NCBI GenBank assembly: GCA_013215805.1
Contig: JABSQM010000005.1
Coordinates: 124,001 to 188,000 of the forward strand
Origin: Piscirickettsiaceae bacterium
GTDB taxonomy: Bacteria > Pseudomonadota > Gammaproteobacteria > Nitrosococcales > Methylophagaceae
Length of the DNA stretch: 64,000 nt
Direction: 5' to 3'
Shown: positions 1 to 64,000 of the stretch, in pieces
How the letters are laid out: each line of letters begins with the position of its first letter
Position numbering within the stretch: position 1 is the first letter of the stretch
Notes under the pieces: model-generated
The model's database searches: none
Told to the model about the DNA's origin: nothing
Seen by the model: the letters and a program-made list of their open reading frames with translations, nothing else
Position numbers and translations under genes: made by a program

Positions 1-318
1 ATATCAAAACCTCCCAGTTTTAAATCTTTGTCACGTTTTCCTGAAAATCGTCGCGATTTGGCAATACTAGTTGACCATAACATCACGGCAGGTGAAATTG
101 AGCGTTGCTTGAATAGTGTTAAGTCTGATATTATCAGATCGATTCAAGTATTTGATGTATATACTGGATCTGGAATTAAGCGTAATAAAAAAAGTATCGC
201 TATTGCCTTCCGTTTTCAACATGAAGGACGTACACTTACTGATCAGGAAGTGGATATATTGATGAAAACTGTTATTCAGATATTGGAACAGCAGTTGAAG
301 GTTATTATTAGATCGTAA
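1..318 (+). CDS. pheT: Phenylalanine--tRNA ligase beta subunit, C-terminal end (partial)
   Basis: The frame is open from base 1, so this is the 3' end of a gene that starts outside the window. The visible 105 codons form the C-terminal anticodon-binding (FDX-ACB) domain of the PheRS beta chain. They start with the typical proline/phenylalanine lead into FPENRRDLAILV and carry the VFDVYTGSGI stretch and a final helix. PheRS charges tRNA-Phe in the cytoplasm as an alpha2beta2 enzyme. ihfA follows after 31 bp, the standard pheST-ihfA order. A TTG at 28 could be misread as a start, but the domain clearly continues upstream of it. Confidence 0.93.
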   Translation: MSKPPSFKSLSRFPENRRDLAILVDHNITAGEIERCLNSVKSDIIRSIQVFDVYTGSGIKRNKKSIAIAFRFQHEGRTLTDQEVDILMKTVIQILEQQLKVIIRS

Positions 319-349
319 TAATATGAAGAGAGTTTATAAAGAGGTATAA

Positions 350-643
350 ATGTCACTAACAAAGGCTGATATGATAGTTCAACTCTATGACAAATTGGGG
401 CTTAACAAACGCAAGGCCAAGGAGCTTGTTGAAATGTTCTTTGAAGAGATTTGTGCAGCGCTAGAAATTGGTGAGCAAGTGAAGTTATCGGGTTTTGGCA
501 ATTTTGAACTTAGAGATAAGGTCGAACGCCCTGGTAGGAATCCTAAAACAGGTCAGAAAATTATTATTGCTGCGCGCCGCGTAGTTACCTTTCGTCCTGG
601 TCAAAAACTAAGGTCCGAGGTGGATAGCCATGTCAAAAGATAA
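350..643 (+). CDS. ihfA: Integration host factor alpha subunit
   Basis: A 97-residue HU/IHF-fold protein of normal IhfA length. The N-terminal dimerisation helices ([19 protein letters not shown]) are followed by the beta-arm region with [10 protein letters not shown]; Pro65 is the residue that intercalates into and kinks DNA. With IhfB it makes a site-specific DNA-bending protein used in replication initiation, recombination and promoter architecture. AGAGGT eight to thirteen bases before the ATG is a good ribosome site. It sits directly after pheT, which identifies it as the alpha subunit, and its last 14 bp overlap the next gene, so translation is probably coupled. Confidence 0.95.
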
Positions 644-992
644 TAAGAGTGGATTGCCATTTATTTCCAGAAAAATTTATTTCACCATTGGTGAGGTAAG
701 TGATTTATGTAGGGTTAAATCAGATGTGTTACGATATTGGGAACAGGAGTTCACTCAATTAAGACATGTCAAACGCCGTGGTAATAAACGTTACTATCAA
801 CGCAATGACGTTATCCTAATTCAAGAAATCCGAAGATTGCTTTATGAACAAAAACTTACCATCGGAGGTGCTCGTGAGCTTCTTAAAGTAGAAACTAAAC
901 CGGAAGCTAAAACTCAAACGATAAATTATAAAACACAATTGATTAAAAATATTCTGGCTGAATTAGAGGATATCAAAACATTACTTGTCTAA
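630..992 (+). CDS. MerR-family transcriptional regulator (ihfA-linked type)
   Basis: A 120-residue protein with an N-terminal MerR winged helix at about residues 17-85 ([21 protein letters not shown], then the [13 protein letters not shown] wing) and a short C-terminal dimerisation helix. There is no cysteine-rich metal-binding tail, so it is not a metal sensor like MerR or CueR. Many gammaproteobacteria carry a MerR-like gene of this size directly after ihfA; its targets are not established. It overlaps ihfA by 14 bp. The tRNA-Pro gene that often follows this pair elsewhere is not found here. Confidence 0.85.
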
Positions 993-1104
993 ATTGATTC
1001 TAATATCATCCATGCGATAACTTTTCATTATATATGATAATATATAGTTACTTTACTAGCGCAGATGAACTTGGCCGTAGAGATATAGTTATAGGCAATG
1101 GTTG

Positions 1105-1126
1105 CCATCATTATCAAAAATGATGG
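1105..1126 (+). other. Perfect 8-bp hairpin upstream of tsaB
   Basis: CCATCATT and AATGATGG form a perfect 8-bp stem with a 6-base loop, in the gap between the merR-type gene and tsaB. Only TCTT follows, so it is a weak candidate for a rho-independent terminator of pheT-ihfA-merR. It could also be a regulatory palindrome or chance. Confidence 0.3.
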
Positions 1127-1162
1127 TCTTGTAATTACGGCCCTTATGGTCTATTTTACCAA

Positions 1163-1846
1163 ATGAATATTCTTTCTCTGGATACCAGTACTGAATCTTG
1201 CTCAGCGGCTTTGCTGTACCAAGGTGAGATATTTGAACGCATTAGTATGACGCAACGTAGCCATTCTGATTTAATTTTAGGCTTGATAGACGCGTTATTT
1301 ATTGAATCCAGGGCTACTATCGCAGAGATAGATGTCGTAGCGGTGGGTCGTGGTCCGGGTTCGTTTGCGGGTGTACGCATTGGTGTGGGTGTAACTCAGG
1401 GGATTGCCTTTGCTAGAGATATACCAGTTATTACTATCTCCTCCTTAACTGCAATTGCTCAAGGTACAATCGCAGAATCACATGCTAACTATATTTCTGT
1501 TGCTATAGATGCACGTATGGGTGAAATTTATGGAGCCAATTTTCAAGTAGTTGATGGTTTAGCCATTCTGCTTGATAAGGAACAAGTGTGTCTTCCTAAA
1601 AAATTTAAATTTATTAAACGGCAAGAGTGGTTAGGTGTGGGAACTGGATGGGCCAAGTATAAATCTACACTGACAAACAACTTTGCGGGACAATTAAAGG
1701 AAGTTAATGCTTATTGTTTCCCCAAAGCATCTAGCATCATTGAATTGGCTCACAATGAGGTAAAAATGGGGAAATTATTATCAGCAGAGCAAGCTTTACC
1801 TGTCTATTTAAGAAATAATGTTGCTAGGAAGAAAGGTGAGGGATGA
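1163..1846 (+). CDS. tsaB: tRNA threonylcarbamoyladenosine biosynthesis protein TsaB
   Basis: A 227-residue member of the ASKHA/Kae1-YeaZ fold. It opens with NILSLDTSTESCSAAL and has the conserved GRGPGSFAGVRIG loop at about residues 62-74. TsaB pairs with TsaD and TsaE to make the t6A modification at position 37 of ANN-decoding tRNAs. It is one of the last tRNA-modification factors lost by reduced genomes. Its stop overlaps the cmoA start (ATGA), suggesting an operon of tRNA-modification genes tsaB-cmoA-cmoB. Confidence 0.93.
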   Translation: MNILSLDTSTESCSAALLYQGEIFERISMTQRSHSDLILGLIDALFIESRATIAEIDVVAVGRGPGSFAGVRIGVGVTQGIAFARDIPVITISSLTAIAQGTIAESHANYISVAIDARMGEIYGANFQVVDGLAILLDKEQVCLPKKFKFIKRQEWLGVGTGWAKYKSTLTNNFAGQLKEVNAYCFPKASSIIELAHNEVKMGKLLSAEQALPVYLRNNVARKKGEG

Positions 1847-2580
1847 TGGATAATATGGAAGATGTCATTTATTCTGTACATCTAGATAAGATTATTGATT
1901 TTAGATTTGATAAAAAGGTAGTTGATGTTTTCCCTGACATGATTCAACGATCGGTGCCTGGTTATGAGACATTAATCTCAACCATTGGCATTATGGCTGC
2001 ACGATATGCTCAGGATGACAGTTATTGCTATGATTTAGGATGTTCTTTAGGGGCAGTTAGCTTATCTATGCGACATAGCATTAAGCAGAAAGACTGCAAT
2101 ATTATTGCCATCGACAACTCAATTGCAATGATTGAAAAAAGCCAACTTTTATTGGCTGAAGATAAATATTCTGAAGTAGATGTTAGATTAGCTTGTGCTA
2201 ATATTCATGATATATTAATAAAAAATGCATCCGTAGTAGTTCTAAATTTGACCTTGCAGTTTATTCCGGTAGAAGAGCGACTTGAGTTGTTGAAGCGAAT
2301 CTATCAAGGGTTAAATCCTGGTGGGGTATTAATTTTATCTGAAAAATTAACCTTTGAAGATACGGATGAGAATAATTTTCATATGGATATGCATCATACT
2401 TTTAAACGAAGTAATGGTTATAGTGACCTTGAAATTAGCCAAAAATACCTTGCGTTGGAAAACGTTTTAAGACCTGAAACATTATCCGAACATCAAGCAC
2501 GATTATACCAAGCAGGTTTTGAATTTATTAAAAAATGGTTTCAATATTTTAATTTTGCTTCAATAGTAGCTATGAAGTAA
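1843..2580 (+). CDS. cmoA: Carboxy-S-adenosyl-L-methionine synthase
   Basis: A 245-residue class I SAM-dependent methyltransferase fold of normal CmoA length. Motif I is YDLGCSLGAVSLSM near residue 63, and the N-terminal DFRFDKKVVDVFPDMIQRSVPGY segment is typical of CmoA (quoted as parts: DFRFDKKVVDVF and RSVPGY). It converts SAM plus prephenate into carboxy-SAM, the donor for cmo5U34 synthesis. It overlaps tsaB by 4 bp and cmoB by one base, so the three genes are very likely cotranscribed. Use of prephenate implies that part of the shikimate pathway is still present, or that prephenate is supplied. Confidence 0.93.
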   Translation: MMDNMEDVIYSVHLDKIIDFRFDKKVVDVFPDMIQRSVPGYETLISTIGIMAARYAQDDSYCYDLGCSLGAVSLSMRHSIKQKDCNIIAIDNSIAMIEKSQLLLAEDKYSEVDVRLACANIHDILIKNASVVVLNLTLQFIPVEERLELLKRIYQGLNPGGVLILSEKLTFEDTDENNFHMDMHHTFKRSNGYSDLEISQKYLALENVLRPETLSEHQARLYQAGFEFIKKWFQYFNFASIVAMK

Positions 2581-3542
2581 TGATATACAGATCTTTATAT
2601 GATCATTTAGATCAAGAAGGCCTGTCAAATTGGAGTCAACTTTTAAAATTACAGGTTGCAAAAAAATTATCTGTTAATAGTTATATTAAGTGGTTGGCTT
2701 TAGTATCGGCATTTCCAGATATCCATACCCTTAATATCGATCTTAAAAATGAGGTTAAAATTGGCATCAAGGAAGATCTTAATGGTTTTAATAGACAAAT
2801 TTTTATCAATCTGTTGAAGCAATGCCATCCATGGCGTAAAGGTCCGTTCATAATTTTTGATATTGTTATTGATACTGAATGGCGGAGTGATTGGAAATGG
2901 GATCGCTTAATATCTCACATTCAACCTTTATCAGGACGAAAGGTGCTTGATATCGGTAGTGGAAATGGCTATTATGGTTGGCGCATGATAGGAGAAAACG
3001 CCAAATTGGTCATTGGAGTCGATACAACATTTTTATTTATTGTGCAATATCAGATCATGCAAAAATATAGCCAGATTAAAAACTATTATGTATTACCTAT
3101 AGGTATTGAATATTTACCTGAAAATTTAGGTTGGTTTGATACGGTATTTTCAATGGGTGTCTTATATCATCGCCGTTCGCCGTTGGAACATCTATATAAA
3201 CTTAAAGCTTGCTTGAAACCAGGTGGAGAGTTAGTGTTGGAAACATTGATCATTGATGGTAAGCTTGGCACGGTATTATTGCCAACCAATCGCTATGCAA
3301 AAATGAATAATGTTTGGTTTATACCTTCCAATGAAACAATGCGGTCATGGTTACAAAGCTGTGGATTTGAAAATATCAATTGCATTAATATTAATAACAC
3401 AACCTTATATGAACAAAGGGCAACGGATTGGATGACATTCGAATCTTTATCTGATTTTCTTGACTCTAATGATATAACCAAAACCATAGAAGGATATTCT
3501 TCACCAAGAAGGGCACTCTACACTGCATCGATTACTAATTAA
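2580..3542 (+). CDS. cmoB: tRNA U34 carboxymethyltransferase
   Basis: A 320-residue protein matching CmoB in length and layout: an N-terminal helical domain, then a Rossmann methyltransferase domain with VLDIGSGNGYYGWRM starting near residue 122. It uses carboxy-SAM from CmoA to convert ho5U34 to cmo5U34 in tRNAs that read four-fold codon boxes. The start ATG overlaps the cmoA stop (TAATG). It converges on dnaE with a 64-bp gap. Keeping both cmo genes in a shrinking genome fits wobble expansion with a small tRNA set; that link is inference. Confidence 0.93.
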   Translation: MIYRSLYDHLDQEGLSNWSQLLKLQVAKKLSVNSYIKWLALVSAFPDIHTLNIDLKNEVKIGIKEDLNGFNRQIFINLLKQCHPWRKGPFIIFDIVIDTEWRSDWKWDRLISHIQPLSGRKVLDIGSGNGYYGWRMIGENAKLVIGVDTTFLFIVQYQIMQKYSQIKNYYVLPIGIEYLPENLGWFDTVFSMGVLYHRRSPLEHLYKLKACLKPGGELVLETLIIDGKLGTVLLPTNRYAKMNNVWFIPSNETMRSWLQSCGFENINCININNTTLYEQRATDWMTFESLSDFLDSNDITKTIEGYSSPRRALYTASITN

Positions 3543-3606
3543 TTTATCATTCGAATTTTTAGATTTATTAATTATGAAAGTTTAGATCAGAGGTTATAAT
3601 TGATAT

Positions 3607-6600
3607 CTACAATGATAAAGAATGATATGTCATTGTGACGGTATTTACAATAGGAAGTGCCTCTAATTTCGACAACAAGGTATCTGTTGGCGTGACTTTC
3701 CAGTGCTCTCCTAGATTTACTAATGTACGAGCATTGCTATTCATATATTCAATTTTTAAAGGTGTTAACCCTTCAAGGAAGGGCGTCAAGGTAAATTGCA
3801 AGGATTGCAGCCAGCTATGACCACCATTTTCATTATTTATCTTTAATATTAAAGCATGACCACATATTTCTCGAGCTTTAGTCATATCATATACGGCTGC
3901 CGCCGTTGCCGCGAAACTACCTGCAAACTTATTTTTATTGATTTCACCTTTTATAATCACTAATTTATTTGCTTGAATGTATGACTGAAATTTATCATAC
4001 ACTTCAGGAAAAATTCGCACTTCTAAATATGCGGTTTGATCATCTAGAGTAATGAACGCCATTAATCTACCATTTTTATCTTTCACAGTACGAATGGCGA
4101 TGATTAATCCCGCGATCATAACTGATATCTTACTTTTTTGATGTCTCTGCAACAATCCTGATACATCTATCTCGTTGATTTTTTTAGGTATGAAGTATGA
4201 TAATTCTTGAGCATAAAAATCAATAGGATGACCACTTAAATATAAACCCAAAGCTTCTTTTTCGGCTGTTAATACTTGCCATTTAGACCATTTATCAGCT
4301 TCAATTAATAATCCTTTTTTGGCATCAACCATCAAGCCAAACATATCATTTTGACCTTTGTTTCTATCAAGGTGATATTGTTCAGCAATCTTCATTGCTG
4401 TAGTTAGACTGGAATTAAGACTTGCCCTATGACCGTTTAAGGAGTCCATAGCACCAGATTTGATCAATGATTGTAAAATACGCTTATTAATTTTTTTTAT
4501 ATCTATACGACAAATGAGGTTATAAAAATCATTAAATTTAGCGCCTTGTTGCCTTTCGTTAACAATACTGGTTAATGCAGCTTGTCCCACTCCTCTAATT
4601 GCACCAAGACCATATCTTATGGTTGAGGCATCATTGGCCGTGAACTTAATTTTACTACTATTAATATCAGGTGGCAATATTGTTAGTTTCATATTTCTAG
4701 ATTCATAGATAAGATCAATAACTTTTTCAATATCATCCATATTTGCTGATAATACCGCCGCCATAAAAGCTGCTGGATAATTGGCTTTCAACCACGTGGT
4801 TTGATAGGAAACTAGAGCATAAGCGGCAGAATGGGATTTATTGAACCCATATTCAGCGAACTTCTCCATTAAATCAAAAATTAGTTCTGCGTCTTTTGTA
4901 GGGACATTTTTATTTCTTGAGCCCCTTAAAAAAATTTTACGTTGCTTAGCCATTTCTCTAGGATCTTTTTTACTCATGGCACGACGAAGCATATCTGCAG
5001 CACCCAAGCTGTATCCAGCTAGGATCTGAGCAATTTGCATAACCTGTTCTTGGTATATAATAATCCCGTAAGTGGGTTCTAAGACAGACTTTAAATCTGG
5101 ATGTAGATATTCCACTTTAGTGCGACCATGTTTACGGCTAATAAAGTCGTCAACCATACCGGATTGCAATGGCCCTGGACGAAACAAGGCTACCAAGGCT
5201 ATAATATCTTCAAAGGTATCTGGTTGTAAACGTTTAACCAGCTCCTTCATGCCCTGAGATTCAAGTTGAAAAATAGCTGTAGTTTGACATCGTTGTAGCA
5301 AGTTATAACTAGCATTATCATCTAAAGGTATAAAATTGATATTGATATTAGCCACTGCATTAAGTGGTAATATAGTTTTAATATTTTTTACCGCCCAATC
5401 AATAATGGTAAGTGTCTTAAGGCCTAAGAAATCAAATTTGACTAGCCCGATACTTTCAATATCATCTTTGTCATATTGAGATATTAAGAAAGATCCATTA
5501 TATTCACAATATACTGGAGCATATTCTATTAAGGCTTTAGGAGCTATAATCACACCACCAGCATGTTTGCTTACATTTTTAGTCAAACCTTCTAATTGTA
5601 AAGCCAGATCAATTAATATTTTAACATCTTGCTCTTTGTTATATCTATCTTTTAATAAAGGCTCCTGTTCCATAGCCTTAGTTAACGTCATTTTGATTTC
5701 AAATGGCACAAGTTTAGCTAATTGATCTACCATACTATAAGGCTGACCTAAGACTCGACCTACATCCCGTAATACTGCTCTGGCTGTCATGGTGCCATAA
5801 GTTATAATTTGTGCAACATGATCTTGTCCATAAAGTTGTGAGACATATTCAATGACTCGGTCACGACCTTCTATACAAAAATCGATATCAAAATCAGGTA
5901 GCGACACTCTTTCTGGATTAAGGAACCTTTCAAACAGCAAATTATATTGTAATGGGTCTATCTCTGTAATTTTTAAAGCATATGCCACCAAAGAACCCGC
6001 GCTTGACCCCCGTCCGGGCCCAACTGGCACTCCATTATTTTTAGCCCACTGTATAAAATCCGCAACTATTAAAAAATAACTTGGAAAGTCCATTTCATTA
6101 ATAACATCCAGTTCAATTTGTAAACGAATTTTATATTGATATCTTTTTTGCTTCTGTACTCTCCTATCAGGAAATAATGTTATTAGTCTTTTTTCAAGTC
6201 CATTATATGATTTCTGGGTAAGAAATTCACTGATATCTATACCCTCAGGTACGGGAAAATTAGGAAAAAGATGTTTGCCTAAATTTAGCTTGACATTACA
6301 ACGTTTAGCAATTTCTATTGTATTTTCTATTGCCTCTGGAATGTCACTAAATAGTTCAACCATTTCAGACTCTGTACGCAGATATTGCTGTTTGGAGTAA
6401 TTACGTATACGACGTGGATCATCCAATAATTTTCCTTCATGAATAGATACCTTTGCTTCATGAGCTTCAAATTCATCCGAATTTAGAAAACATACGTCAT
6501 TAGTAGCCACGACGGGTAGATCATACTTAATAGCTAAATCAATGGCTGTATTAATATACTTTTCCTCATTTTTACGACCAGTACGGATGATTTCTAAATA

Positions 6601-7095
6601 CAATCGCTCCGGAAACAATCCTTTCCAATGGGAGATTACTGCCCCAGTATCTTTTTTATAATTATTAAGTAAGGCTTCTCCTAAGATGCCGTTTAGTCCA
6701 CCGGTAAGACATATCAGCCCTCCTGTTTTACCTTCTAGCCAGTCCAAATTTAACTTTGGTACGCCTAAATGCTGTCCTTCAATATAGGCCTTAGATAATA
6801 GATAAGATATATTACGATATCCGACGGTGTCAATGCATAATAGTAATAATTTCCCACTATCATTTGAATCATCGGGATTGTGTAAGAGTAGCTCTGCACC
6901 TATAATGGGTTTAATACCTACCCGTTGAGCCTCGATATATAATTTTATTGCAGCAAACAAATTATGTCGATCCGTAATGGTAATCGCAGGCATTTTTTTA
7001 GCTGCGGCGGCTGCTACTAGAGGTTTTATGCGGACTGAGCCATCAACCAGTGAATACTCAGTGTGGAGGTGTAAATGCACAAACTTACGAGACAT
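3607..7095 (-). CDS. dnaE: DNA polymerase III alpha subunit
   Basis: A 1162-residue protein, full length for DnaE. The N-terminal PHP domain (HLHTEYSLVDG, then ITDRHNLF) is followed by the C-family polymerase core. LPDFDIDF places the catalytic aspartates at 401 and 403, as in E. coli numbering, and GPGRGSSAGSLV lies just before. The tandem HhH motif and OB domain come near the end. It is the replicative polymerase. In many relatives dnaE sits beside accA; here accA is 35 kb away, so this block was rearranged. It lies 23 bp downstream of the mscS-type gene on the same strand. Confidence 0.96.
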   Translation of the reverse strand: MSRKFVHLHLHTEYSLVDGSVRIKPLVAAAAAKKMPAITITDRHNLFAAIKLYIEAQRVGIKPIIGAELLLHNPDDSNDSGKLLLLCIDTVGYRNISYLLSKAYIEGQHLGVPKLNLDWLEGKTGGLICLTGGLNGILGEALLNNYKKDTGAVISHWKGLFPERLYLEIIRTGRKNEEKYINTAIDLAIKYDLPVVATNDVCFLNSDEFEAHEAKVSIHEGKLLDDPRRIRNYSKQQYLRTESEMVELFSDIPEAIENTIEIAKRCNVKLNLGKHLFPNFPVPEGIDISEFLTQKSYNGLEKRLITLFPDRRVQKQKRYQYKIRLQIELDVINEMDFPSYFLIVADFIQWAKNNGVPVGPGRGSSAGSLVAYALKITEIDPLQYNLLFERFLNPERVSLPDFDIDFCIEGRDRVIEYVSQLYGQDHVAQIITYGTMTARAVLRDVGRVLGQPYSMVDQLAKLVPFEIKMTLTKAMEQEPLLKDRYNKEQDVKILIDLALQLEGLTKNVSKHAGGVIIAPKALIEYAPVYCEYNGSFLISQYDKDDIESIGLVKFDFLGLKTLTIIDWAVKNIKTILPLNAVANININFIPLDDNASYNLLQRCQTTAIFQLESQGMKELVKRLQPDTFEDIIALVALFRPGPLQSGMVDDFISRKHGRTKVEYLHPDLKSVLEPTYGIIIYQEQVMQIAQILAGYSLGAADMLRRAMSKKDPREMAKQRKIFLRGSRNKNVPTKDAELIFDLMEKFAEYGFNKSHSAAYALVSYQTTWLKANYPAAFMAAVLSANMDDIEKVIDLIYESRNMKLTILPPDINSSKIKFTANDASTIRYGLGAIRGVGQAALTSIVNERQQGAKFNDFYNLICRIDIKKINKRILQSLIKSGAMDSLNGHRASLNSSLTTAMKIAEQYHLDRNKGQNDMFGLMVDAKKGLLIEADKWSKWQVLTAEKEALGLYLSGHPIDFYAQELSYFIPKKINEIDVSGLLQRHQKSKISVMIAGLIIAIRTVKDKNGRLMAFITLDDQTAYLEVRIFPEVYDKFQSYIQANKLVIIKGEINKNKFAGSFAATAAAVYDMTKAREICGHALILKINNENGGHSWLQSLQFTLTPFLEGLTPLKIEYMNSNARTLVNLGEHWKVTPTDTLLSKLEALPIVNTVTMTYHSLSL

Positions 7096-7118
7096 AAAAA
7101 AATCAACTTATCATATAT

Positions 7119-8828
7119 CTAGGAGGAACTAATAAACTTAGATTTTATACCCTTACCTAAGGTAGAATTCAAAATTGTTTCTGCTTTCTTCTGTCTTATG
7201 GTCATAGCATCAGCTTCTGACATCTGAGGTATTAAATTTCCCGGTGAGGATGGCGGTGTCATTTTATCCTGCTTTAGATGCAGAGTCTGTGTTGGATAGG
7301 CGAATTCGACGCCTAGTTGTTTTGCCAACCTCAATATATCCAATAGGAAGCGGTGACGTTCACGTAGCTCCATATTCCAGTCTGGTGTCTCCCAGAAAAC
7401 ATAAATTAGAATATCTAGAGATGCTAGATTGTATTGATTGAAATACACTTGATAATAATCCCTTCTCATATAGGGGTGTAGCTGGATTAATGCTCTAATA
7501 CCTTCACAGAAGGTATCTATTTTTTCTGGAGGAGTGTCGTATATTAGGCCTAACATTGTCTTCATCCGTCGATAGCGACGTGCCCCCATATTGTCAACTT
7601 TAGTTGTTGTTAATAGTGCATTAGGCAGAGTGATCACAGAATTATAAAAAGTTCTTACTCTAGTGCTTCTGAAACCAACTTGTTCAACAGTACCTTCAAC
7701 ATCACCGATGATGATCCAGTCACCAATGTGAAATGGTCGATCTAATAAGATCGTCAATGATCCAAAGAAATTTCCCACTAAGTCTTTTGCTGCTAAAGCA
7801 AAAGCTAAACCACCCAATCCAAGACCAGCTAACAAATTTGTTACATTGATATTAAGATTGTCTGCAGCAAAGATAGTACCAACGACAACCACCAAAACTT
7901 TGAGACTTTTACTAACCATAGGAATCAGTAAGTCATCAAATTTGTTATGAGTTTGTTGTGCCCTATACATTAATATTGCATGCAAAACATCAACCAAACT
8001 AAATGAACTCCAAACACCTGATAAGCTTACCAATAACTTTACTGAGATCGACAAAATGACCAAGGATGTATATGGTAGTTCCAATATACCTAACCCAAAC
8101 CATAGAAGTAATGCCATTGCCATCAAGCCAAGAGGTCTTAACACTGTACTATCCAAACCACTAAATACTATATATTGTTTTTTCCATTTATCAACATTAA
8201 AGGCTAATATCCATACTAAAAGTTTATCAGCTATAATGCCAACAATAACCACTAGAAAGATACCTAGCCATTGCCAATATTTAAGTAAGAAACCTTGCTT
8301 TAAAAAATTGTATAATTTTGAACATATGTTAATGTGAAATGGCAATATTTCTCTTGTAATTATGGCATTATTCTGATTCGTCTTAATCAATCTGCCCTCT
8401 GAATTAGAGAATAAATTATCCATCGTTTCCTTGCCAAATATCCAGTTCACATGAGCTTGTTGTTCTATTATTACCTTTTTTTCTAAATAATTTTTAAATA
8501 TATTCTTATTTTTAACTAATTTGGAATTGATTATATTAATTACTATTTTTTGGTTTGGTTTTATCATAACTGACAATAATGTAGTTTCTAGTTCTGCGCC
8601 CTTACTCTTGCGAATTGATGTATTAATATGATTAATATCTAATGTCGATATTATATTTGAAATATGTTTTTCCCGTTCTTTAGACATATACTTTATTGCA
8701 GTTATGAATATGTTAATAGTTTTCTGCGGACTACTCGAATATTCATTGAATTTATCTATTAGCATCGCTTCCGATGCTGTTAATAGTGAACATGATAATA
8801 TGGTGAATATTAACACCCAAATATGCAA
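7119..8828 (-). CDS. MscS-family mechanosensitive channel protein, large form
   Basis: A 569-residue membrane protein. A signal-like hydrophobic N-terminus (about residues 1-19) and a periplasmic-looking region of about 170 residues precede several membrane helices between about 185 and 350. The pore helix and MscS beta domain are clear: NLLAGLGLGGLAFALAAKD, then DRPFHIGDWI, RVRTFYNSVITLPNALL. The family opens on membrane tension and protects against hypo-osmotic shock. The extra N-terminal domain makes it one of the longer MscS relatives rather than the short E. coli MscS type. It is an unusual gene to keep in a reduced genome. Codon use looks like its neighbours'. Confidence 0.85.
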   Translation of the reverse strand: MHIWVLIFTILSCSLLTASEAMLIDKFNEYSSSPQKTINIFITAIKYMSKEREKHISNIISTLDINHINTSIRKSKGAELETTLLSVMIKPNQKIVINIINSKLVKNKNIFKNYLEKKVIIEQQAHVNWIFGKETMDNLFSNSEGRLIKTNQNNAIITREILPFHINICSKLYNFLKQGFLLKYWQWLGIFLVVIVGIIADKLLVWILAFNVDKWKKQYIVFSGLDSTVLRPLGLMAMALLLWFGLGILELPYTSLVILSISVKLLVSLSGVWSSFSLVDVLHAILMYRAQQTHNKFDDLLIPMVSKSLKVLVVVVGTIFAADNLNINVTNLLAGLGLGGLAFALAAKDLVGNFFGSLTILLDRPFHIGDWIIIGDVEGTVEQVGFRSTRVRTFYNSVITLPNALLTTTKVDNMGARRYRRMKTMLGLIYDTPPEKIDTFCEGIRALIQLHPYMRRDYYQVYFNQYNLASLDILIYVFWETPDWNMELRERHRFLLDILRLAKQLGVEFAYPTQTLHLKQDKMTPPSSPGNLIPQMSEADAMTIRQKKAETILNSTLGKGIKSKFISSS

Positions 8829-9208
8829 GTTTTCTCTGAGTCAGGAATAAAGAACACGTAATGCTTCGTCATCTATCAGTAAGAGCATTTTATTATGCTG
8901 CAAATAACTGTTCTTCGATGATTTAAATAATTATAGCAATATATCTAGATCAAAAGAATTAATTTTAGCTGAATATTGTTGTCTGTTTGAACAAATTTAC
9001 TGACCGTACTATCCTAACTTTCGCCCCCTTTATATTTTTGGTAAGCTATCTTCGTGATTAAATATGGTATTGTAATTCTATATAAAAATTAAATGGATCT
9101 AATTATATTTTGATATGGTGATAAACTGACTATGATCCGTTCTATAATTTTAATTATTATATTAAAATACGATGTATTTTAATATAATTTATCTTTTCTC
9201 TTGTAAGA
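8829..9208. other. Gene-free gap between the mscS-type gene and iscA
   Basis: About 380 bp with stops in all frames. In related bacteria hscB, hscA and fdx lie downstream of iscA on this side, but no recognisable scrap of them was found. Confidence 0.5.
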
Positions 9209-9535
9209 TTATTTTATAATGCTGAAACTCTCGCCACATCCGCATGATGATACCGCATTTGGATTATTAAATTTAAAATTTTCATTTAAACCATCTTTGA
9301 TAAAATCTAATAGTAAGTTATCTAACATTGGCAAACTAGCCGAATCAATTACCACCGTTACTCCATCCTGCTTGATAAGAGTATCATCTTTAACTATTGT
9401 TTCAGCAATATTTAGTACATAACTATAACCAGAACAACCACTATGAGTAACGCTCAAACGTAGTCCCATTGCATGTTTTTCTCTAGCAACTATTTCTCTA
9501 ACCCTACCTACTGCTGATTCGGTTAACTTAATCAT
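9209..9535 (-). CDS. iscA: Iron-sulfur cluster assembly protein IscA (A-type carrier)
   Basis: A 108-residue HesB/IscA-family protein. The three cluster-binding cysteines are present: Cys34 in HSGCSGYSY and Cys98/Cys100 in SSCGCGESF. DFIKDGLNENFKFNNPN is closer to IscA than to ErpA. It carries [Fe-S] clusters to apo-enzymes. cysE and trmJ lie just upstream on the same strand, the usual left flank of an isc operon, but iscR, iscS and iscU are missing from the 254-bp gap and hscB/hscA/fdx do not follow. SufA or ErpA remain possible names. Confidence 0.82.
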   Translation of the reverse strand: MIKLTESAVGRVREIVAREKHAMGLRLSVTHSGCSGYSYVLNIAETIVKDDTLIKQDGVTVVIDSASLPMLDNLLLDFIKDGLNENFKFNNPNAVSSCGCGESFSIIK

Positions 9536-9789
9536 TGTTATTGCCTATTTTTATTAGAACCAATAAGACCCTGTATTAATTTATATTAAGGACTTTATCG
9601 CCTTATACGGTATTTGTTGGTTAACATATTGTTGTGGGACATTTTAATCACCAAGCACTAAAAATTATTGCAGTATTCTTTAATCATACCCATTTACAAT
9701 AGCACTGTAACGATATTTTGTAGTCAAATTTAGACAAATATTACCTATGAATAATATTTAATCTATACTTATTACTATACCATAGTATC
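9536..9789. other. Gap where iscR-iscS-iscU would be expected
   Basis: This 254-bp gap between cysE and iscA has no open frame and no recognised IscS or IscU motif. It probably marks a deletion of iscR-iscS-iscU rather than slow decay, because it is far too short to hold three genes. Confidence 0.45.
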
Positions 9790-10578
9790 TCAGTCGACCT
9801 TCGTATAATTTTGCTCTTGTTGGAGATAGCATTTTTTTAATTTTTGTAGGTTGACATTAGGACATTCCCCTCCAAGCTTATGGATGGTCTCAGTCATTTT
9901 CTCAACTCGTTTATCTATAGCATGAATATATTCGATTAGACCATGAATGGCGGCAGCCACAGGATCTATCGTCACATTAGAGGTGCCATACGCATCAAAT
10001 CCTACTGATTGAGCAAGTTTCCGTTGTTGCTTTTCGTCATTCGTTGAACCTGTCTTAACAACGCGACCAGGAACTCCGATAACTGTCTGACCGGCTTTGA
10101 CTTCTTTAATAACGACTGCATTTGAGCCTATCCTTGCTCCTTCATGAAGACAAATTGGACCTAAGACCTTGGCACCCGCACCAACAATGACATTATCAGC
10201 CAATGTTGGGTGGCGCTTACCTTGTCTTGATAGGGTACCGCCTAAAGTTACACCGTGATATAAGGTGCAATCATCACCTATCTCAGCAGTTTCGCCAATT
10301 ACAACACCCATGCCATGATCAATAAAAAATCGGCGTCCAATTATAGCAGCAGGATGAATCTCAATACCTGTAATCCAGCGCCCCACCATAGAGAAAAATC
10401 GAGCAAGCCATTTCATATTCTGTTTCCATAGCCAATGATTCAAACGATGCAATTGTACTGCTTGGACGCCAGGATAGGTGGTAATAATTTCGAAAACATT
10501 ACGTGCTGCTAAATCTCGATCAAATACACAATTGATATCTTCCTTTATTAGTTGCCACAAACTAACTTTTGTTCTCAT
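9790..10578 (-). CDS. cysE: Serine O-acetyltransferase
   Basis: A 262-residue left-handed beta-helix acyltransferase. The SAT core is [40 protein letters not shown] and the hexapeptide turns [20 protein letters not shown]; His of DHGMG and His of YHGVTLGG are the expected active-site residues. It makes O-acetylserine, the acceptor used by CysM. The trmJ-cysE order before isc genes is the CysE2/isc-linked arrangement of Pseudomonas-like bacteria, which suggests a link to Fe-S assembly. The start overlaps the end of trmJ by 17 bp. Confidence 0.92.
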
Positions 10579-11308
10579 TATTTCTTCCTCCGTTTATGTC
10601 TGCTGCTCGCAATATACCATGTAATATTTGCAATTCGTTACGATCTAAATCAGCTCGGTTAAATAAGCGCCGTAAACGTCGCATTAATTTTTTAGGATTA
10701 TTAGGATTTAAAAATCCAATTGAGGTTAAGCTTTGTTGAAAATGGTCAAATAAATATTCCATATCATCTGCATTCAGGGCATCTGTAGTTTCACTGATAT
10801 TGTTAACATCAGTTATAGAATCAAAAATCATTTTTAGCTCATAAGCACAAATTTGCACTGCTGCAGCTAGGTTTAGAGAGCTATAATCAGTATTGGTTGG
10901 AATATTAATTAAGTACTGGCAATTGTCTAATTCATTATTTGACAAACCAGAATGTTCTGAACCAAATATAATGGCAATATTAGTTTCATCGTCTAATTGT
11001 TTGATTTGCAATGCAGCATCACGTGGATTAACCACATGTAAAGGTAAATGACGTAATCGTGCACTCATACCATAAATCTTATGGCAGTCAGCAATAGCTG
11101 ATTTTAAGCTATTATGTACAACTGCTTCTTCTAATACATCATCCGCTCCAGATGCTCTTGCTGTAGCTTCTGCATTAGGAAAATTCTTAGGAGTTACCAA
11201 ATGTAGTTTTGATAGACTCATGGTTTTCATTGCTCGTGCTGCCCCCCCAATATTTCCTGGATGTGTGGTGCCAATTAACACAAAGCGGATTTTATCTAAT
11301 ATTGCCAT
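10562..11308 (-). CDS. trmJ: tRNA (cytidine/uridine-2'-O-)-methyltransferase TrmJ
   Basis: A 248-residue SPOUT-class (knotted) methyltransferase. Key motifs are [18 protein letters not shown] near residues 13-30, [16 protein letters not shown], and [17 protein letters not shown]. It 2'-O-methylates position 32 of several tRNAs. It heads the trmJ-cysE-iscA group and overlaps cysE by 17 bp, so translation is probably coupled. A run of seven G in the coding strand encodes part of the NIGGAA motif. The suhB gene that is often divergent from trmJ is not found upstream. Confidence 0.92.
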
Positions 11309-11872
11309 TATAATATCTGGGTAATAGCATTACTATTCATTAGTCATTAATCTTATTGATTCTTGATAAAAATTTAATACCAATATTTTAATAAAAAATC
11401 AACTAAACATTAATCAAATGTTAAAAGTTAATCATAGTACTACACAGTAAGAACATATGACCAAATACATTAGGATGGATAAAATAAATATGGATGTTTT
11501 AATAATGAATGTTATATGAGAACCTACCGTAATGAGAATGGCGATCCTCTCCCAAACTTAATTTATTAGCCTAAATATTCATATCTTCTAGCTCGTTTAT
11601 ACTGCCTATATTCTAAATCACAATTCTCATATCTGTATTACATTTTTAAATTTTTATAATTGCGAAAATACCTCAATATTCAATTAATCCTGGGTATAAC
11701 ATTGTATTAGATATATATTTATCATAATGTAAAATAGCTCATTTATTTAATGATTAATGTATAGATAATGTTAAAAATTAATCAATGGTATATATTTCAA
11801 CCCTATTATATAGATCTATAATAATTTTCCAAATTGTAGCAGTTAGTATATACTTTCTCTATTATATACCTT
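11309..11872. other. Gene-free gap between trmJ and tRNA-Leu
   Basis: About 560 bp of AT-rich sequence. A 63-codon frame (11785-11976) runs through the tRNA gene and is not a gene. No decayed suhB or other gene could be recognised. Confidence 0.5.
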
Positions 11873-11957
11873 GCCGGGGTGGTGAAATTGGCAAACACGC
11901 TGGATTCAAAATTCAGTTTCTTCGGAAATGGGGGTTCGATCCCCCCCCCCGGCACCA
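11873..11957 (+). tRNA. tRNA-Leu (anticodon CAA)
   Basis: An 85-nt class II tRNA. The acceptor GCCGGGG pairs perfectly with CCCCGGC. The anticodon loop TTCAAAA gives CAA, which reads UUG. The short variable arm is followed by a T stem GGGGG/CCCCC around TTCGATC, and ACCA is encoded. The 3' side contains ten C in a row because the T stem and acceptor abut. Confidence 0.97.
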
Positions 11958-12177
11958 AGTTAATTATGAAATTTAATTCAGTTAAAATATTTGTGATAAG
12001 TTTAATGAACCGTGGTTCATTAATAATTAAATATTATTAATGCTGGATAATATTAGGTATAAAAATATTTTAATTTATTAAACAGGGTATTATTTAAATG
12101 TCAATATAAGTGATATATGGCTTGTTCTATGAATTGCAAAGATCGTACATATGCATTATTGTGCCCATGAAACTATT

Positions 12178-12253
12178 TGGCGCGCCCGGCACGATTTGAA
12201 CGTGCGACCGCCTGGTTCGTAGCCAGGTACTCTATCCACTGAGCTACGGGCGC
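12178..12253 (-). tRNA. tRNA-Arg (anticodon ACG)
   Basis: A 76-nt cloverleaf with acceptor GCGCCCG/CGGGCGC, anticodon stem CCTGG/CCAGG around CTACGAA (ACG, expected to be edited to ICG) and T stem GCACG/CGTGC around TTCAAAT. GCCA is encoded at the 3' end. Together with tRNA-Ser and csrA it keeps the alaS-lysC-csrA-tRNA order of Pseudomonas-like genomes. Confidence 0.97.
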
Positions 12254-12290
12254 TATTAATTATATACCATATTTTTATCTAAGATTATCC

Positions 12291-12381
12291 TGGCGGAGAG
12301 CGAGGGATTCGAACCCTCGATAGCCTATTAAGCTATACATCCTTAGCAGGGGTGCGCCTTCAGCCGCTCGGCCAGCTCTCC
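12291..12381 (-). tRNA. tRNA-Ser (anticodon GCU)
   Basis: A 91-nt class II tRNA with acceptor GGAGAGC/GCTCTCC, a long variable arm (TATAGC...GGCTAT), T stem CGAGG/CCTCG and encoded GCCA. The anticodon loop CTGCTAA gives GCU, reading AGC/AGU. The anticodon stem CACCC/GGATG has one C-A mismatch in the middle, where relatives have a full G-C or A-U pair. Confidence 0.96.
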
Positions 12382-12441
12382 ATTATCTGACACTTTAATT
12401 ATATCTGGCTTTAAACTAATTATCTAGTAATTATTACAAAA

Positions 12442-12627
12442 CTATTTTACATTTGATTGATGCTTTTCTGCTTGAATACGATCATATATTTCTTCACGAT
12501 GTACCGAGATATCTTTTGGTTCATCAACGCCAATTCTAACTTGGTTTCCTTTGATACCTAGAATATTTACTACCACATCATCACCAATAATAAGTGACTC
12601 GCCAACACGTCGGGTAAGTATTAACAT
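12442..12627 (-). CDS. csrA: Carbon storage regulator CsrA
   Basis: A 61-residue protein with the full CsrA signature: [18 protein letters not shown], then [21 protein letters not shown]. The dimer binds GGA motifs in mRNA leaders and controls translation and stability. AAGGAA stands just before the ATG, giving a GGA in its own ribosome site, so self-repression is plausible. It sits between tRNA-Ser and lysC as in Pseudomonas-like bacteria. No CsrB/CsrC-like sRNA is visible in the window. Confidence 0.96.
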
Positions 12628-12793
12628 TATTTTTCCTTGACTATCTGTGTGCTTTATTAAATTGAGGGGAAAGAAAATAGAATTTTTTCATATTAAATAG
12701 GTCTCGTGTCTGGAAATATCTATTTGCTAATTTTATAGTATCTATTCAAGTCATGTGTAGTAACGTTCTCTTCACATTATCATTAGAAGCCTT

Positions 12794-12808
12794 CTCCTCG
12801 CTGAGGAG
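12794..12808. other. 6-bp GC hairpin between lysC and csrA
   Basis: CTCCTC and GAGGAG form a stem with the 3-base loop GCT, just after the lysC stop codon as read on the minus strand. No T-run follows, so it is only a possible terminator or mRNA stabiliser. Next to it a 12-bp direct repeat AGGAATATCTTA occurs at 12807-12818 and 12821-12832; the second copy includes the lysC stop. Confidence 0.3.
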
Positions 12809-12829
12809 GAATATCTTAACAGGAATATC

Positions 12830-14074
12830 TTATATTATCGAATTGTTATTTTGATAGAATTCTCGATCAAGATTAAATGCTTTGTGGAGTGCTCTAACTC
12901 CGGCTTCTAAGTATTCTTCATTAACAACTACAGATATTTTTATTTCTGAAGTAGATATCATACTAATATTAATATCTTGCCTTGCTAAAGCGCCAAACAT
13001 AGTGCTGGCGACACCTGCATGTGAACGCATACCAACACCGACAACGGAAATCTTAGCAATTCTATTATTTCCAGATACCTTTTGAGCACCTAAGTGATCT
13101 GCTGTATTCTTTAATATTTTAAAGGCGTTGTCATAATTATTGCGATGAATCGTGAAGGTAAAGTCTGTTGTCAAATTATGACCTGTGTTTTGAATGATCA
13201 TATCAACTTCTATATTGTCACTAGCTATTGGTCCCAGTATCTGTAATGCTATGCCAGGATGATCTGGAACGCCAGAAATGGTTAATTTGGCTTCATCTCG
13301 GCTAAAAGCAATACCGGAAATATGAGCTTGCTCCATTTTAGAATTTTCATCCATAATTATGGTACCTCCTCCTTGCTTGAAGGAAGATAATACGCGTAGT
13401 GGAATATTATATTTGCTGGCAAATTCGACGCTGCGAATTTGCAAAACTTTGGCACCTAGACTGGCCATTTCAAGCATTTCTTCAAACGTGAGTTTGCTAA
13501 GTCGCCTAGCTTCGTGCACTACCCTTGGATCTGTTGTGTAAACCCCATCAACATCTGTATATATCTGGCATTCATCGGCTTTGAATGATGCAGCGAGTGC
13601 GACAGCAGTTGTATCAGAACCTCCACGACCTAATGTAGTTATATTACCATATTCATCACAACCCTGAAATCCGGCCACTACAACAATCTTGCCTTGAGCG
13701 AGATCTTCATTAATTTTAACATTATCAATTTTTATAATACGAGCTTTGTTATGTGTCCTGTCTGTCAATATTCTAACTTGACTGCCAGTGTATGAGGTCG
13801 CATGAATGTCTAGTTGTTCCAATGCTAAGGAAAGCAGGGCAATGGTGACTTGCTCGCCAGTTGATATCAGAACATCAAGCTCACGACCTTGAGGATGTTC
13901 ATTAATTTCGTTAGCAAGATCTAATAGTCTATTAGTTTCACCATTCATAGCAGAAACAATTACGATTAGATCATGTCCTTTTTTTTTATGAGCGGCTAAT
14001 TGTTTGGCTACTCTCTTAATGCGTTTTATTGTACCAACTGAAGTTCCACCATATTTTTGTACAATTAAAGACAT
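12830..14074 (-). CDS. lysC: Aspartate kinase
   Basis: A 414-residue monofunctional aspartokinase: the kinase domain starts with VQKYGGTSVGT (residues 5-15), has the TLGRGGSDTTAVALAA motif, and ends in two ACT domains (ISGVPDHPGIALQILGPIAS, then SVVGVGMRSHAGVASTMFGA). It commits aspartate to lysine, threonine, methionine and meso-diaminopimelate, so it is needed for peptidoglycan even if amino acids are imported. The ACT domains suggest feedback control by end products. It follows alaS by 3 bp. Confidence 0.95.
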   Translation of the reverse strand: MSLIVQKYGGTSVGTIKRIKRVAKQLAAHKKKGHDLIVIVSAMNGETNRLLDLANEINEHPQGRELDVLISTGEQVTIALLSLALEQLDIHATSYTGSQVRILTDRTHNKARIIKIDNVKINEDLAQGKIVVVAGFQGCDEYGNITTLGRGGSDTTAVALAASFKADECQIYTDVDGVYTTDPRVVHEARRLSKLTFEEMLEMASLGAKVLQIRSVEFASKYNIPLRVLSSFKQGGGTIIMDENSKMEQAHISGIAFSRDEAKLTISGVPDHPGIALQILGPIASDNIEVDMIIQNTGHNLTTDFTFTIHRNNYDNAFKILKNTADHLGAQKVSGNNRIAKISVVGVGMRSHAGVASTMFGALARQDINISMISTSEIKISVVVNEEYLEAGVRALHKAFNLDREFYQNNNSII

Positions 14075-14077
14075 AGC

Positions 14078-16684
14078 TTATTTTTCCAACTGTAAACTGA
14101 CCCATTTATTGACTGAACTTAATGCTATTGATAGATTTTGAGGTTTATTACCTCCTCCTTGTGCGATGCCTGGACGACCACCGCCTTTACCACCAACCTG
14201 AAATGCCACATAATTAACAAGATCACTAGCTCTAATTTTTTCTATGATATCTTCAGTTACACCTGCAATAAGCGTAATTTTATAGCCATCAATAGTAGAT
14301 AAGATGATCACGGCACTGCCTAATTTATTTTTTAGCCAATGTACTGTATCACGCATACTACCACTTTCAACGCCGTTAAGCTGTGATGCTATTACCTTAA
14401 TACCATTAATATTTTTGGTATGATACTGTAAATCACTGCCAATTTTAATAGCTAATCTACCCTTAAGTATTTTTAATTCCTTTCCCAAATGGCGTTCATG
14501 TTCTAATAATTGGGTAATTTTTTTCTCAATGTCATCCGATTTAGATCTCATGAGGGCTGATATCTTTTTTAAACGTGTTTCATTTCTTTCAATATATTTC
14601 AGAGCAGTTTCGCCAGTAACGGCCTCAATGCGCCTCATTCCAGATGCTATACTTATTTCAGAAGTAACTTTTATTAGGCCAATATCACCGGTACGCTTAG
14701 CATGCGTACCGCCACACAGTTCAGTAGAAAAATCACCCATACGTAATACTCGTACTTTTTCATCATATTTTTCACTAAAAAGAGCTATTGCGCCACTTCG
14801 TTTAGCATCATCCAAGTTCATTATGTTGGTTTCAATTTCATGGTTAAATCTAATTTTCTGATTTACTAATAGTTCAATGTCCCTAATTTTTTGTCTATCT
14901 ATTGGTTCAAAATGGGAAAATCCGAATCGTAAATGTTGTGCATTTACCAATGATCCATTTTGTCTAATATGGTTGCCTAATATTTGTTTCAAAGCGGCAT
15001 GTAATAAATGTGTGGCAGAGTGGTTTAGTGCTGTCGCATTACGGTTGCACTCGTCAATATGAGCTGTAACTGTTTCTCCTACTTCAAGTGTGCCGTATTG
15101 GCAGACACCAATATGAGTAAAGGCCATATCTTGTTTTTGAGTACTTTTAACATTAAAGTTGGCAGTTTCAGTAAATATATGTCCCATATCTCCTATTTGA
15201 CCTCCAGATTCCGCATAGAAAACAGAGTTATCTAATACTATAATGCCATTCTGATTCTCGAATAATTGTTTTACAAATATTTTGTTAACTATTATATTAC
15301 TGATAGTTGCCTTATTCTTAGTTTGATCGTAACCGCAAAATTTTGTTGTCTCATTGATAGAGATTCGCTTGGATAATATTTTTGTGCATTGACCAGATGA
15401 ACGTGAACGAAGTCTCTGCTCTTCAATTCTCTGCTCGAAATCAACAACATCTATAGTTAAGTTTCGTTCACGAACAATTGAAGCCGTTAAATCAACAGGA
15501 AACCCATAGGTATCATATAATAAAAATGCAGTTTTACCTGAAATTATTTTTTTAGATCCTTCATCAATGGCCTGTTCAAGAATTTTTAGACCGTTTTCTA
15601 AAGTATAAGCAAAACGAATCTCCTCTTGTTTTAGGGAACGTTCAACGATATCTTGAGTTTTCTTTAATTCGGGAAATGATTTACCCATTTTAGAGACCAA
15701 TGGAGTAACTAATTTATGAAAAAAATTATCCTTTAGTCCCAATTTGTGACCATGACGAATAGCTCTACGTATTATTCGTCGTAAAACATAGCCTCGTCCT
15801 TCATTAGAAGGTTGTATTCCATCGGTAATCATAAATACACAAGAGCGAATATGATCTGCGATTACGCGTAAAGAAGTATTGGATGCATCCTTCGTACCTG
15901 AGAGAACCTGAATAGAACTAATTAGATGCCTGAATATGTCAATATCATAATTATTATGCACATTTTGCACTATCGCTACTAAACGCTCTAAACCCATGCC
16001 CGTATCTATTGATGGTTTTGGTAATGGCGTCAATCTGCCTGTAGAATCACGGTAATACTGCATGAAGACAAGATTCCAAATTTCTATATAACGATCTCCA
16101 TCTTCGTTAATCGTACCAGGCGGCCCGCCAGGTATATTGGCACCATGGTCATAAAAAATTTCTGAACAGGGACCACAGAGACCAGCATCATCACCCATCG
16201 ACCAAAAATTATCTTTGGCGCCAATGCGTGAGAAGCGGCTAGAGGAAGCACCTATCTCCTTCAACCAAATATCCTCTGATTCGTTATCTTCTTCAAATAC
16301 GGTAATCCAGAGTCTATCTTCGGGTAGTTCCAGTGTTATAGTCAGAAACTCCCAAGCATAATGAATTGCTTCACGCTTAAAGTAATCACCGAAACTAAAA
16401 TTTCCCAACATTTCAAAAAATGTATGGTGACGAGCGTTATAACCTACGTTTTCTAAATCATTATGTTTGCCACCAGCACGAAGACAGCGCTGACTTGTGA
16501 CAGCTCGGCTATATTTCCTAACCTCTCGTCCAAGAAATAATTCTTTAAATTGGACCATACCTGCGTTGGTGAATAATAACGTGGAGTCGTTATCAGGTAT
16601 GAGGGGACCACTATCCACAATTTCATGACCCTTACTTGCAAAAAAGTTAAAAAAAGATTGTCTGATATCTGAACTACTTCTCAT
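14078..16684 (-). CDS. alaS: Alanine--tRNA ligase
   Basis: An 868-residue class II synthetase of normal length. The catalytic domain has HHTFFEMLGNFSFGDYFK. The editing domain keeps the zinc ligands HSATHLLH and LCGGTH. The C-Ala domain ends in GGKGGGRPGIAQGGG. It charges tRNA-Ala and hydrolyses mischarged Ser/Gly. It is followed closely by lysC. The usual upstream genes recA and recX are not found in the 484 bp upstream. Confidence 0.96.
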   Translation of the reverse strand: MRSSSDIRQSFFNFFASKGHEIVDSGPLIPDNDSTLLFTNAGMVQFKELFLGREVRKYSRAVTSQRCLRAGGKHNDLENVGYNARHHTFFEMLGNFSFGDYFKREAIHYAWEFLTITLELPEDRLWITVFEEDNESEDIWLKEIGASSSRFSRIGAKDNFWSMGDDAGLCGPCSEIFYDHGANIPGGPPGTINEDGDRYIEIWNLVFMQYYRDSTGRLTPLPKPSIDTGMGLERLVAIVQNVHNNYDIDIFRHLISSIQVLSGTKDASNTSLRVIADHIRSCVFMITDGIQPSNEGRGYVLRRIIRRAIRHGHKLGLKDNFFHKLVTPLVSKMGKSFPELKKTQDIVERSLKQEEIRFAYTLENGLKILEQAIDEGSKKIISGKTAFLLYDTYGFPVDLTASIVRERNLTIDVVDFEQRIEEQRLRSRSSGQCTKILSKRISINETTKFCGYDQTKNKATISNIIVNKIFVKQLFENQNGIIVLDNSVFYAESGGQIGDMGHIFTETANFNVKSTQKQDMAFTHIGVCQYGTLEVGETVTAHIDECNRNATALNHSATHLLHAALKQILGNHIRQNGSLVNAQHLRFGFSHFEPIDRQKIRDIELLVNQKIRFNHEIETNIMNLDDAKRSGAIALFSEKYDEKVRVLRMGDFSTELCGGTHAKRTGDIGLIKVTSEISIASGMRRIEAVTGETALKYIERNETRLKKISALMRSKSDDIEKKITQLLEHERHLGKELKILKGRLAIKIGSDLQYHTKNINGIKVIASQLNGVESGSMRDTVHWLKNKLGSAVIILSTIDGYKITLIAGVTEDIIEKIRASDLVNYVAFQVGGKGGGRPGIAQGGGNKPQNLSIALSSVNKWVSLQLEK

Positions 16685-17168
16685 TATTTTAAATAATTTT
16701 TGGTTGGTTATTGCTATGTGGAATCCGCTAATATTATCAATTTTATCGTCAATGAAATCACACCTGCAATATATTTTTATATCATTTGAGATTATGCAAA
16801 TAATATCTGGATGTATGACAGTATCTATTTTTCTCTAATATCATTAAATTATAGAGAATATATTTTACAAATATATCATGAATACATGTGTAACGCAGTT
16901 ATCCATACCATATACCTGGTATAAATGACATGGGATTTTAATTGTATTATCATCTGGTCGTGTGCATCCTGAACGACACCATTCTTTATGGAATAATGAT
17001 ATTATTATCATTATCCCATATTAATAAAACATTCACTAATATTATTAATAATAATTTAATGAATGCGCTATTATGAACTAGTATTATAACTTATAAATGA
17101 TTCAATTAGGGTTGTTGAAGTCATTAATAGAATAAGGAGAGAGTGTATTCATATATAAATTATAATTC
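16685..17168. other. Gap between alaS and trpC with a Fur-box-like palindrome
   Basis: About 480 bp without a gene; recA/recX remnants were looked for and not recognised. The one structured element is a perfect 9-bp inverted repeat, ATAATGATA at 16993-17001 and TATCATTAT at 17006-17014, around the loop TTAT. Its half-sites match the Fur consensus half-site, though the spacing is a few bases wider than the 19-bp Fur box. Confidence 0.35.
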
Positions 17169-17978
17169 TTATATAGTACTAAAATTAAATAATTTACCGA
17201 GCTGTACACCAGGATCTACAGCACATATAAATGCTTCTCCCACTAAAAAAGCATTTACTTTATTTTCTTTCATTAATGCTACGTCGGAGGAGGAATTAAT
17301 TCCACTTTCCGTAATTACCGTATAACTATTTGAAATACAATTTAATAGATTTAAAGTGGTGTCAAGATTTATTTCGAAAGTATCCAAATCACGATTATTG
17401 ATACCAATTAAGGGTAGGTTCAATAACAGAGTTCGTTCAAGTTCAGCTATGTTATGAACTTCTACTAGAACATCCATGCCAAGTTGCATGGCAAGATTGG
17501 AGAAATGACATAATTGCTCATCATGTAAAATAGAAGCAATTAATAAGATACAGTCGGCATCAATTGCTCGAGTCTCATACACTTGATAGGGATCAATAAT
17601 AAAATCCTTGCGAAGGATTGGCAAGGAAGAGACCCCACGAACCTCCTTTATATGAAGTTCATCTCCTTGGAAAAATTTGTTATCTGTTACAATTGATAAG
17701 CATGATGCTCCATATTCTTCATAGCTCTTAGCAATATCAGCAGGTACAAAATCTTTGCGTAATAAACCTTTACTGGGAGATGCTTTTTTTATTTCTGCGA
17801 TAACCGCTGAATCTCCAACATTAATTTTTGTCTCAATAGCATCAATAAATCCACGGACTGGACTTGCTACTTCAGCAAGCTCAATAATCTGTCGTAATGT
17901 TATATTTTTTCTACGTTCAGTTATTTCTTCAGCTTTATTTTTAATAATTATTTTTAATATATCGGTTTTTTTTACCAT
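17169..17978 (-). CDS. trpC: Indole-3-glycerol-phosphate synthase
   Basis: A 269-residue TIM barrel of normal single-function TrpC length. Motifs include VIAEIKKASPSKGLLRKDF near the N-terminus, LPILRKDFIIDPYQVYE, IGINNRDLDTFEI and VITESGINSSSDV. It converts CdRP to indole-3-glycerol phosphate in tryptophan synthesis. It lies 9 bp after trpD on the same strand. The gene looks intact although trpG next door is dead. Confidence 0.94.
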   Translation of the reverse strand: MVKKTDILKIIIKNKAEEITERRKNITLRQIIELAEVASPVRGFIDAIETKINVGDSAVIAEIKKASPSKGLLRKDFVPADIAKSYEEYGASCLSIVTDNKFFQGDELHIKEVRGVSSLPILRKDFIIDPYQVYETRAIDADCILLIASILHDEQLCHFSNLAMQLGMDVLVEVHNIAELERTLLLNLPLIGINNRDLDTFEINLDTTLNLLNCISNSYTVITESGINSSSDVALMKENKVNAFLVGEAFICAVDPGVQLGKLFNFSTI

Positions 17979-17987
17979 GTGATAGCC

Positions 17988-19007
17988 CTAGTTATCATCA
18001 TTGGTCTTTGCGATAAATGCATGTAATTTTCTTTGAGATGAGCCATTATCAATATGCTCTTTTGCTATTTCAATACCATCAGATAGTGAAATAGATAAAT
18101 TTGCAACATATATAGCGGCACCTGCATTTAGGCAAACTATATCACGGGCTGGACCCTTCTTACCAGCAAAAATGGACTTTATAATTGTTAAACTTTGCTT
18201 AGCATCTCTAACCACAAGTTGATTGATATTTTCTCGTTTAAAACCAAAATCTTCGGGTTCAATTGTATAAGTGGTAATTCTACCGTCATTAAGTTCTGCG
18301 ACATAGCTTTTAGAGCCAATGCTAATTTCATCGAGACCATCTGCAGCATGGACAACTAAAACATGTTGACTACTAAGTTCTTTAAGTACTTGAGCCATGG
18401 GCATCACCCATTTTTTATCAAATACACCAAGGAGTTGATGCTTAACTCTAGCTGGATTAGTTAGTGGACCCAGTAGATTAAATATAGTTCGTACGGCCAT
18501 TTCACGGCGAGGTTTTATAGTATGCTTCATGCCGATATGATATTTCTGAGCAAACATGAATCCAATACCAACACTTTCAATGCAACTTTTTACTTGTTGT
18601 GGTGTAATGTCTAAATTAACACCTGCTGCTTCTAGAACATCAGCACTGCCTGAACCACTACTGATCGATCGGTTACCGTGTTTAGCTACAGTTGCTCCGG
18701 CAGCGGCAACTACAAAAGCGCTAGCTGTTGAAACATTAAAGATACTAGAAAAATCTCCACCTGTACCACAGGTATCAACAATATGATCACCTGTAATATT
18801 TACTGGAACATCAAGATCGCGCATTACTTTTGCAGCGGCGGTAAATTCAGCTACAGTTTCACCTTTCATATGTAGGCCTACCAAAAATCCACCTATTTGT
18901 GCTGAAGTGGCATTGCCCATCATAATAGCTTTCATCACCTCCTGCATCTCATTACATGTTAGATCCTTTCCTCGCATAACGTTTTTTATCGCTGCTTGCA
19001 AATTCAT
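17988..19007 (-). CDS. trpD: Anthranilate phosphoribosyltransferase
   Basis: A 339-residue protein of normal length. It has the PRPP/anthranilate motifs DTCGTGGDFSSIFNVSTAS and AKHGNRSISSGSGSADVLE; the latter has Gly where many relatives have Lys or Arg before SGSAD. It transfers phosphoribose to anthranilate. It overlaps neither neighbour: trpC follows after 9 bp and the trpG pseudogene precedes it. The frame is fully open, so it is probably still expressed. Confidence 0.93.
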   Translation of the reverse strand: MNLQAAIKNVMRGKDLTCNEMQEVMKAIMMGNATSAQIGGFLVGLHMKGETVAEFTAAAKVMRDLDVPVNITGDHIVDTCGTGGDFSSIFNVSTASAFVVAAAGATVAKHGNRSISSGSGSADVLEAAGVNLDITPQQVKSCIESVGIGFMFAQKYHIGMKHTIKPRREMAVRTIFNLLGPLTNPARVKHQLLGVFDKKWVMPMAQVLKELSSQHVLVVHAADGLDEISIGSKSYVAELNDGRITTYTIEPEDFGFKRENINQLVVRDAKQSLTIIKSIFAGKKGPARDIVCLNAGAAIYVANLSISLSDGIEIAKEHIDNGSSQRKLHAFIAKTNDDN

Positions 19008-19017
19008 GGTTATCCGT

Positions 19018-19575
19018 TAAATTATCAGCGGTCAATAAAATTTGTAAGTAATTTATGACCCTGCTTAGTTAAAATGTATTCAGGGTGAAATTGTTCACCC
19101 TAAAATTGTTATACCTGATACTCATAATCTCATCTGGTTGGACATCATATTTTGTATCAAGGCCATAATCTCAAAATAATTAGGCATGGTAATTTTATTC
19201 ATGACTAGTAAATAATGTCGTATTGCTTTGATTGGTCTTATTAAACCTTTGAAGAGGTTTTTATTATCTAAGTATATAAGAGTCCTATGTATAATCCCTC
19301 TCGAATTATAAATGTTGCTACCAGAATCATGATCTATATATTAATGTCCAAGTCAAGCGCCAAGAATAGGTATTTTTCTTAAAAATATCTAATGAATCCA
19401 AATACATACAGGTTCTATTCGGTGTACATGGACCTGGCGAGATGATAATTTTTATGAAGCCTATCTCGCAGTGTAATTCCATTATTGTAATGTACCTGCA
19501 CATTGGAACTAATATTTCCAGAATATCGTTTAGATTGTATATAAATGAGCTGTGATTGTCTAGCATTAACATCAT
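19018..19575 (-). pseudogene. trpG: trpG pseudogene (anthranilate synthase glutamine amidotransferase)
   Basis: The N-terminal 70 codons still read as TrpG/PabA (LMLDNHSSFIYNLNDIL, then IIISPGPCTPNR). After a frameshift near 19380 the nucleophile elbow reads G-A-stop-L-G-H-stop where GVCLGHQ is expected: the catalytic Cys codon is TGA and the Gln codon is TAA. The C-terminus is visible in another frame just before trpD (QFHPEYILTKQGHKLLTNF). It is clearly inactive. An 82-codon open frame at 19327-19575 is only its N-terminal fragment. Confidence 0.9.
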
Positions 19576-19580
19576 TTAAT

Positions 19581-20075
19581 AGTTCCCACTATCCTGAATA
19601 TTGTTTTGCTTAGTGTCGATGATCAGATGGGTTAACTTTAATTGTAAGCAACATTTGCCATAATATAAGTCATAACGATATATTGCCAAATGATATCATT
19701 AATGAGAGATCGTCCATTTACAGTTAATAATTGTCATCTTGTGTCAATGATTAGTAGCTTAGAGTATTCAATACTAACTAATATATTTTTATAATTAATA
19801 TTTTCTAAATTAATTATAATTTTTACAAACTTAGTATCATATTTATTGATAAGATTGATCTTATAATACTTTGTAATATACATGTCTGTTATTTTTGAGA
19901 TCAATTATAAGGGGGGGTATATGCTTTCCCATACGGATCGAATCAAGGTAACGTAAGTATTATATACTGATTTTCATCAAGATAATCCTAAATAAAAAAT
20001 GGAACATCACAAAATCCAAAAAGCAATTATTGATAAAAATAAATAACTACTATTATAATTTATGGAGTAACTATC
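19581..20075. other. Gap at the expected position of trpE; possible trpE remnant
   Basis: About 495 bp, without an open frame, upstream of trpG and divergent from rpe. On the minus strand a short tail near 19590-19680 can be read as a very weak match to the end of TrpE, but it is too eroded to be sure. A run of seven G lies near 19912. The promoter of rpe must lie in the right part, with GGAG before its ATG. Confidence 0.3.
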
Positions 20076-20768
20076 ATGCCTGAATTTAAAATTGCACCTT
20101 CGATTCTTTCTGCTGATTTTGCCCGCTTGGGCGAAGAGGTCGACAACGTATTGGCTTCTGGCGCTGATATAGTTCACTTTGATGTTATGGACAATCACTA
20201 TGTGCCAAACCTAACGATTGGTCCATTGGTTTGCAATGCGTTGCGTAGGCACGGAATTACTCATGAGATCGATGTACATTTAATGGTTAAACCCGTTGAT
20301 CGTATTATTCCCGATTTTTCTAAAGCTGGTGCCAGCTTTATTGCTTTCCACCCAGAAGCTTCTGAACATATCGATCGCAGTTTACAATTAATTAAAGATG
20401 AAGGTTGTAAAACATGCTTGGTATTTAACCCCGCAACTCCATTATCATTAGCTGAACATATATTAGATAAAATTGATCGTATTTTATTAATGTCTGTTAA
20501 CCCTGGTTTTAGCAATCAATCATTTATTCCTCACACTTTAAAGAAATTATGCGAAGCTCGAAAAATGATTGATGCAAGTGGCTTTAACATTGATCTTGAA
20601 ATTGATGGTGGTGTAAATATTAAAAATATTCGTAAAATTGCCGAAGCTGGAGCGCGTACATTTGTTGCAGGCTCTGCTATTTTTGGTGCTTCTGATGCTA
20701 ACAATCCATATTATTATGAAACTGTTATCGCTGCTTTACGTGCTGAACTAGCACAATCTAAGATCTAG
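20076..20768 (+). CDS. rpe: Ribulose-phosphate 3-epimerase
   Basis: A 230-residue TIM barrel of normal length. Motifs: [33 protein letters not shown] with metal-binding His/Asp, VDVHLMVKP-like [15 protein letters not shown], and EIDGGVN near the end. It interconverts ribulose-5-P and xylulose-5-P. GGAG stands 8-11 bases before the ATG. gph follows after 2 bp, the common rpe-gph pair; in relatives trpE follows on the same strand, whereas here the trp genes are divergent. Confidence 0.96.
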
Positions 20769-20770
20769 AT

Positions 20771-21427
20771 ATGAAATTAGATAACATAAAAATGGTATTG
20801 ATCGATTTGGACGGTACAATGGTAAATAGTGTTCCGGACCTGGCATGGTGCATTGATGAAATGATGAAAGAGCTTGACATGCCAGCTCATGGTGAAGAAA
20901 AAGTCAAAAACTGGGTAGGCAATGGCGTACCCAGACTAATCAAGCGTGCTTTAATAGGTCAATTGTATGGCGAGCCAGATGATCCCATATTTGCTAAAGC
21001 TTATCCAATATTTATGAATTTATATGCTGATAATCACAGTAAACGCAGTCTATTATATCCTCATATTATGGAGGGTTTACAGTGGTTAAGAGACCGGAAT
21101 ATGCACATTGGTTGCGTGACCAATAAGGATGAACAATTTACCTTACCAATCTTAAAAAATTTGAATATTTATAATTATTTCCAAATTATTATCAGCGGTG
21201 ATACATTACCTTCAAGGAAGCCAAATCCGGCACCATTATTACATGGCGCTGCATTTTTCGGCATTGCACCAAAAAATGCGATGATGATTGGGGATTCTAT
21301 AAGTGATATCAAAGCCTCTCGTGCCGCAGGGTTTGATATTATATGTCTTAGCTATGGTTACAATCATGGCATCGATATTAGTACCGCAAATCCAGATGCT
21401 GTTATAAATTCATTTGCAGAATTTTAA
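20771..21427 (+). CDS. gph: Phosphoglycolate phosphatase
   Basis: A 218-residue HAD-superfamily phosphatase with motif I LIDLDGTMVNS (nucleophile Asp12), a helical cap, motif II TNKD, and motif III-IV KPNPAPLLHGAA and IGDSISDIKASRAAGF. It removes 2-phosphoglycolate made during DNA repair or by Rubisco oxygenation. It is coupled to rpe with a 2-bp gap. The assignment as Gph, rather than another HAD phosphatase, rests mainly on the rpe linkage and length. Confidence 0.9.
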   Translation: MKLDNIKMVLIDLDGTMVNSVPDLAWCIDEMMKELDMPAHGEEKVKNWVGNGVPRLIKRALIGQLYGEPDDPIFAKAYPIFMNLYADNHSKRSLLYPHIMEGLQWLRDRNMHIGCVTNKDEQFTLPILKNLNIYNYFQIIISGDTLPSRKPNPAPLLHGAAFFGIAPKNAMMIGDSISDIKASRAAGFDIICLSYGYNHGIDISTANPDAVINSFAEF

Positions 21428-21529
21428 TCTTTTTTTCAAAATTAGATAGTTTATTAGACTAATACAATAGTCGTCTTTAATTCTATCACCTATTGAATCA
21501 TCTACGTGATAATAAATTAATTTCACCTA

Positions 21530-22417
21530 CTAGATGGGTGAGAAAACATCAGTCGATAAGTATCTCTCACCACGATCACAAATTATACTAACAATTACGG
21601 CATTATTTACTTGTTTAGACAACCTAAGAGCTGCAGCCACTGCACCACCAGAGGAGATACCACAAAAAATTCCTTCTTCTGTAGCCAATTTTCTCATTAT
21701 ATTTACTGCTACTTTCTCCTCAATATCAATAGTTAGGTCTATACGTTTTGGCTCAAAAATAGTAGGTAAATATTTTTTTGGCCAACGTCTTATACCTGGG
21801 ATATTAGATCCATCAGCAGGTTGTACTCCAACAATTTGAATACCTATGTTCTGTTCCTTTAAATATCTTGAGGTACCCATGATAGTACCTGTAGTACCCA
21901 TAGCACTCACAAAATGTGTCACCTGTCCACCAGTATCCAGCCAAATCTCAGGCCCAGTAGTTTCATAATGTGATAGCGGATTATCCAAGTTACTGAACTG
22001 ATTTAATACTTTGCCTTTGCCTTGATGTTCCATTTGTAATGCTAAATCTCGTGCTTCTTCCATACCCTTAGTTAGTATAATTTTAGCCCCATAAGCGCGT
22101 ATTGATATTCTACGCTCAATACTCACATTCTCAGGCATAATTAGAATCATCTCGTAACCAAAAATAGATGCAACCATAGCTAAAGATATACCTGTATTAC
22201 CGCTGGTGGCCTCAATTAATATATCATAGGGTTTAATATCACCACGAGCCTGTGCATGTTGGATCATACTTAATACAGGACGATCTTTAACTGACCCGGA
22301 TGGATTGAGACCTTCAAGTTTAACTAATATCTTGTTACTGGTTTGTTCTGGTAATCTTTGCAAACGGACTAAGGGTGTATTTCCTATGCATGTCTCAATT
22401 GTAGAGTATAATTTCAT
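21530..22417 (-). CDS. cysM: Cysteine synthase B (O-acetylserine sulfhydrylase B)
   Basis: A 295-residue fold type II PLP enzyme. PLP lysine 44 lies in NPSGSVKDR, the phosphate loop is TSGNTG (71-76), and the CysM-specific stretch GIRRWPKKYLPTIF is present. CysM makes cysteine from O-acetylserine and sulfide, and the family also accepts thiosulfate to give S-sulfocysteine. With cysE it forms the visible cysteine route. Siroheme synthase (cysG) is dead in this window, so sulfide from sulfate may not be available; thiosulfate or host sulfide could feed CysM. Confidence 0.93.
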   Translation of the reverse strand: MKLYSTIETCIGNTPLVRLQRLPEQTSNKILVKLEGLNPSGSVKDRPVLSMIQHAQARGDIKPYDILIEATSGNTGISLAMVASIFGYEMILIMPENVSIERRISIRAYGAKIILTKGMEEARDLALQMEHQGKGKVLNQFSNLDNPLSHYETTGPEIWLDTGGQVTHFVSAMGTTGTIMGTSRYLKEQNIGIQIVGVQPADGSNIPGIRRWPKKYLPTIFEPKRIDLTIDIEEKVAVNIMRKLATEEGIFCGISSGGAVAAALRLSKQVNNAVIVSIICDRGERYLSTDVFSPI

Positions 22418-22429
22418 TATTATTTATGT

Positions 22430-22790
22430 TCCATAAAATCACGAATGCCAGAGCATAATCCCTCTAATCACTTAAGTTTGCTAATTTTTGGACAATATTC
22501 AATTTGGCAATGAACCATATTTATTAATATGTTATATTCTAATCTGTCTTTGCTCATTATCTCCAACTACAATATGATGTAAGCTTAAATTATTACGATA
22601 ACATGTGCTAAAGCTTCAATAGCTGCCTTATGTATTGAAAAATATTTGGCTAAAATATCGTGTGATTTATCAAATGTACAACATTTATAAATTAAGCATC
22701 ACTTAAAATTAAATTGAGCGATTTTATTACCGTGCATATCTAATAATACCTAGATATGTGGAATACGGTGTCCATGCTTATACTAATATT
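22430..22790 (-). pseudogene. acpS: acpS pseudogene (holo-ACP synthase)
   Basis: No long frame remains, but AcpS landmarks survive in order on the minus strand. First is a start-like MDTVFHISR (family: GTDIVxIxR). Next is HDILAKYFSIHKAAIEALAH (family: FLAKRFxxKEAAxKAL). Near the end, LSD-stop-RDYALAFVIL matches the family's final strand. There are several stop codons and at least one frameshift. The place fits: acpS ends the rnc-era-recO-pdxJ-acpS order of gammaproteobacteria. recO and pdxJ are absent between it and era. A working phosphopantetheinyl transferase must exist elsewhere if fatty acids are made. Confidence 0.8.
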
Positions 22791-23096
22791 TTTATAATCT
22801 CAAAAATATTTTATCGTGATGATGATTAAACCCATTTCGAGTGACTCAACACATACAGGTATTTTATATTAATTATACCATTAATGATGTTTTAAAATTT
22901 ATGCGGACATTTTTAGTTTTGCAATTTAGTTATGGAGATAATATTTGGTGCGCCTTTGTTTCTAAGTTATATTAAAACTATTGCGGTACTAAAAATTTAT
23001 GCTTCACCTATAAACATCCTCTCAATATCTATTTACCAAAAGGCGATTCCTAAATTATATTTTTAATGATTAAGATCATGCGGCCAACATCACCAT
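22791..23096. other. Gap where recO-pdxJ would be expected
   Basis: About 300 bp between the dead acpS and era with no open frame. It is too short to hold recO and pdxJ, and no motif of either was recognised, so these genes were probably deleted. Confidence 0.45.
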
Positions 23097-23999
23097 TTAT
23101 GAATTATCATGATATCCTAAATATTTTAGCATACTTTCATCGTCTGACCATCCTTCTCGCACCTTAACCCAAATTTGCAAAAAAATTTTACAGCTAAATA
23201 ATTGTTCCATTCTTACGCGAGCATCCTTACCCACCGCTTTGAGCATCCCGCCTTTCTTACCTATGACAATATTTTTCTGCTTACTATGTTGTACATAGAT
23301 AATGGCACTAATACTATACATATTGTTTTCTTTTCTGAATTGCTCAATTTCAACTGTAACGGAATAAGGTAATTCTTGTCCTAAGCGACGAAATAATGGC
23401 TCTCGCACTAATTCAGCCGCTAAAAATTTAGAACTGCGGTCAGTTAACTGTCCCTTTGGAAAAATTAACTCACCCTCCGGTATCAATTTTAATATTTCGG
23501 CTTCTAATAGTTCTACATTAATATCCTTACGTGCTGAAATAGGAATAATATTAGTGAAGTTATATTGAGTATCTAGCCTATCTATGTAAGGCAACAATGT
23601 ATTTTTATTAGCTAGCTTGTCGATCTTATTGATTGCTAAAATAACAGGCACACTAGCATTGGTTTTTATATGCTTTAACACTACTTCATCTTCGTACGTC
23701 CAGGTAAGGTCTATAATAAATAACACTACATCAACATAATCAATTGATAAAACTGCAGCCCTATTCATATAACGATTTATAGCCCTCTTACTATAGGTAT
23801 GAATACCTGGGGTATCTACATATATCAACTGACTATGCTTCAATGTTTTTATGCCAAAGATACGATGCCGCGTCGTTTGTAGGCGAGGCGAAACGATACA
23901 TAGCTTTTGACCTAAAATACGATTAATCAATGTTGATTTTCCAACATTGGAGCGACCAATAATAGCCGTATATCCGGACTTAAGGTTAACATCTGTCAT
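23097..23999 (-). CDS. era: GTPase Era
   Basis: A 300-residue GTPase. G1 is GRSNVGKST at 15-23 (many relatives have GRPNVGKST), followed by RLQTTRHRIFG, DTPGIH and NKID. The C-terminal KH domain has IVIGKKGGMLKAVGKDAR and ends in WVKVREGWSDDE. Era helps 30S maturation by binding the 3' end of 16S rRNA. Downstream of rnc in the usual operon, it belongs to copy A of the tandem duplication; a dead 5' fragment of a second era lies at 28981-29222. Confidence 0.95.
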   Translation of the reverse strand: MTDVNLKSGYTAIIGRSNVGKSTLINRILGQKLCIVSPRLQTTRHRIFGIKTLKHSQLIYVDTPGIHTYSKRAINRYMNRAAVLSIDYVDVVLFIIDLTWTYEDEVVLKHIKTNASVPVILAINKIDKLANKNTLLPYIDRLDTQYNFTNIIPISARKDINVELLEAEILKLIPEGELIFPKGQLTDRSSKFLAAELVREPLFRRLGQELPYSVTVEIEQFRKENNMYSISAIIYVQHSKQKNIVIGKKGGMLKAVGKDARVRMEQLFSCKIFLQIWVKVREGWSDDESMLKYLGYHDNS

Positions 24000-24000
24000 A

Positions 24001-24673
24001 ACTTGTTTCCTGTTTGCGCCAACAATACGCTCTGCGTTTTTTATTATGCTGCACGATAGCTGCTACCCTTCATATAACTGCTTTGTCTAATACCAGCACA
24101 TAACTATAAGGATTCTAATATTAGTTATTCTGTCTACTTTTATTTATTTGAAGGTATGGATAGGAGCCGATGTTTCCTACTTCGCCATAACTTTTGTAAG
24201 AGCATTTTAAAATATTTTCTTGTCTAATTTCATATTCATTATATTTAATTGCTCATCAAATAGCTTCAGCATTGGTATATTGGCAGATGACAAGCCACCG
24301 CCTAGATATATTGCACTCAATATTGCTTCCATCAAATTACCTGGAACAGCTTTTCATCCAAAGCTACCATTGTTTATTTCTCTCTATAAAAATAAATACT
24401 CCACCTGGGTTCAATTTTTTATAAATTTCAAAAAAAGTCTTACCTGTGATTAATAATGCTTGTAATCGACTTGATCGTTCTCAGTTAGTCTGTCAAAAAA
24501 CGATTGAATAGATTCTCTATAATCATGACATTTAGCATAGTATCACCAAAATATTCTAATAGTTGATTATTATCGACGCTCACTGTGAGTTAAAGACTTT
24601 TCCAATGAATTTATATGATCAGATGTAACGAATAATTTTTAATAGCAGATATTACCGTGATAAGACATCATTT
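24001..24673 (-). pseudogene. rnc: rnc pseudogene (RNase III), copy A
   Basis: It aligns along its whole length with the intact rnc at 29218-29910, but carries many small indels and stop codons. For example, the region encoding the RNase III signature keeps the same order (GCATAGTATCACCAAAATAT opposite GGCATCACCAAGATATTC) while the frame is broken. It sits between era and lepB, the ancestral place of rnc. The functional RNase III is now supplied only from copy B, about 5.2 kb away. Confidence 0.9.
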
Positions 24674-24955
24674 CATTTATTGTCAATTTTACTCAATATT
24701 AATTTCCCATCCTAAAAAATTTGATCAATACCATCATCATTGCTACAATGCAAATCAATATTATCAATTATTACATGAATATATTATTGATTTCAAAATT
24801 TGACAAATTTATTTATTTTTAAATCTAATTACTATCTTATGGCACTTCAATTATTATTAAAGACCAATATGAAGGGATGATTTATGAAATATATGCTATA
24901 TTAGTATTATTCGCATCTAGACCATCTTCATATTATTGTTATTTTATGTTAATTA

Positions 24956-25717
24956 TCAATCAATTGGCCTGGCCAGCCGACTCCATACTATACCGCCCAG
25001 ATTCCAATCCCAACTCATCCAAATGAAAAGTGCTTTACCAACTAAATTTTCTTTTGGGACTGTCCCCCAAAAGCGACTATCACTACTATTATCTCGGTTG
25101 TCACCCATTACAAAATAATGACCATCAGGAACAATTATTTCACCTTCTACTAGACGTCGACCTGGAAGGATCAGTATGTCATGACCTGTAGCGCCCAAAT
25201 GCTCAAATAGGAGTTCACTTTTTCCCTTTACTAATTCCAATAAATTTCCATCTTTCATTCTTGGATTTTGTTTTACATCGTTACCATTGATGAATATGGT
25301 TTTATTGAAATAGCCTATTTTATCACCAGGCAAACCTATAACCCGTTTAATGTAATTAATTCTAGGATTTTTAGGGAAACGAAAAACTAATACATCTCCC
25401 CTCTTTGGATGGCCTACATCAAACACCTTATAATTAAGCACTGGCAATCTAATGCCATAGGGAAATTTATTTACTAATATAAAATCACCAATATGTAAAG
25501 TAGGTAACATTGATGCTGAAGGAATACGGAAGGGCTCAGCAATGAACGAACGAATCACCAATATTAATAGCATAATTGGAAAAAAAGAGCGAGCATACTC
25601 GATAATAATAGATCTCTTTTGCTTTCCAATTTTTTGTTGCTTCCATGGAAGCATATCGATGAGTGAAATCATTCCTGAAACTAATACTAATGTCACTATT
25701 ATCTCTGAAAAATTCAC
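24956..25717 (-). CDS. lepB: Signal peptidase I
   Basis: A 253-residue membrane-bound serine protease. Two N-terminal hydrophobic segments (about residues 4-24 and 43-60) precede the catalytic region: Ser69 in RIPSASMLPTLHIGDFILV and Lys124 in INYIKRVIGLPGD, then the GDNRDNSSDSRFWG box near the C-terminus. It removes signal peptides from exported proteins. The start codon is GTG. lepA lies 11 bp upstream on the same strand. A second, dead lepB is in copy B at 30219-30911. Confidence 0.95.
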   Translation of the reverse strand: MNFSEIIVTLVLVSGMISLIDMLPWKQQKIGKQKRSIIIEYARSFFPIMLLILVIRSFIAEPFRIPSASMLPTLHIGDFILVNKFPYGIRLPVLNYKVFDVGHPKRGDVLVFRFPKNPRINYIKRVIGLPGDKIGYFNKTIFINGNDVKQNPRMKDGNLLELVKGKSELLFEHLGATGHDILILPGRRLVEGEIIVPDGHYFVMGDNRDNSSDSRFWGTVPKENLVGKALFIWMSWDWNLGGIVWSRLARPID

Positions 25718-25728
25718 CTTTTGCCCCT

Positions 25729-27525
25729 TTAAAATTTCTTCGGCAATTGTAATATTGCTAAGAAAGCTTCTTGTGGAACATTGGCCTTGCCAATAGATTT
25801 CATTCGTTTTTTACCAGCTTTTTGTTTTTCTAATAATTTACGCTTCCGTGAAACATCACCACCATAACATTTAGCTAACACATTTTTGCGCATCGCTTTT
25901 ATAGTGACTCGTGAAATTATCCGTCCATTACTAGCAGCCTGAATTGTAATATCAAACATTTGCCTAGGTATCAATTCTTTCATTTTCTCAACCAAAGCGC
26001 GACTACGCACAATCTTATCATCCCGATGTACGATTATGGATAAAGCGTCGACTCTTTCGCCATTAATTAATATGTCTAGCTTCGCTAAATTTGCTTTTTG
26101 AAAGCGACTGAAATAATAATTTAGTGATGCATAACCATGACTGATTGACTTCAAACGATCAAAGAAATTAATTATCACTTCATTCATCGGCAATTCGTAA
26201 CTTAGGGTTACTTGCTTGCCTATATATTCTATATTTTTTTGTATGCCACGCTTTTCAATACATAAAGCAATAACTGAACCTAAGTATTCATGTGGTACCA
26301 AAATATCAGCGATTACCATCGGTTCACGAATCTCATCAACAAAGACCATATCAGGTAATAGAGCTGGATTATCAATATTAATTATCTCTCCCTTGCAAGT
26401 AATCACTTCCAATACCACAGTCGGCGCAGTAGTTATTATATCTATATTATATTCACGCTTCAGACGTTCTTTGATAATTTCCATATGCAATAGTCCAAGA
26501 AAACCACAGCGGAAACCAAAACCTAATGCCTGAGAATTTTCAGGCTCCCAAAATAATGAGGCATCATTAAGACATAATTTACCTAATGCTTCTCTGAATG
26601 CTTCAAAATTATCTGAGCTAACAGGAAACAGTCCTGCATAAACCTGCGGTGTTATAGCCTTAAATCCTGGCAATATTGTTGTTGCACCATTGTGTGCATG
26701 TGTTAATGTGTCTCCCACGGGAGCACTGTCAATATCTTTAATACCAGAAATTACATATCCTACCTCACCAGAATATAAGGCATCTTTCTTCGTGCGCTTG
26801 GGTGTAAAAATACCTACCTGCTCAACCTGATATTCATGTGTTGTCGACATAACCTTAATTTTATCGTGCGGTTTGATGGAACCTTGCATAATTCTGATTA
26901 ACGCAATAACACCAACATAACTATCAAACCATGAATCGATAATGAGTGCTTTTAATTTTCCATTGGGTTCACCCATTGGTGCAGGAATCGATTTAACTAA
27001 GACTTCCAAAAGTTCTTCAATGCCGAGCCCTGTCTTAGCACTACATCGCACTGCATTTGATGCATCAATGCCAATAATATTCTCGATTTCATTAATAACA
27101 CGTTCAGGTTCAGCTGCAGGTAGATCCATTTTGTTCAGTGCAGGAATAACCTCGAGTCCTAAATCAATCGCTGTATGGCAATTGTAAACACTTTGAGCCT
27201 CTACTCCTTGTGCAGCGTCAACGATCAATAGAGCACCATCGCACGCCGCTAAAGAACGGGATACCTCATAGGAAAAATCAACATGTCCAGGGGTATCAAT
27301 GAGATTAAGATGATATATTTCTCCATTACGTGCCTTATAATCAAGCGATACACACTGAGATTTAATCGTAATTCCCCGCTCCTTCTCAATATCCATTGAG
27401 TCAAGTACCTGTGCGGACATTTCACGATCTGATAGGCCACCACATACCTGAATGAAACAATCAGCAATTGTAGATTTACCATGATCAATGTGAGCGATAA
27501 TGGAAAAATTTCGTATGTTATTCAT
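25729..27525 (-). CDS. lepA: Elongation factor 4 (LepA), translational GTPase
   Basis: A 598-residue translational GTPase. G1 is [14 protein letters not shown]3 [16 protein letters not shown]4 NKMDLP; domain II, the EF-G-like domains, and the LepA-specific C-terminal domain (rich in Lys/Arg: [16 protein letters not shown]) follow. It acts on ribosomes during initiation/biogenesis and stress. It forms the lepA-lepB unit of copy A. A dead copy with a large internal deletion is at 30923-32085. Confidence 0.96.
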
Positions 27526-28249
27526 TTATCCAAACAATGTTACCTTAGTATTTTCCATCACTTCATTACTCAGCAACCATAAGGTTGCAATATCACTATT
27601 CATACTTATTTATGAAACGTCTTAATTAGATATATATAACTATAATTTGGTGATGATATACGGCATAAATTAATTATGTAACTCTGCCTATAAATGAACT
27701 TTAACTATATATAAAATTTGGTTCAGTGAACGATTTTTACTGAGAAAGACTATCACAAGATAGTTGGTGTCGTACAGATGATTTACAGTACCTTGCATTA
27801 TTGAGCGCTTTAGAATTATATATATAATTTTTAAATTAATTTGGAGAAAATATATCTAGTCGTCTTGTAGAAACTTTAATGGTTATTTGGACTCCGAACA
27901 CTATTAAATTAACTTTAGGCGCGAATCAATATAGTAATTAATTTAACAACCTAATATTGACACAGATATTTTTTGATCAGTCTATATATACTCATAATAA
28001 AGTAAATGCCCTAAACGTATAGTATATACCACACTTTTTAGATCACTCAAACGTCTTGGAATGATATATTAACTCTAATAACATATTAATGCATTCTCTG
28101 ATATCAACTCAGTGAGTCTATGCACGCTTTTATAAATAGAACAGAAATATTAATTTTATAATCAAGTACGTAGGTTGTTATTATTGGTGTAATAATATTT
28201 TTACTTACCTTCAATTTCCACCGGCATGACCTGTGTGCCCCCCCAATAT
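27526..28249. other. lepA-cysG divergent intergenic region, copy A
   Basis: About 720 bp without a gene, sharing recognisable blocks with 32086-32900 in copy B. It once held the promoters of the lepA operon and of divergent cysG. A short run of seven C at about 28238-28244 is the only notable oddity. Confidence 0.5.
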
Positions 28250-28980
28250 GTTCTGGATTATAAGATAAAATTGGGGCGATAATTAAGGTTTAACTGTTAC
28301 TTATTGTTATTTATAAGATAAAAACCAAGAAACTGAATATTTTAATACTTTATCATGCTTTAATATGAAAGTTAATATAGCAGGTTAAAAAGTACTGTAA
28401 TAGTAAAATCATTCACCAGCATATGAAGATTAATTTTGTGACATTAAAGAAAAATTTAGATGATCCATTTCATATTATGATATTTATCCATAAATAATTA
28501 AATAATATTTAGACGAAATATTTACCATTATTGATTGACTTAAGGGATCGACCATGCCTAATTGCGTCAGTAGAAATAGTAGTTATCAGGGTGTAGTATG
28601 TTAATAAGGATCATGCAAAAATAATAATAATTGTACCAATGATATCTATAAACAACCCAGATATTAGTTGCCAATAAAATTTTATGATGTACATTTATCG
28701 GACAAGAGACCAGTTATATTCGCTACAGATAATATAGGATATTAACCGGAATACTCACCAAGGATCAAAATAACATAATATCTCGATTAATGTCACAGAT
28801 ACCCAATCATTATATAATTTTACCTACCATCAATTATTGATTATTCATCTATGATTGCTGTGTCTAGAGGAAAACTTGCCTATTGCGGCAAAGCCATTAC
28901 ATACTCTCATGAAACACCTTGATTATGCCTGGGCATGATTGATACACTTGCTGCTTGGACAGCATCCTATCATGATACTG
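28250..28980 (+). pseudogene. cysG: cysG pseudogene, copy A (truncated at the duplication junction)
   Basis: No long frame survives. Short scraps match the N-terminal dehydrogenase/chelatase domain of siroheme synthase: YDVHLSDKRPVIFATDNI (family: HLxxxxLVIAATDD) and FYLPSIIDYSSMIAVSRG (family: FxxPAIVDRSPLIIAVSSGG). It aligns with the longer remnant at 32900-34300 up to base 28980, where the sequence switches to era. This 3' truncation marks the duplication junction. Confidence 0.72.
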
Positions 28981-29222
28981 TTACATCCCAGTTTTAATAT
29001 AAATATTCATACCCCCCCTTCAATAAAGTATTAATACTTAAAGTATCTAAATTGATTACAACTCAATGTTTTATAATGAAATGCAATGTCACATCATTTG
29101 TCGACAACTTATGATAATATATAGCCTCTATACATCTAATATTATTTATTAATATTTATTTTCCAAAGTTATAGCATTCTATTATCACCGTATATCTAAA
29201 CTTAGAGTTAACGTCTGTTATG
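28981..29222 (-). pseudogene. era: era 5' fragment, copy B
   Basis: About 240 bp aligning with the first 80 codons of era. The match is clearest near the start (TATCTAAACTTAGAGTTAAC against TATCCGGACTTAAGGTTAAC) and around the G1 loop region. It is truncated at the junction with cysG and could never encode a working Era. It shows that the duplication began inside era. Confidence 0.82.
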
Positions 29223-29910
29223 ACCTAGACCCATCGCCTATTAATATTAACACACGCTCTGCCGTTTTTTGTTCTGCTTTTCGATGGCTACTTCCTCTTC
29301 CTATGATCGCTTTATCCAATACCGGCACTTGACATGAGGCTTCGAATATTAGTTGTTGTTTATCTATTCTTATTTCTTTGATGGTATAGATGGGAAGCGG
29401 GTGCTTTCTACTTTGTAATAATTCTTGTAAGCGTGTTTTAGGATCTTTTGTTGTTTGATTTATATTAATTGTATTTAATCGTTCATTAAATAGTTTTAAG
29501 ATTGGTACCTTGACAAATTCTAAGCCACCATCTAGATATATTGCACCAAATATTGCTTCCATTGCATTAGCTAGAATAGATTCTCGTCTAAAACCACCAT
29601 TGTTTATTTCTCCTTGACCAAGAATCAATACTTCACCTAGGTTCAATTCTTTAGCAATTTTAGATAAAGTCTCCCCTTTAACTAATGATGCCCGTAATTG
29701 GCTTAATTTTCCTTCGTTAGTATGTGGAAAACGATTAAATAAATCCTCTGTAATAATAAAATTTAATATGGCATCACCAAGATATTCTAATAATTCATTA
29801 TTATTGACGCCCACACTACTGTGAGTTAAAGCCTTCTCCAATAAATTCATATTATTAAATGTGACGCATAATTTTTCACACAGCAGATATTGACGTGGTG
29901 GAACCATCAT
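29218..29910 (-). CDS. rnc: Ribonuclease III
   Basis: A 230-residue RNase III: the signature LEYLGDAILNFIITE (Glu42 and Asp46 among metal ligands) is followed by GEINNGGFRRESILANAMEA and a C-terminal dsRNA-binding domain starting at DPKTRLQELLQSRKHPLPIY. It cuts rRNA precursors and other double-stranded RNA. This is the only intact rnc; it lies in copy B, detached from the working era and lepB/lepA of copy A. Its own promoter is presumably in the 300 bp upstream. Confidence 0.95.
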   Translation of the reverse strand: MMVPPRQYLLCEKLCVTFNNMNLLEKALTHSSVGVNNNELLEYLGDAILNFIITEDLFNRFPHTNEGKLSQLRASLVKGETLSKIAKELNLGEVLILGQGEINNGGFRRESILANAMEAIFGAIYLDGGLEFVKVPILKLFNERLNTININQTTKDPKTRLQELLQSRKHPLPIYTIKEIRIDKQQLIFEASCQVPVLDKAIIGRGSSHRKAEQKTAERVLILIGDGSRS

Positions 29911-30178
29911 TTATAGTTAATCTCACTCAATATTAATTTACCGTCTTAAAAATTCAATTGACACCATGATTGTTGTCATAATGCAGACTAATATTATCAA
30001 TTGGTACATAAATATATAATTAGTTTTAAAATTTGACAAATTTATTATTCTGCCATTCAATTAATGTTTGATAGTACTTTACCCTCATATTCGACAATAT
30101 ATAAAAATATATAATATGAAGCATTACTTATATTTAGCTAATATTTATAATATTACTATTTTATAATAATTATTAATA
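29911..30178. other. rnc upstream gap, copy B (aligns with 24674-24955)
   Basis: AT-rich gap that aligns with the rnc-lepB gap of copy A, including a shared AAATTTGACAAATTTATT. A DUF4845-type gene often stands here in relatives, but none could be confirmed in either copy. Confidence 0.45.
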
Positions 30179-30218
30179 GATCAAATGATCAAATGATCAA
30201 ATGATCAAATGATCAAAT
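30179..30218. repeat. Octamer tandem repeat (GATCAAAT x5)
   Basis: Five perfect copies of GATCAAAT, followed by the partial copy GATTATAT. It stands exactly at the 3' end of the dead lepB of copy B and is absent from copy A, so it arose after the duplication, most likely by replication slippage. Confidence 0.95.
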
Positions 30219-30911
30219 GATTATATATTATACCGCCAAATATCTAATCCTAACTATCTAAATAAAAGGGGGGTTACTATTAAATCTTATTTTGGGACTG
30301 TGCCCCCATAAGCTATTATTGCTAATATGATAGTATTTATCACTTATCATGAAATAACTATTATAAAAAATAATTATGTGACTTCCGACCACATATTACC
30401 TGAATTGATAGATATATAATCACCTTTAGTACTCGGACGTTCAAATTTAAATTCATTTTACTTTTATAGTTTATTATATATTCTTAACGTCAATAAATAT
30501 AGTTTTTATCAAAAAGCTAACTTTATCATCAGATAAAGCTAATAATCTGTCCAATGTGATCAATTTTAAGATTATTAGGTAAACAAGAAACTAATACATC
30601 TCTTCTCCGTAGAGGACTTACATAAAGCACCCGTAAGTAAGCACTGGCAATTGAATGCCATAGTACACTTACTTATTAATATAAAATACCGATATATCAG
30701 GTAGTTAAAATAGATACCAAAGGTATATGGAGGAGCTCATTAATCGGCTAGAAAATAATAGATTTTTCAATAGTTCAATTAAAGAAAGGAGCAGGCACAT
30801 TAGATATCTTTTGCTCTCCAGTCTTTGTTGCTTCCATGGAAGTATATTGATAAGTGCAATTATTCCTGAAACCAATACTAATGTCACTATTATCTTCGAA
30901 AAATTAACTTC
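30219..30911 (-). pseudogene. lepB: lepB pseudogene (signal peptidase I), copy B
   Basis: It aligns along most of the length of intact lepB, for example TCTTATTTTGGGACTGTGCC against TTTTCTTTTGGGACTGTCCC. It has many indels and stop codons, and the region of the catalytic serine is damaged. The start codon is also changed from GTG to GTT. Its 5' part reads in frame from the end of lepA* in a 96-codon chimeric frame at 30705-30995. Confidence 0.9.
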
Positions 30912-30922
30912 TTGTCCCTTTT

Positions 30923-32085
30923 GAAATTTTTTAGGCGATTGCAATATTGTTAAGAAATCTTCTTGTGGAAAATCAGCCTTGCCAATATATTTCATCCTTT
31001 TTTACCAGATTTTTATTTTTCTAACAATTTACGCTTCCGTGAAATATCACACCATAAAATTTAGCTAACACATTTTTGCGCATCGCTTTTATAGTGACTT
31101 TTGAAAATATCCGTTCATTAATAATGAGGAATCATTAAGACATAATTTACCTAATACTTCTCTGAATGCTTCAAAATTATCTGAGCTCATAGGCAACAGT
31201 CTTGCATAAACTTGTGTAGTACAAACCTGAATCTTGACGATATTATTGTTAAATCACTGTGCGCATGTGTCAATGTATCTTACATGGGAGCACTGTCAAT
31301 ATCCTGAATACCAGAGATTACATATCCTACTTCAGCAGAATATAAGGCATTTTTCTTTGTACGCTTCGGTGTAAAAATATATACCTGCTTAACCTGATAT
31401 TCATATGTTGTATACATAACCTTAATTTTGTCGTGCAGTTTAATGGAATCTTGCATAATTCTCATTAACGCAATAACACCAATATAATTATCCAGCCATA
31501 AATCGATGATGAGTGTTTTCAATTATTCATTGGGTTCACCCATCGGTGCAGAAACTAATTTAACTAAGACTTCCAAAAGTTCTTCAATACCATGCCCTGT
31601 CTTAGCATTACATTGCACTGCATTTGATGCATAAATGCCAATAATATTCTTGATTTCATTAATAACAGTTCAGGTTCGGCTGCAGGCAAATTAATTTTAT
31701 TAAGTGCAGGAATAATCTCGAGTCCTAAATCAATTGCTGTATGGCAATTGTAAACACTTTAGGCCTCTACTCCTTGTGCAGCATTAAGGATAAATAGAGC
31801 GATTTGCACGCCGCTGAAGAACGGAATACCTTATAATAAACATCAACATGTCCAGGGATGTTATGAGATTAAGGTGATATATTTATCCATTACGTACCTT
31901 ATAATCAAGCGATACAAACTAAGATTTAATCATAATTCCCCGCTCCTTTTCCATATTCATCGAGTCAATTACTTGTGAGAACATTTCACGATTTGATAAG
32001 CCACCACATACCTGAATGAAACGATCAGTAATTGTGGCTTGGCCATGATCAATGTGGGCGATAATGGAAAATTTAGTATGTTATT
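30923..32085 (-). pseudogene. lepA: lepA pseudogene (elongation factor 4), copy B
   Basis: It aligns with lepA at 25729-27525 but lacks about 620 bp (codons ~323-531), the join being near 31115 where the two flanks meet at TTCATTAATAATGAGGAATC. Further frameshifts and stops break the GTPase domain. The longest open piece is an 80-codon frame at 31280-31522 from domain II. It is dead. Confidence 0.92.
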
Positions 32086-32899
32086 AATTTATCTAAACAA
32101 TGTTACCTTAGTATGAGGCTCTATTACTTAGTTACTCAGCAACCACTAAGGTTAGCGATATCACTATTCATACTCATTTATAATGACTATTTAGTTAAAT
32201 ATATATAACTATACTTTGTTTATAATACGCGAAATGAATTAATTATATGACTCTGCCTATAAATCAACTGTAGCTTTAGGCAAAATCTTAAATTCGGTTC
32301 ATTGAACGAATACTTTCACTTAAAAAAATCATTGGTAATGCACAGGTAATTTATGGTACCTCGCATTATTGATCGGTTTACAATCATATATATTTTATAA
32401 ATTGTAACTTGTGAATTATTGAAAGAAAAATACATCTAGTCGTCTTGTAAGAACCTTAATTGTTATTTGGACCCCTGATACTATCCATTTAACTTAAGGC
32501 ACAGATTAATATAGTGAATCATTTAACAATCTAATACTGATACTATATTTCTTATCAGTCCGCATTTACTCATGATATAGAAAACATCCGTAAATATGTA
32601 GAAGATGTTAAGTGTAATATGCATTATGACATTTTAAATCGTTCAAATTTATAAAAAGATGTATATCTCCAGAGATAATATACTGAATAGATTCTCTAAG
32701 CTTAATCCCGTGACGCCTATACTACGCTTCTATAATTTAATTGAAAATACTCATATATGATCCAATGCGTAGATTGTTTTATCAATTTAGCGATTATGTT
32801 CTACTTGCCTTTAATTTTAATCTATATTTATTATAATTATCTGCATCACAAAAAAATTATATCGTTATTATTTAAGGCTCTAATGTTGAGTTTTATGAT
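32086..32899. other. lepA-cysG divergent intergenic region, copy B
   Basis: About 810 bp, alignable in blocks with 27526-28249. No gene, no tRNA and no clear terminator were seen. Confidence 0.5.
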
Positions 32900-34300
32900 C
32901 TATAAATAATACAGGACATCAAAGATTGATACCCTTATATTGTACTTCGACATGATCATTGCACGACAGTTAAAGTGCTGGCGTGATAATAGTAATTACT
33001 GATAATATTCAGATCAGTTTTATAGAATTGAGATAATATTTGGATGATGTTTTTGTATGATGATGTTTATAGATAATAATCAAAGAAGACTTATATGGAA
33101 TATTTATCAGAATTTGTTCACTTAAAAAATTGATCTCCACATTGTTAGGTAGGCGGATAATAGCAGCTAATTAAGGCTCATACAAAGACAATGATAGTCG
33201 CACTAGAGATGTCTATATCAACTCAGATATTAGTTTATCACAAGCAAGTTGATTCGTTGCTAATAAAATTTGATGTTGTACATTTATCAGAACGATAATT
33301 AGCAATTGATTATACTCAACAATTGAGACATTAATAAATATATCCACCAAATAAGGCGACGTAATACATTGGTTTATTTTGTGGACTACTATAAATTATA
33401 GAATTTTATTCTACCTTTAATTATTGATCGTTCTCCCATCATTGTCGGTATCTATCCGAGCAACTCGCTTATTTTGGCAGGGCAATCAGATACTTTCATG
33501 GAATACTTTAATTTCACCTAGCCATGGTCTGCTTGCCACTCTAATGAGATCTTATCGAGATGCTGCTAAATTTAAATATTTTAAAACTATCGATATATCA
33601 CCGTTTAGGGAATATATCAATAATATAAGTTGCAGATTGCATATTGGAGGTCAATACAACTTAAGTAAGCAAATTTTACGAGATATATTAACTTATATTT
33701 GTCTGGAAAAATTAAAATAGGGTGAGATCTACCTAATATAAGTTGTTCAACACTTAAATTATCAATTTTTAAAACACTTAAATTAATACAGCAAGACAAA
33801 TAAAGAGTTGATAAATCATTATTAATAATATATCGATTACAAAGTAATCATGTCCTAAGTTTAAAAGGGATAGATCTGTTTATATTGAGACCGTGGTGCG
33901 AAGAGATGGAGGTCTTAACAGCTAGAAACATTAATTTTTAAATATGTGAGGATCACCTCTGCATCAAAATGTGCACCTATGATAGGATGTAATGAAAGCA
34001 TTATCGTTATGCTCAATATTGATATATCGTATAATAGATCAATTAAAGAACGGCAAACAGGAGACTTATTGGTTTGCTTTATTACAGCCTAAACAAACTA
34101 TCTATATTATATATAGACTCTGCTAAATTATCAGCATCTATCTCAGCGCTTATTATTAATGGTAGTACGAACTTTACACCTAGTAGCAATTAATTCCCAC
34201 TGAGCCTACAAAGACGTCGACAAGCATGGCCTAGGCACTACATAGAAACATCTCTGAGGTTAGAGAACTATAATAACCGGCTGAACCAATATTAATTATT
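32900..34300 (+). pseudogene. cysG: cysG pseudogene (siroheme synthase), full-length remnant
   Basis: Both domains of CysG are recognisable in shifting frames. The dehydrogenase/ferrochelatase part shows FILPLIIDRSPIIVGI, then a 98-codon open frame (33424-33720) with HGLLATLMRSYRDAAKFKYF and GGQYNLSKQILRDIL. The uroporphyrinogen-III methyltransferase part shows GEIYLI at 33721, LSLKGIDLFILRPWCEEMEV, then RITSASKCAP (family: GITSASGCA). A final EXXLRLENYNNRL fits the family's last helix. Stops and frameshifts are frequent, so it is inactive. The left 2/5 is duplicated at 28250-28980. Confidence 0.82.
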
Positions 34301-34562
34301 ATCAATGAAATAGTAAAATTAGATAATTTATTACCTTAGTTTAAATGTTAGTTATACTTTATTTACTACAAAATATTTTTAATATGCTTCTTTATTCTGA
34401 TATTTATAGATCTACCTATTATTCATGAAGGAATGATGTGGAGGCATCAGTAATGATTCTTTACATTTAAATTCACACTAATCTAGTGAATATTAAGTGG
34501 TGGACAAACAATTAAGGCTATTAATTTTTAGGTTGTACCATATTGGCGATGCCAAAAATTGT
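34301..34562. other. Gap between cysG remnant and ispF
   Basis: About 260 bp without coding sign. In relatives truD and surE follow ispF on this side, but no remnant was recognised. Confidence 0.45.
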
Positions 34563-35045
34563 CTACATATCTTCCGATTTAATAAGCAGTACTACGGCAT
34601 GAGCTGCAATACCTTCTTCACGCCCCACAAAACCTAATTTTTCCGTGGTAGTTGCCTTAATATTTATTGCATCGGAGGAAATTTCGAGATCATTTGCTAA
34701 GAGTCCTTCCATAATAGGAATGAACGGTGCTAATTTTGGTTTTTGCACGATTATCGTGCTATCAATATTATTGACTCGCCATCTAAGTTTGGTTAAGTTA
34801 CTTACTACTAGCCTTAATAATATACGACTATCAATGTTTTTCAATGCAAAATCCGTGTCTGGAAAGTGATGGCCGATATCCCGTAATCCCACAGCACCTA
34901 ATAGAGTATTACAAATTGCATGGACGAGCACATCACCATCTGAGTGCGCTTCTAGACCATGACTATGAGGGATGGTCACACCACCAACAATAAGTGGTCT
35001 ATTTTTAGCAAATTTATGTACATCATAACCATGGCCAATGCGCAT
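34563..35045 (-). CDS. ispF: 2-C-methyl-D-erythritol 2,4-cyclodiphosphate synthase
   Basis: A 160-residue protein of normal length: [11 protein letters not shown] holds the zinc ligands Asp8 and His10, followed by [18 protein letters not shown] and [10 protein letters not shown], and the C-terminal [16 protein letters not shown]. It closes the cyclodiphosphate in the MEP isoprenoid pathway. It directly abuts ispD, with the ispD stop before its ATG, so the two are translated from one message. Confidence 0.95.
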
Positions 35046-35762
35046 TTAGATCCCCTTGCGCTGTTGTTGTAGATATAAATTTGCCAATTCTAGATCTTTT
35101 AATACAGTAATTTTAATATTATCTTGAGCACCTTCAATCATTTTAGGATAAATTCCATTTAACTCCATAGCACTAGCATCATCTGTCACTATAATTTTTC
35201 TTTGTTTAGCTGATTGTAGAGATCGCATTAGAGCGCGCAATCTAAATATTTGCGGCGTTGAGGCACGCCATAGATTATACCGACACACAGTTTTTTTAAT
35301 TTCATCATTCATATTGACAAGTTTAATCGTATCACGAACTGGGATACCTAACACTACACCAACTTGGTATTGGCATAATTTTGCCAGCATATTATCAATA
35401 TCCTGATGTCGTACACAGGGCCTTGCGGCATCATGGACTAAAATCCATGGATCATTAGCAGTGATATTCTTGTCCAATGCTGATAACGCATTTAAAACTG
35501 AGTCAGAACGACGCTGACCTCCTGTTATGACATATATTGGACAGTCAATGCCTAAATTGACATCAGGCCACCATGGATCATGTTTAGCAATAGCAAGTAT
35601 AATACTGTCAATATTAGGATGCAATGCCAAACGCTCCAAGGTCAGCTCCAGAATGGTTTTGCCTTCTAAATCAAGATATTGTTTGGGTCGGTCAGCTCGC
35701 ATTCGTGAGCCAATTCCAGCAGCAGGAATTACAGCCCATATTTTGTCATTATTCACCATCAT
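35046..35762 (-). CDS. ispD: 2-C-methyl-D-erythritol 4-phosphate cytidylyltransferase
   Basis: A 238-residue nucleotidyltransferase. The CTP-binding loop is VIPAAGIGSRMRADRPKQYL with Lys27, and the VHDAARPCV and VTDDASAME motifs follow. It makes CDP-ME in the MEP pathway. It overlaps ftsB by 14 bp and abuts ispF, the standard ftsB-ispD-ispF operon. Confidence 0.95.
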   Translation of the reverse strand: MMVNNDKIWAVIPAAGIGSRMRADRPKQYLDLEGKTILELTLERLALHPNIDSIILAIAKHDPWWPDVNLGIDCPIYVITGGQRRSDSVLNALSALDKNITANDPWILVHDAARPCVRHQDIDNMLAKLCQYQVGVVLGIPVRDTIKLVNMNDEIKKTVCRYNLWRASTPQIFRLRALMRSLQSAKQRKIIVTDDASAMELNGIYPKMIEGAQDNIKITVLKDLELANLYLQQQRKGI

Positions 35763-36033
35763 TATGTTTGATGATTTGAAAAAATGTTTCTCCCTGTCTA
35801 ATCATACCAAGTTCACTACGTGCACTTTCTTCCAATGCATCAAGCCCATTCTTCAGATCAAGTACTTCAACAGTTATTACTTGATTGCGCTCTTTTAACA
35901 GTGCATTATTCTGCTGTTGAATTTTAACTACCAAATTCAGATGTAAAATAGATGGTATGCCGTCATGGCTGAACCATAGGCGATATTGCAAAATAATTAA
36001 CATTGCCGTAAGGACCATCATCACTAATTTCAT
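35749..36033 (-). CDS. ftsB: Cell division protein FtsB
   Basis: A 94-residue single-span membrane protein with an N-terminal transmembrane segment (about residues 3-20) and a following coiled coil, with NALLKERNQV and LKNGLDALEESARSELGMI typical of FtsB. It links FtsL and FtsQ in the divisome. It sits between eno and ispD, its usual place, 13 bp after eno. Confidence 0.92.
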   Translation of the reverse strand: MKLVMMVLTAMLIILQYRLWFSHDGIPSILHLNLVVKIQQQNNALLKERNQVITVEVLDLKNGLDALEESARSELGMIRQGETFFQIIKHNDGE

Positions 36034-36046
36034 GGTTGAATTATAA

Positions 36047-37327
36047 TTAAAATTGGTTAAAAGACTTTATACCTAGATAGGTCGCTGCGCCATCTAATTC
36101 TGATTCGATGCGAATAAGTTGATTGTACTTAGCAATACGATCTGAGCGTGATAAAGAGCCGGTCTTGATTTGACCAACATTGGTAGCTACAGCCAAATCA
36201 GCAATAATAGTATCTTCTGTTTCACCGCTTCGGTGAGATATTACTGCAGTATACCCAGCCTGCTTAGCCATATCAATAGCTTCTAGAGTCTCTGTGAATG
36301 TGCCAATTTGATTTGTTTTGATTAAAATAGAATTAGCTATACCACGATCAATGCCTTGTTTCAAAATAGCTGTATTAGTAACGAATAAATCATCGCCGAC
36401 TAATTGAATACGTCCACCCAGACGATCTGTTAATGATTTCCAACCATCCCAGTCATTCTCATCCATTCCATCCTCGATCGTAATAATTGGATATCTATCC
36501 ACCCATGATTCAAGCAAATCAATAAACTCAGAAGAATTTAAAGCGCGATTTTCAGATGCTAAAACATAATATTTATCCTGATAAAATTCAGAACTAGCAG
36601 CATCAATACCTAGCATGATATCCTTGCCTGCCTCATAATTTGCATTTTTGATCGCTTCCAGGATAATTTCAATTGCAGCTTCATTAGATGGTAAATTTGG
36701 GGCAAAACCTCCTTCATCCCCTACTGCCGTATTTAGTCCCCTACTATTTAATATTTTTTTCAGAGCATGAAAGATCTCGGCACCAGCTCTTATTGCCTCT
36801 AGAATATTCTTTGCACCTACTGGAATAATCATAAATTCCTGTAGATCTATATTGTTATTTGCATGAGCTCCTCCATTAATTATATTCATCATTGGCACTG
36901 GCATGATATTGGCATCATAACCCCCTAAGTAACGATATAATGGCATGCCAAATTCGTTGGCAGCAGCACGTACCGTTGCCATAGAAATGGCCAGTAAGGC
37001 ATTCGCACCCAAACGACCTTTATTTTCAGTGCCATCAACATCGATCATTTTATGATCAATTTTTTTTTGTTCAGTTACGTCCATACCAATGATTGCATGA
37101 CGTAATTCACCATTAACAGCTGCGACAGCATTTAACACACCTTTCCCTAAATACCGTGTTTCATCACCATCTCTCAATTCGACAGCCTCATTCCTTCCCT
37201 TTGATGCACCTGACGGTACTGCTGCTCGACCAATAACACCACTTTTAAGAATCACATCTGCTTCTACGGTTGGGTTGCCTCGTGAATCTATAATTTCACG
37301 TCCACGTATATCTACAATTTTGCTCAC
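36047..37327 (-). CDS. eno: Enolase
   Basis: A 426-residue enolase of normal length. The N-terminal [20 protein letters not shown], the metal/catalytic region [40 protein letters not shown] and the signature [10 protein letters not shown] and [10 protein letters not shown] are all present. It interconverts 2-phosphoglycerate and PEP, so glycolysis or gluconeogenesis is active. It is in the pyrG-kdsA-eno-ftsB order common in gammaproteobacteria. Confidence 0.97.
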
Positions 37328-37400
37328 CTTTTTCCCCCAAGGAATACTTATTTTAATTTAAGTTCCATATCACCAATTATTATTCTAATGATTCTCCAAT

Positions 37401-38237
37401 TTAAATTAATGAATCTTCAATAAAAATTTGGTGTTTCACGGTGCGATCAATATCAATTAGTGTTGACAATAAGGATTCCACTTTAGATAATGGCCATGAA
37501 TTAGCACCATCGCTTAGGGCTTTGTCAGGCTCAGGATGTGTTTCCATAAATACACCAGCAACGCCAACAGCAACAGCTGCACGAGCTAATACCGGTACAA
37601 ATTCACGCTGACCACCTGAAAAAGCTCCCCTTCCACCAGGTTGTTGCACTGAATGTGTTGCATCAAATACCACGGGGCAATTCATTGCCCGCATGATGGG
37701 TATGCCTCGCATATCTGAAATCAAATTATTGTAACCAAAAGAAGTGCCGCGATCACATATCATGATCTGCTCATTTCCAGTTGACTTGGCTTTTTCGACA
37801 ACATGTCGCATATCCCAGGGAGCTAAAAATTGTCCTTTCTTAATATTAACCGGTAAACCCTGACGTACTACCTCCAAAATAAAGTTGGTCTGCCGACATA
37901 AGAAAGCTGGTATTTGCAATACATCAACTACACTAGCTACCTCTTCTAATGGCGTATCTTCATGTACATCTGTTAAAATTGGCACACCCAATTCCTTTGT
38001 TAACTTTTCAAAAATTGCTAAACCAGCCTCCAATCCCAGTCCTCGATAACTATCTATTGAGGTTCTGTTTGCCTTATCAAATGAGGATTTATAAATAAAG
38101 TGCATCCCCAAACGATCCGTAATACCTTTTAACTTACCAGCCACATCCATAGTCATTTGTTCACTTTCTATAACACAAGTTCCTGCGATTAAGAATAATG
38201 GATGTTTGCCACCTATTTCTTTGTTACATAATTTCAT
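37401..38237 (-). CDS. kdsA: 3-deoxy-D-manno-octulosonate 8-phosphate synthase
   Basis: A 278-residue TIM-barrel of the DAHP/KDO8P synthase family, with [48 protein letters not shown] and [12 protein letters not shown]. It makes KDO-8-P from PEP and arabinose-5-P, for the inner core of LPS. Its presence shows an outer membrane with at least KDO-lipid A. It lies 4 bp after pyrG and before eno. Confidence 0.96.
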
Positions 38238-38241
38238 TATT

Positions 38242-39885
<1,644 letters not shown>

Positions 39886-39969
39886 TTATTGATTAACTGT
39901 AGAAATAACATAGTAAAGTTTATACTAAATTTATAAATCATTAGAAATATAAATATATTAAATGAAAAT

Positions 39970-41301
39970 CTAGTTTGTTTGTATCTTGTCGATAATAGGT
40001 AAAAAACCCTCTTGGCATTTACTCACAGCAAATTTATCGCATACACCATAACCAACCACTGCTATTAAGTCACTGTTATAAAATATTAATGGTATACGAT
40101 TGCGTAGCCATGGAGGTATTTTCCATATCTGAAAGAGATTTTTTAAACTTTGATGATGATTGTGACCGTGCAATTTCATAAACTCTCCACCCTGACGAAA
40201 ACCTATATGTAATTCTTTTGATACAATTGATTTTGTTAGACCTATTCCCATCAATTTAGACCAAGTTAACATCTTGTCACTTTGTAATACTAGATCATTT
40301 GTACCTTGCACAAAAACTAATTGTGAAATATCGTGAGGTTTTAATGGATTCATAAGATATAATTGGTCTTTATAGCGTCGCACTTCTACATCTGCCCAAT
40401 TGACCAATGGTTCACCATCTTTAGATGCTAAACATACCTGATCAATTATAGATTGTAATACCTTCGTGGAAGGCAAAGGGTATTGTCGGTATTTAATATA
40501 ATATCGTAGGAGATTTCGTTGTCTAGATGAGGATAATGTTAACAGCCTAGATATTGGCAATGTATCTGATATTTTATTAAATTCCAGTAAATTCATATCA
40601 TGTTCAGCCAATTCTTCCAATAATTTATTTGCTTCTGCACAATGTTGTGCTGCACGACCTATTATTTCTCCTGCTTGAGGCCATCTTTTCTCAATCATTG
40701 GCCAAATTTTATTACGAATATAGCTTCTATTCCGATGTATATCCAAATTGCTAGGATCCTCAATCCACTGTAATTTATGTTGTTGCGCATATAGCATAAT
40801 ATCTGTGTGAGACGTATGGAGCAACGGACGTAATAAACGTATATCTCCTATTAAGGATTGTTTAGCCATGGATGAGAGGCCCTTTGGTCCTGCACCACGT
40901 AATAATTGTAATAATAAAGTTTCTGCCTGATCGTGTTGATGTTGAGCTGTAAGTAATATATCTCCTCGAATTAACAGCTGTTCTATAGAGCGGTAACGCA
41001 TGGCTCTAGCCGCGGCTTCTATACCTAATATATCAATATTTTCCACTTTAATATCTAGATTATAATGTTTAATTTCCAGACCTAAGCATATGTCAGAACA
41101 ATGTTTTGCCCACTTTTTTGATTCATACTGCAAGTTATGATTTACATAAATTGTTGCTATAAAGTTCAAATGTGGATGGTTTGCGGTTGCCAATAGATGC
41201 AACAATACATGCGAGTCTACCCCGCCACTATATGCTAGCCAAATTCTCCCGCCTGTAGTTGATTTCACAAGGTCATTTAAAATTTGTTGTTGGTTTAACA
41301 T
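39970..41301 (-). CDS. tilS: tRNA(Ile)-lysidine synthase
   Basis: A 443-residue N-type ATP pyrophosphatase. The PP loop is AYSGGVDSHVLLHLLA with SGGVDS at 25-30, followed by AQHQHDQAETLLLQLLRGAG and RPLL, then the TilS-specific central and C-terminal domains (FRQGGEFMKLHG). It converts C34 of tRNA-Ile(CAU) to lysidine so that it reads AUA. It lies between pyrG and accA, as in many relatives. Confidence 0.94.
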   Translation of the reverse strand: MLNQQQILNDLVKSTTGGRIWLAYSGGVDSHVLLHLLATANHPHLNFIATIYVNHNLQYESKKWAKHCSDICLGLEIKHYNLDIKVENIDILGIEAAARAMRYRSIEQLLIRGDILLTAQHQHDQAETLLLQLLRGAGPKGLSSMAKQSLIGDIRLLRPLLHTSHTDIMLYAQQHKLQWIEDPSNLDIHRNRSYIRNKIWPMIEKRWPQAGEIIGRAAQHCAEANKLLEELAEHDMNLLEFNKISDTLPISRLLTLSSSRQRNLLRYYIKYRQYPLPSTKVLQSIIDQVCLASKDGEPLVNWADVEVRRYKDQLYLMNPLKPHDISQLVFVQGTNDLVLQSDKMLTWSKLMGIGLTKSIVSKELHIGFRQGGEFMKLHGHNHHQSLKNLFQIWKIPPWLRNRIPLIFYNSDLIAVVGYGVCDKFAVSKCQEGFLPIIDKIQTN

Positions 41302-41315
41302 TTAATTTTCTTGGT

Positions 41316-42272
41316 TTAAACTTCAAATTCACCATAATTAAGCAAGCGTTGTTGACGTCTTTCGATTAGCTCATCCACGGACATAGTTTCTAACTCTGTT
41401 AACTTATTGTTAATGGCATTCTTGATACGTCCTGCAACTTCATCGATATCTCGGTGAGCACCACCCAATGGTTCCGTAATAATTTGATCTACTAATCCTA
41501 GACATTTTAAGCGATCCGATGTAAGACCTAACGTTGCTGCTGCATCAGATGTTTTTTTAATGCTTTTCCATAGAATAGCGGCACATCCTTCCGGAGAGAT
41601 AACCGAGTAGATGCTGTATTCTAAAATCATAATGTGATCAGCCACACCTATTGCCAAGGCACCTCCGGAACCACCCTCCCCTATGACTGTACTGATGATT
41701 GGCGTTTTTAGTTGTGCCATTTCAAATAAATTTTTGGCAATGGCCTCGCTTTGACCGCGCTCTTCAGCACCAATGCCAGGATATGCACCTGGAGTATCTA
41801 TAAAGGTCAAAACAGATATGCCAAAGCGTTCTGCCATTTTCATTATCCTCAAGGCCTTGCGGTAACCTTCCGGTTTGGGCATTCCAAAATTTCGAATGAT
41901 CTTTTCCTTGGTATCTCGACCTTTCTGGTGACCAATAATCACAACTGACCTACCATTTAAGATGCCAATACCTGTTACTAATGCAGCATCATCAGCATAC
42001 GTACGATCGCCATGCAATTCTTCAAAATTGGTGATGAATCTATGGATATAATCTAGAGTATATGGACGCTGCGGATGTCGGGCCATTTGCGTGATTTGCC
42101 ATGGCGTTAATGAAGAAAAAATGGTTTTAGTTAATACTGCACTTTTTTCTTTTAATTGTTGAATTTCTTCGGCAATATTAAGATTATTATCATCACTCAT
42201 ATAGCGCAATTCATCAATTTTTGCTTCTAATTCGGCTATAGGTTTTTCATAGTCAAGAAAATTTAGTTGCAT
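41316..42272 (-). CDS. accA: Acetyl-CoA carboxylase carboxyltransferase subunit alpha
   Basis: A 318-residue AccA of normal length: an N-terminal helical segment ([17 protein letters not shown]), then the carboxyltransferase domain with [46 protein letters not shown] and [15 protein letters not shown]. With AccD it makes malonyl-CoA for fatty acid synthesis. This implies a need for active ACP, although the local acpS is dead. tilS follows after 14 bp. Confidence 0.96.
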
Positions 42273-42887
42273 TACTAGTACCTTAAATATTACAATAATT
42301 ATATGCGTTAAGATTATAGAAAATTTTAGTGTAAAATAGCCGCATCTTGTTATATATCTTATAAATTACGTTATTCATCATGTGCCTTAAAATATAGTTG
42401 CATACTTGATATGCCCAAATCATATTCAATAGGTGTGCTGTAGATACCATGTAATCTTATATTGGTCTTGAATCGCTATTCATCATGTCTATATAATAAT
42501 GTTTGTGATTAATAGGCAAATAAAATGACAAATAAATACTTTCTCAACTAATAAATTTTAAAACCAAAGTTTAAATGTCCAATTAAAAATTAATACATTA
42601 AGAAAAGCTGTCTATCATAAATATTATTTTTTTATCTTTATGATAGGCATTTTAGTAGTGAAGCCAATGCGAAATCAAAAATTGCCCGCAACAGTTGTTT
42701 CTCCGGAAACAATAGATGATTCAAGTACTGAATCTTATGCATATAAATGTTCAAATAAGATCCATATATCGTGATTCTCCCCACCTGTCTTATTACCATT
42801 TTGGTAATCATAATAGTTTTGGCATAATCATTACCAGTATCTAATGCATCGACGAGGTATATAATCGCAATTAGCCTTGCGGAATAT
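42273..42887. other. Gap between accA and dbpA
   Basis: About 610 bp. An 88-codon minus-strand frame (42638-42904) overlaps the end of dbpA and has no recognisable family motif; it is probably chance or a remnant. On the plus strand a short frame near 42640-42760 looks slightly coding-like but was not identified. In relatives dnaE stands next to accA here. Confidence 0.4.
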
Positions 42888-44267
42888 TTAAATTCTGCGA
42901 GCACGAATCGTACGTCCTTTCACTTTCCCGTGTTCTAAGTAGTTCATAGCCTGGCGCAATGCAATTTTATTCACAGCCACATAAGCCGACATATCAAAAA
43001 TATCAATATTTCCTATATGACTACATATTAGACCGGCATCACCTGTAAGAGCACCTAAAATATCACCAGGTCTAATTTTGTGCTTGCGTCCTGCATCTAG
43101 TTGAATAGTAACTATGTTTGATTGTAACTTAAAATTAGGGTTGCGCTCTAATGACTCATAAACATCGCAACAACACGGCTTATTCTGATAATATTCAATG
43201 GCATGCATACGTACTTGTTCTGATGTTGTGAATATACTTAATGCACGGCCCTGTTCACCGGCTCGTCCGGTACGTCCGATACGATGAGTGTAAATTTTAG
43301 GATCTCTTGGTAATTCATAATTAATAACTGCGTGCAAGGACTTAATATCCAATCCCCTGGCAGCGACATCTGTAGCAACTAATACCAAACAGCTATTATT
43401 AGTAAAACGTACCAACACTTGATCACGCTCACTCTGAGTTAAATCGCTATGAATAGCTAATGCTTGAATACGATGCGCTCGTAAAAACAATGCAATCTTA
43501 TCACATTGTTTTTTAGTGTAGCAAAATACTATGGCCGTTTTCGGTTGAAAATGTTCAAAAATAGCAAGTAAAATCTCATTACGATCATATTTATTGGCTT
43601 GATAAAATATTTGCTCAATGACGCCCGTTTTATGTTCCAATTCAACTTCTACCGATATTGGATTTTTTTGAATTGAATGGCTTATTTTATTAATACCAAC
43701 TGGATAAGTTGCTGAAAATAATAGTGTCTGACGTGACTTTGGAGTTTGTGAGATTATATTATATATTATTTCTACAAAGCCCATATCTAACATACGATCG
43801 GCCTCATCTAATACTAAGGTTTTTAAGTTATGTAATTTCAGTGTCTTTCTATGCAAATGATCCTGAATTCTACCTGGAGTTCCCACAATGATATGTGCAC
43901 TATGTTTCATCGAGCTTATTTGGGAACTAATAGTGATGCCTCCACATAATAAGACTAACTTTATATTGTGTACACTACGGGCTAATTTTCTGATTTCCCT
44001 ACCTATTTGATTGGCTAATTCGCGTGTTGGACATAGAACCAAAGCCTGTACATTAGAAATGTGTGGATTAATATTATTAAGTAGACCTATGCCAAATGCT
44101 GCTGTTTTACCACTGCCAGTCTTTGCTCTGGCGATTATATCCTTACCTTTTAATATATGAGGTAAACTTTGCTCCTGAATAGGAGTCATCGTGTTCAACC
44201 CTAGTGATTGAAGGTTCTTTATTTGAGCAACAGGTATTTTTATAGAGGAGAAGATATGGTTAGCCAT
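42888..44267 (-). CDS. dbpA: ATP-dependent RNA helicase DbpA
   Basis: A 459-residue DEAD-box helicase. Motif I is ARAKTGSGKTAAF (47-59), motif II LVLDEADRMLDMGF, motif III SAT, motif VI HRIGRTGRAG. The C-terminal RRM-like domain (GDAGLICSHIGNIDIFDM, then GKVKGRTIRARRI) is the DbpA-type 23S rRNA hairpin-92 binding domain. It acts in 50S assembly. The gene is alone, with gaps on both sides. Confidence 0.93.
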   Translation of the reverse strand: MANHIFSSIKIPVAQIKNLQSLGLNTMTPIQEQSLPHILKGKDIIARAKTGSGKTAAFGIGLLNNINPHISNVQALVLCPTRELANQIGREIRKLARSVHNIKLVLLCGGITISSQISSMKHSAHIIVGTPGRIQDHLHRKTLKLHNLKTLVLDEADRMLDMGFVEIIYNIISQTPKSRQTLLFSATYPVGINKISHSIQKNPISVEVELEHKTGVIEQIFYQANKYDRNEILLAIFEHFQPKTAIVFCYTKKQCDKIALFLRAHRIQALAIHSDLTQSERDQVLVRFTNNSCLVLVATDVAARGLDIKSLHAVINYELPRDPKIYTHRIGRTGRAGEQGRALSIFTTSEQVRMHAIEYYQNKPCCCDVYESLERNPNFKLQSNIVTIQLDAGRKHKIRPGDILGALTGDAGLICSHIGNIDIFDMSAYVAVNKIALRQAMNYLEHGKVKGRTIRARRI

Positions 44268-44440
44268 ATTTAAGGAGATTATTAAAATAATTTTTATCGT
44301 ACTATAGCAATTACTACTACCTTACTTAATTGTGAGGATTATATGAATTTAAATATTATTAAAAGGATTTTTACTATCATATTTAATAATAAAATTATAT
44401 TATATTTTCTAAACTTAAATAATGTATAATTATTTTAAAC

Positions 44441-45826
44441 CTATAATTCATTGATTACTGATTTTAGACTATCATTGGCATCTCCAAACAGCATACTAGT
44501 ATTTTCATGTACAAACATAGGGTTACTTACTCCCGCATAACCAGTAGCCATACTTCGTTTAAGGACAATTGTATGGTTTCCTTTCCAGCACTGCAGAACG
44601 GGCATACCAGCTATTGGACTATTGGGATCGTATAATGCTGCAGGATTAACAATATCATTGGCACCTATCACAATAGTAATGTCGATTTTAGAAAAATCAT
44701 CATTAACCTCATCCATTTCGTAAACAATGTCATATGCGACCTTTGCTTCAGCTAGTAGCACATTCATATGCCCAGGCATACGACCTGCAACAGGATGAAT
44801 AGCAAAGCCAACTTTTTTATTTCTCTTAATTAATTGTCTTGATAATTCATAGACCGCATGTTGAGCCTGTGCCACAGCCATTCCATAGCCAGGTATAATC
44901 ATAATATTATTGGCATCACGTAACATCTTTACTAATTCATTCACCTGAATTGATATGACGTCACCCTTAATTTTGGTAGACCCGATACCTCCAGTATTTC
45001 CAAATCCACCGAGAATAACATTAATAAAATTGCGATTCATTGCCTTACACATGATATAACTTAGTATAGCACCGCTACTACCTACTAATGCACCAGTTAT
45101 GATTAATAAATCATTACTCAACATAAAGCCTGTGGCTGCTGCGGCCCAGCCAGAATAACTATTTAGCATAGACACTACAATCGGCATATCCGCGCCTCCT
45201 ATAGCCATCACCATATGGATGCCAAATATAATGGCAATAATAACCGCTAGAGATAGAGGCCATAACCCTCCACCTGATTGAGATGCAATAATAAATAAAT
45301 ATCCCAGGTAGATAATGGATATTAACAAAACTATATTGATTCCATGGCGTCCAGGTAATAAGATAGGTTTGCCACTTATGCGGCCGCGTAACTTGCCAAA
45401 GGCTATAACTGAACCTGCAAATGTTATTGCACCAATGAAGATCCCGATAAAAGCTTCAAAGCTATGAATTTTTTTTTCAACAACGTTCAATATTGGACTG
45501 TACTCAAATAAATTGGCATAACCGACCAAGATAGCAGTCATACCTACTAAACTATGCATTATCGCTATTAATTCTGGCATTTGGGTCATTTCAACTTTCA
45601 GTGCAGCTCGCGCCCCGATTAGCCCACCAATTAATAGAGATATAATTAACATTGAGTATGATGCAACTATATTACTTAAGATTGTAGCAAATATAGCTAG
45701 TGCCATGCCTGCTATACCATAATAATTACCTCTACTCGCCGTTTTATGATGATTTAAACCTATAAGACTTAAAATAAATAAACTTGAAGCAACGATGTAC
45801 GACATGGTGACTAAACTTTGCATCAT
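44441..45826 (-). CDS. pntB: NAD(P) transhydrogenase subunit beta
   Basis: A 461-residue membrane protein with about nine hydrophobic segments in the first 260 residues and a C-terminal NADP(H)-binding domain (IIPGYGMAVAQAQHAVYEL, FAIHPVAGRMPGHMNVLLAE, VIGANDIVNPAA). With PntA it uses the proton gradient to drive hydride transfer from NADH to NADP+. pntA lies 15 bp upstream, so they form an operon. Confidence 0.96.
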   Translation of the reverse strand: MMQSLVTMSYIVASSLFILSLIGLNHHKTASRGNYYGIAGMALAIFATILSNIVASYSMLIISLLIGGLIGARAALKVEMTQMPELIAIMHSLVGMTAILVGYANLFEYSPILNVVEKKIHSFEAFIGIFIGAITFAGSVIAFGKLRGRISGKPILLPGRHGINIVLLISIIYLGYLFIIASQSGGGLWPLSLAVIIAIIFGIHMVMAIGGADMPIVVSMLNSYSGWAAAATGFMLSNDLLIITGALVGSSGAILSYIMCKAMNRNFINVILGGFGNTGGIGSTKIKGDVISIQVNELVKMLRDANNIMIIPGYGMAVAQAQHAVYELSRQLIKRNKKVGFAIHPVAGRMPGHMNVLLAEAKVAYDIVYEMDEVNDDFSKIDITIVIGANDIVNPAALYDPNSPIAGMPVLQCWKGNHTIVLKRSMATGYAGVSNPMFVHENTSMLFGDANDSLKSVINEL

Positions 45827-45841
45827 TTCTATCCTCTACTA

Positions 45842-47413
45842 TTATTTTCTGAACATGTCAAGCATACGTCGTGTAACCAAGAAACCACCGACGATATTAA
45901 TTGCTGCGAGCAGGATTGCCAATGTGGATAATACTATAAGTATAATACTAGATTCTGAAATTTGAGTCAAAGCACCAATGATAACAATGCCGCTAATCGC
46001 ATTAGTCACACTCATTAAGGGAGTATGCAATGAAGATGATACATTCCAAATCACTTGATAGCCAATGAAGCAAGATAAAATAAAAACAGTAAAATGCGTC
46101 ATGAGGGACTCAGGTGCGACTAAGCTAAAATAATATAATGCAAAAGCAAGTATGATAAAAGGTACAAACTGTTTAGATCTGTATATAATTGTCGAAGGCT
46201 TGTCTTTAGCCTCTTCTTGCATAGATGGCACGCTATCTTCGAAAGGTGGCTTGTTAACTGATAAGTTTAATTTCGGTGGTGGCCATGTGATAAGCCCATC
46301 CTTAATAACCGTGGCACCACGGATGACATCATCATCCATATCTACAAAAAATTTGCTGTCCTTATCAGGACGAAGTACTGTTAATAAATGGCGCAAATTT
46401 GTTGCATATAATTGGCTAGCCTGATTAGCTAAACGGCTGGGTAAATCGGTATAGCCAATGATAGTTACACCGAATACTGTTGTAACAGTATCTTCTTTGG
46501 TTAAGACACAGTTACCGCCGAATTCTGCAGCTACATCTACTATCACACTCCCTGGTTTCATAGATTTCACCATATCGGCAGTTATTAATTGAGGCGCAGG
46601 TTTTCCGGGAATTAAAGCGGTAGTAATGATAATGTCCACTTCCATCGCCTGTATGGACAACAATTTGACCTCAGCTTCAATGAATTCCTTGGACATAGTT
46701 TTGGCATAACCACCTGAACCACTACTTTCCTCATTAAAAATTAGCGTCAAAAACTCAGCATCCATGCTTTCTATCTGTTCTTTCACTTCTAGTCTCGTGT
46801 CAAAAGCTCTAACAATAGCACCCATACTTTTCGCTACACCAATAGCTGATAAACCAGCAACACCGGCTCCAATTACCAGTATTTTTGCCGGTGGAATTCG
46901 TCCTGCAGCCGTTATTTGTCCGGTGAAAAAACGACCAAAATATTGGGATGCTTCAATCACTGCTCTGTATCCTGAAATGTTCGCCATTGAACTTAATGCA
47001 TCCATATTTTGTGCTCGAGACAAACGTGGGATACTGTCCATCGCCAAAACTGTAGTATTTTTGACCGATAAAATTTTCATTAAATCGTTATTCTGAGCCG
47101 GCCAGATATAACAAATTAGATGCTGATGTTCCTTTATTAGCTCAAATTCATTAATGTCCAATTTAGGATAATGAGATGGTGCTCTAACTTTGATGATAAT
47201 ATCAACACTATGCCACAATTTTGTAGCAGAATCTAATATCTTAACACCGACGTCTATATATGTTTCATCAGCAATATCTGCTGCTAGCCCCGCGCCTTTT
47301 TCAATATAAACATCAAATCCTAATTTCATAAGATGTTTTGCCTCTTTAGGCGTTGTGGCTACTCGTTTTTCACCGGAACATAACTCTTTAGGTATGCCTA
47401 TTTTCATACTCAC
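45842..47413 (-). CDS. pntA: NAD(P) transhydrogenase subunit alpha
   Basis: A 523-residue single-chain PntA: the AlaDH/PNT domain ([18 protein letters not shown] at the start), the NAD-binding domain ([20 protein letters not shown]), then four C-terminal membrane helices from about residue 410. It is the NAD(H)-binding half of the proton-translocating transhydrogenase. Some lineages split it into two genes, but here it is fused. It provides NADPH, useful if the pentose phosphate pathway is limited; that is inference. Confidence 0.95.
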
Positions 47414-47748
47414 TCCCTACATATGACTACGCTGAATTTTTAATAAATATTAGCCTTATTTACAGATTATCAATAATCTATTTTAAATATAATGGATGAA
47501 TCCTTAATTGTTTAATGTGTGCTTACAAAACTATATTGCTTACCAATTATTATTTGATATTAATTAATTTTTTAAATGCTTGTCTACCGAATAACCGCAG
47601 ATGAGGGTTGAAGGATGCGAATTCATATATTATCCTTAAAAAAAAAGAAAATTATTCCGTGAGATCTTCACTATTAATAATTATATCAGAATTAAAATTC
47701 TGTAAAGTAATTTTGTCATTGCTTTTTTGATATACATTGCCTTAAGTG
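47414..47748. other. Gap between the DUF445 gene and pntA
   Basis: About 335 bp of AT-rich sequence with no open frame, no clear promoter and no terminator hairpin. Confidence 0.5.
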
Positions 47749-48471
47749 TTACATCAATAACTGACTAGTTATTAAGCCAATTAGTCCACCAAGTACCCCC
47801 CCCCAAACAACTAGCCAACCTAGGTGTTCTTGCATTATATTTTGAATGATGTCCTTAACCATAATTGGAGTCAGTTCATTAAGGCGCGAAGTTACAACAT
47901 GTTCAACATGGTGCTGAATATCATCCATCATGTGAGTATAATCTAATCTGGTTCGAAGACTATCCTGAAACGATTCGCTATCAACCATATTATTTAAAGA
48001 AGCCCTAATTTTCATAATGAAAGGCTCCTTAAGTGGGGTCAATGCTTCTTGACCACCAAGTATGGATAGCATGCCACCAAATGATGATTCCATAATCGTG
48101 CTGACCAATCCATCATATGTCGGACCCAGATCAGTCTCATCAATAATTTTGCGGAAATTAAAATTGTGTGCAGTATCTTTTAGAACTATATTGCCAATGA
48201 ATCTATCTAAGTTTTCCTTGCTGAAAAATTGATCTATAATCAAGCTATGGATGCCAGATTTGAAATTTTTAAAATTGGTGCTTATCACTCCTGAGCCATA
48301 TAGGCCAGGTACTTTTTCAAATAACATATAAATAGCCAACCAGTTTGTAACACCACCGGCCAAGGTAAATAACCCAGTAGTTAATATCGGTTCTCTTAAA
48401 GGACCTTCAATTATCAAACCTGTAACGACTATGCTTACAGCAATGGCATTGGTAACTATACCTTTATTCAT
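47749..48471 (-). CDS. DUF445-family membrane protein
   Basis: A 240-residue protein with hydrophobic segments near both ends (about residues 8-50 and 215-238) and a helical middle part. LFTLAGGVTNWLAIYMLFEKVPGLYGSGVI matches the conserved start of the DUF445 family (quoted as parts: GGVTNWLAIYMLFEKVPG and LYGSGVI). The function of the family is not established. A run of nine G encodes Trp-Gly-Gly of WGGVLGG near the C-terminus, a place where slippage would truncate or extend the protein. Confidence 0.75.
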   Translation of the reverse strand: MNKGIVTNAIAVSIVVTGLIIEGPLREPILTTGLFTLAGGVTNWLAIYMLFEKVPGLYGSGVISTNFKNFKSGIHSLIIDQFFSKENLDRFIGNIVLKDTAHNFNFRKIIDETDLGPTYDGLVSTIMESSFGGMLSILGGQEALTPLKEPFIMKIRASLNNMVDSESFQDSLRTRLDYTHMMDDIQHHVEHVVTSRLNELTPIMVKDIIQNIMQEHLGWLVVWGGVLGGLIGLITSQLLM

Positions 48472-49820
48472 CTATGATCATCAGTTGATTATTGTTAATA
48501 CCAGCGATAGTATTGTTATGTCTTATCTTTTGCATATCTTTATCTTCAAGATTTCAATTTATACTTACCTCATGTTAATTCCTTAACAAGTAATATCATT
48601 ATCTTCATAATCTTTAATATCGGTTTATTTAAAATTTTATATATTTAAATGTTTTTAAAATGTAGTTTTTAAAGATTTTTAATATCTATAAAGCATTTGC
48701 CGGTTATTAAATTGAATCTATAATAAATATTTAGATAAAAATACCAACAATATCCAACAATTCTACAATTAATTGATCTTATATTTGATTAAATTGTTCT
48801 TCCAATTTTTAATAGAAATCATAGTTATACTATCATTTTACACTGAAGGTATTGTCTATTAAGATTATCCATTTTCATTTTAAGTTATATATGCATGTAT
48901 ATTTATCGTCAAAAATTATTTTGGATGAATATTAACGCCACAGATCATCATATTATAAATAATGGTTACTCGTATATTTTATCCAACAATTTTACTTGAA
49001 AATCATCAATAAATATAGTTTTATAGATTAAAAATGGTCAATGATTTAAGCCTAAGACTAAAATTAAACAATTTTACTAAATTACCCCCTTTCAATAAGT
49101 TTGTGTTATTTCATGTAATATGTAGTTTACATCCTCATAATAGCCTGGCCTATATATCAATCTATAATCTTCAAGAAATTTATGAATCGATAGTTGACAT
49201 TATTGACATAATAACATTACAAGCTTAAATATTATATAATACATCCTTGTGTCAGACTTCATTTAGAATGTGCAATTAGGTATCCGTGTGCAGGTCATTC
49301 ACCAGTATGCACAATGCCACGACCTGATTCTAGTACATAAATATTCAATTATATACATGATACGAATTGCCATGATAGTGCCCATGCCACACTACTATGG
49401 CCATATAGTAACCTCATCAACTTCGCCAAATCAAACAATTCATGGCACTATTTTATATTAAAGAACAAGTTCCACATCCGGTTGGTCAAATGTTGATTGA
49501 TATTAAATTCTTCCACATGACTTTGCCTGCAGATAATACATCATCAAATAAGTTACAGTTGGTATGAATTTTAATTTCCAGATATCTATTTATAAGCACA
49601 CTCAATGAATTTAGATGAGGGTAACCAATTAAATATATACTATGCACAACCTGAATAATTTTGCGCTTGTTATAAATAATATATGTATATAACAGTCATC
49701 TTTAACGTTATAATTTCATATAAAGATCAATTGCATTTCATCCATCAAATAGGATCTTTCATTTTTATAAATAGGCATGTAAAATTCAATATTATATTTC
49801 AAAAAAGTATCAAATGTTTT
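48472..49820. other. Gene desert of about 1.35 kb with unidentified coding-like scraps
   Basis: No complete gene. Two small plus-strand frames (49034-49228, 49270-49461) and nearby scraps such as CAIRYPCAGHSPVCTMP at about 49270 look slightly more coding-like than their surroundings, but shift frame and match nothing recognised. Confidence 0.45.
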
Positions 49821-50312
49821 ATGCTACTTAATATGTTTGTGTTGACACAAAATCTATTAAAAATAATTTTACCATTTATCGAACGGTTTCAGTACAAATC
49901 AGTATTAGCCGTTGGAAACATGGCGATATCGATATGCCGAGAACTACGAAATGATAACACCATATCTCTAACGGATCCGTTTGATCTTCGACAGTTGGAT
50001 AAGTTGGGATCAGTAGACATAGCCCTGGTTAGTGATGTTACGGAAATTTTGAATAAACCACAAGCCATGGAATGGCTGGGAGTATTACGAAATTATCATA
50101 CCCAACACATCATGGTTATTTCTGACAAAGTTAACGCAAATGATAAAGATTGGCAATTAACAGATTATCTGTCGCTTGGACTCAAATATCACGGTGATTA
50201 TTCTGATAGATCAGTCTTCAGCTATACAATAGAAGACTATCATTTCAAACGTGATTGGCTGAATAGTAAATTTTGGGCTAATCCAGAAATATACGATAAA
50301 TATCGTTGGTAA
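49821..50312 (+). CDS. DUF6231-type protein, function unknown
   Basis: The open frame begins at 49683, but family-like sequence starts only near residue 50, so the ATG at 49821 (or 49833) is the likely start, giving about 160 residues. The core looks like a degenerate Rossmann/methyltransferase-like fold: SVLAVGNMAISICREL, DPFDLRQLDKLGSVDIALVS, and the C-terminal LNSKFWANPEIYDKYRW, the signature of this gammaproteobacterial family. It is intact although it stands between two deserts. Function unknown. Confidence 0.7.
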   Translation: MLLNMFVLTQNLLKIILPFIERFQYKSVLAVGNMAISICRELRNDNTISLTDPFDLRQLDKLGSVDIALVSDVTEILNKPQAMEWLGVLRNYHTQHIMVISDKVNANDKDWQLTDYLSLGLKYHGDYSDRSVFSYTIEDYHFKRDWLNSKFWANPEIYDKYRW

Positions 50313-51552
50313 CGGCCTATGATCAACAGAAATTATCTTTCCTTACATGCAAATACTCAGGTCATTACTTTATCATCAAATAACACATACAATTGCGATT
50401 CATGGTTAGTAATATTTTGTTTGAGAATATTACTTCTGACTCATTACAAATTGTATCTACATCATGAATCAATCTTTAAAATCTAAATGACGAGTATTGA
50501 GATAAAAGTGGTATGCCTCAGTTCAATCACTAGATGGATTAGATGATCTGCACATTCCATCAACAGATTTAAATTAATGTTGTAAGGTATCTGTCACAGG
50601 ATTAATCCGAAGATTAAAATTACTCTCCACATCTGGAGGCCCATCAAATAACTGTTCTAAAAAGCGCTTATATTAGTCAATGTCTATGCCCATGAGGTTA
50701 GTAAAAAGCAATATAGGATGTCAAACTAATATTATGATATCCTAAATTAGAATTGGAATATATTCGGTTATTTCCTCGAACATATGGATTAAAGAACAAA
50801 CTATTTGTCTAAGTAGGTTTTTTATTGAACAAATTGCCCTTCTTTTAAGTCTAGTTTATTTGGACTACTTACATCCCTGTAAGCAGTTACTCAATGAAAA
50901 TATGGACTTTATTGTTTCTTGGGTACGGCAAAGATGTTGTTGGCAAAATTACAATCTTGTAATCTTTAAATGTCACGTTGATTGCGTCGAGCGATTGAGT
51001 TGCCAATTCTCCTGAAAAGATAGGTGAATATATATTTATGTCCATTATACAAGCCTGCGCTGAAAATTTATTTTGTATAATAAAAGATTAGAGGTACTAA
51101 TAATTTTATATTATCAAAAATGATAATCTAGCGCTTGATAATAGAGAAAGCATTGATCTATTAATTAAGATCTCTGATGGACCGACACGATACTATCGTG
51201 GTGATGAAGTTACCTTGAAATAATTCATAATTATCCTAATATAATGGTTGATTTTCATGCAAAAGGTATACAATCAATGTAGATAAGGTTTGTTTATTTG
51301 ATTGTTCGGTTAACCTAAATAACATTCAATAAATATATTTTTAGTTGGGTGACTAAAATTAAAATTTAAACCCTTTACTAAAGGCAGACCTTTAAGACTG
51401 TAAGAAAATAAAGATATTATTTAGTACATACACAAAATATTTCATCACACCATCATTATCAGTCTTTTACCCCTGCAGTTGATTTTTAAATTTTGCTACA
51501 TTAACCCATCAGTTTTATTTATTATAAATTTTATATTTATAATAAGGCTAAA
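50313..51552. other. Gene desert, first part, with DUF4384-like scrap
   Basis: About 1.2 kb without a gene. At 51122-51223 a plus-strand scrap reads ESIDLLIKISDGPTRYYRGD, then EVTL and a stop; the DGPxRYYRGDEV stretch resembles the beginning of DUF4384 domains, which occur in exported or kinase-linked proteins. On the minus strand near 50640 FLEQLFDGPPDVESNF also looks coding-like but was not identified. Confidence 0.4.
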
Positions 51553-51756
51553 TTGAATATTGTGGATGTACCGGTTGGCGTTACTCAATCAGATAAGGAA
51601 GGTCGCCGTGATAAAATTGAATTGCGTGCTTGTGCTGCTGGATCATTCAATGTTGATCTAGTATCGCTTTTACAAGAAACTGGTGTGCACATAATTTATA
51701 TAATGGGTTTCCATGAGAAACATACTAAGATGTTGTTAGTGTTACGTGATAAATAA
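51553..51756 (+). CDS. Small open frame of 67 codons, unidentified (gene or gene remnant)
   Basis: This frame stands out from the desert by its ordinary codon use, with GC-richer codons such as GGTCGCCGTGATAAAATTG. The product includes DKEGRRDKIELRACAAGSF and a C-terminal MGFHEKHTKMLLVLRDK. No family was recognised and no convincing ribosome site precedes it. It could be the undecayed 3' end of a longer gene, or a real small protein. Confidence 0.4.
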   Translation: MNIVDVPVGVTQSDKEGRRDKIELRACAAGSFNVDLVSLLQETGVHIIYIMGFHEKHTKMLLVLRDK

Positions 51757-53795
51757 AATTATATAATTATTTCATTATGTGCATCTAGATACCTATATCA
51801 TTATCGCAGCACCATACAAATATATATAGACTACGGTTTATTGGCATACAACAGAAAAATTATCGAGTCAGTAGGAACTTATTTATTAAGCTCAATGATT
51901 CAGTAAGGTTGTTAAAATAAAGTAATTATGTTATATTATTTTTTGTACTCTGTATAAAGTATCATTATTTATATTGCCGATGTGAAAATCAATTTGATTG
52001 TACAAGGTGTATGCTACCAGAAATTCAGGTATCAAGCGATCTTCATGGGAATATCGAAGTCAGAAGTGTTGTAGGTTTATTTTTGAATATACTCGCGTCT
52101 TTTATTTTCAATAATACTGAAATGTGAGCTGGTGGTAAAAAATCTTATAAGACAAAGCCTATTGTCAGGAATCGAAACATTATTCTCTATATATTTAAAA
52201 TGTTTATGCCAATCAATAATTGATGATTTGGATATTTATACATCAGTATAATATGCAAAAGTATGGCTCTTATCTGATAATAGTTGTTATGGCCGTGTTC
52301 ATTGTCCAGATAATGAAAGATCGATCTTATCCCAAGATAAATTGCTATCTTTATATAAAAAAAGATATTTTAATTAATCATGAGATATAACAATCCACCA
52401 CTTACAAATAGGTAATATAGTCTTTTATTGACCGATAGTTTAGGTAAATAAATGGTCCTTGATAAGGCAGGATATTTAGATGATCATCATTACTTTATCT
52501 TTAATTAATTCTTATTTGAGAATCATTGAGAAATATATTATGGACTCATTTGCCATGATTGTTTATTATATCACAGAATTATTAATTTTTTAGACTGCGT
52601 CTAAGATCTCTTTGGTAAGGTCTGCCCGCTTATATTTTTTAATTATTGATTGAACAGTAAGATTAACTTTATATTTTAAAATTTGGATGATTAAGTTATA
52701 AAAAATAAAGCACCATTTAACCCAAACGATGACACTGCATTATTAGTTAAAGTGTCAATGATTATATTGGACATCGAATACACCTTTAGCAATTTAAACT
52801 ATAGGTGGTGAATTAATAAAATTAAACCATAGGATGACCGCGCTTATTGATCATATTGTAGCCAGTTCAGGATATTTTATTTAATATAATAATGATTATT
52901 ATTTGTACGATTATTCAGATACATATTGTCTTTTGTCCAATTTAGATAGTGATTGGACATTTCAACAGTAGTTGTTGTCTTAGCATTGCCGAATGTTGCG
53001 CATGCAGAGCCCGATCAAGTATATGCAGATATATTCAAAAAAACCTTGGTCATGGGAACTGTCTCCAACAAAGATCAGATAATATTATGATATCGAGGTT
53101 ATTTATAATAATTGAGATGAATGCATAAATAAAAATAGTTACTGCTGATAGGCCCTCATCTATATAATATTTTATGAAAATATTAACAGGTATCCTTTAT
53201 GAGGATAAACAGATTGATGTGTCATGGTGTAGAGAATTTAAGTATAAATAGATAACCATCCACAATAAATATCTAAGGATTAAAGATATATTATTGAAGG
53301 TAAGGCACAACAGTAAATCTAGATAATATCATCATTTCAGCATAGAAGTCTATATCTTATATTATATCCATCTATAGCGTATATGGATCTTTCTTGTACC
53401 TAGAATGTAGTGTAGTAAGATAAATCTAAAATATAAATAGTGCGATAGTATATTGCTGAATAAATACCTTGTATTTTAGATAATTTTGAGATGAGCACTT
53501 AGTCAAAAAATTTTATAGGCTATAAAATTATTCTTGATATCTTAAATTTTTATTTACTAAGGGATGTATTATTCACGACCGTATATTTCAAACAATGCTA
53601 TATGATATTGCGCAAAGAGGTGCTAATAAAACATAATTTTCTTCGAAATTTGATACCAATTTAAGATTTTATTTGTTATAAATAATGAGGATGGGAGGTA
53701 CGTATGTTCTTCAACATTAAATTATTTAATAATAATAGTAAAAATTAAATGGATTTATTTGATCTTAGAATCGATCATCCCATGAATTAAATTTT
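51757..53795. other. Gene desert, second part, with decayed coding scraps
   Basis: About 2 kb without a gene. Plus-strand scraps include WLLSDNSCYGRVHCPDN near 52270 and, near 52964-53090, TVVVVLALPNVAHAEPDQVY, which has the form of a signal peptide with an AHA cleavage site followed by a mature start. Frames break quickly around both. They suggest lost exported proteins upstream of the two-component pair. Confidence 0.4.
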
Positions 53796-54476
53796 ATGCG
53801 AATATTGCTCATTGAGGATGAGGTCGATTTGCGTGAGCAAGTGACCAAACAATTACAAAAAAAAAATCTAACTGTCGATGCTGTAGCTGACGGTGCAGAA
53901 GGCTTATATCGTGGCTTAGAATATCCATACGATTTGGCAGTTATTGACCTCGGATTGCCGAAATTATCGGGTATAGAGGTTATTAAGCGATTACGTGCTG
54001 CGAGCAGAAGATTTTCTGTTCTTATATTGACTGGTCGTGGCGGTTGGCAAGATAAAGTAGAAGGACTTGAGGTTGGCGCAGACGATTATTTAGTCAAGCC
54101 ATTTCATTTTAAGGAACTATTGGCACGCATTAACGCCCTATCTAGACGAGCTTCTGGTTGGGCTAATGCCACATTACAATGTGGCAACGTTACGTTAAAT
54201 CCTACTAACCAAGAGGTAATGAATGGAGGAATGACTGTAAATTTAACTGCCTACGAGTATCGTCTGTTACATCTTTTAATGTTGCATGCAGGAGAGGTGT
54301 TATCCAAGACTGATATAACTGATCATATTTACGAGCAAGATCATGATCGAGATAGTAATGTTATTGAGGTTTTTATCAGACGTTTACGTAGCAAATTAGA
54401 TCCTGATAAAAAATTAAGTCCAATTGAAACTCTACGTGGTCGCGGCTATCGTCTAACATTGCCTCGTGTTCATTAA
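53796..54476 (+). CDS. phoP: OmpR/PhoP-family response regulator
   Basis: A 226-residue response regulator. The receiver domain has acidic residues Glu7/Asp8, phospho-acceptor Asp51 (YDLAVIDLGLPKLSG), Thr79 and Lys101 (DDYLVKPF). The DNA-binding winged helix follows from about residue 130 (TAYEYRLLHLLMLHAGEVLS, then VFIRRLRSKLD and GRGYRL). The closest general type is PhoP, judged by the partner's PhoQ-like H-box. It overlaps the kinase gene by 11 bp. Intact despite flanking deserts. Confidence 0.85.
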   Translation: MRILLIEDEVDLREQVTKQLQKKNLTVDAVADGAEGLYRGLEYPYDLAVIDLGLPKLSGIEVIKRLRAASRRFSVLILTGRGGWQDKVEGLEVGADDYLVKPFHFKELLARINALSRRASGWANATLQCGNVTLNPTNQEVMNGGMTVNLTAYEYRLLHLLMLHAGEVLSKTDITDHIYEQDHDRDSNVIEVFIRRLRSKLDPDKKLSPIETLRGRGYRLTLPRVH

Positions 54477-55812
54477 AAAATTTTCACTTAGTATACAATT
54501 GCTTTTAACAGTTAGTATTGTACTTACCTTATTGTTAGGTACATCAGCTTTTAGTTTAAATAGCTCCTTCTCAGTTAGTGTCAAATTCTTACAACAAAAA
54601 CTTTTCAGAAACTATATTTATACTTTTTTGACTGTTGCAAATTTCGATGGCACTAACATCTCAACTATAACCGAAAATTTGATAGAGCTATTATCTTCAA
54701 CCCCAATCTATGGATTACATGCACAAATTATCATGGAGCGTAGAATTATCTGGCAATCAAATTCTACTGTAAATATATTTATTATTTTTCCTAAATTTTA
54801 TACTACAGATAAAGTATACCCTCCTATTATTGACTTAGAATCTAGCATTAAGTTATTTAATGTTATTTGGGAAAATAAGAATGGTAAAAAATATTTTTTT
54901 ACCGTTAATACTTACGAAGATATAAATATCGTTACCCTCCAAACAGAATGGTTCCAAAGAAATTTATGGTATTGTTTAGGTGGCGCAGGTATTATTTTAT
55001 TGTCAGCTCAATATTTGACATTACGCTGGGTTTTACGCTTATTAGATAATATTGCCGTTGATTTATATGCGATAGAAAGTGGAGATGTAAGGCATGCATC
55101 TAATGACTGTACTAGAGAGTTTAATCAACTTACTATGAATATCAATAACTTGCTCAAACAAGAGCGGCTTCATCATAAGCTCTATAAAAATTCCTTGGCT
55201 GATTTAGCGCACAGCCTTAAAACTCACTTGGCTATTTTTCGTGGAGAGTTAGATAATAGTGACTTTAACATCAATGAAATAAAGGCGACAGGCCACGAAC
55301 AGCTTGATCGCGTCATTTCTCTGATAGATTATCAATTACAACGTGTATTTACAAATGGTCATTATTGCAAATGGCCCACCATCATTTCTTTGGGTGATAT
55401 TGTTGACAAAATAGTGTACTCTTTAAACAAAGTGTATCAATATAAAAAAATTTATTGCCAATATGATGTTCAGTATGATGCTTTTGTCAATGCCGATTCT
55501 AGGGATATGTATGAATTGTTAGGCAACTTACTTGAAAATTCTTATAAATATTGTAATAGAGCAATACATGTTACGATTATATCGCAGATAAATATGATAG
55601 AAATTAGTATTGAAGATGACGGAGATGGTATTCCTGATTATGTCCGGCAGGATATTATGAAGCGTGGCTGGCGCGTACATACTCAGATTGAAGGACAAGG
55701 CCTAGGATTAGCTATAGTCAGCGATATCGTCAAAGATTATAAAGGAGACATTAAGCTTAAAACTAGTCATCTTGGTGGTGCTTGTGTTATTGTACAAATT
55801 CCTTATTATTAA
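54466..55812 (+). CDS. phoQ: PhoQ-like sensor histidine kinase
   Basis: A 448-residue kinase: TM1 at about 9-30, a periplasmic sensor of about 130 residues, TM2 at about 168-186, HAMP, then the dimerisation domain with DLAHSLKTHLA, phospho-acceptor His249. The usual Pro in HSLKTPLA is His254. The ATPase domain has NLLENSYKY (N box), DDGDGIPD (G1) and GQGLGLAIVSD (G2). The periplasmic domain lacks the acidic patch of enteric PhoQ, so the signal may differ. It overlaps the regulator gene by 11 bp. Confidence 0.83.
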   Translation: MFIKKFSLSIQLLLTVSIVLTLLLGTSAFSLNSSFSVSVKFLQQKLFRNYIYTFLTVANFDGTNISTITENLIELLSSTPIYGLHAQIIMERRIIWQSNSTVNIFIIFPKFYTTDKVYPPIIDLESSIKLFNVIWENKNGKKYFFTVNTYEDINIVTLQTEWFQRNLWYCLGGAGIILLSAQYLTLRWVLRLLDNIAVDLYAIESGDVRHASNDCTREFNQLTMNINNLLKQERLHHKLYKNSLADLAHSLKTHLAIFRGELDNSDFNINEIKATGHEQLDRVISLIDYQLQRVFTNGHYCKWPTIISLGDIVDKIVYSLNKVYQYKKIYCQYDVQYDAFVNADSRDMYELLGNLLENSYKYCNRAIHVTIISQINMIEISIEDDGDGIPDYVRQDIMKRGWRVHTQIEGQGLGLAIVSDIVKDYKGDIKLKTSHLGGACVIVQIPYY

Positions 55813-57225
55813 TAAATTTTTCAGTAACCAAAAATTTGATTAATTATAATCATTAATAACTTTAATATAATATGAATAACTAATTGGTTGCAGTAGCACT
55901 GTGTTATTATGAGATATTTAATTATAGAAGCAATATTTTTTAGAGATAAGGTTTGTTATTCGTTGAATAATATAATATTTATAATCTAGGGTAATTAGTT
56001 ATATGATAGTCTTAATAAGTGAAACTATCTATATTTGCTATAACATCCTTACTTTCTGTACCTGTATATATTATTCTCCTAACTAGGTTGGCGTGTCCCA
56101 AACTATTCACTACAATAATATTAAATGTATAGATTAGAGATATAACTTTTTTATAATTCATTCCTAATTCAAGGGTTATTATTATGATAACATCTCTCTG
56201 TTCCGGTTATATGTGCCGTATATTTTATAGATACACTAAAACAACTCGTAATAATTTAGGTATTTAAAAACATCTTATAACAAATTGTATACAACAAATA
56301 TCTTTTACTATGACAAAAGTTCCAACTCCACTTCCGATGAAGGCTAATAATAGCCTGTATAAAATGAGAATTCTTATAATATGATTATTCATCTTTGTCC
56401 AATCTAGAGATCATGATCACATTCATGTAAAAATAGCATCATCTATAATGATAACTATTACATTTATGATTTATTTTAGACGGTAAAAGTGTGGATAAGT
56501 CATGCAAAAATACTATTTATGCAATAACAGTGTGATTACATTAAGGTTCTAATACAACAATTATCAGATCGATAACAACTTGCCTTTGACCATTGATAAA
56601 ATTAACCGCAATATCCGTATTTAGACATTGAACGTCTGGTTATGTCGTCGAAACAACTTTTAAGGTCATGTAGTAGCTCACGCTAGTACAATTATTAAAC
56701 CTTTTCTTCCTCAAGATCTCACATGGTGCCCACATTAATTTTTAACATATACCCTTAGTCTGATACCATAAATTATAAATATCGTTGGTATGATTGACTT
56801 TATTAGTAATATACTATTGAATAATTAATATAGTAGTGATCAATTATCGCAGCATCCAATATATAGTAGATACTATACCATCTAGTGAGCGTAGCACACA
56901 TGCTGTAAAATTTCATCTTTCTACTATAATATAGGATTATAGTATCTGGCTGTAGTGTTTAAACAATATACGTATAAATTTTGCCTTCTATTTTTAAAAT
57001 GCCAAATATAGGTGGTCGCTATGATTGCAACATTTTTACTACGTCTATTTTTGCAACTCCACGGAAATGGCATTCATCAAATTATATTTTATAACCAAAC
57101 CGTTAGATAAAATCTTTCCTCGAAATTTGTGAAAAATATGATGGTACTGTTGAATTTAGGGTGTTTTACTAATAAATATTTTGATAATAATTAAACAAAC
57201 TTTTTAGCCATAGTTATTTGTCGTT
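55813..57225. other. Gene desert between the two-component pair and ligA
   Basis: About 1.4 kb, with stops in all frames and no recognised remnant. No tRNA or structured RNA was seen. Confidence 0.5.
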
Positions 57226-59705
<2,480 letters not shown>

Positions 59706-61007
59706 ATGATTGCCAATGATGCTTATATAGGCATTGATCTTGGCACCTCAGGCTGTCGAGCTATAGCCATAAATAAATTTGGAGATATTATTGCACAGAA
59801 CGAAAATATTATTTCCGCATATCAACAAAAAGACTATCATTCTGAGCAGAGCCCAGAACTACAATGGCGCCTTGTAGAAATGGTATTATCAATGTTATTT
59901 ACTAAGATTGAAAAATATCAGGTTAAGCGTATTGCCGTCGACTCTACCTCAAGTTCAATTTTACTAATTGACAAATCAGGTGAGCCTTTAACTCCATTAT
60001 TAATGTATAACGATTCTAGAGCTAAAACAGAAAGTGAATTTATCAAACAAAATATACCTGCCAAATCTGGTGCCCATGGTGCTAGCAGCGGACTATCTAA
60101 ATTACTGTATCTACAAGAAAAATATGACTTAGACATAGAATCTGGAGTTACATTGCTTCATCAGGCAGACTGGATTAATCATAATCTAGGCGTAGATACA
60201 TCAGTTACTGACTATAATAATGCTCTTAAATTGGGATATGATTCTATTTTAAAGTGTTGGCCTGATTGGCTTTTAACTATGGTACCAGAACAGGTTTTAC
60301 CCACAGTAGTTCAACCTGGTACCATAATAGGTCGATTGTCAAAAAGTCTCTGCCAAAAATTTGATATCGAATATTTTCCCACTATTGTCTCAGGCACTAC
60401 AGATAGTATTGCCGCCATACTAGCTACTCGCATAAATAATGTGGGAGATGCCGTAACTTCTATAGGTTCAACCTTAGTCTTAAAATTAATTGCAAAATAT
60501 CCCGTTTTTAAACATGAACACGGAATTTATAGTCACCGCATTGGCAAATTATGGTTGGTGGGAGGAGCCTCGAATTCAGGAGGAGCAATTTTACGTCATT
60601 TCTTTACTAAAAGACAACTTATAGACTTAAGTACACAAATAGTTTTAAATAGAATGCCTCCAGATTATTATCCTTTGCTCTCTTCTGGAGAACGATTTCC
60701 CGAGTTGAATCCATATTTAAAACCGAGATTGACGCCAAGACCAAAAGATGACCATGAATTTCTTTATGGATTACTGACAGGCATTGCTAAAATAGAAGCC
60801 GAAGGTTATAGATTATTGCAAAAATATAGCCTTACTGATATTAAATATATCTATACTGTAGGAGATGGCTCAAACAATCGTATATGGGAAATTATTCGAC
60901 AACAGCTACTCAATGTTTCCTTTTCTCATCCTCAATATAAAAAGGCTGCTTATGGTGCAGCGATATTAGCACGTGATCAATTACAATATAATCAATTGAT
61001 ATCTTGA
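59706..61007 (+). CDS. FGGY-family carbohydrate kinase, probably D-ribulose kinase type
   Basis: A 433-residue two-domain sugar kinase. The N-terminal phosphate-1 loop is IGIDLGTSGCRAIAI, with AVDSTSSSILLID and the LLMYNDSRA substrate loop. The C-terminal half has SGTTDSIAAI with the catalytic Asp, SIGSTLVLKLI, and LWLVGGASNSGGAIL. The VGGASNSGGA form and shorter length point to the D-ribulose kinase/xylulokinase-like group of cyanobacteria and plants (XK1 type) rather than XylB. Substrate not proven. It converges on the CbbY-type gene. Confidence 0.75.
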   Translation: MIANDAYIGIDLGTSGCRAIAINKFGDIIAQNENIISAYQQKDYHSEQSPELQWRLVEMVLSMLFTKIEKYQVKRIAVDSTSSSILLIDKSGEPLTPLLMYNDSRAKTESEFIKQNIPAKSGAHGASSGLSKLLYLQEKYDLDIESGVTLLHQADWINHNLGVDTSVTDYNNALKLGYDSILKCWPDWLLTMVPEQVLPTVVQPGTIIGRLSKSLCQKFDIEYFPTIVSGTTDSIAAILATRINNVGDAVTSIGSTLVLKLIAKYPVFKHEHGIYSHRIGKLWLVGGASNSGGAILRHFFTKRQLIDLSTQIVLNRMPPDYYPLLSSGERFPELNPYLKPRLTPRPKDDHEFLYGLLTGIAKIEAEGYRLLQKYSLTDIKYIYTVGDGSNNRIWEIIRQQLLNVSFSHPQYKKAAYGAAILARDQLQYNQLIS

Positions 61008-61214
61008 TTGTCATTCACAGTAGTACATTATCCACAAATAATAAATTTGATCTGATATCATTTAATTTTGATATTCGCCATTCCCATATAAATTAGTTAG
61101 ATTCTATAATTCTAATTAAGTTGCTCACACTGCCTAAATTTTATATATACCTATATCGTGCTAAGATAATATAATTAAGAATATATCCTACAATATTTAA
61201 GTATTCTACATTGT

Positions 61215-61979
61215 CTAATTACATGCATGTAAATATTTTAATACGCTGACATTAATATATGGATTGTTAATTTTCTTACCCTCAATGAGTTTACATCTTT
61301 TATTTTTTTCTCCTAAGTGATTGAATACACTAACGGCTCCATCGAAGTCTTCGTACCTGGTATATTCATTTACAGTAACTATAGTCTTAATGCCCGCGCT
61401 AACTGATGACTTAACACCATTGCTGGAATCTTCCACAGTAATACAAGAGTCAGAATCCAGTTTCAACTCATCTAAGCAATTCATGAATATATCTGGAGAT
61501 GGTTTTTTCTTAGATACGCTATCACCTGCAGCGATGTAATCAAACCATCTCATCGTATGTTCACCTAAGGCACTTTTAATCAATGCCTCTACATTGTGAA
61601 GAGCTGTTGTGGTTGCAATAGCCATACGCATATCTATGGCTCGAATCTCATTTAGGAGCCTGAATATACCTGGTCTTAAATATATTGCTTTGTGTCCTAA
61701 TAATTTTACATAATATTTTGTTTTTGATGTATGCAACTTATGAATAAAATTACTGATACTATAATCACTTTTAAAATCTGAGTAAAAATTAGATAAAAAA
61801 TATTTAATCCTCTCTTCACCACCAGTTACCGCTAATAATTTTCCATATAAATTCTTATCCCAATGCCACCCCAATTTATGCTCCCTAAATGCTAAATTAA
61901 AAGCGACACGATGTCCGTGCAGCTCGGTTTCAGCTAATGTACCATCTACATCAAAAATCACTGCTTTTAATTGATTCAT
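61215..61979 (-). CDS. CbbY-type HAD phosphatase
   Basis: A 254-residue HAD hydrolase. The ATG at 61979 is preferred over an upstream TTG because AAGGA stands 8-12 bases before it and motif I then begins at once: AVIFDVDGTLAETE with Asp10/Asp12. Cap residues YLRPGIFRLL, motif II TTT, KKKPSPDIFMNCLDEL and VEDSSNGVKSSVSAGI follow. GHRVAFNLAFREHKLGW is typical of CbbY, whose known member removes the inhibitor xylulose-1,5-bisphosphate. No Rubisco gene is visible here. Confidence 0.78.
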   Translation of the reverse strand: MNQLKAVIFDVDGTLAETELHGHRVAFNLAFREHKLGWHWDKNLYGKLLAVTGGEERIKYFLSNFYSDFKSDYSISNFIHKLHTSKTKYYVKLLGHKAIYLRPGIFRLLNEIRAIDMRMAIATTTALHNVEALIKSALGEHTMRWFDYIAAGDSVSKKKPSPDIFMNCLDELKLDSDSCITVEDSSNGVKSSVSAGIKTIVTVNEYTRYEDFDGAVSVFNHLGEKNKRCKLIEGKKINNPYINVSVLKYLHACN

Positions 61980-62092
61980 TAGTTTTGTTTCCTTCAATAA
62001 TAATATAAAATAGTAGTTATTATTCGTACATCAAAGCCTAATTCTGGTTTAGATGAAACCCTAAAGTTTTAAAATGTTATAAGGTTTATTTC

Positions 62093-62515
62093 ATGGATCT
62101 AAAACAACCTAATACTAAATTCAAACCCTATATTAAGAAAAATGGGGAAGAATACATGAATGAAAATCAGACTATCCATTTCCGCGATATTTTAGAAAAT
62201 TGGCAAACTCAATTAATGGTAGAAGTAGATAGAACCGTTCACTATATGAAGGATGATGCGGCTAATTTTCCAGATCCAAATGATCGCGCTACTCAAGAGG
62301 AAGAATTTACTATTGAACTACGCACTCGTGATCGTGAGCGTAAACTCATTAGAAAGATAGCAGAATCACTGATTGACCTAGAGAAAGGTTACTATGGATT
62401 CTGCGAATCATGTGGTATTAACATAGGTATTCGTCGACTTGAAGCACGTCCAACTGCTACCCTATGTATAGATTGCAAAACATTGTCTGAAATTAGAGAA
62501 AAAAATAAAATATGA
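62093..62515 (+). CDS. dksA: RNA polymerase-binding transcription factor DksA
   Basis: A 140-residue Dks[20 protein letters not shown] starts the coiled coil, whose tip has [12 protein letters not shown] with the conserved acidic residues. The C-terminal zinc finger is FCESCG with LCIDCK. With ppGpp it adjusts RNA polymerase at stable-RNA and amino-acid promoters. AAGG lies 8-11 bases before the chosen ATG. It is convergent with the peroxiredoxin gene (30-bp gap). Confidence 0.95.
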
Positions 62516-62545
62516 TTAAATCATATCTCAAATTTACGAAATTAC

Positions 62546-63148
62546 CTATAATTTATTTGCATGTTTAGCTAAATAACTGGCAACTCCAGTCGAATCGGGT
62601 CTAATTCCCTCATCACCCTTTTGCCAACCAGCCGGGCATACTTCTCCATGTTCCTCAGTAAATTGTAGTGCATCAACCAGGCGTAATATCTCATCTACCT
62701 CACGACCTAATGGTAAGTCATTAACGACCTGATGACGGATAATGCCTTCTTTATCAATCAAGAAAGAACCTCGCAAAGAGATAGCATCAGATGGATGCTG
62801 TACGCCATAGGCCTTAACGATTTGATGTCTAATGTCCGCAACTAATGGAAAATCAATTTGTCCAATACCACCATTTTCAGGTGCTGTATTACGCCATGCT
62901 AAATGAGTGAATTGTGAGTCAATAGATACGCCAATTACCTCAACACCGCGTTTTGCAAATTCTGGAATTCTGTGATGATGGGCGATTATTTCAGATGGAC
63001 AAACGAAAGTGAAGTCTAGTGGATAAAAAAATAAAACTACGTATTTACCCTTAAAATTAGATAAAGAGAAATTTTCATTTATACTGTTATCAGGCATTAC
63101 AGCAGTTGCAACAAAATCTGGTGCTGGACTAGTAACTAAAACACTCAT
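62546..63148 (-). CDS. 2-Cys peroxiredoxin (AhpC/TSA family, Prx1 type)
   Basis: A 200-residue typical 2-Cys peroxiredoxin. The peroxidatic Cys50 lies in DFTFVCPSEI and the resolving Cys171 in EVCPAGW, with the GGIGQIDFPLVAD motif between them. It reduces hydrogen and organic peroxides using thioredoxin or AhpF. The length and VCPAGW tail fit the Prx1/AhpC group. No ahpF is next to it. Confidence 0.93.
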   Translation of the reverse strand: MSVLVTSPAPDFVATAVMPDNSINENFSLSNFKGKYVVLFFYPLDFTFVCPSEIIAHHHRIPEFAKRGVEVIGVSIDSQFTHLAWRNTAPENGGIGQIDFPLVADIRHQIVKAYGVQHPSDAISLRGSFLIDKEGIIRHQVVNDLPLGREVDEILRLVDALQFTEEHGEVCPAGWQKGDEGIRPDSTGVASYLAKHANKL

Positions 63149-63334
63149 GCTCTAAAATCCTCAATATTTAAGAAAAATTATTATGGAAAATAACCTAAGT
63201 AATTAACCAGTTAAAAATAATAATATATGGCTACAGACTACCGAACATCACAGCAATATTAAATCACAATACACCTATTTTAACTTGAAGGAACTAGGCA
63301 AAGGCCTTGGAAAAATACGACTATCATAAATTAT
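63149..63334. other. Short gap between two minus-strand genes
   Basis: About 190 bp that contains the promoter region of the peroxiredoxin gene. No terminator could be assigned to the YccA-type gene with confidence. Confidence 0.35.
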
Positions 63335-64000
63335 TTAATCATCACCACTGAAAAAGGCACCAATTAAATGTAATAAACTTAAAAATAAGTTATAAATACT
63401 AATGTATAGGGTAACTGTAGCCATAATATAGTTAGTCTCACCACCATGGATAATCTGGCTTGTTTCATATAAAATCAAACCCGACATCAATAACACAAAC
63501 ATGGCTGACACAGCTAACGATAATCCTGGAACATCAAAGATATATGCACTAAGACCAGCCAAAAAGGCAACTAGAATACCAACGAATAGAAACCCCCCCA
63601 TAAAGCTAAAGTCTTTCCTACTATGAACTACATAAGCAGATAAGGCGAAAAAAATAATGCCAGTACCTCCCAACGCCTGCATCACCATCTCACTCCCATT
63701 AGGTAGGCTCAAATAAGAATTGATAATAGGTCCCAATGTCAACCCCATAAAACCAGTTAAGGTAAATACAGAAGCCAATCCCCAAGAACTGTTACGCAAT
63801 TTGGTGGTCAAAAACAATAATCCAAAATACCCGACAAGAGTAAAAAGACCAAGATGAGGGAAGCTAATAGCTATTGATATGCCAGCAGTTAAAGCACTAA
63901 ATAATAAAGTCATAGCTAATAGGCTGTAAGTATTACGCAATAGCCTGCTTGTTATAAGCATAGAATTCTGCGATTGAGCAACAATTTTTTGAGCATCATA
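63335..64000 (-). CDS. yccA: YccA / Bax inhibitor-1 family membrane protein (5' partial)
   Basis: A seven-helix UPF0005/BI-1 membrane protein. The visible core begins RLLRNTYSLLAMTLLFSALT and continues through FMGLTLGPIINSYL to ETSQIIHGGETNYIMATVTL near the C-terminus. An internal ATG at 63961 can start a 208-codon frame. The same frame, however, stays open to the window edge (YDAQKIVAQSQNS), and the family normally has such a soluble N-terminus, so the true start lies outside. YccA-type proteins modulate the FtsH protease. A run of seven G encodes Gly-Gly of MGGFLF. Confidence 0.88.
   Translation of the reverse strand, partial: YDAQKIVAQSQNSMLITSRLLRNTYSLLAMTLLFSALTAGISIAISFPHLGLFTLVGYFGLLFLTTKLRNSSWGLASVFTLTGFMGLTLGPIINSYLSLPNGSEMVMQALGGTGIIFFALSAYVVHSRKDFSFMGGFLFVGILVAFLAGLSAYIFDVPGLSLAVSAMFVLLMSGLILYETSQIIHGGETNYIMATVTLYISIYNLFLSLLHLIGAFFSGDD

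Follow-up and report, generated by a model that had tools for sequence, protein, structure and literature searches.

In the genome studied here, a xenologous trpE-trpG pair on contig C6 has probably displaced the native anthranilate synthase: the sequence indicates that the native trpE has been lost and that the native trpG is dead, and the tryptophan pathway looks complete. The common expectation for a genome that shrinks is that biosynthetic steps either disappear permanently or pass to partner organisms. In this one, the first step of tryptophan synthesis has apparently been taken over by a foreign enzyme whose TrpE belongs to a distant lineage, with the downstream native genes intact. The stretch with which the analysis began (the window, all 64,000 nucleotides of it) would contain what is left of a reduced proteobacterium's own trp cluster. 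The source genome comprises 1,149,260 bases in 27 contigs, with an estimated completeness of 100% and an estimated contamination of 0.04. The GC content of the stretches examined was 28-38%, compared with 41-43% for those of three relatives (G001 and G002, of the same genus, and G005). The 1.15-Mb size, low GC and at least three pseudogenes would point to a host-restricted life. GTDB places the family, Methylophagaceae, within Nitrosococcales, and one member with a 2.17 Mb genome is a symbiont of Idas mussels, according to passages of PMC10199937.

A frameshift-aware alignment of TrpG from G001 and G005 with window:18990-19700(-) delimited the trpG remnant as listed in Table 1, and the alignment with G029 TrpG extends it to 19589. 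The G001 protein is identical to the remnant at 91 of 180 aligned residues, with 6 frameshifts, 6 codon-size gaps and two stops; for G005 TrpG the identity is 90/180 with the same lesion counts, and G029 TrpG gave slightly more lesions (7 frameshifts and 9 codon-size gaps). The G001 alignment scored 352, whereas eight single-base shuffles of the region scored -27 to -69. Coverage of the remnant by tblastn required three reading frames, and PF00117 detected it as two stop-containing pieces. The original prediction, made from the letters of the window, was that a TGA stop had replaced the catalytic cysteine of trpG. Indeed, the alignment with all three relatives' TrpG places a TGA (19353-19355, minus strand) exactly on that codon, and a second in-frame stop, TAA, follows four codons later at 19341-19343. 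That account was thus accurate on the stops, but it had omitted the frameshifts and codon-size gaps. Judged by its sequence, the window trpG is an old pseudogene, long dead, with neither the open frame nor the nucleophile Cys of a functional native TrpG. With a minimum of eight lesions in the gene, the death of trpG cannot be attributed to the loss of the Cys codon in particular.

The exact coincidence of TGA with the catalytic cysteine codon could be taken to mean that TGA is decoded as selenocysteine or tryptophan and that trpG is functional, a reading to which we give practically no weight. The stop codons of 24 conserved window genes are TAA in 15 cases, TAG in 7 and TGA in 2 (cysE and lepB), and these genes use 79 TGG codons. 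Moreover, the same trpG also carries the TAA and about six frameshifts, so it would be dead under any code. Reassignment of TGA, the caveat attached to the original prediction, therefore fails, and selenocysteine at the catalytic site is ruled out by the same frameshifts, TAA and TGA terminators.

The two genes downstream, trpD and trpC, had been described as seemingly intact, and both are open, full length and above their model cut-offs (Table 1). Window trpD is 77% identical to G001 trpD. In comparison with G001, dN was 0.14 and dS 2.15 for trpD (differences at codon positions 1, 2 and 3 of 0.18, 0.09 and 0.51), and dN was 0.18 and dS 2.46 for trpC (0.25, 0.11 and 0.49); dS is saturated in both, so that the ratios are rough and only their direction is safe. 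With differences mostly at third positions, both genes look constrained, which answers the question of selection that had been raised for them. The many lesions in trpG, and the absence of a recognisable native trpE, contradict the idea that loss of the pathway has only just begun.

The neighbourhood of these genes differs from that in relatives. A single strand of G036 carries rpe-gph-trpE-trpG-trpD-trpC in this order, and G005 has the same order without a gph match (rpe-trpE-trpG-trpD-trpC, one strand). In G001, rpe-gph-trpE lies ~12 kb from trpG-trpD-trpC on one contig and one strand. In the window, 500 bp at 25% GC lie between the rpe-gph block and the trpG remnant. Four native TrpE proteins used as tblastn queries against the window revealed no native trpE remnant, the only matches (E 0.13 and 0.27) falling inside trpC and alaS, and native trpE was not found in the genome with the PF00425 profile at E values up to 10 together with the tblastn of the window. 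A scan of the spacer yielded 16 promoter-like sites versus 9.3 expected, five imperfect inverted repeats and no direct repeats, and one terminator-like site inside the trpG remnant. Elsewhere in the window, no ORF of 100 aa is listed for window:29911-34562 and a single one (49683-50312) for window:48472-53795; both stretches possibly hold decayed genes.

Table 1. Features of the native trp region (window coordinates) and of the trpE-trpG pair on contig C6
Feature	Coordinates	Strand	Remarks
trpC, indole-3-glycerol phosphate synthase, intact native	17169..17978	-	NF001373 361.9 bits (cut-off 317)
trpD, anthranilate phosphoribosyltransferase, intact native	17988..19007	-	TIGR01245 408.6 bits (cut-off 199.05)
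trpG pseudogene	19028..19575	-	alignment, tblastn, PF00117 fragments
Spacer, trpG remnant to rpe	19576..20075		AT-rich (25% GC); no recognisable trpE remnant
rpe	20076..20768	+	points away from trpGDC here
gph, phosphoglycolate phosphatase	20771..21427	+	same displaced block as rpe
Foreign trpE-trpG pair	C6:341670-343711		trpE before trpG, four-base overlap; 359-kb contig, same assembly
Intact trpG of the pair	C6:341670-342299		218 aa, GVCLGMQ

A search of the entire assembly for trpE, trpG and pabA with PF00117 and PF00425, as suggested at the outset, found an intact, overlapping trpE-trpG pair on C6. PF00117 detected five amidotransferases free of internal stops, C6 TrpG among them, in addition to the two pieces of dead trpG. 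With PF00425 (E up to 10), the sole intact chorismate-binding enzyme of the genome was that of C6, and there was one fragment, on C12. The latter was considered as native trpE and rejected; it is 46.9% identical to G001 PabB versus 31% to G001 TrpE, which identifies it as native pabB. It had been supposed that another amidotransferase feeds the pathway. This holds insofar as an extra trpG exists, accompanied by its own TrpE; this extra gene is neither a pabA of native origin nor the native trpG copied to a plasmid. The remaining genes of the pathway, including the trpA and trpB that were to be checked, are in place, since trpF, trpB, trpA and folC are all intact in one stretch of contig C23.

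C6 TrpE (467 aa) contains the domains PF04715 (Anth_synt_I_N; 62.0 bits, cut-off 23) and PF00425 (Chorismate_bind; 252.8 bits, cut-off 27). Its best model is the archaeal TrpE model TIGR01820, at 414.8 bits and thus under the cut-off of 512.05, followed by trpE_most at 383.9 bits, under 517.7, so that no TrpE equivalog cut-off is reached. PabB models gave 237-264 bits, none over cut-off among the best 25 of 26 models, and we rejected a PabB identity on the ground that these scores are far below those of the TrpE models. The protein retains 72 of 73 columns that are invariant in 31 other TrpE in hand-chosen rows (the exception is A372S), and it contains the stretch FIFESLGEES, whose ES we take to be that of the tryptophan-binding motif. 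C6 TrpG scores 194.1 bits with TIGR00566, over the cut-off of 121.05, and retains 41 of 42 columns invariant in 21 other TrpG, D10G being the exception. Cys94, His195 and Glu197, presumably the catalytic Cys-His-Glu triad, are kept.

The folate genes contain two further remnants. One is a native pabB remnant lacking ~210 middle residues, beside aroK and aroB (G000:C12:155006-155287; L052:5915-6580); in G001 and G002 the corresponding neighbourhood contains an intact PabB-like gene. The other, between fabF and mltG, is a relic of pabC interrupted by six stops (G000:C23:192318-192701; L183:1534-1869); at that place G005 has an intact pabC (TIGR03461, 305.9 bits). A 300-aa aminotransferase on C23 was also considered as PabC and rejected: it resembles D-amino-acid transaminases (266.2 and 262.8 bits, both below cut-off), and with TIGR03461 it scores only 95.2. 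Both folP and folC are intact although native pabB and pabC are dead, and the cell therefore probably takes up pABA from its surroundings or obtains it along a route that our searches did not reveal. The neighbour names aroK, aroB, fabF, mltG, truA, accD, ychF and argJ are our presumptive assignments, made on reading the sequences.

The need for some source of pABA lends itself to a different interpretation, namely that the pathway is decaying, with trpD and trpC as relics that will follow trpG, and that the C6 pair serves p-aminobenzoate or a secondary metabolite. Consistent with this, TrpD had no match in the congener G002 (94% complete), the single TrpE match there is PabB-like, and its amidotransferase matches all resemble carA or guaA; G002 is possibly a tryptophan auxotroph. 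However, trpD, trpC, trpF, trpB and trpA are all intact in the genome studied here, and the models closest to the C6 enzyme are those of TrpE rather than PabB. In addition, with pabC dead, aminodeoxychorismate would have no known lyase here, so that synthesis of pABA in the usual way is unlikely to be the reason why the C6 pair persists. Taken together, we regard the decay of the pathway as improbable and favor displacement of the native enzyme by the C6 pair.

The distribution of C6 TrpE sets it apart from the native proteins. A search of 58 genomes (the source and 57 relatives) returned matches in 57; in 56 of the 57 relatives the identity was 28-37% where most of the protein was covered, with shorter C-terminal matches of up to 46%. 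At E 1e-78, the source genome was the sole match among 63 genomes of the order. In a sample of the class, 5 of 369 genomes matched, the source included, and in a sample of the phylum 20 of 398 did: the source, nine genomes of the class at 58-64% identity and a further ten, at 36-39%, that all belong to a single different family. Merging the two samples, which have two genomes in common, gives 11 carriers in the class besides the source, ten with a TrpE at 58-64% identity and one at 44%, spread over eight families (f8, f33, f146, f150, f172, f188, f189 and f198). The archaeal-like protein is the only strong TrpE match in all 11; ten of them also have weaker matches at 27-34%, which we take to be PabB and its kin, and G184 has none. 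Since no other strong TrpE match occurs there, the archaeal-like TrpE is probably the anthranilate synthase of its carriers. A TrpR-like gene lies directly upstream of the archaeal-like trpE-trpG in ten of the 11 (L149, L150, L151, L157-L163), and PF01371 was found in both of the two that were tested. Near the C6 pair, we detected no trpR at E 1e-6 in the surrounding 33.7 kb (L038, L039), the best hit in the 4.8 kb upstream having an E value of 0.45.

Phylogenetic analyses, for which rows were chosen by hand from more than 100 matches, agreed with this distribution. A quick tree of 61 TrpE and PabB-like rows placed C6 TrpE within a 12-row clade with the 11 carriers (support 99), and a careful tree of 34 rows recovered the same clade at 100/100. 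The family's and the order's native TrpE fall instead into the clade typical of proteobacteria. A Methanosphaera sequence adjoins the carrier clade at 100/96, with a long-branch warning there for the Methanosphaera row and one carrier row; C6 TrpE itself has a fairly long end branch (0.67) and was flagged for unusual letter make-up. Forcing it together with five native TrpE of the family was rejected (p-AU 5.1e-5), as was forcing it with ten native TrpE, five of the family, four of the order and one of the class (p-AU 1.6e-5). The TrpG tree of 47 rows is poorly resolved, with 4 of 44 inner branches starred, and its grouping of C6 TrpG with the carriers (SH-aLRT 84) is in weak agreement. On these trees, the C6 trpEG is xenologous and not native.

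As to the donor, a first scan of the contig collection with a single protein query gave no match, and in a collection scan that reached archaea, Methanosphaera, at 43%, was top among the matches listed. A direct archaeal donor is not supported, in that the nearest kin found are proteobacterial, archaea being sparsely sampled; for the same reason, the donor is more likely to have been a bacterium. Among plasmids, 657 records match the foreign TrpE, all at less than 60% identity, and the 40 listed range from 28.6 to 37.0%. Two genes that flank argJ near the end of C6, at most some 11 kb from the foreign trpEG, are possible mobile-element remains: an IstB/DnaC-like ATPase (PF01695; L039:5602-6426) and a protein of 371 aa that matched no Pfam family (L039:8346-9461).

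The GC content of the C6 genes (0.335 and 0.344) and their GC3 (0.266) match those of the genome's other genes, unlike the carrier loci at 36-59% GC. Residence in this genome has therefore probably lasted long enough for the pair to acquire its composition. This bears on whether the trpG lesions might be sequencing errors or the C6 pair contamination. In an assembly of 27 contigs, a chimeric C6 is possible in principle. Nevertheless, about six frameshifts and two stops at ~50% identity are no pattern of error, trpD and trpC on the flank are clean, and the pair sits inside a 359-kb contig of matching composition in a genome with a very low contamination estimate. Thus, an assembly or binning error seems very unlikely.

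Even less likely, in our estimation, is that a host or partner supplies anthranilate and that the genome's own TrpEG goes unused. Divisions of this kind have been described in insect symbionts, in the portions of PMC8692619 and PMC11427311 consulted, and anthranilate from a partner was among the original suggestions. In those cases, however, the symbiont with trpD to trpA lacks trpEG, whereas here an intact and conserved pair is present in the same genome and no partner need be invoked.

With displacement as the preferred explanation, the step from chorismate to anthranilate would now most likely be carried out by the horizontally acquired C6 trpE-trpG. The foreign TrpEG would convert chorismate and glutamine to anthranilate, which would pass to native TrpD, TrpC, TrpF and TrpBA; we infer that the pair is expressed and works as an anthranilate synthase. 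The foreign genes would either have been gained first, with the native ones decaying afterward, or have rescued an earlier loss. Three genomes of the genus differ, one having native genes in a split row, one showing no trpE, trpG or trpD and one having the foreign pair, and so the two orders can be tested by sampling the genus. It is conceivable, though doubtful, that the foreign TrpEG was kept for its freedom from TrpR control and perhaps an altered feedback, such that a host-restricted cell overproduces tryptophan for its host and the native pair became dispensable.

Xenologous gene displacement is a known kind of event, of which we regard the present one, in a shrunken genome, as an unusual instance. 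Foreign replacement of trp genes as such is reportedly known already, trp operon displacement having been treated by Xie et al. in 2004. Among published accounts of trp operon evolution, the parts of PMC2395257 and PMC1854888 available to us present no such foreign-trpEG case, and the former notes that the Sargasso Sea metagenome lacked trpR homologs. Judged by titles and the opening of abstracts, the open-licence literature yielded no matching case of foreign or displaced anthranilate synthase genes or of trpR with trpE and trpG. The archaeal-type TrpE (NCBIfam TIGR01820) with TrpG provides the best-scoring model and, in Methanosphaera, a tree neighbor for C6 TrpE, but the score is below the model's cut-off and the nearest kin found are proteobacterial. 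The trpR-trpE-trpG of the 11 carriers comprises the same trpE-trpG pair, with 58-64% TrpE identity in ten of them, but the C6 pair has no trpR in the 33.7 kb around it. Buchnera, another reduced genome, likewise keeps its anthranilate synthase genes, trpEG, away from the other genes of the pathway, on a plasmid. The Buchnera genes are native ones that were relocated, whereas the C6 genes are foreign and lie on a large contig; among the matches listed, the identity of Buchnera TrpE to C6 TrpE is 31-34%. The gammaproteobacterial trpB of Candidatus Tremblaya phenacola PPER is also a tryptophan gene of foreign origin in a reduced symbiont, but it concerns another gene and step and was detected by PCR, as stated in the part of PMC4144094 consulted. 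Finally, Vallotia with Profftia (PMC8692619) and Carsonella with its secondary symbionts (PMC11427311) show, in the sections available, the pattern originally suspected here, trpEG lost and the later trp genes kept; there a partner supplies the anthranilate, whereas here the same genome has the replacement.

Follow-up and report, generated by a model that had tools for sequence, protein, structure and literature searches.

It is an open question how gene order in bacteria changes without a stage at which an operon is broken. One accepted route is duplication with subsequent reciprocal loss, of which few intermediates have been caught. We examined a candidate locus in a Piscirickettsiaceae bacterium. 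The window, namely, the whole stretch of 64,000 nucleotides that we analyzed, corresponds to positions 124,001-188,000 of a 355-kb contig, and the draft genome (1.149 Mb, 27 contigs) is rated 100% complete and 0.04% contaminated. A first-pass annotation proposed that an era-rnc-lepB-lepA-cysG segment occurs twice in tandem and that each gene except cysG, which is lost altogether, survives once through complementary loss. We herein describe how far this proposal holds and what it suggests about the origin of the locus.

The closest named relatives by LepB were Methylophagaceae/Methylophaga bins (68-58% identity), and G001 and G002, which belong to its genus, have genomes of 2.1 and 2.4 Mb, respectively. 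The G+C content of the genome is 34% and ORFs of at least 100 amino acids cover approximately 64% of it, which together indicate that the genome is reduced and that decay is ongoing. A literature search provided nothing useful on a named host or habitat. The genome had been described as free of mobile elements, and this was incorrect. An IS240-type DDE transposase domain was found in relics of approximately 0.9 kb on several contigs; the genome holds decayed insertion-sequence relics.

A comparison of the window with itself yielded two colinear matches on the same strand: 23728-25933 with 28959-31123 (70.9% identity, 1180 bits) and 26552-29044 with 31120-33630 (72.8%, 1489 bits), the sole interruption being 622 bp that copy B has lost. 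The top score in 50 Markov shuffles was 42.5 bits, which rules out chance similarity. Copy A (approximately 23,728-28,990) and copy B (approximately 28,960-33,630) lie head to tail and are 71-73% identical. The segment originally proposed, 23755-33565, was within approximately 70 bp of these ends. A match confined to the coding regions had been named beforehand as evidence against a duplication; the colinear match ran on through intergenic sequence.

The duplicated unit is approximately 5.2 kb in length and ends inside era (around codon 80) and inside cysG (around codon 165), with no long flanking repeat at its ends. Its junction, placed to within approximately 20-40 bp (Table 1), occurred in this genome alone among the 57 of the family that were searched. 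No second tandem duplication of similar length was found when the genome was compared with itself over 1,144,948 of its 1,149,260 bases (99.6%). On the minus strand, the upstream copy B reads lepA', lepB', rnc, and a 5' fragment of era, in which primes denote dead copies. Copy A follows downstream with a 5' fragment of cysG, lepA, lepB, rnc', and era; cysG itself is encoded on the plus strand and diverges from lepA.

Table 1. Features of the duplicated locus, in coordinates of the window.
Feature	Position	Strand	Description
era, intact (GTPase Era)	23097..23999	-	ORF of 300 aa; NF000908, 349 bits (cut-off 237)
rnc', dead, unit A	24035..24676	-	11 in-frame stops and 10 frame-breaking indels relative to live rnc
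DUF4845 gene remnant, unit A	24677..24955	-	~279 bp left; 387-388 bp in relatives
lepB, intact (signal peptidase I), unit A	24956..25717	-	253 aa; TIGR02227, 168 bits (cut-off 47)
Probable conversion/recombination tract	25615..27694	.	87% identity with unit B; 65-71% in the flanks
lepA, intact (elongation factor 4), unit A	25729..27525	-	598 aa; TIGR01393, 926 bits
Dead cysG 5' part, unit A	28516..28985	+	tblastn with CysG of G002/G003/G009; cut by the junction
Duplication junction	28970..29010	.	5' part of cysG (A) joined to 5' part of era (B); ends of the self-matches overlap
era' 5' fragment, unit B	28985..29222	-	Aligns to era codons 1 to ~80; 4 stops
rnc, intact (RNase III), unit B	29218..29910	-	230 aa; TIGR02191, 219 bits (cut-off 166)
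DUF4845 gene remnant, unit B	29911..30175	-	~265 bp left
lepB', dead, unit B	30176..30908	-	9 stops and 14 frame-breaking indels
lepA', dead, unit B	30920..32080	-	6 stops and 9 frame-breaking indels, including the 622-bp internal deletion
Dead cysG, full-length relic	33080..34345	+	tblastn pieces, G002 CysG residues 31-460, E 4e-17 and 5e-8

The composition of the segment differed from that first annotated: era and cysG were only partly copied, and a DUF4845 gene, degenerate in both copies, had been overlooked. Only the 5' quarter of era (to approximately 23,765) lies within the unit. Since the second copy of era was cut by the duplication and dead from birth, the single survival of era does not represent a sorting event. 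The full-length cysG relic was duplicated only up to approximately 33,630. A working cysG was not detected in the genome, and the dead gene gave no Pfam match in read-through frames, being recovered only with the CysG proteins of relatives. Approximately three one-base frameshifts are common to both cysG copies in an alignment with three relatives that was read by eye, suggesting that cysG was probably already dead before the duplication. In every relative examined, the DUF4845 gene separates lepB from rnc. The lepB-rnc spacer is approximately 265-279 bp in both copies versus 387-388 bp in G001 and G002. Since it is equally short in both copies and retains only marginal similarity to DUF4845, this gene was probably truncated before the duplication. 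The only whole genes inside the unit, and the only ones ever whole in both copies, were lepA, lepB, and rnc; therefore, the sorting concerns three genes. Complementary loss with single survival holds for these three and not for era, which was cut at birth, or cysG, which was cut and probably dead beforehand.

Stops and indels of the dead copies were counted in the reading frame of the live copy. As first annotated, rnc is alive in copy B only, and lepA and lepB are alive in copy A only. The live RNase III, Era, signal peptidase I, and LepA are full length and above the curated family cut-offs. In the genome as a whole, lepB is the sole TIGR02227 match, lepA is the sole full TIGR01393 match, and the rnc of unit B is the one intact copy; no further intact rnc, lepA, or lepB was found. 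The HMM matches of lepA' are pieces containing stops. The dead partners on both sides are still readable, and rnc now stands apart from lepB and era, both of which the annotation had recognized. Two strains with separate losses, joined in one contig by the assembler, may produce such a picture, and the genome is a draft of 27 contigs. However, assemblers do not normally merge or chain copies with a divergence of 27-29%. Moreover, both copies lie inside the 355-kb contig, estimated contamination is 0.04%, and either copy alone would lack a gene that is absent elsewhere in the genome. We consider an assembly artefact to be very unlikely.

Relatives carry a single unbroken lepA-lepB-DUF4845-rnc-era operon, followed by recO-pdxJ-acpS-cysM. 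The operon was complete in all but one relative examined; the contig of the exception starts at lepB and, thus, is without lepA. In trees of codon positions 1 and 2 that included nine relatives, the live and dead copies of lepA, lepB, and rnc paired as sisters in each case, at 100% support. Furthermore, cysG adjoins lepA in both copies, an adjacency not seen in relatives. Based on these two results, we concluded that the lineage had already separated from G001 when the duplication occurred. We also considered degP, the gene upstream of lepA in relatives, for the corresponding position at this locus and rejected it; degP is intact elsewhere on the contig.

Copies of a recent duplication would not be expected to differ by as much as 27-29%, which may instead suggest that copy B arrived by horizontal transfer or strain recombination with a relative and landed beside the native operon. 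The sister relationship at 100% in all three genes argues against this origin, as do the features that both copies have in common, namely, the lineage-specific cysG-lepA adjacency, the cysG frameshifts, and an Asp-to-Asn change at the catalytic Asp position of RNase III. In addition, the breakpoints form a perfect tandem, and the donor would need to be a very close relative. The copies do not group with different relatives, and we rejected a horizontal origin of copy B on the phylogeny; for the scenario as a whole, including strain recombination, we consider the probability to be very low.

Changes in the live and dead copies were compared by relative-rate site counts with G001 as the outgroup. 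The branch lengths of the live copies in mixed-position trees were approximately zero and were not used, position 3 being saturated relative to the relatives. The ratios of live to dead changes at positions 1, 2, and 3 were 7:44, 2:34, and 23:19 in lepA, 8:57, 6:50, and 15:26 in lepB, and 4:52, 6:38, and 17:21 in rnc, respectively (positions 1 and 2 combined, 9:78, 14:107, and 10:90). The totals over the three genes were 33:275 at positions 1 and 2 and an even 55:66 at position 3. Since the changes were skewed at positions 1 and 2 and even at position 3, the live copy is under purifying selection and the dead copy is in neutral decay, with equal mutation in both.

The two copies are not equally diverged along their length. 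Identity between A and B was 0.65 at 28,960-27,695, 0.87 at 27,694-25,615, and 0.71 at 25,604-23,770, and a change-point fit gave a BIC of 4860 with three rates versus 5022 with one. The middle tract (2.1 kb) spans lepA, its upstream region, and the first approximately 30 codons of lepB, and shows the marks expected of gene conversion: sharply lower divergence, boundaries off the gene ends, and the involvement of silent sites. The difference at third positions was 13% for lepA versus 26% for lepB and rnc (p = 3e-6), while the contrast at fourfold sites alone had a p value of 0.06. A later conversion or other exchange between the copies is the probable source of this tract, which the first-pass annotation had not noted.

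The fourfold-site contrast, which by itself is not significant, leaves some room for other causes of the high identity, namely, that lepA' in copy B remained under selection for longer or that lepA is under strong synonymous constraint. We regard this explanation as rather doubtful. Selection on lepA' would lower changes at positions 1 and 2, not at position 3, and the difference over all third positions is clear. The boundary falls within lepB (9 of 81 sites differed before it and 184 of 597 after it), and the non-coding region upstream of lepA is also more alike between the copies. Fourfold identity between G001 and G002 in lepA was 0.41, not above the expectation from lepB (0.37) and rnc (0.32), with all of these values near saturation. 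If exchange between the copies produced the tract, the simplest reading of the divergence is that the decay of rnc' and lepB' began first, followed by the exchange over lepA and then by the death of lepA'. Such an exchange would require a degree of recombination.

We consider it very probable that this locus arose by tandem duplication with subsequent random loss. In the lineage of this reduced, Methylophagaceae-related bacterium, cysG had come to adjoin lepA when a segment of approximately 5.2 kb, with one end within cysG and the other within era, was doubled head to tail. The genes lepA, lepB, and rnc were then each present twice in full; rnc died in A and lepB in B. The death of lepA in B would have come after the exchange that made the lepA tract alike, or its decay would have been reset by that exchange. 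The order lepA-lepB-DUF4845-rnc-era has thereby become rnc followed by lepA-lepB-era, with dead DNA between. Tandem duplication-random loss (TDRL) is known from animal mitochondrial genomes, and the features of TDRL were found here: head-to-tail copies with a common ancestor within the lineage, losses from both copies, and an order changed relative to relatives. As in the mitochondrial cases, a multi-gene tandem copy was followed by random loss gene by gene, leaving relics between the survivors. In contrast to those cases, the present locus is a core operon on a bacterial chromosome, two of its genes were cut by the breakpoints, and a conversion tract was probably added later.

The SNAP model (Brandis and Hughes 2020, PMC7055797) describes a similar course, in which a duplication loses different needed genes from each copy, return becomes impossible, and a new order results (step 3). 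The state expected at step 3 was observed here: copy A has a dead rnc', copy B has a dead lepB' and a dead lepA', and the live copies are under purifying selection. In the SNAP study, which covered four species, 2-4% of isolates had duplications, and one-copy mutations were found in 2 of 14 duplications, corresponding to steps 1 and 2 only (PMC7055797). The present locus differs in showing a later stage and in the size of its unit, which is 5 kb rather than tens to hundreds of genes (PMC7055797). It also differs in that the positive selection of the model has left no trace, random loss being enough. The outcome is nevertheless one that SNAP predicts (PMC7055797), and the duplication may have been kept by selection for a doubled dosage of one gene, with sorting afterwards. 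We consider this route unlikely. There is no trace of two long-selected copies of any gene, and rnc' and lepB' appear to have evolved neutrally over most of their history as second copies. Furthermore, when three doubled genes are lost at random, 6 of the 8 outcomes (75%) are reciprocal, and reciprocal sorting is, thus, no sign of selection. Drift in a recombination-poor, symbiont-like genome would be enough.

With live rnc confined to copy B and live lepB to copy A, the duplication should now be locked. Judging from this anatomy, collapse to one copy would be blocked; a return to one copy by recombination would cost the cell either rnc or lepB. The genes rnc and lepA are dispensable in Escherichia coli; in the present bacterium, the selection acting on rnc suggests that the cell needs it. 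Tandem duplications are normally lost through RecA-dependent recombination. We did not detect recA in this genome by a family search or by tblastn with the RecA of a relative. It is present in G001, and none was seen in G002, the assembly of which is 94% complete. The absence of recA would help a tandem duplication to persist.

The first-pass annotation also suggested that rnc has become uncoupled from the era/lepB/lepA transcript. All live genes at the locus point in the same direction. A promoter scan upstream of rnc and lepA found 64 sites versus 53.6 ± 7.5 expected and pointed to no particular promoter, and no convincing common motif emerged from a search for a conserved upstream element in comparison with relatives. 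Considering the sequence arrangement, rnc may be transcriptionally uncoupled from era, lepB, and lepA.

Several known systems resemble the locus in part. Complementary gene loss between two symbiont genome copies is known from the splitting of Hodgkinia lineages in cicadas; however, those copies are separate genomes in separate cells, whereas the present copies share a chromosome, on which they lie in tandem. A tandem duplication in a reduced, pseudogene-rich genome is also found in CRt, a Coxiella-like tick symbiont (PMC4494066), but this is approximately 147 kb, its copies are treated as identical, and reciprocal losses are not reported. In Psychromonas ingrahamii, a gammaproteobacterium, the partial duplication of a core operon, the alpha operon, has been discussed under SNAP (PMC8046335). 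Its second copy lies elsewhere on the chromosome, and we found no description of reciprocal death there. In the open-access literature, we found no report of a bacterial case in which both dead partners are readable.

Taken together, we lean toward reading this locus as a late-stage natural intermediate of bacterial gene-order change that is still readable, in which the copies decayed apart, were partly re-equalized across lepA, and, with recA lost, are now each held in place by a gene that the cell needs. The consequences for the cell are probably modest. The locus allows the steps of the change to be ordered and relatively dated by silent-site divergence, and its tract, as a probable conversion, shows that exchange between the copies continued after decay had begun. 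The present results suggest that further cases may be sought with profit in small, recombination-poor genomes.

In relatives with a single lepA-lepB-DUF4845-rnc-era operon, era is followed by recO-pdxJ-acpS, whereas the era-cysM interval of the window contains a decayed acpS. Neither recO nor pdxJ, the genes after era in these relatives, was found anywhere in the genome. Moreover, a family search and tblastn with the RecA of a relative gave no match to recA in the whole genome. The ORF-poor stretch matched the polyphosphate kinase C-terminal domain (E 1.4e-8) when read through stops and is probably a dead ppk.

Features in the window and in contigs (C) of the same genome; L numbers denote labeled sequence stretches
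Feature	Position	Strand	Remarks
acpS relic, decayed	22434-22764	minus	between era and cysM
rnc, surviving RNase III	29218-29910	minus	residue 115 is Asn
Short tandem repeat, TTGATCATT-type units	30180-30225	minus	end of dead lepB' (unit B)
ORF-poor stretch, 3.5 kb	50302-53800	plus (match)	polyphosphate kinase C-terminal domain
Overlapping direct-repeat arrays	L163, L147, L183		starts of C1, C12, C19
Dispersed repeats, ~0.9 kb	L182:3901-5000; many sites on C6, C14, C15, C18, C23		60-85% identical

The short tandem repeat of lepB' is not present in copy A. The direct-repeat arrays at contig starts are a likely cause of the assembly breaks. Among the dispersed repeats, the C18 copy tested contains a broken IS240-type DDE transposase domain. 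Since a Pfam search of one C23 repeat stretch gave no match, these repeats may belong to more than one family.

The surviving RNase III carries Asn (ILAN) at residue 115, the counterpart of the catalytic-site D114 in E. coli; all nine aligned relatives have Asp at this position. An Asn codon also occupies the matching position in the dead rnc' of unit A, the other tandem copy, and, thus, the Asp-to-Asn change is older than the duplication. Since the first RNase III domain of Drosha likewise has Asn at the D114-equivalent position, the Asn-115 enzyme may still be active.
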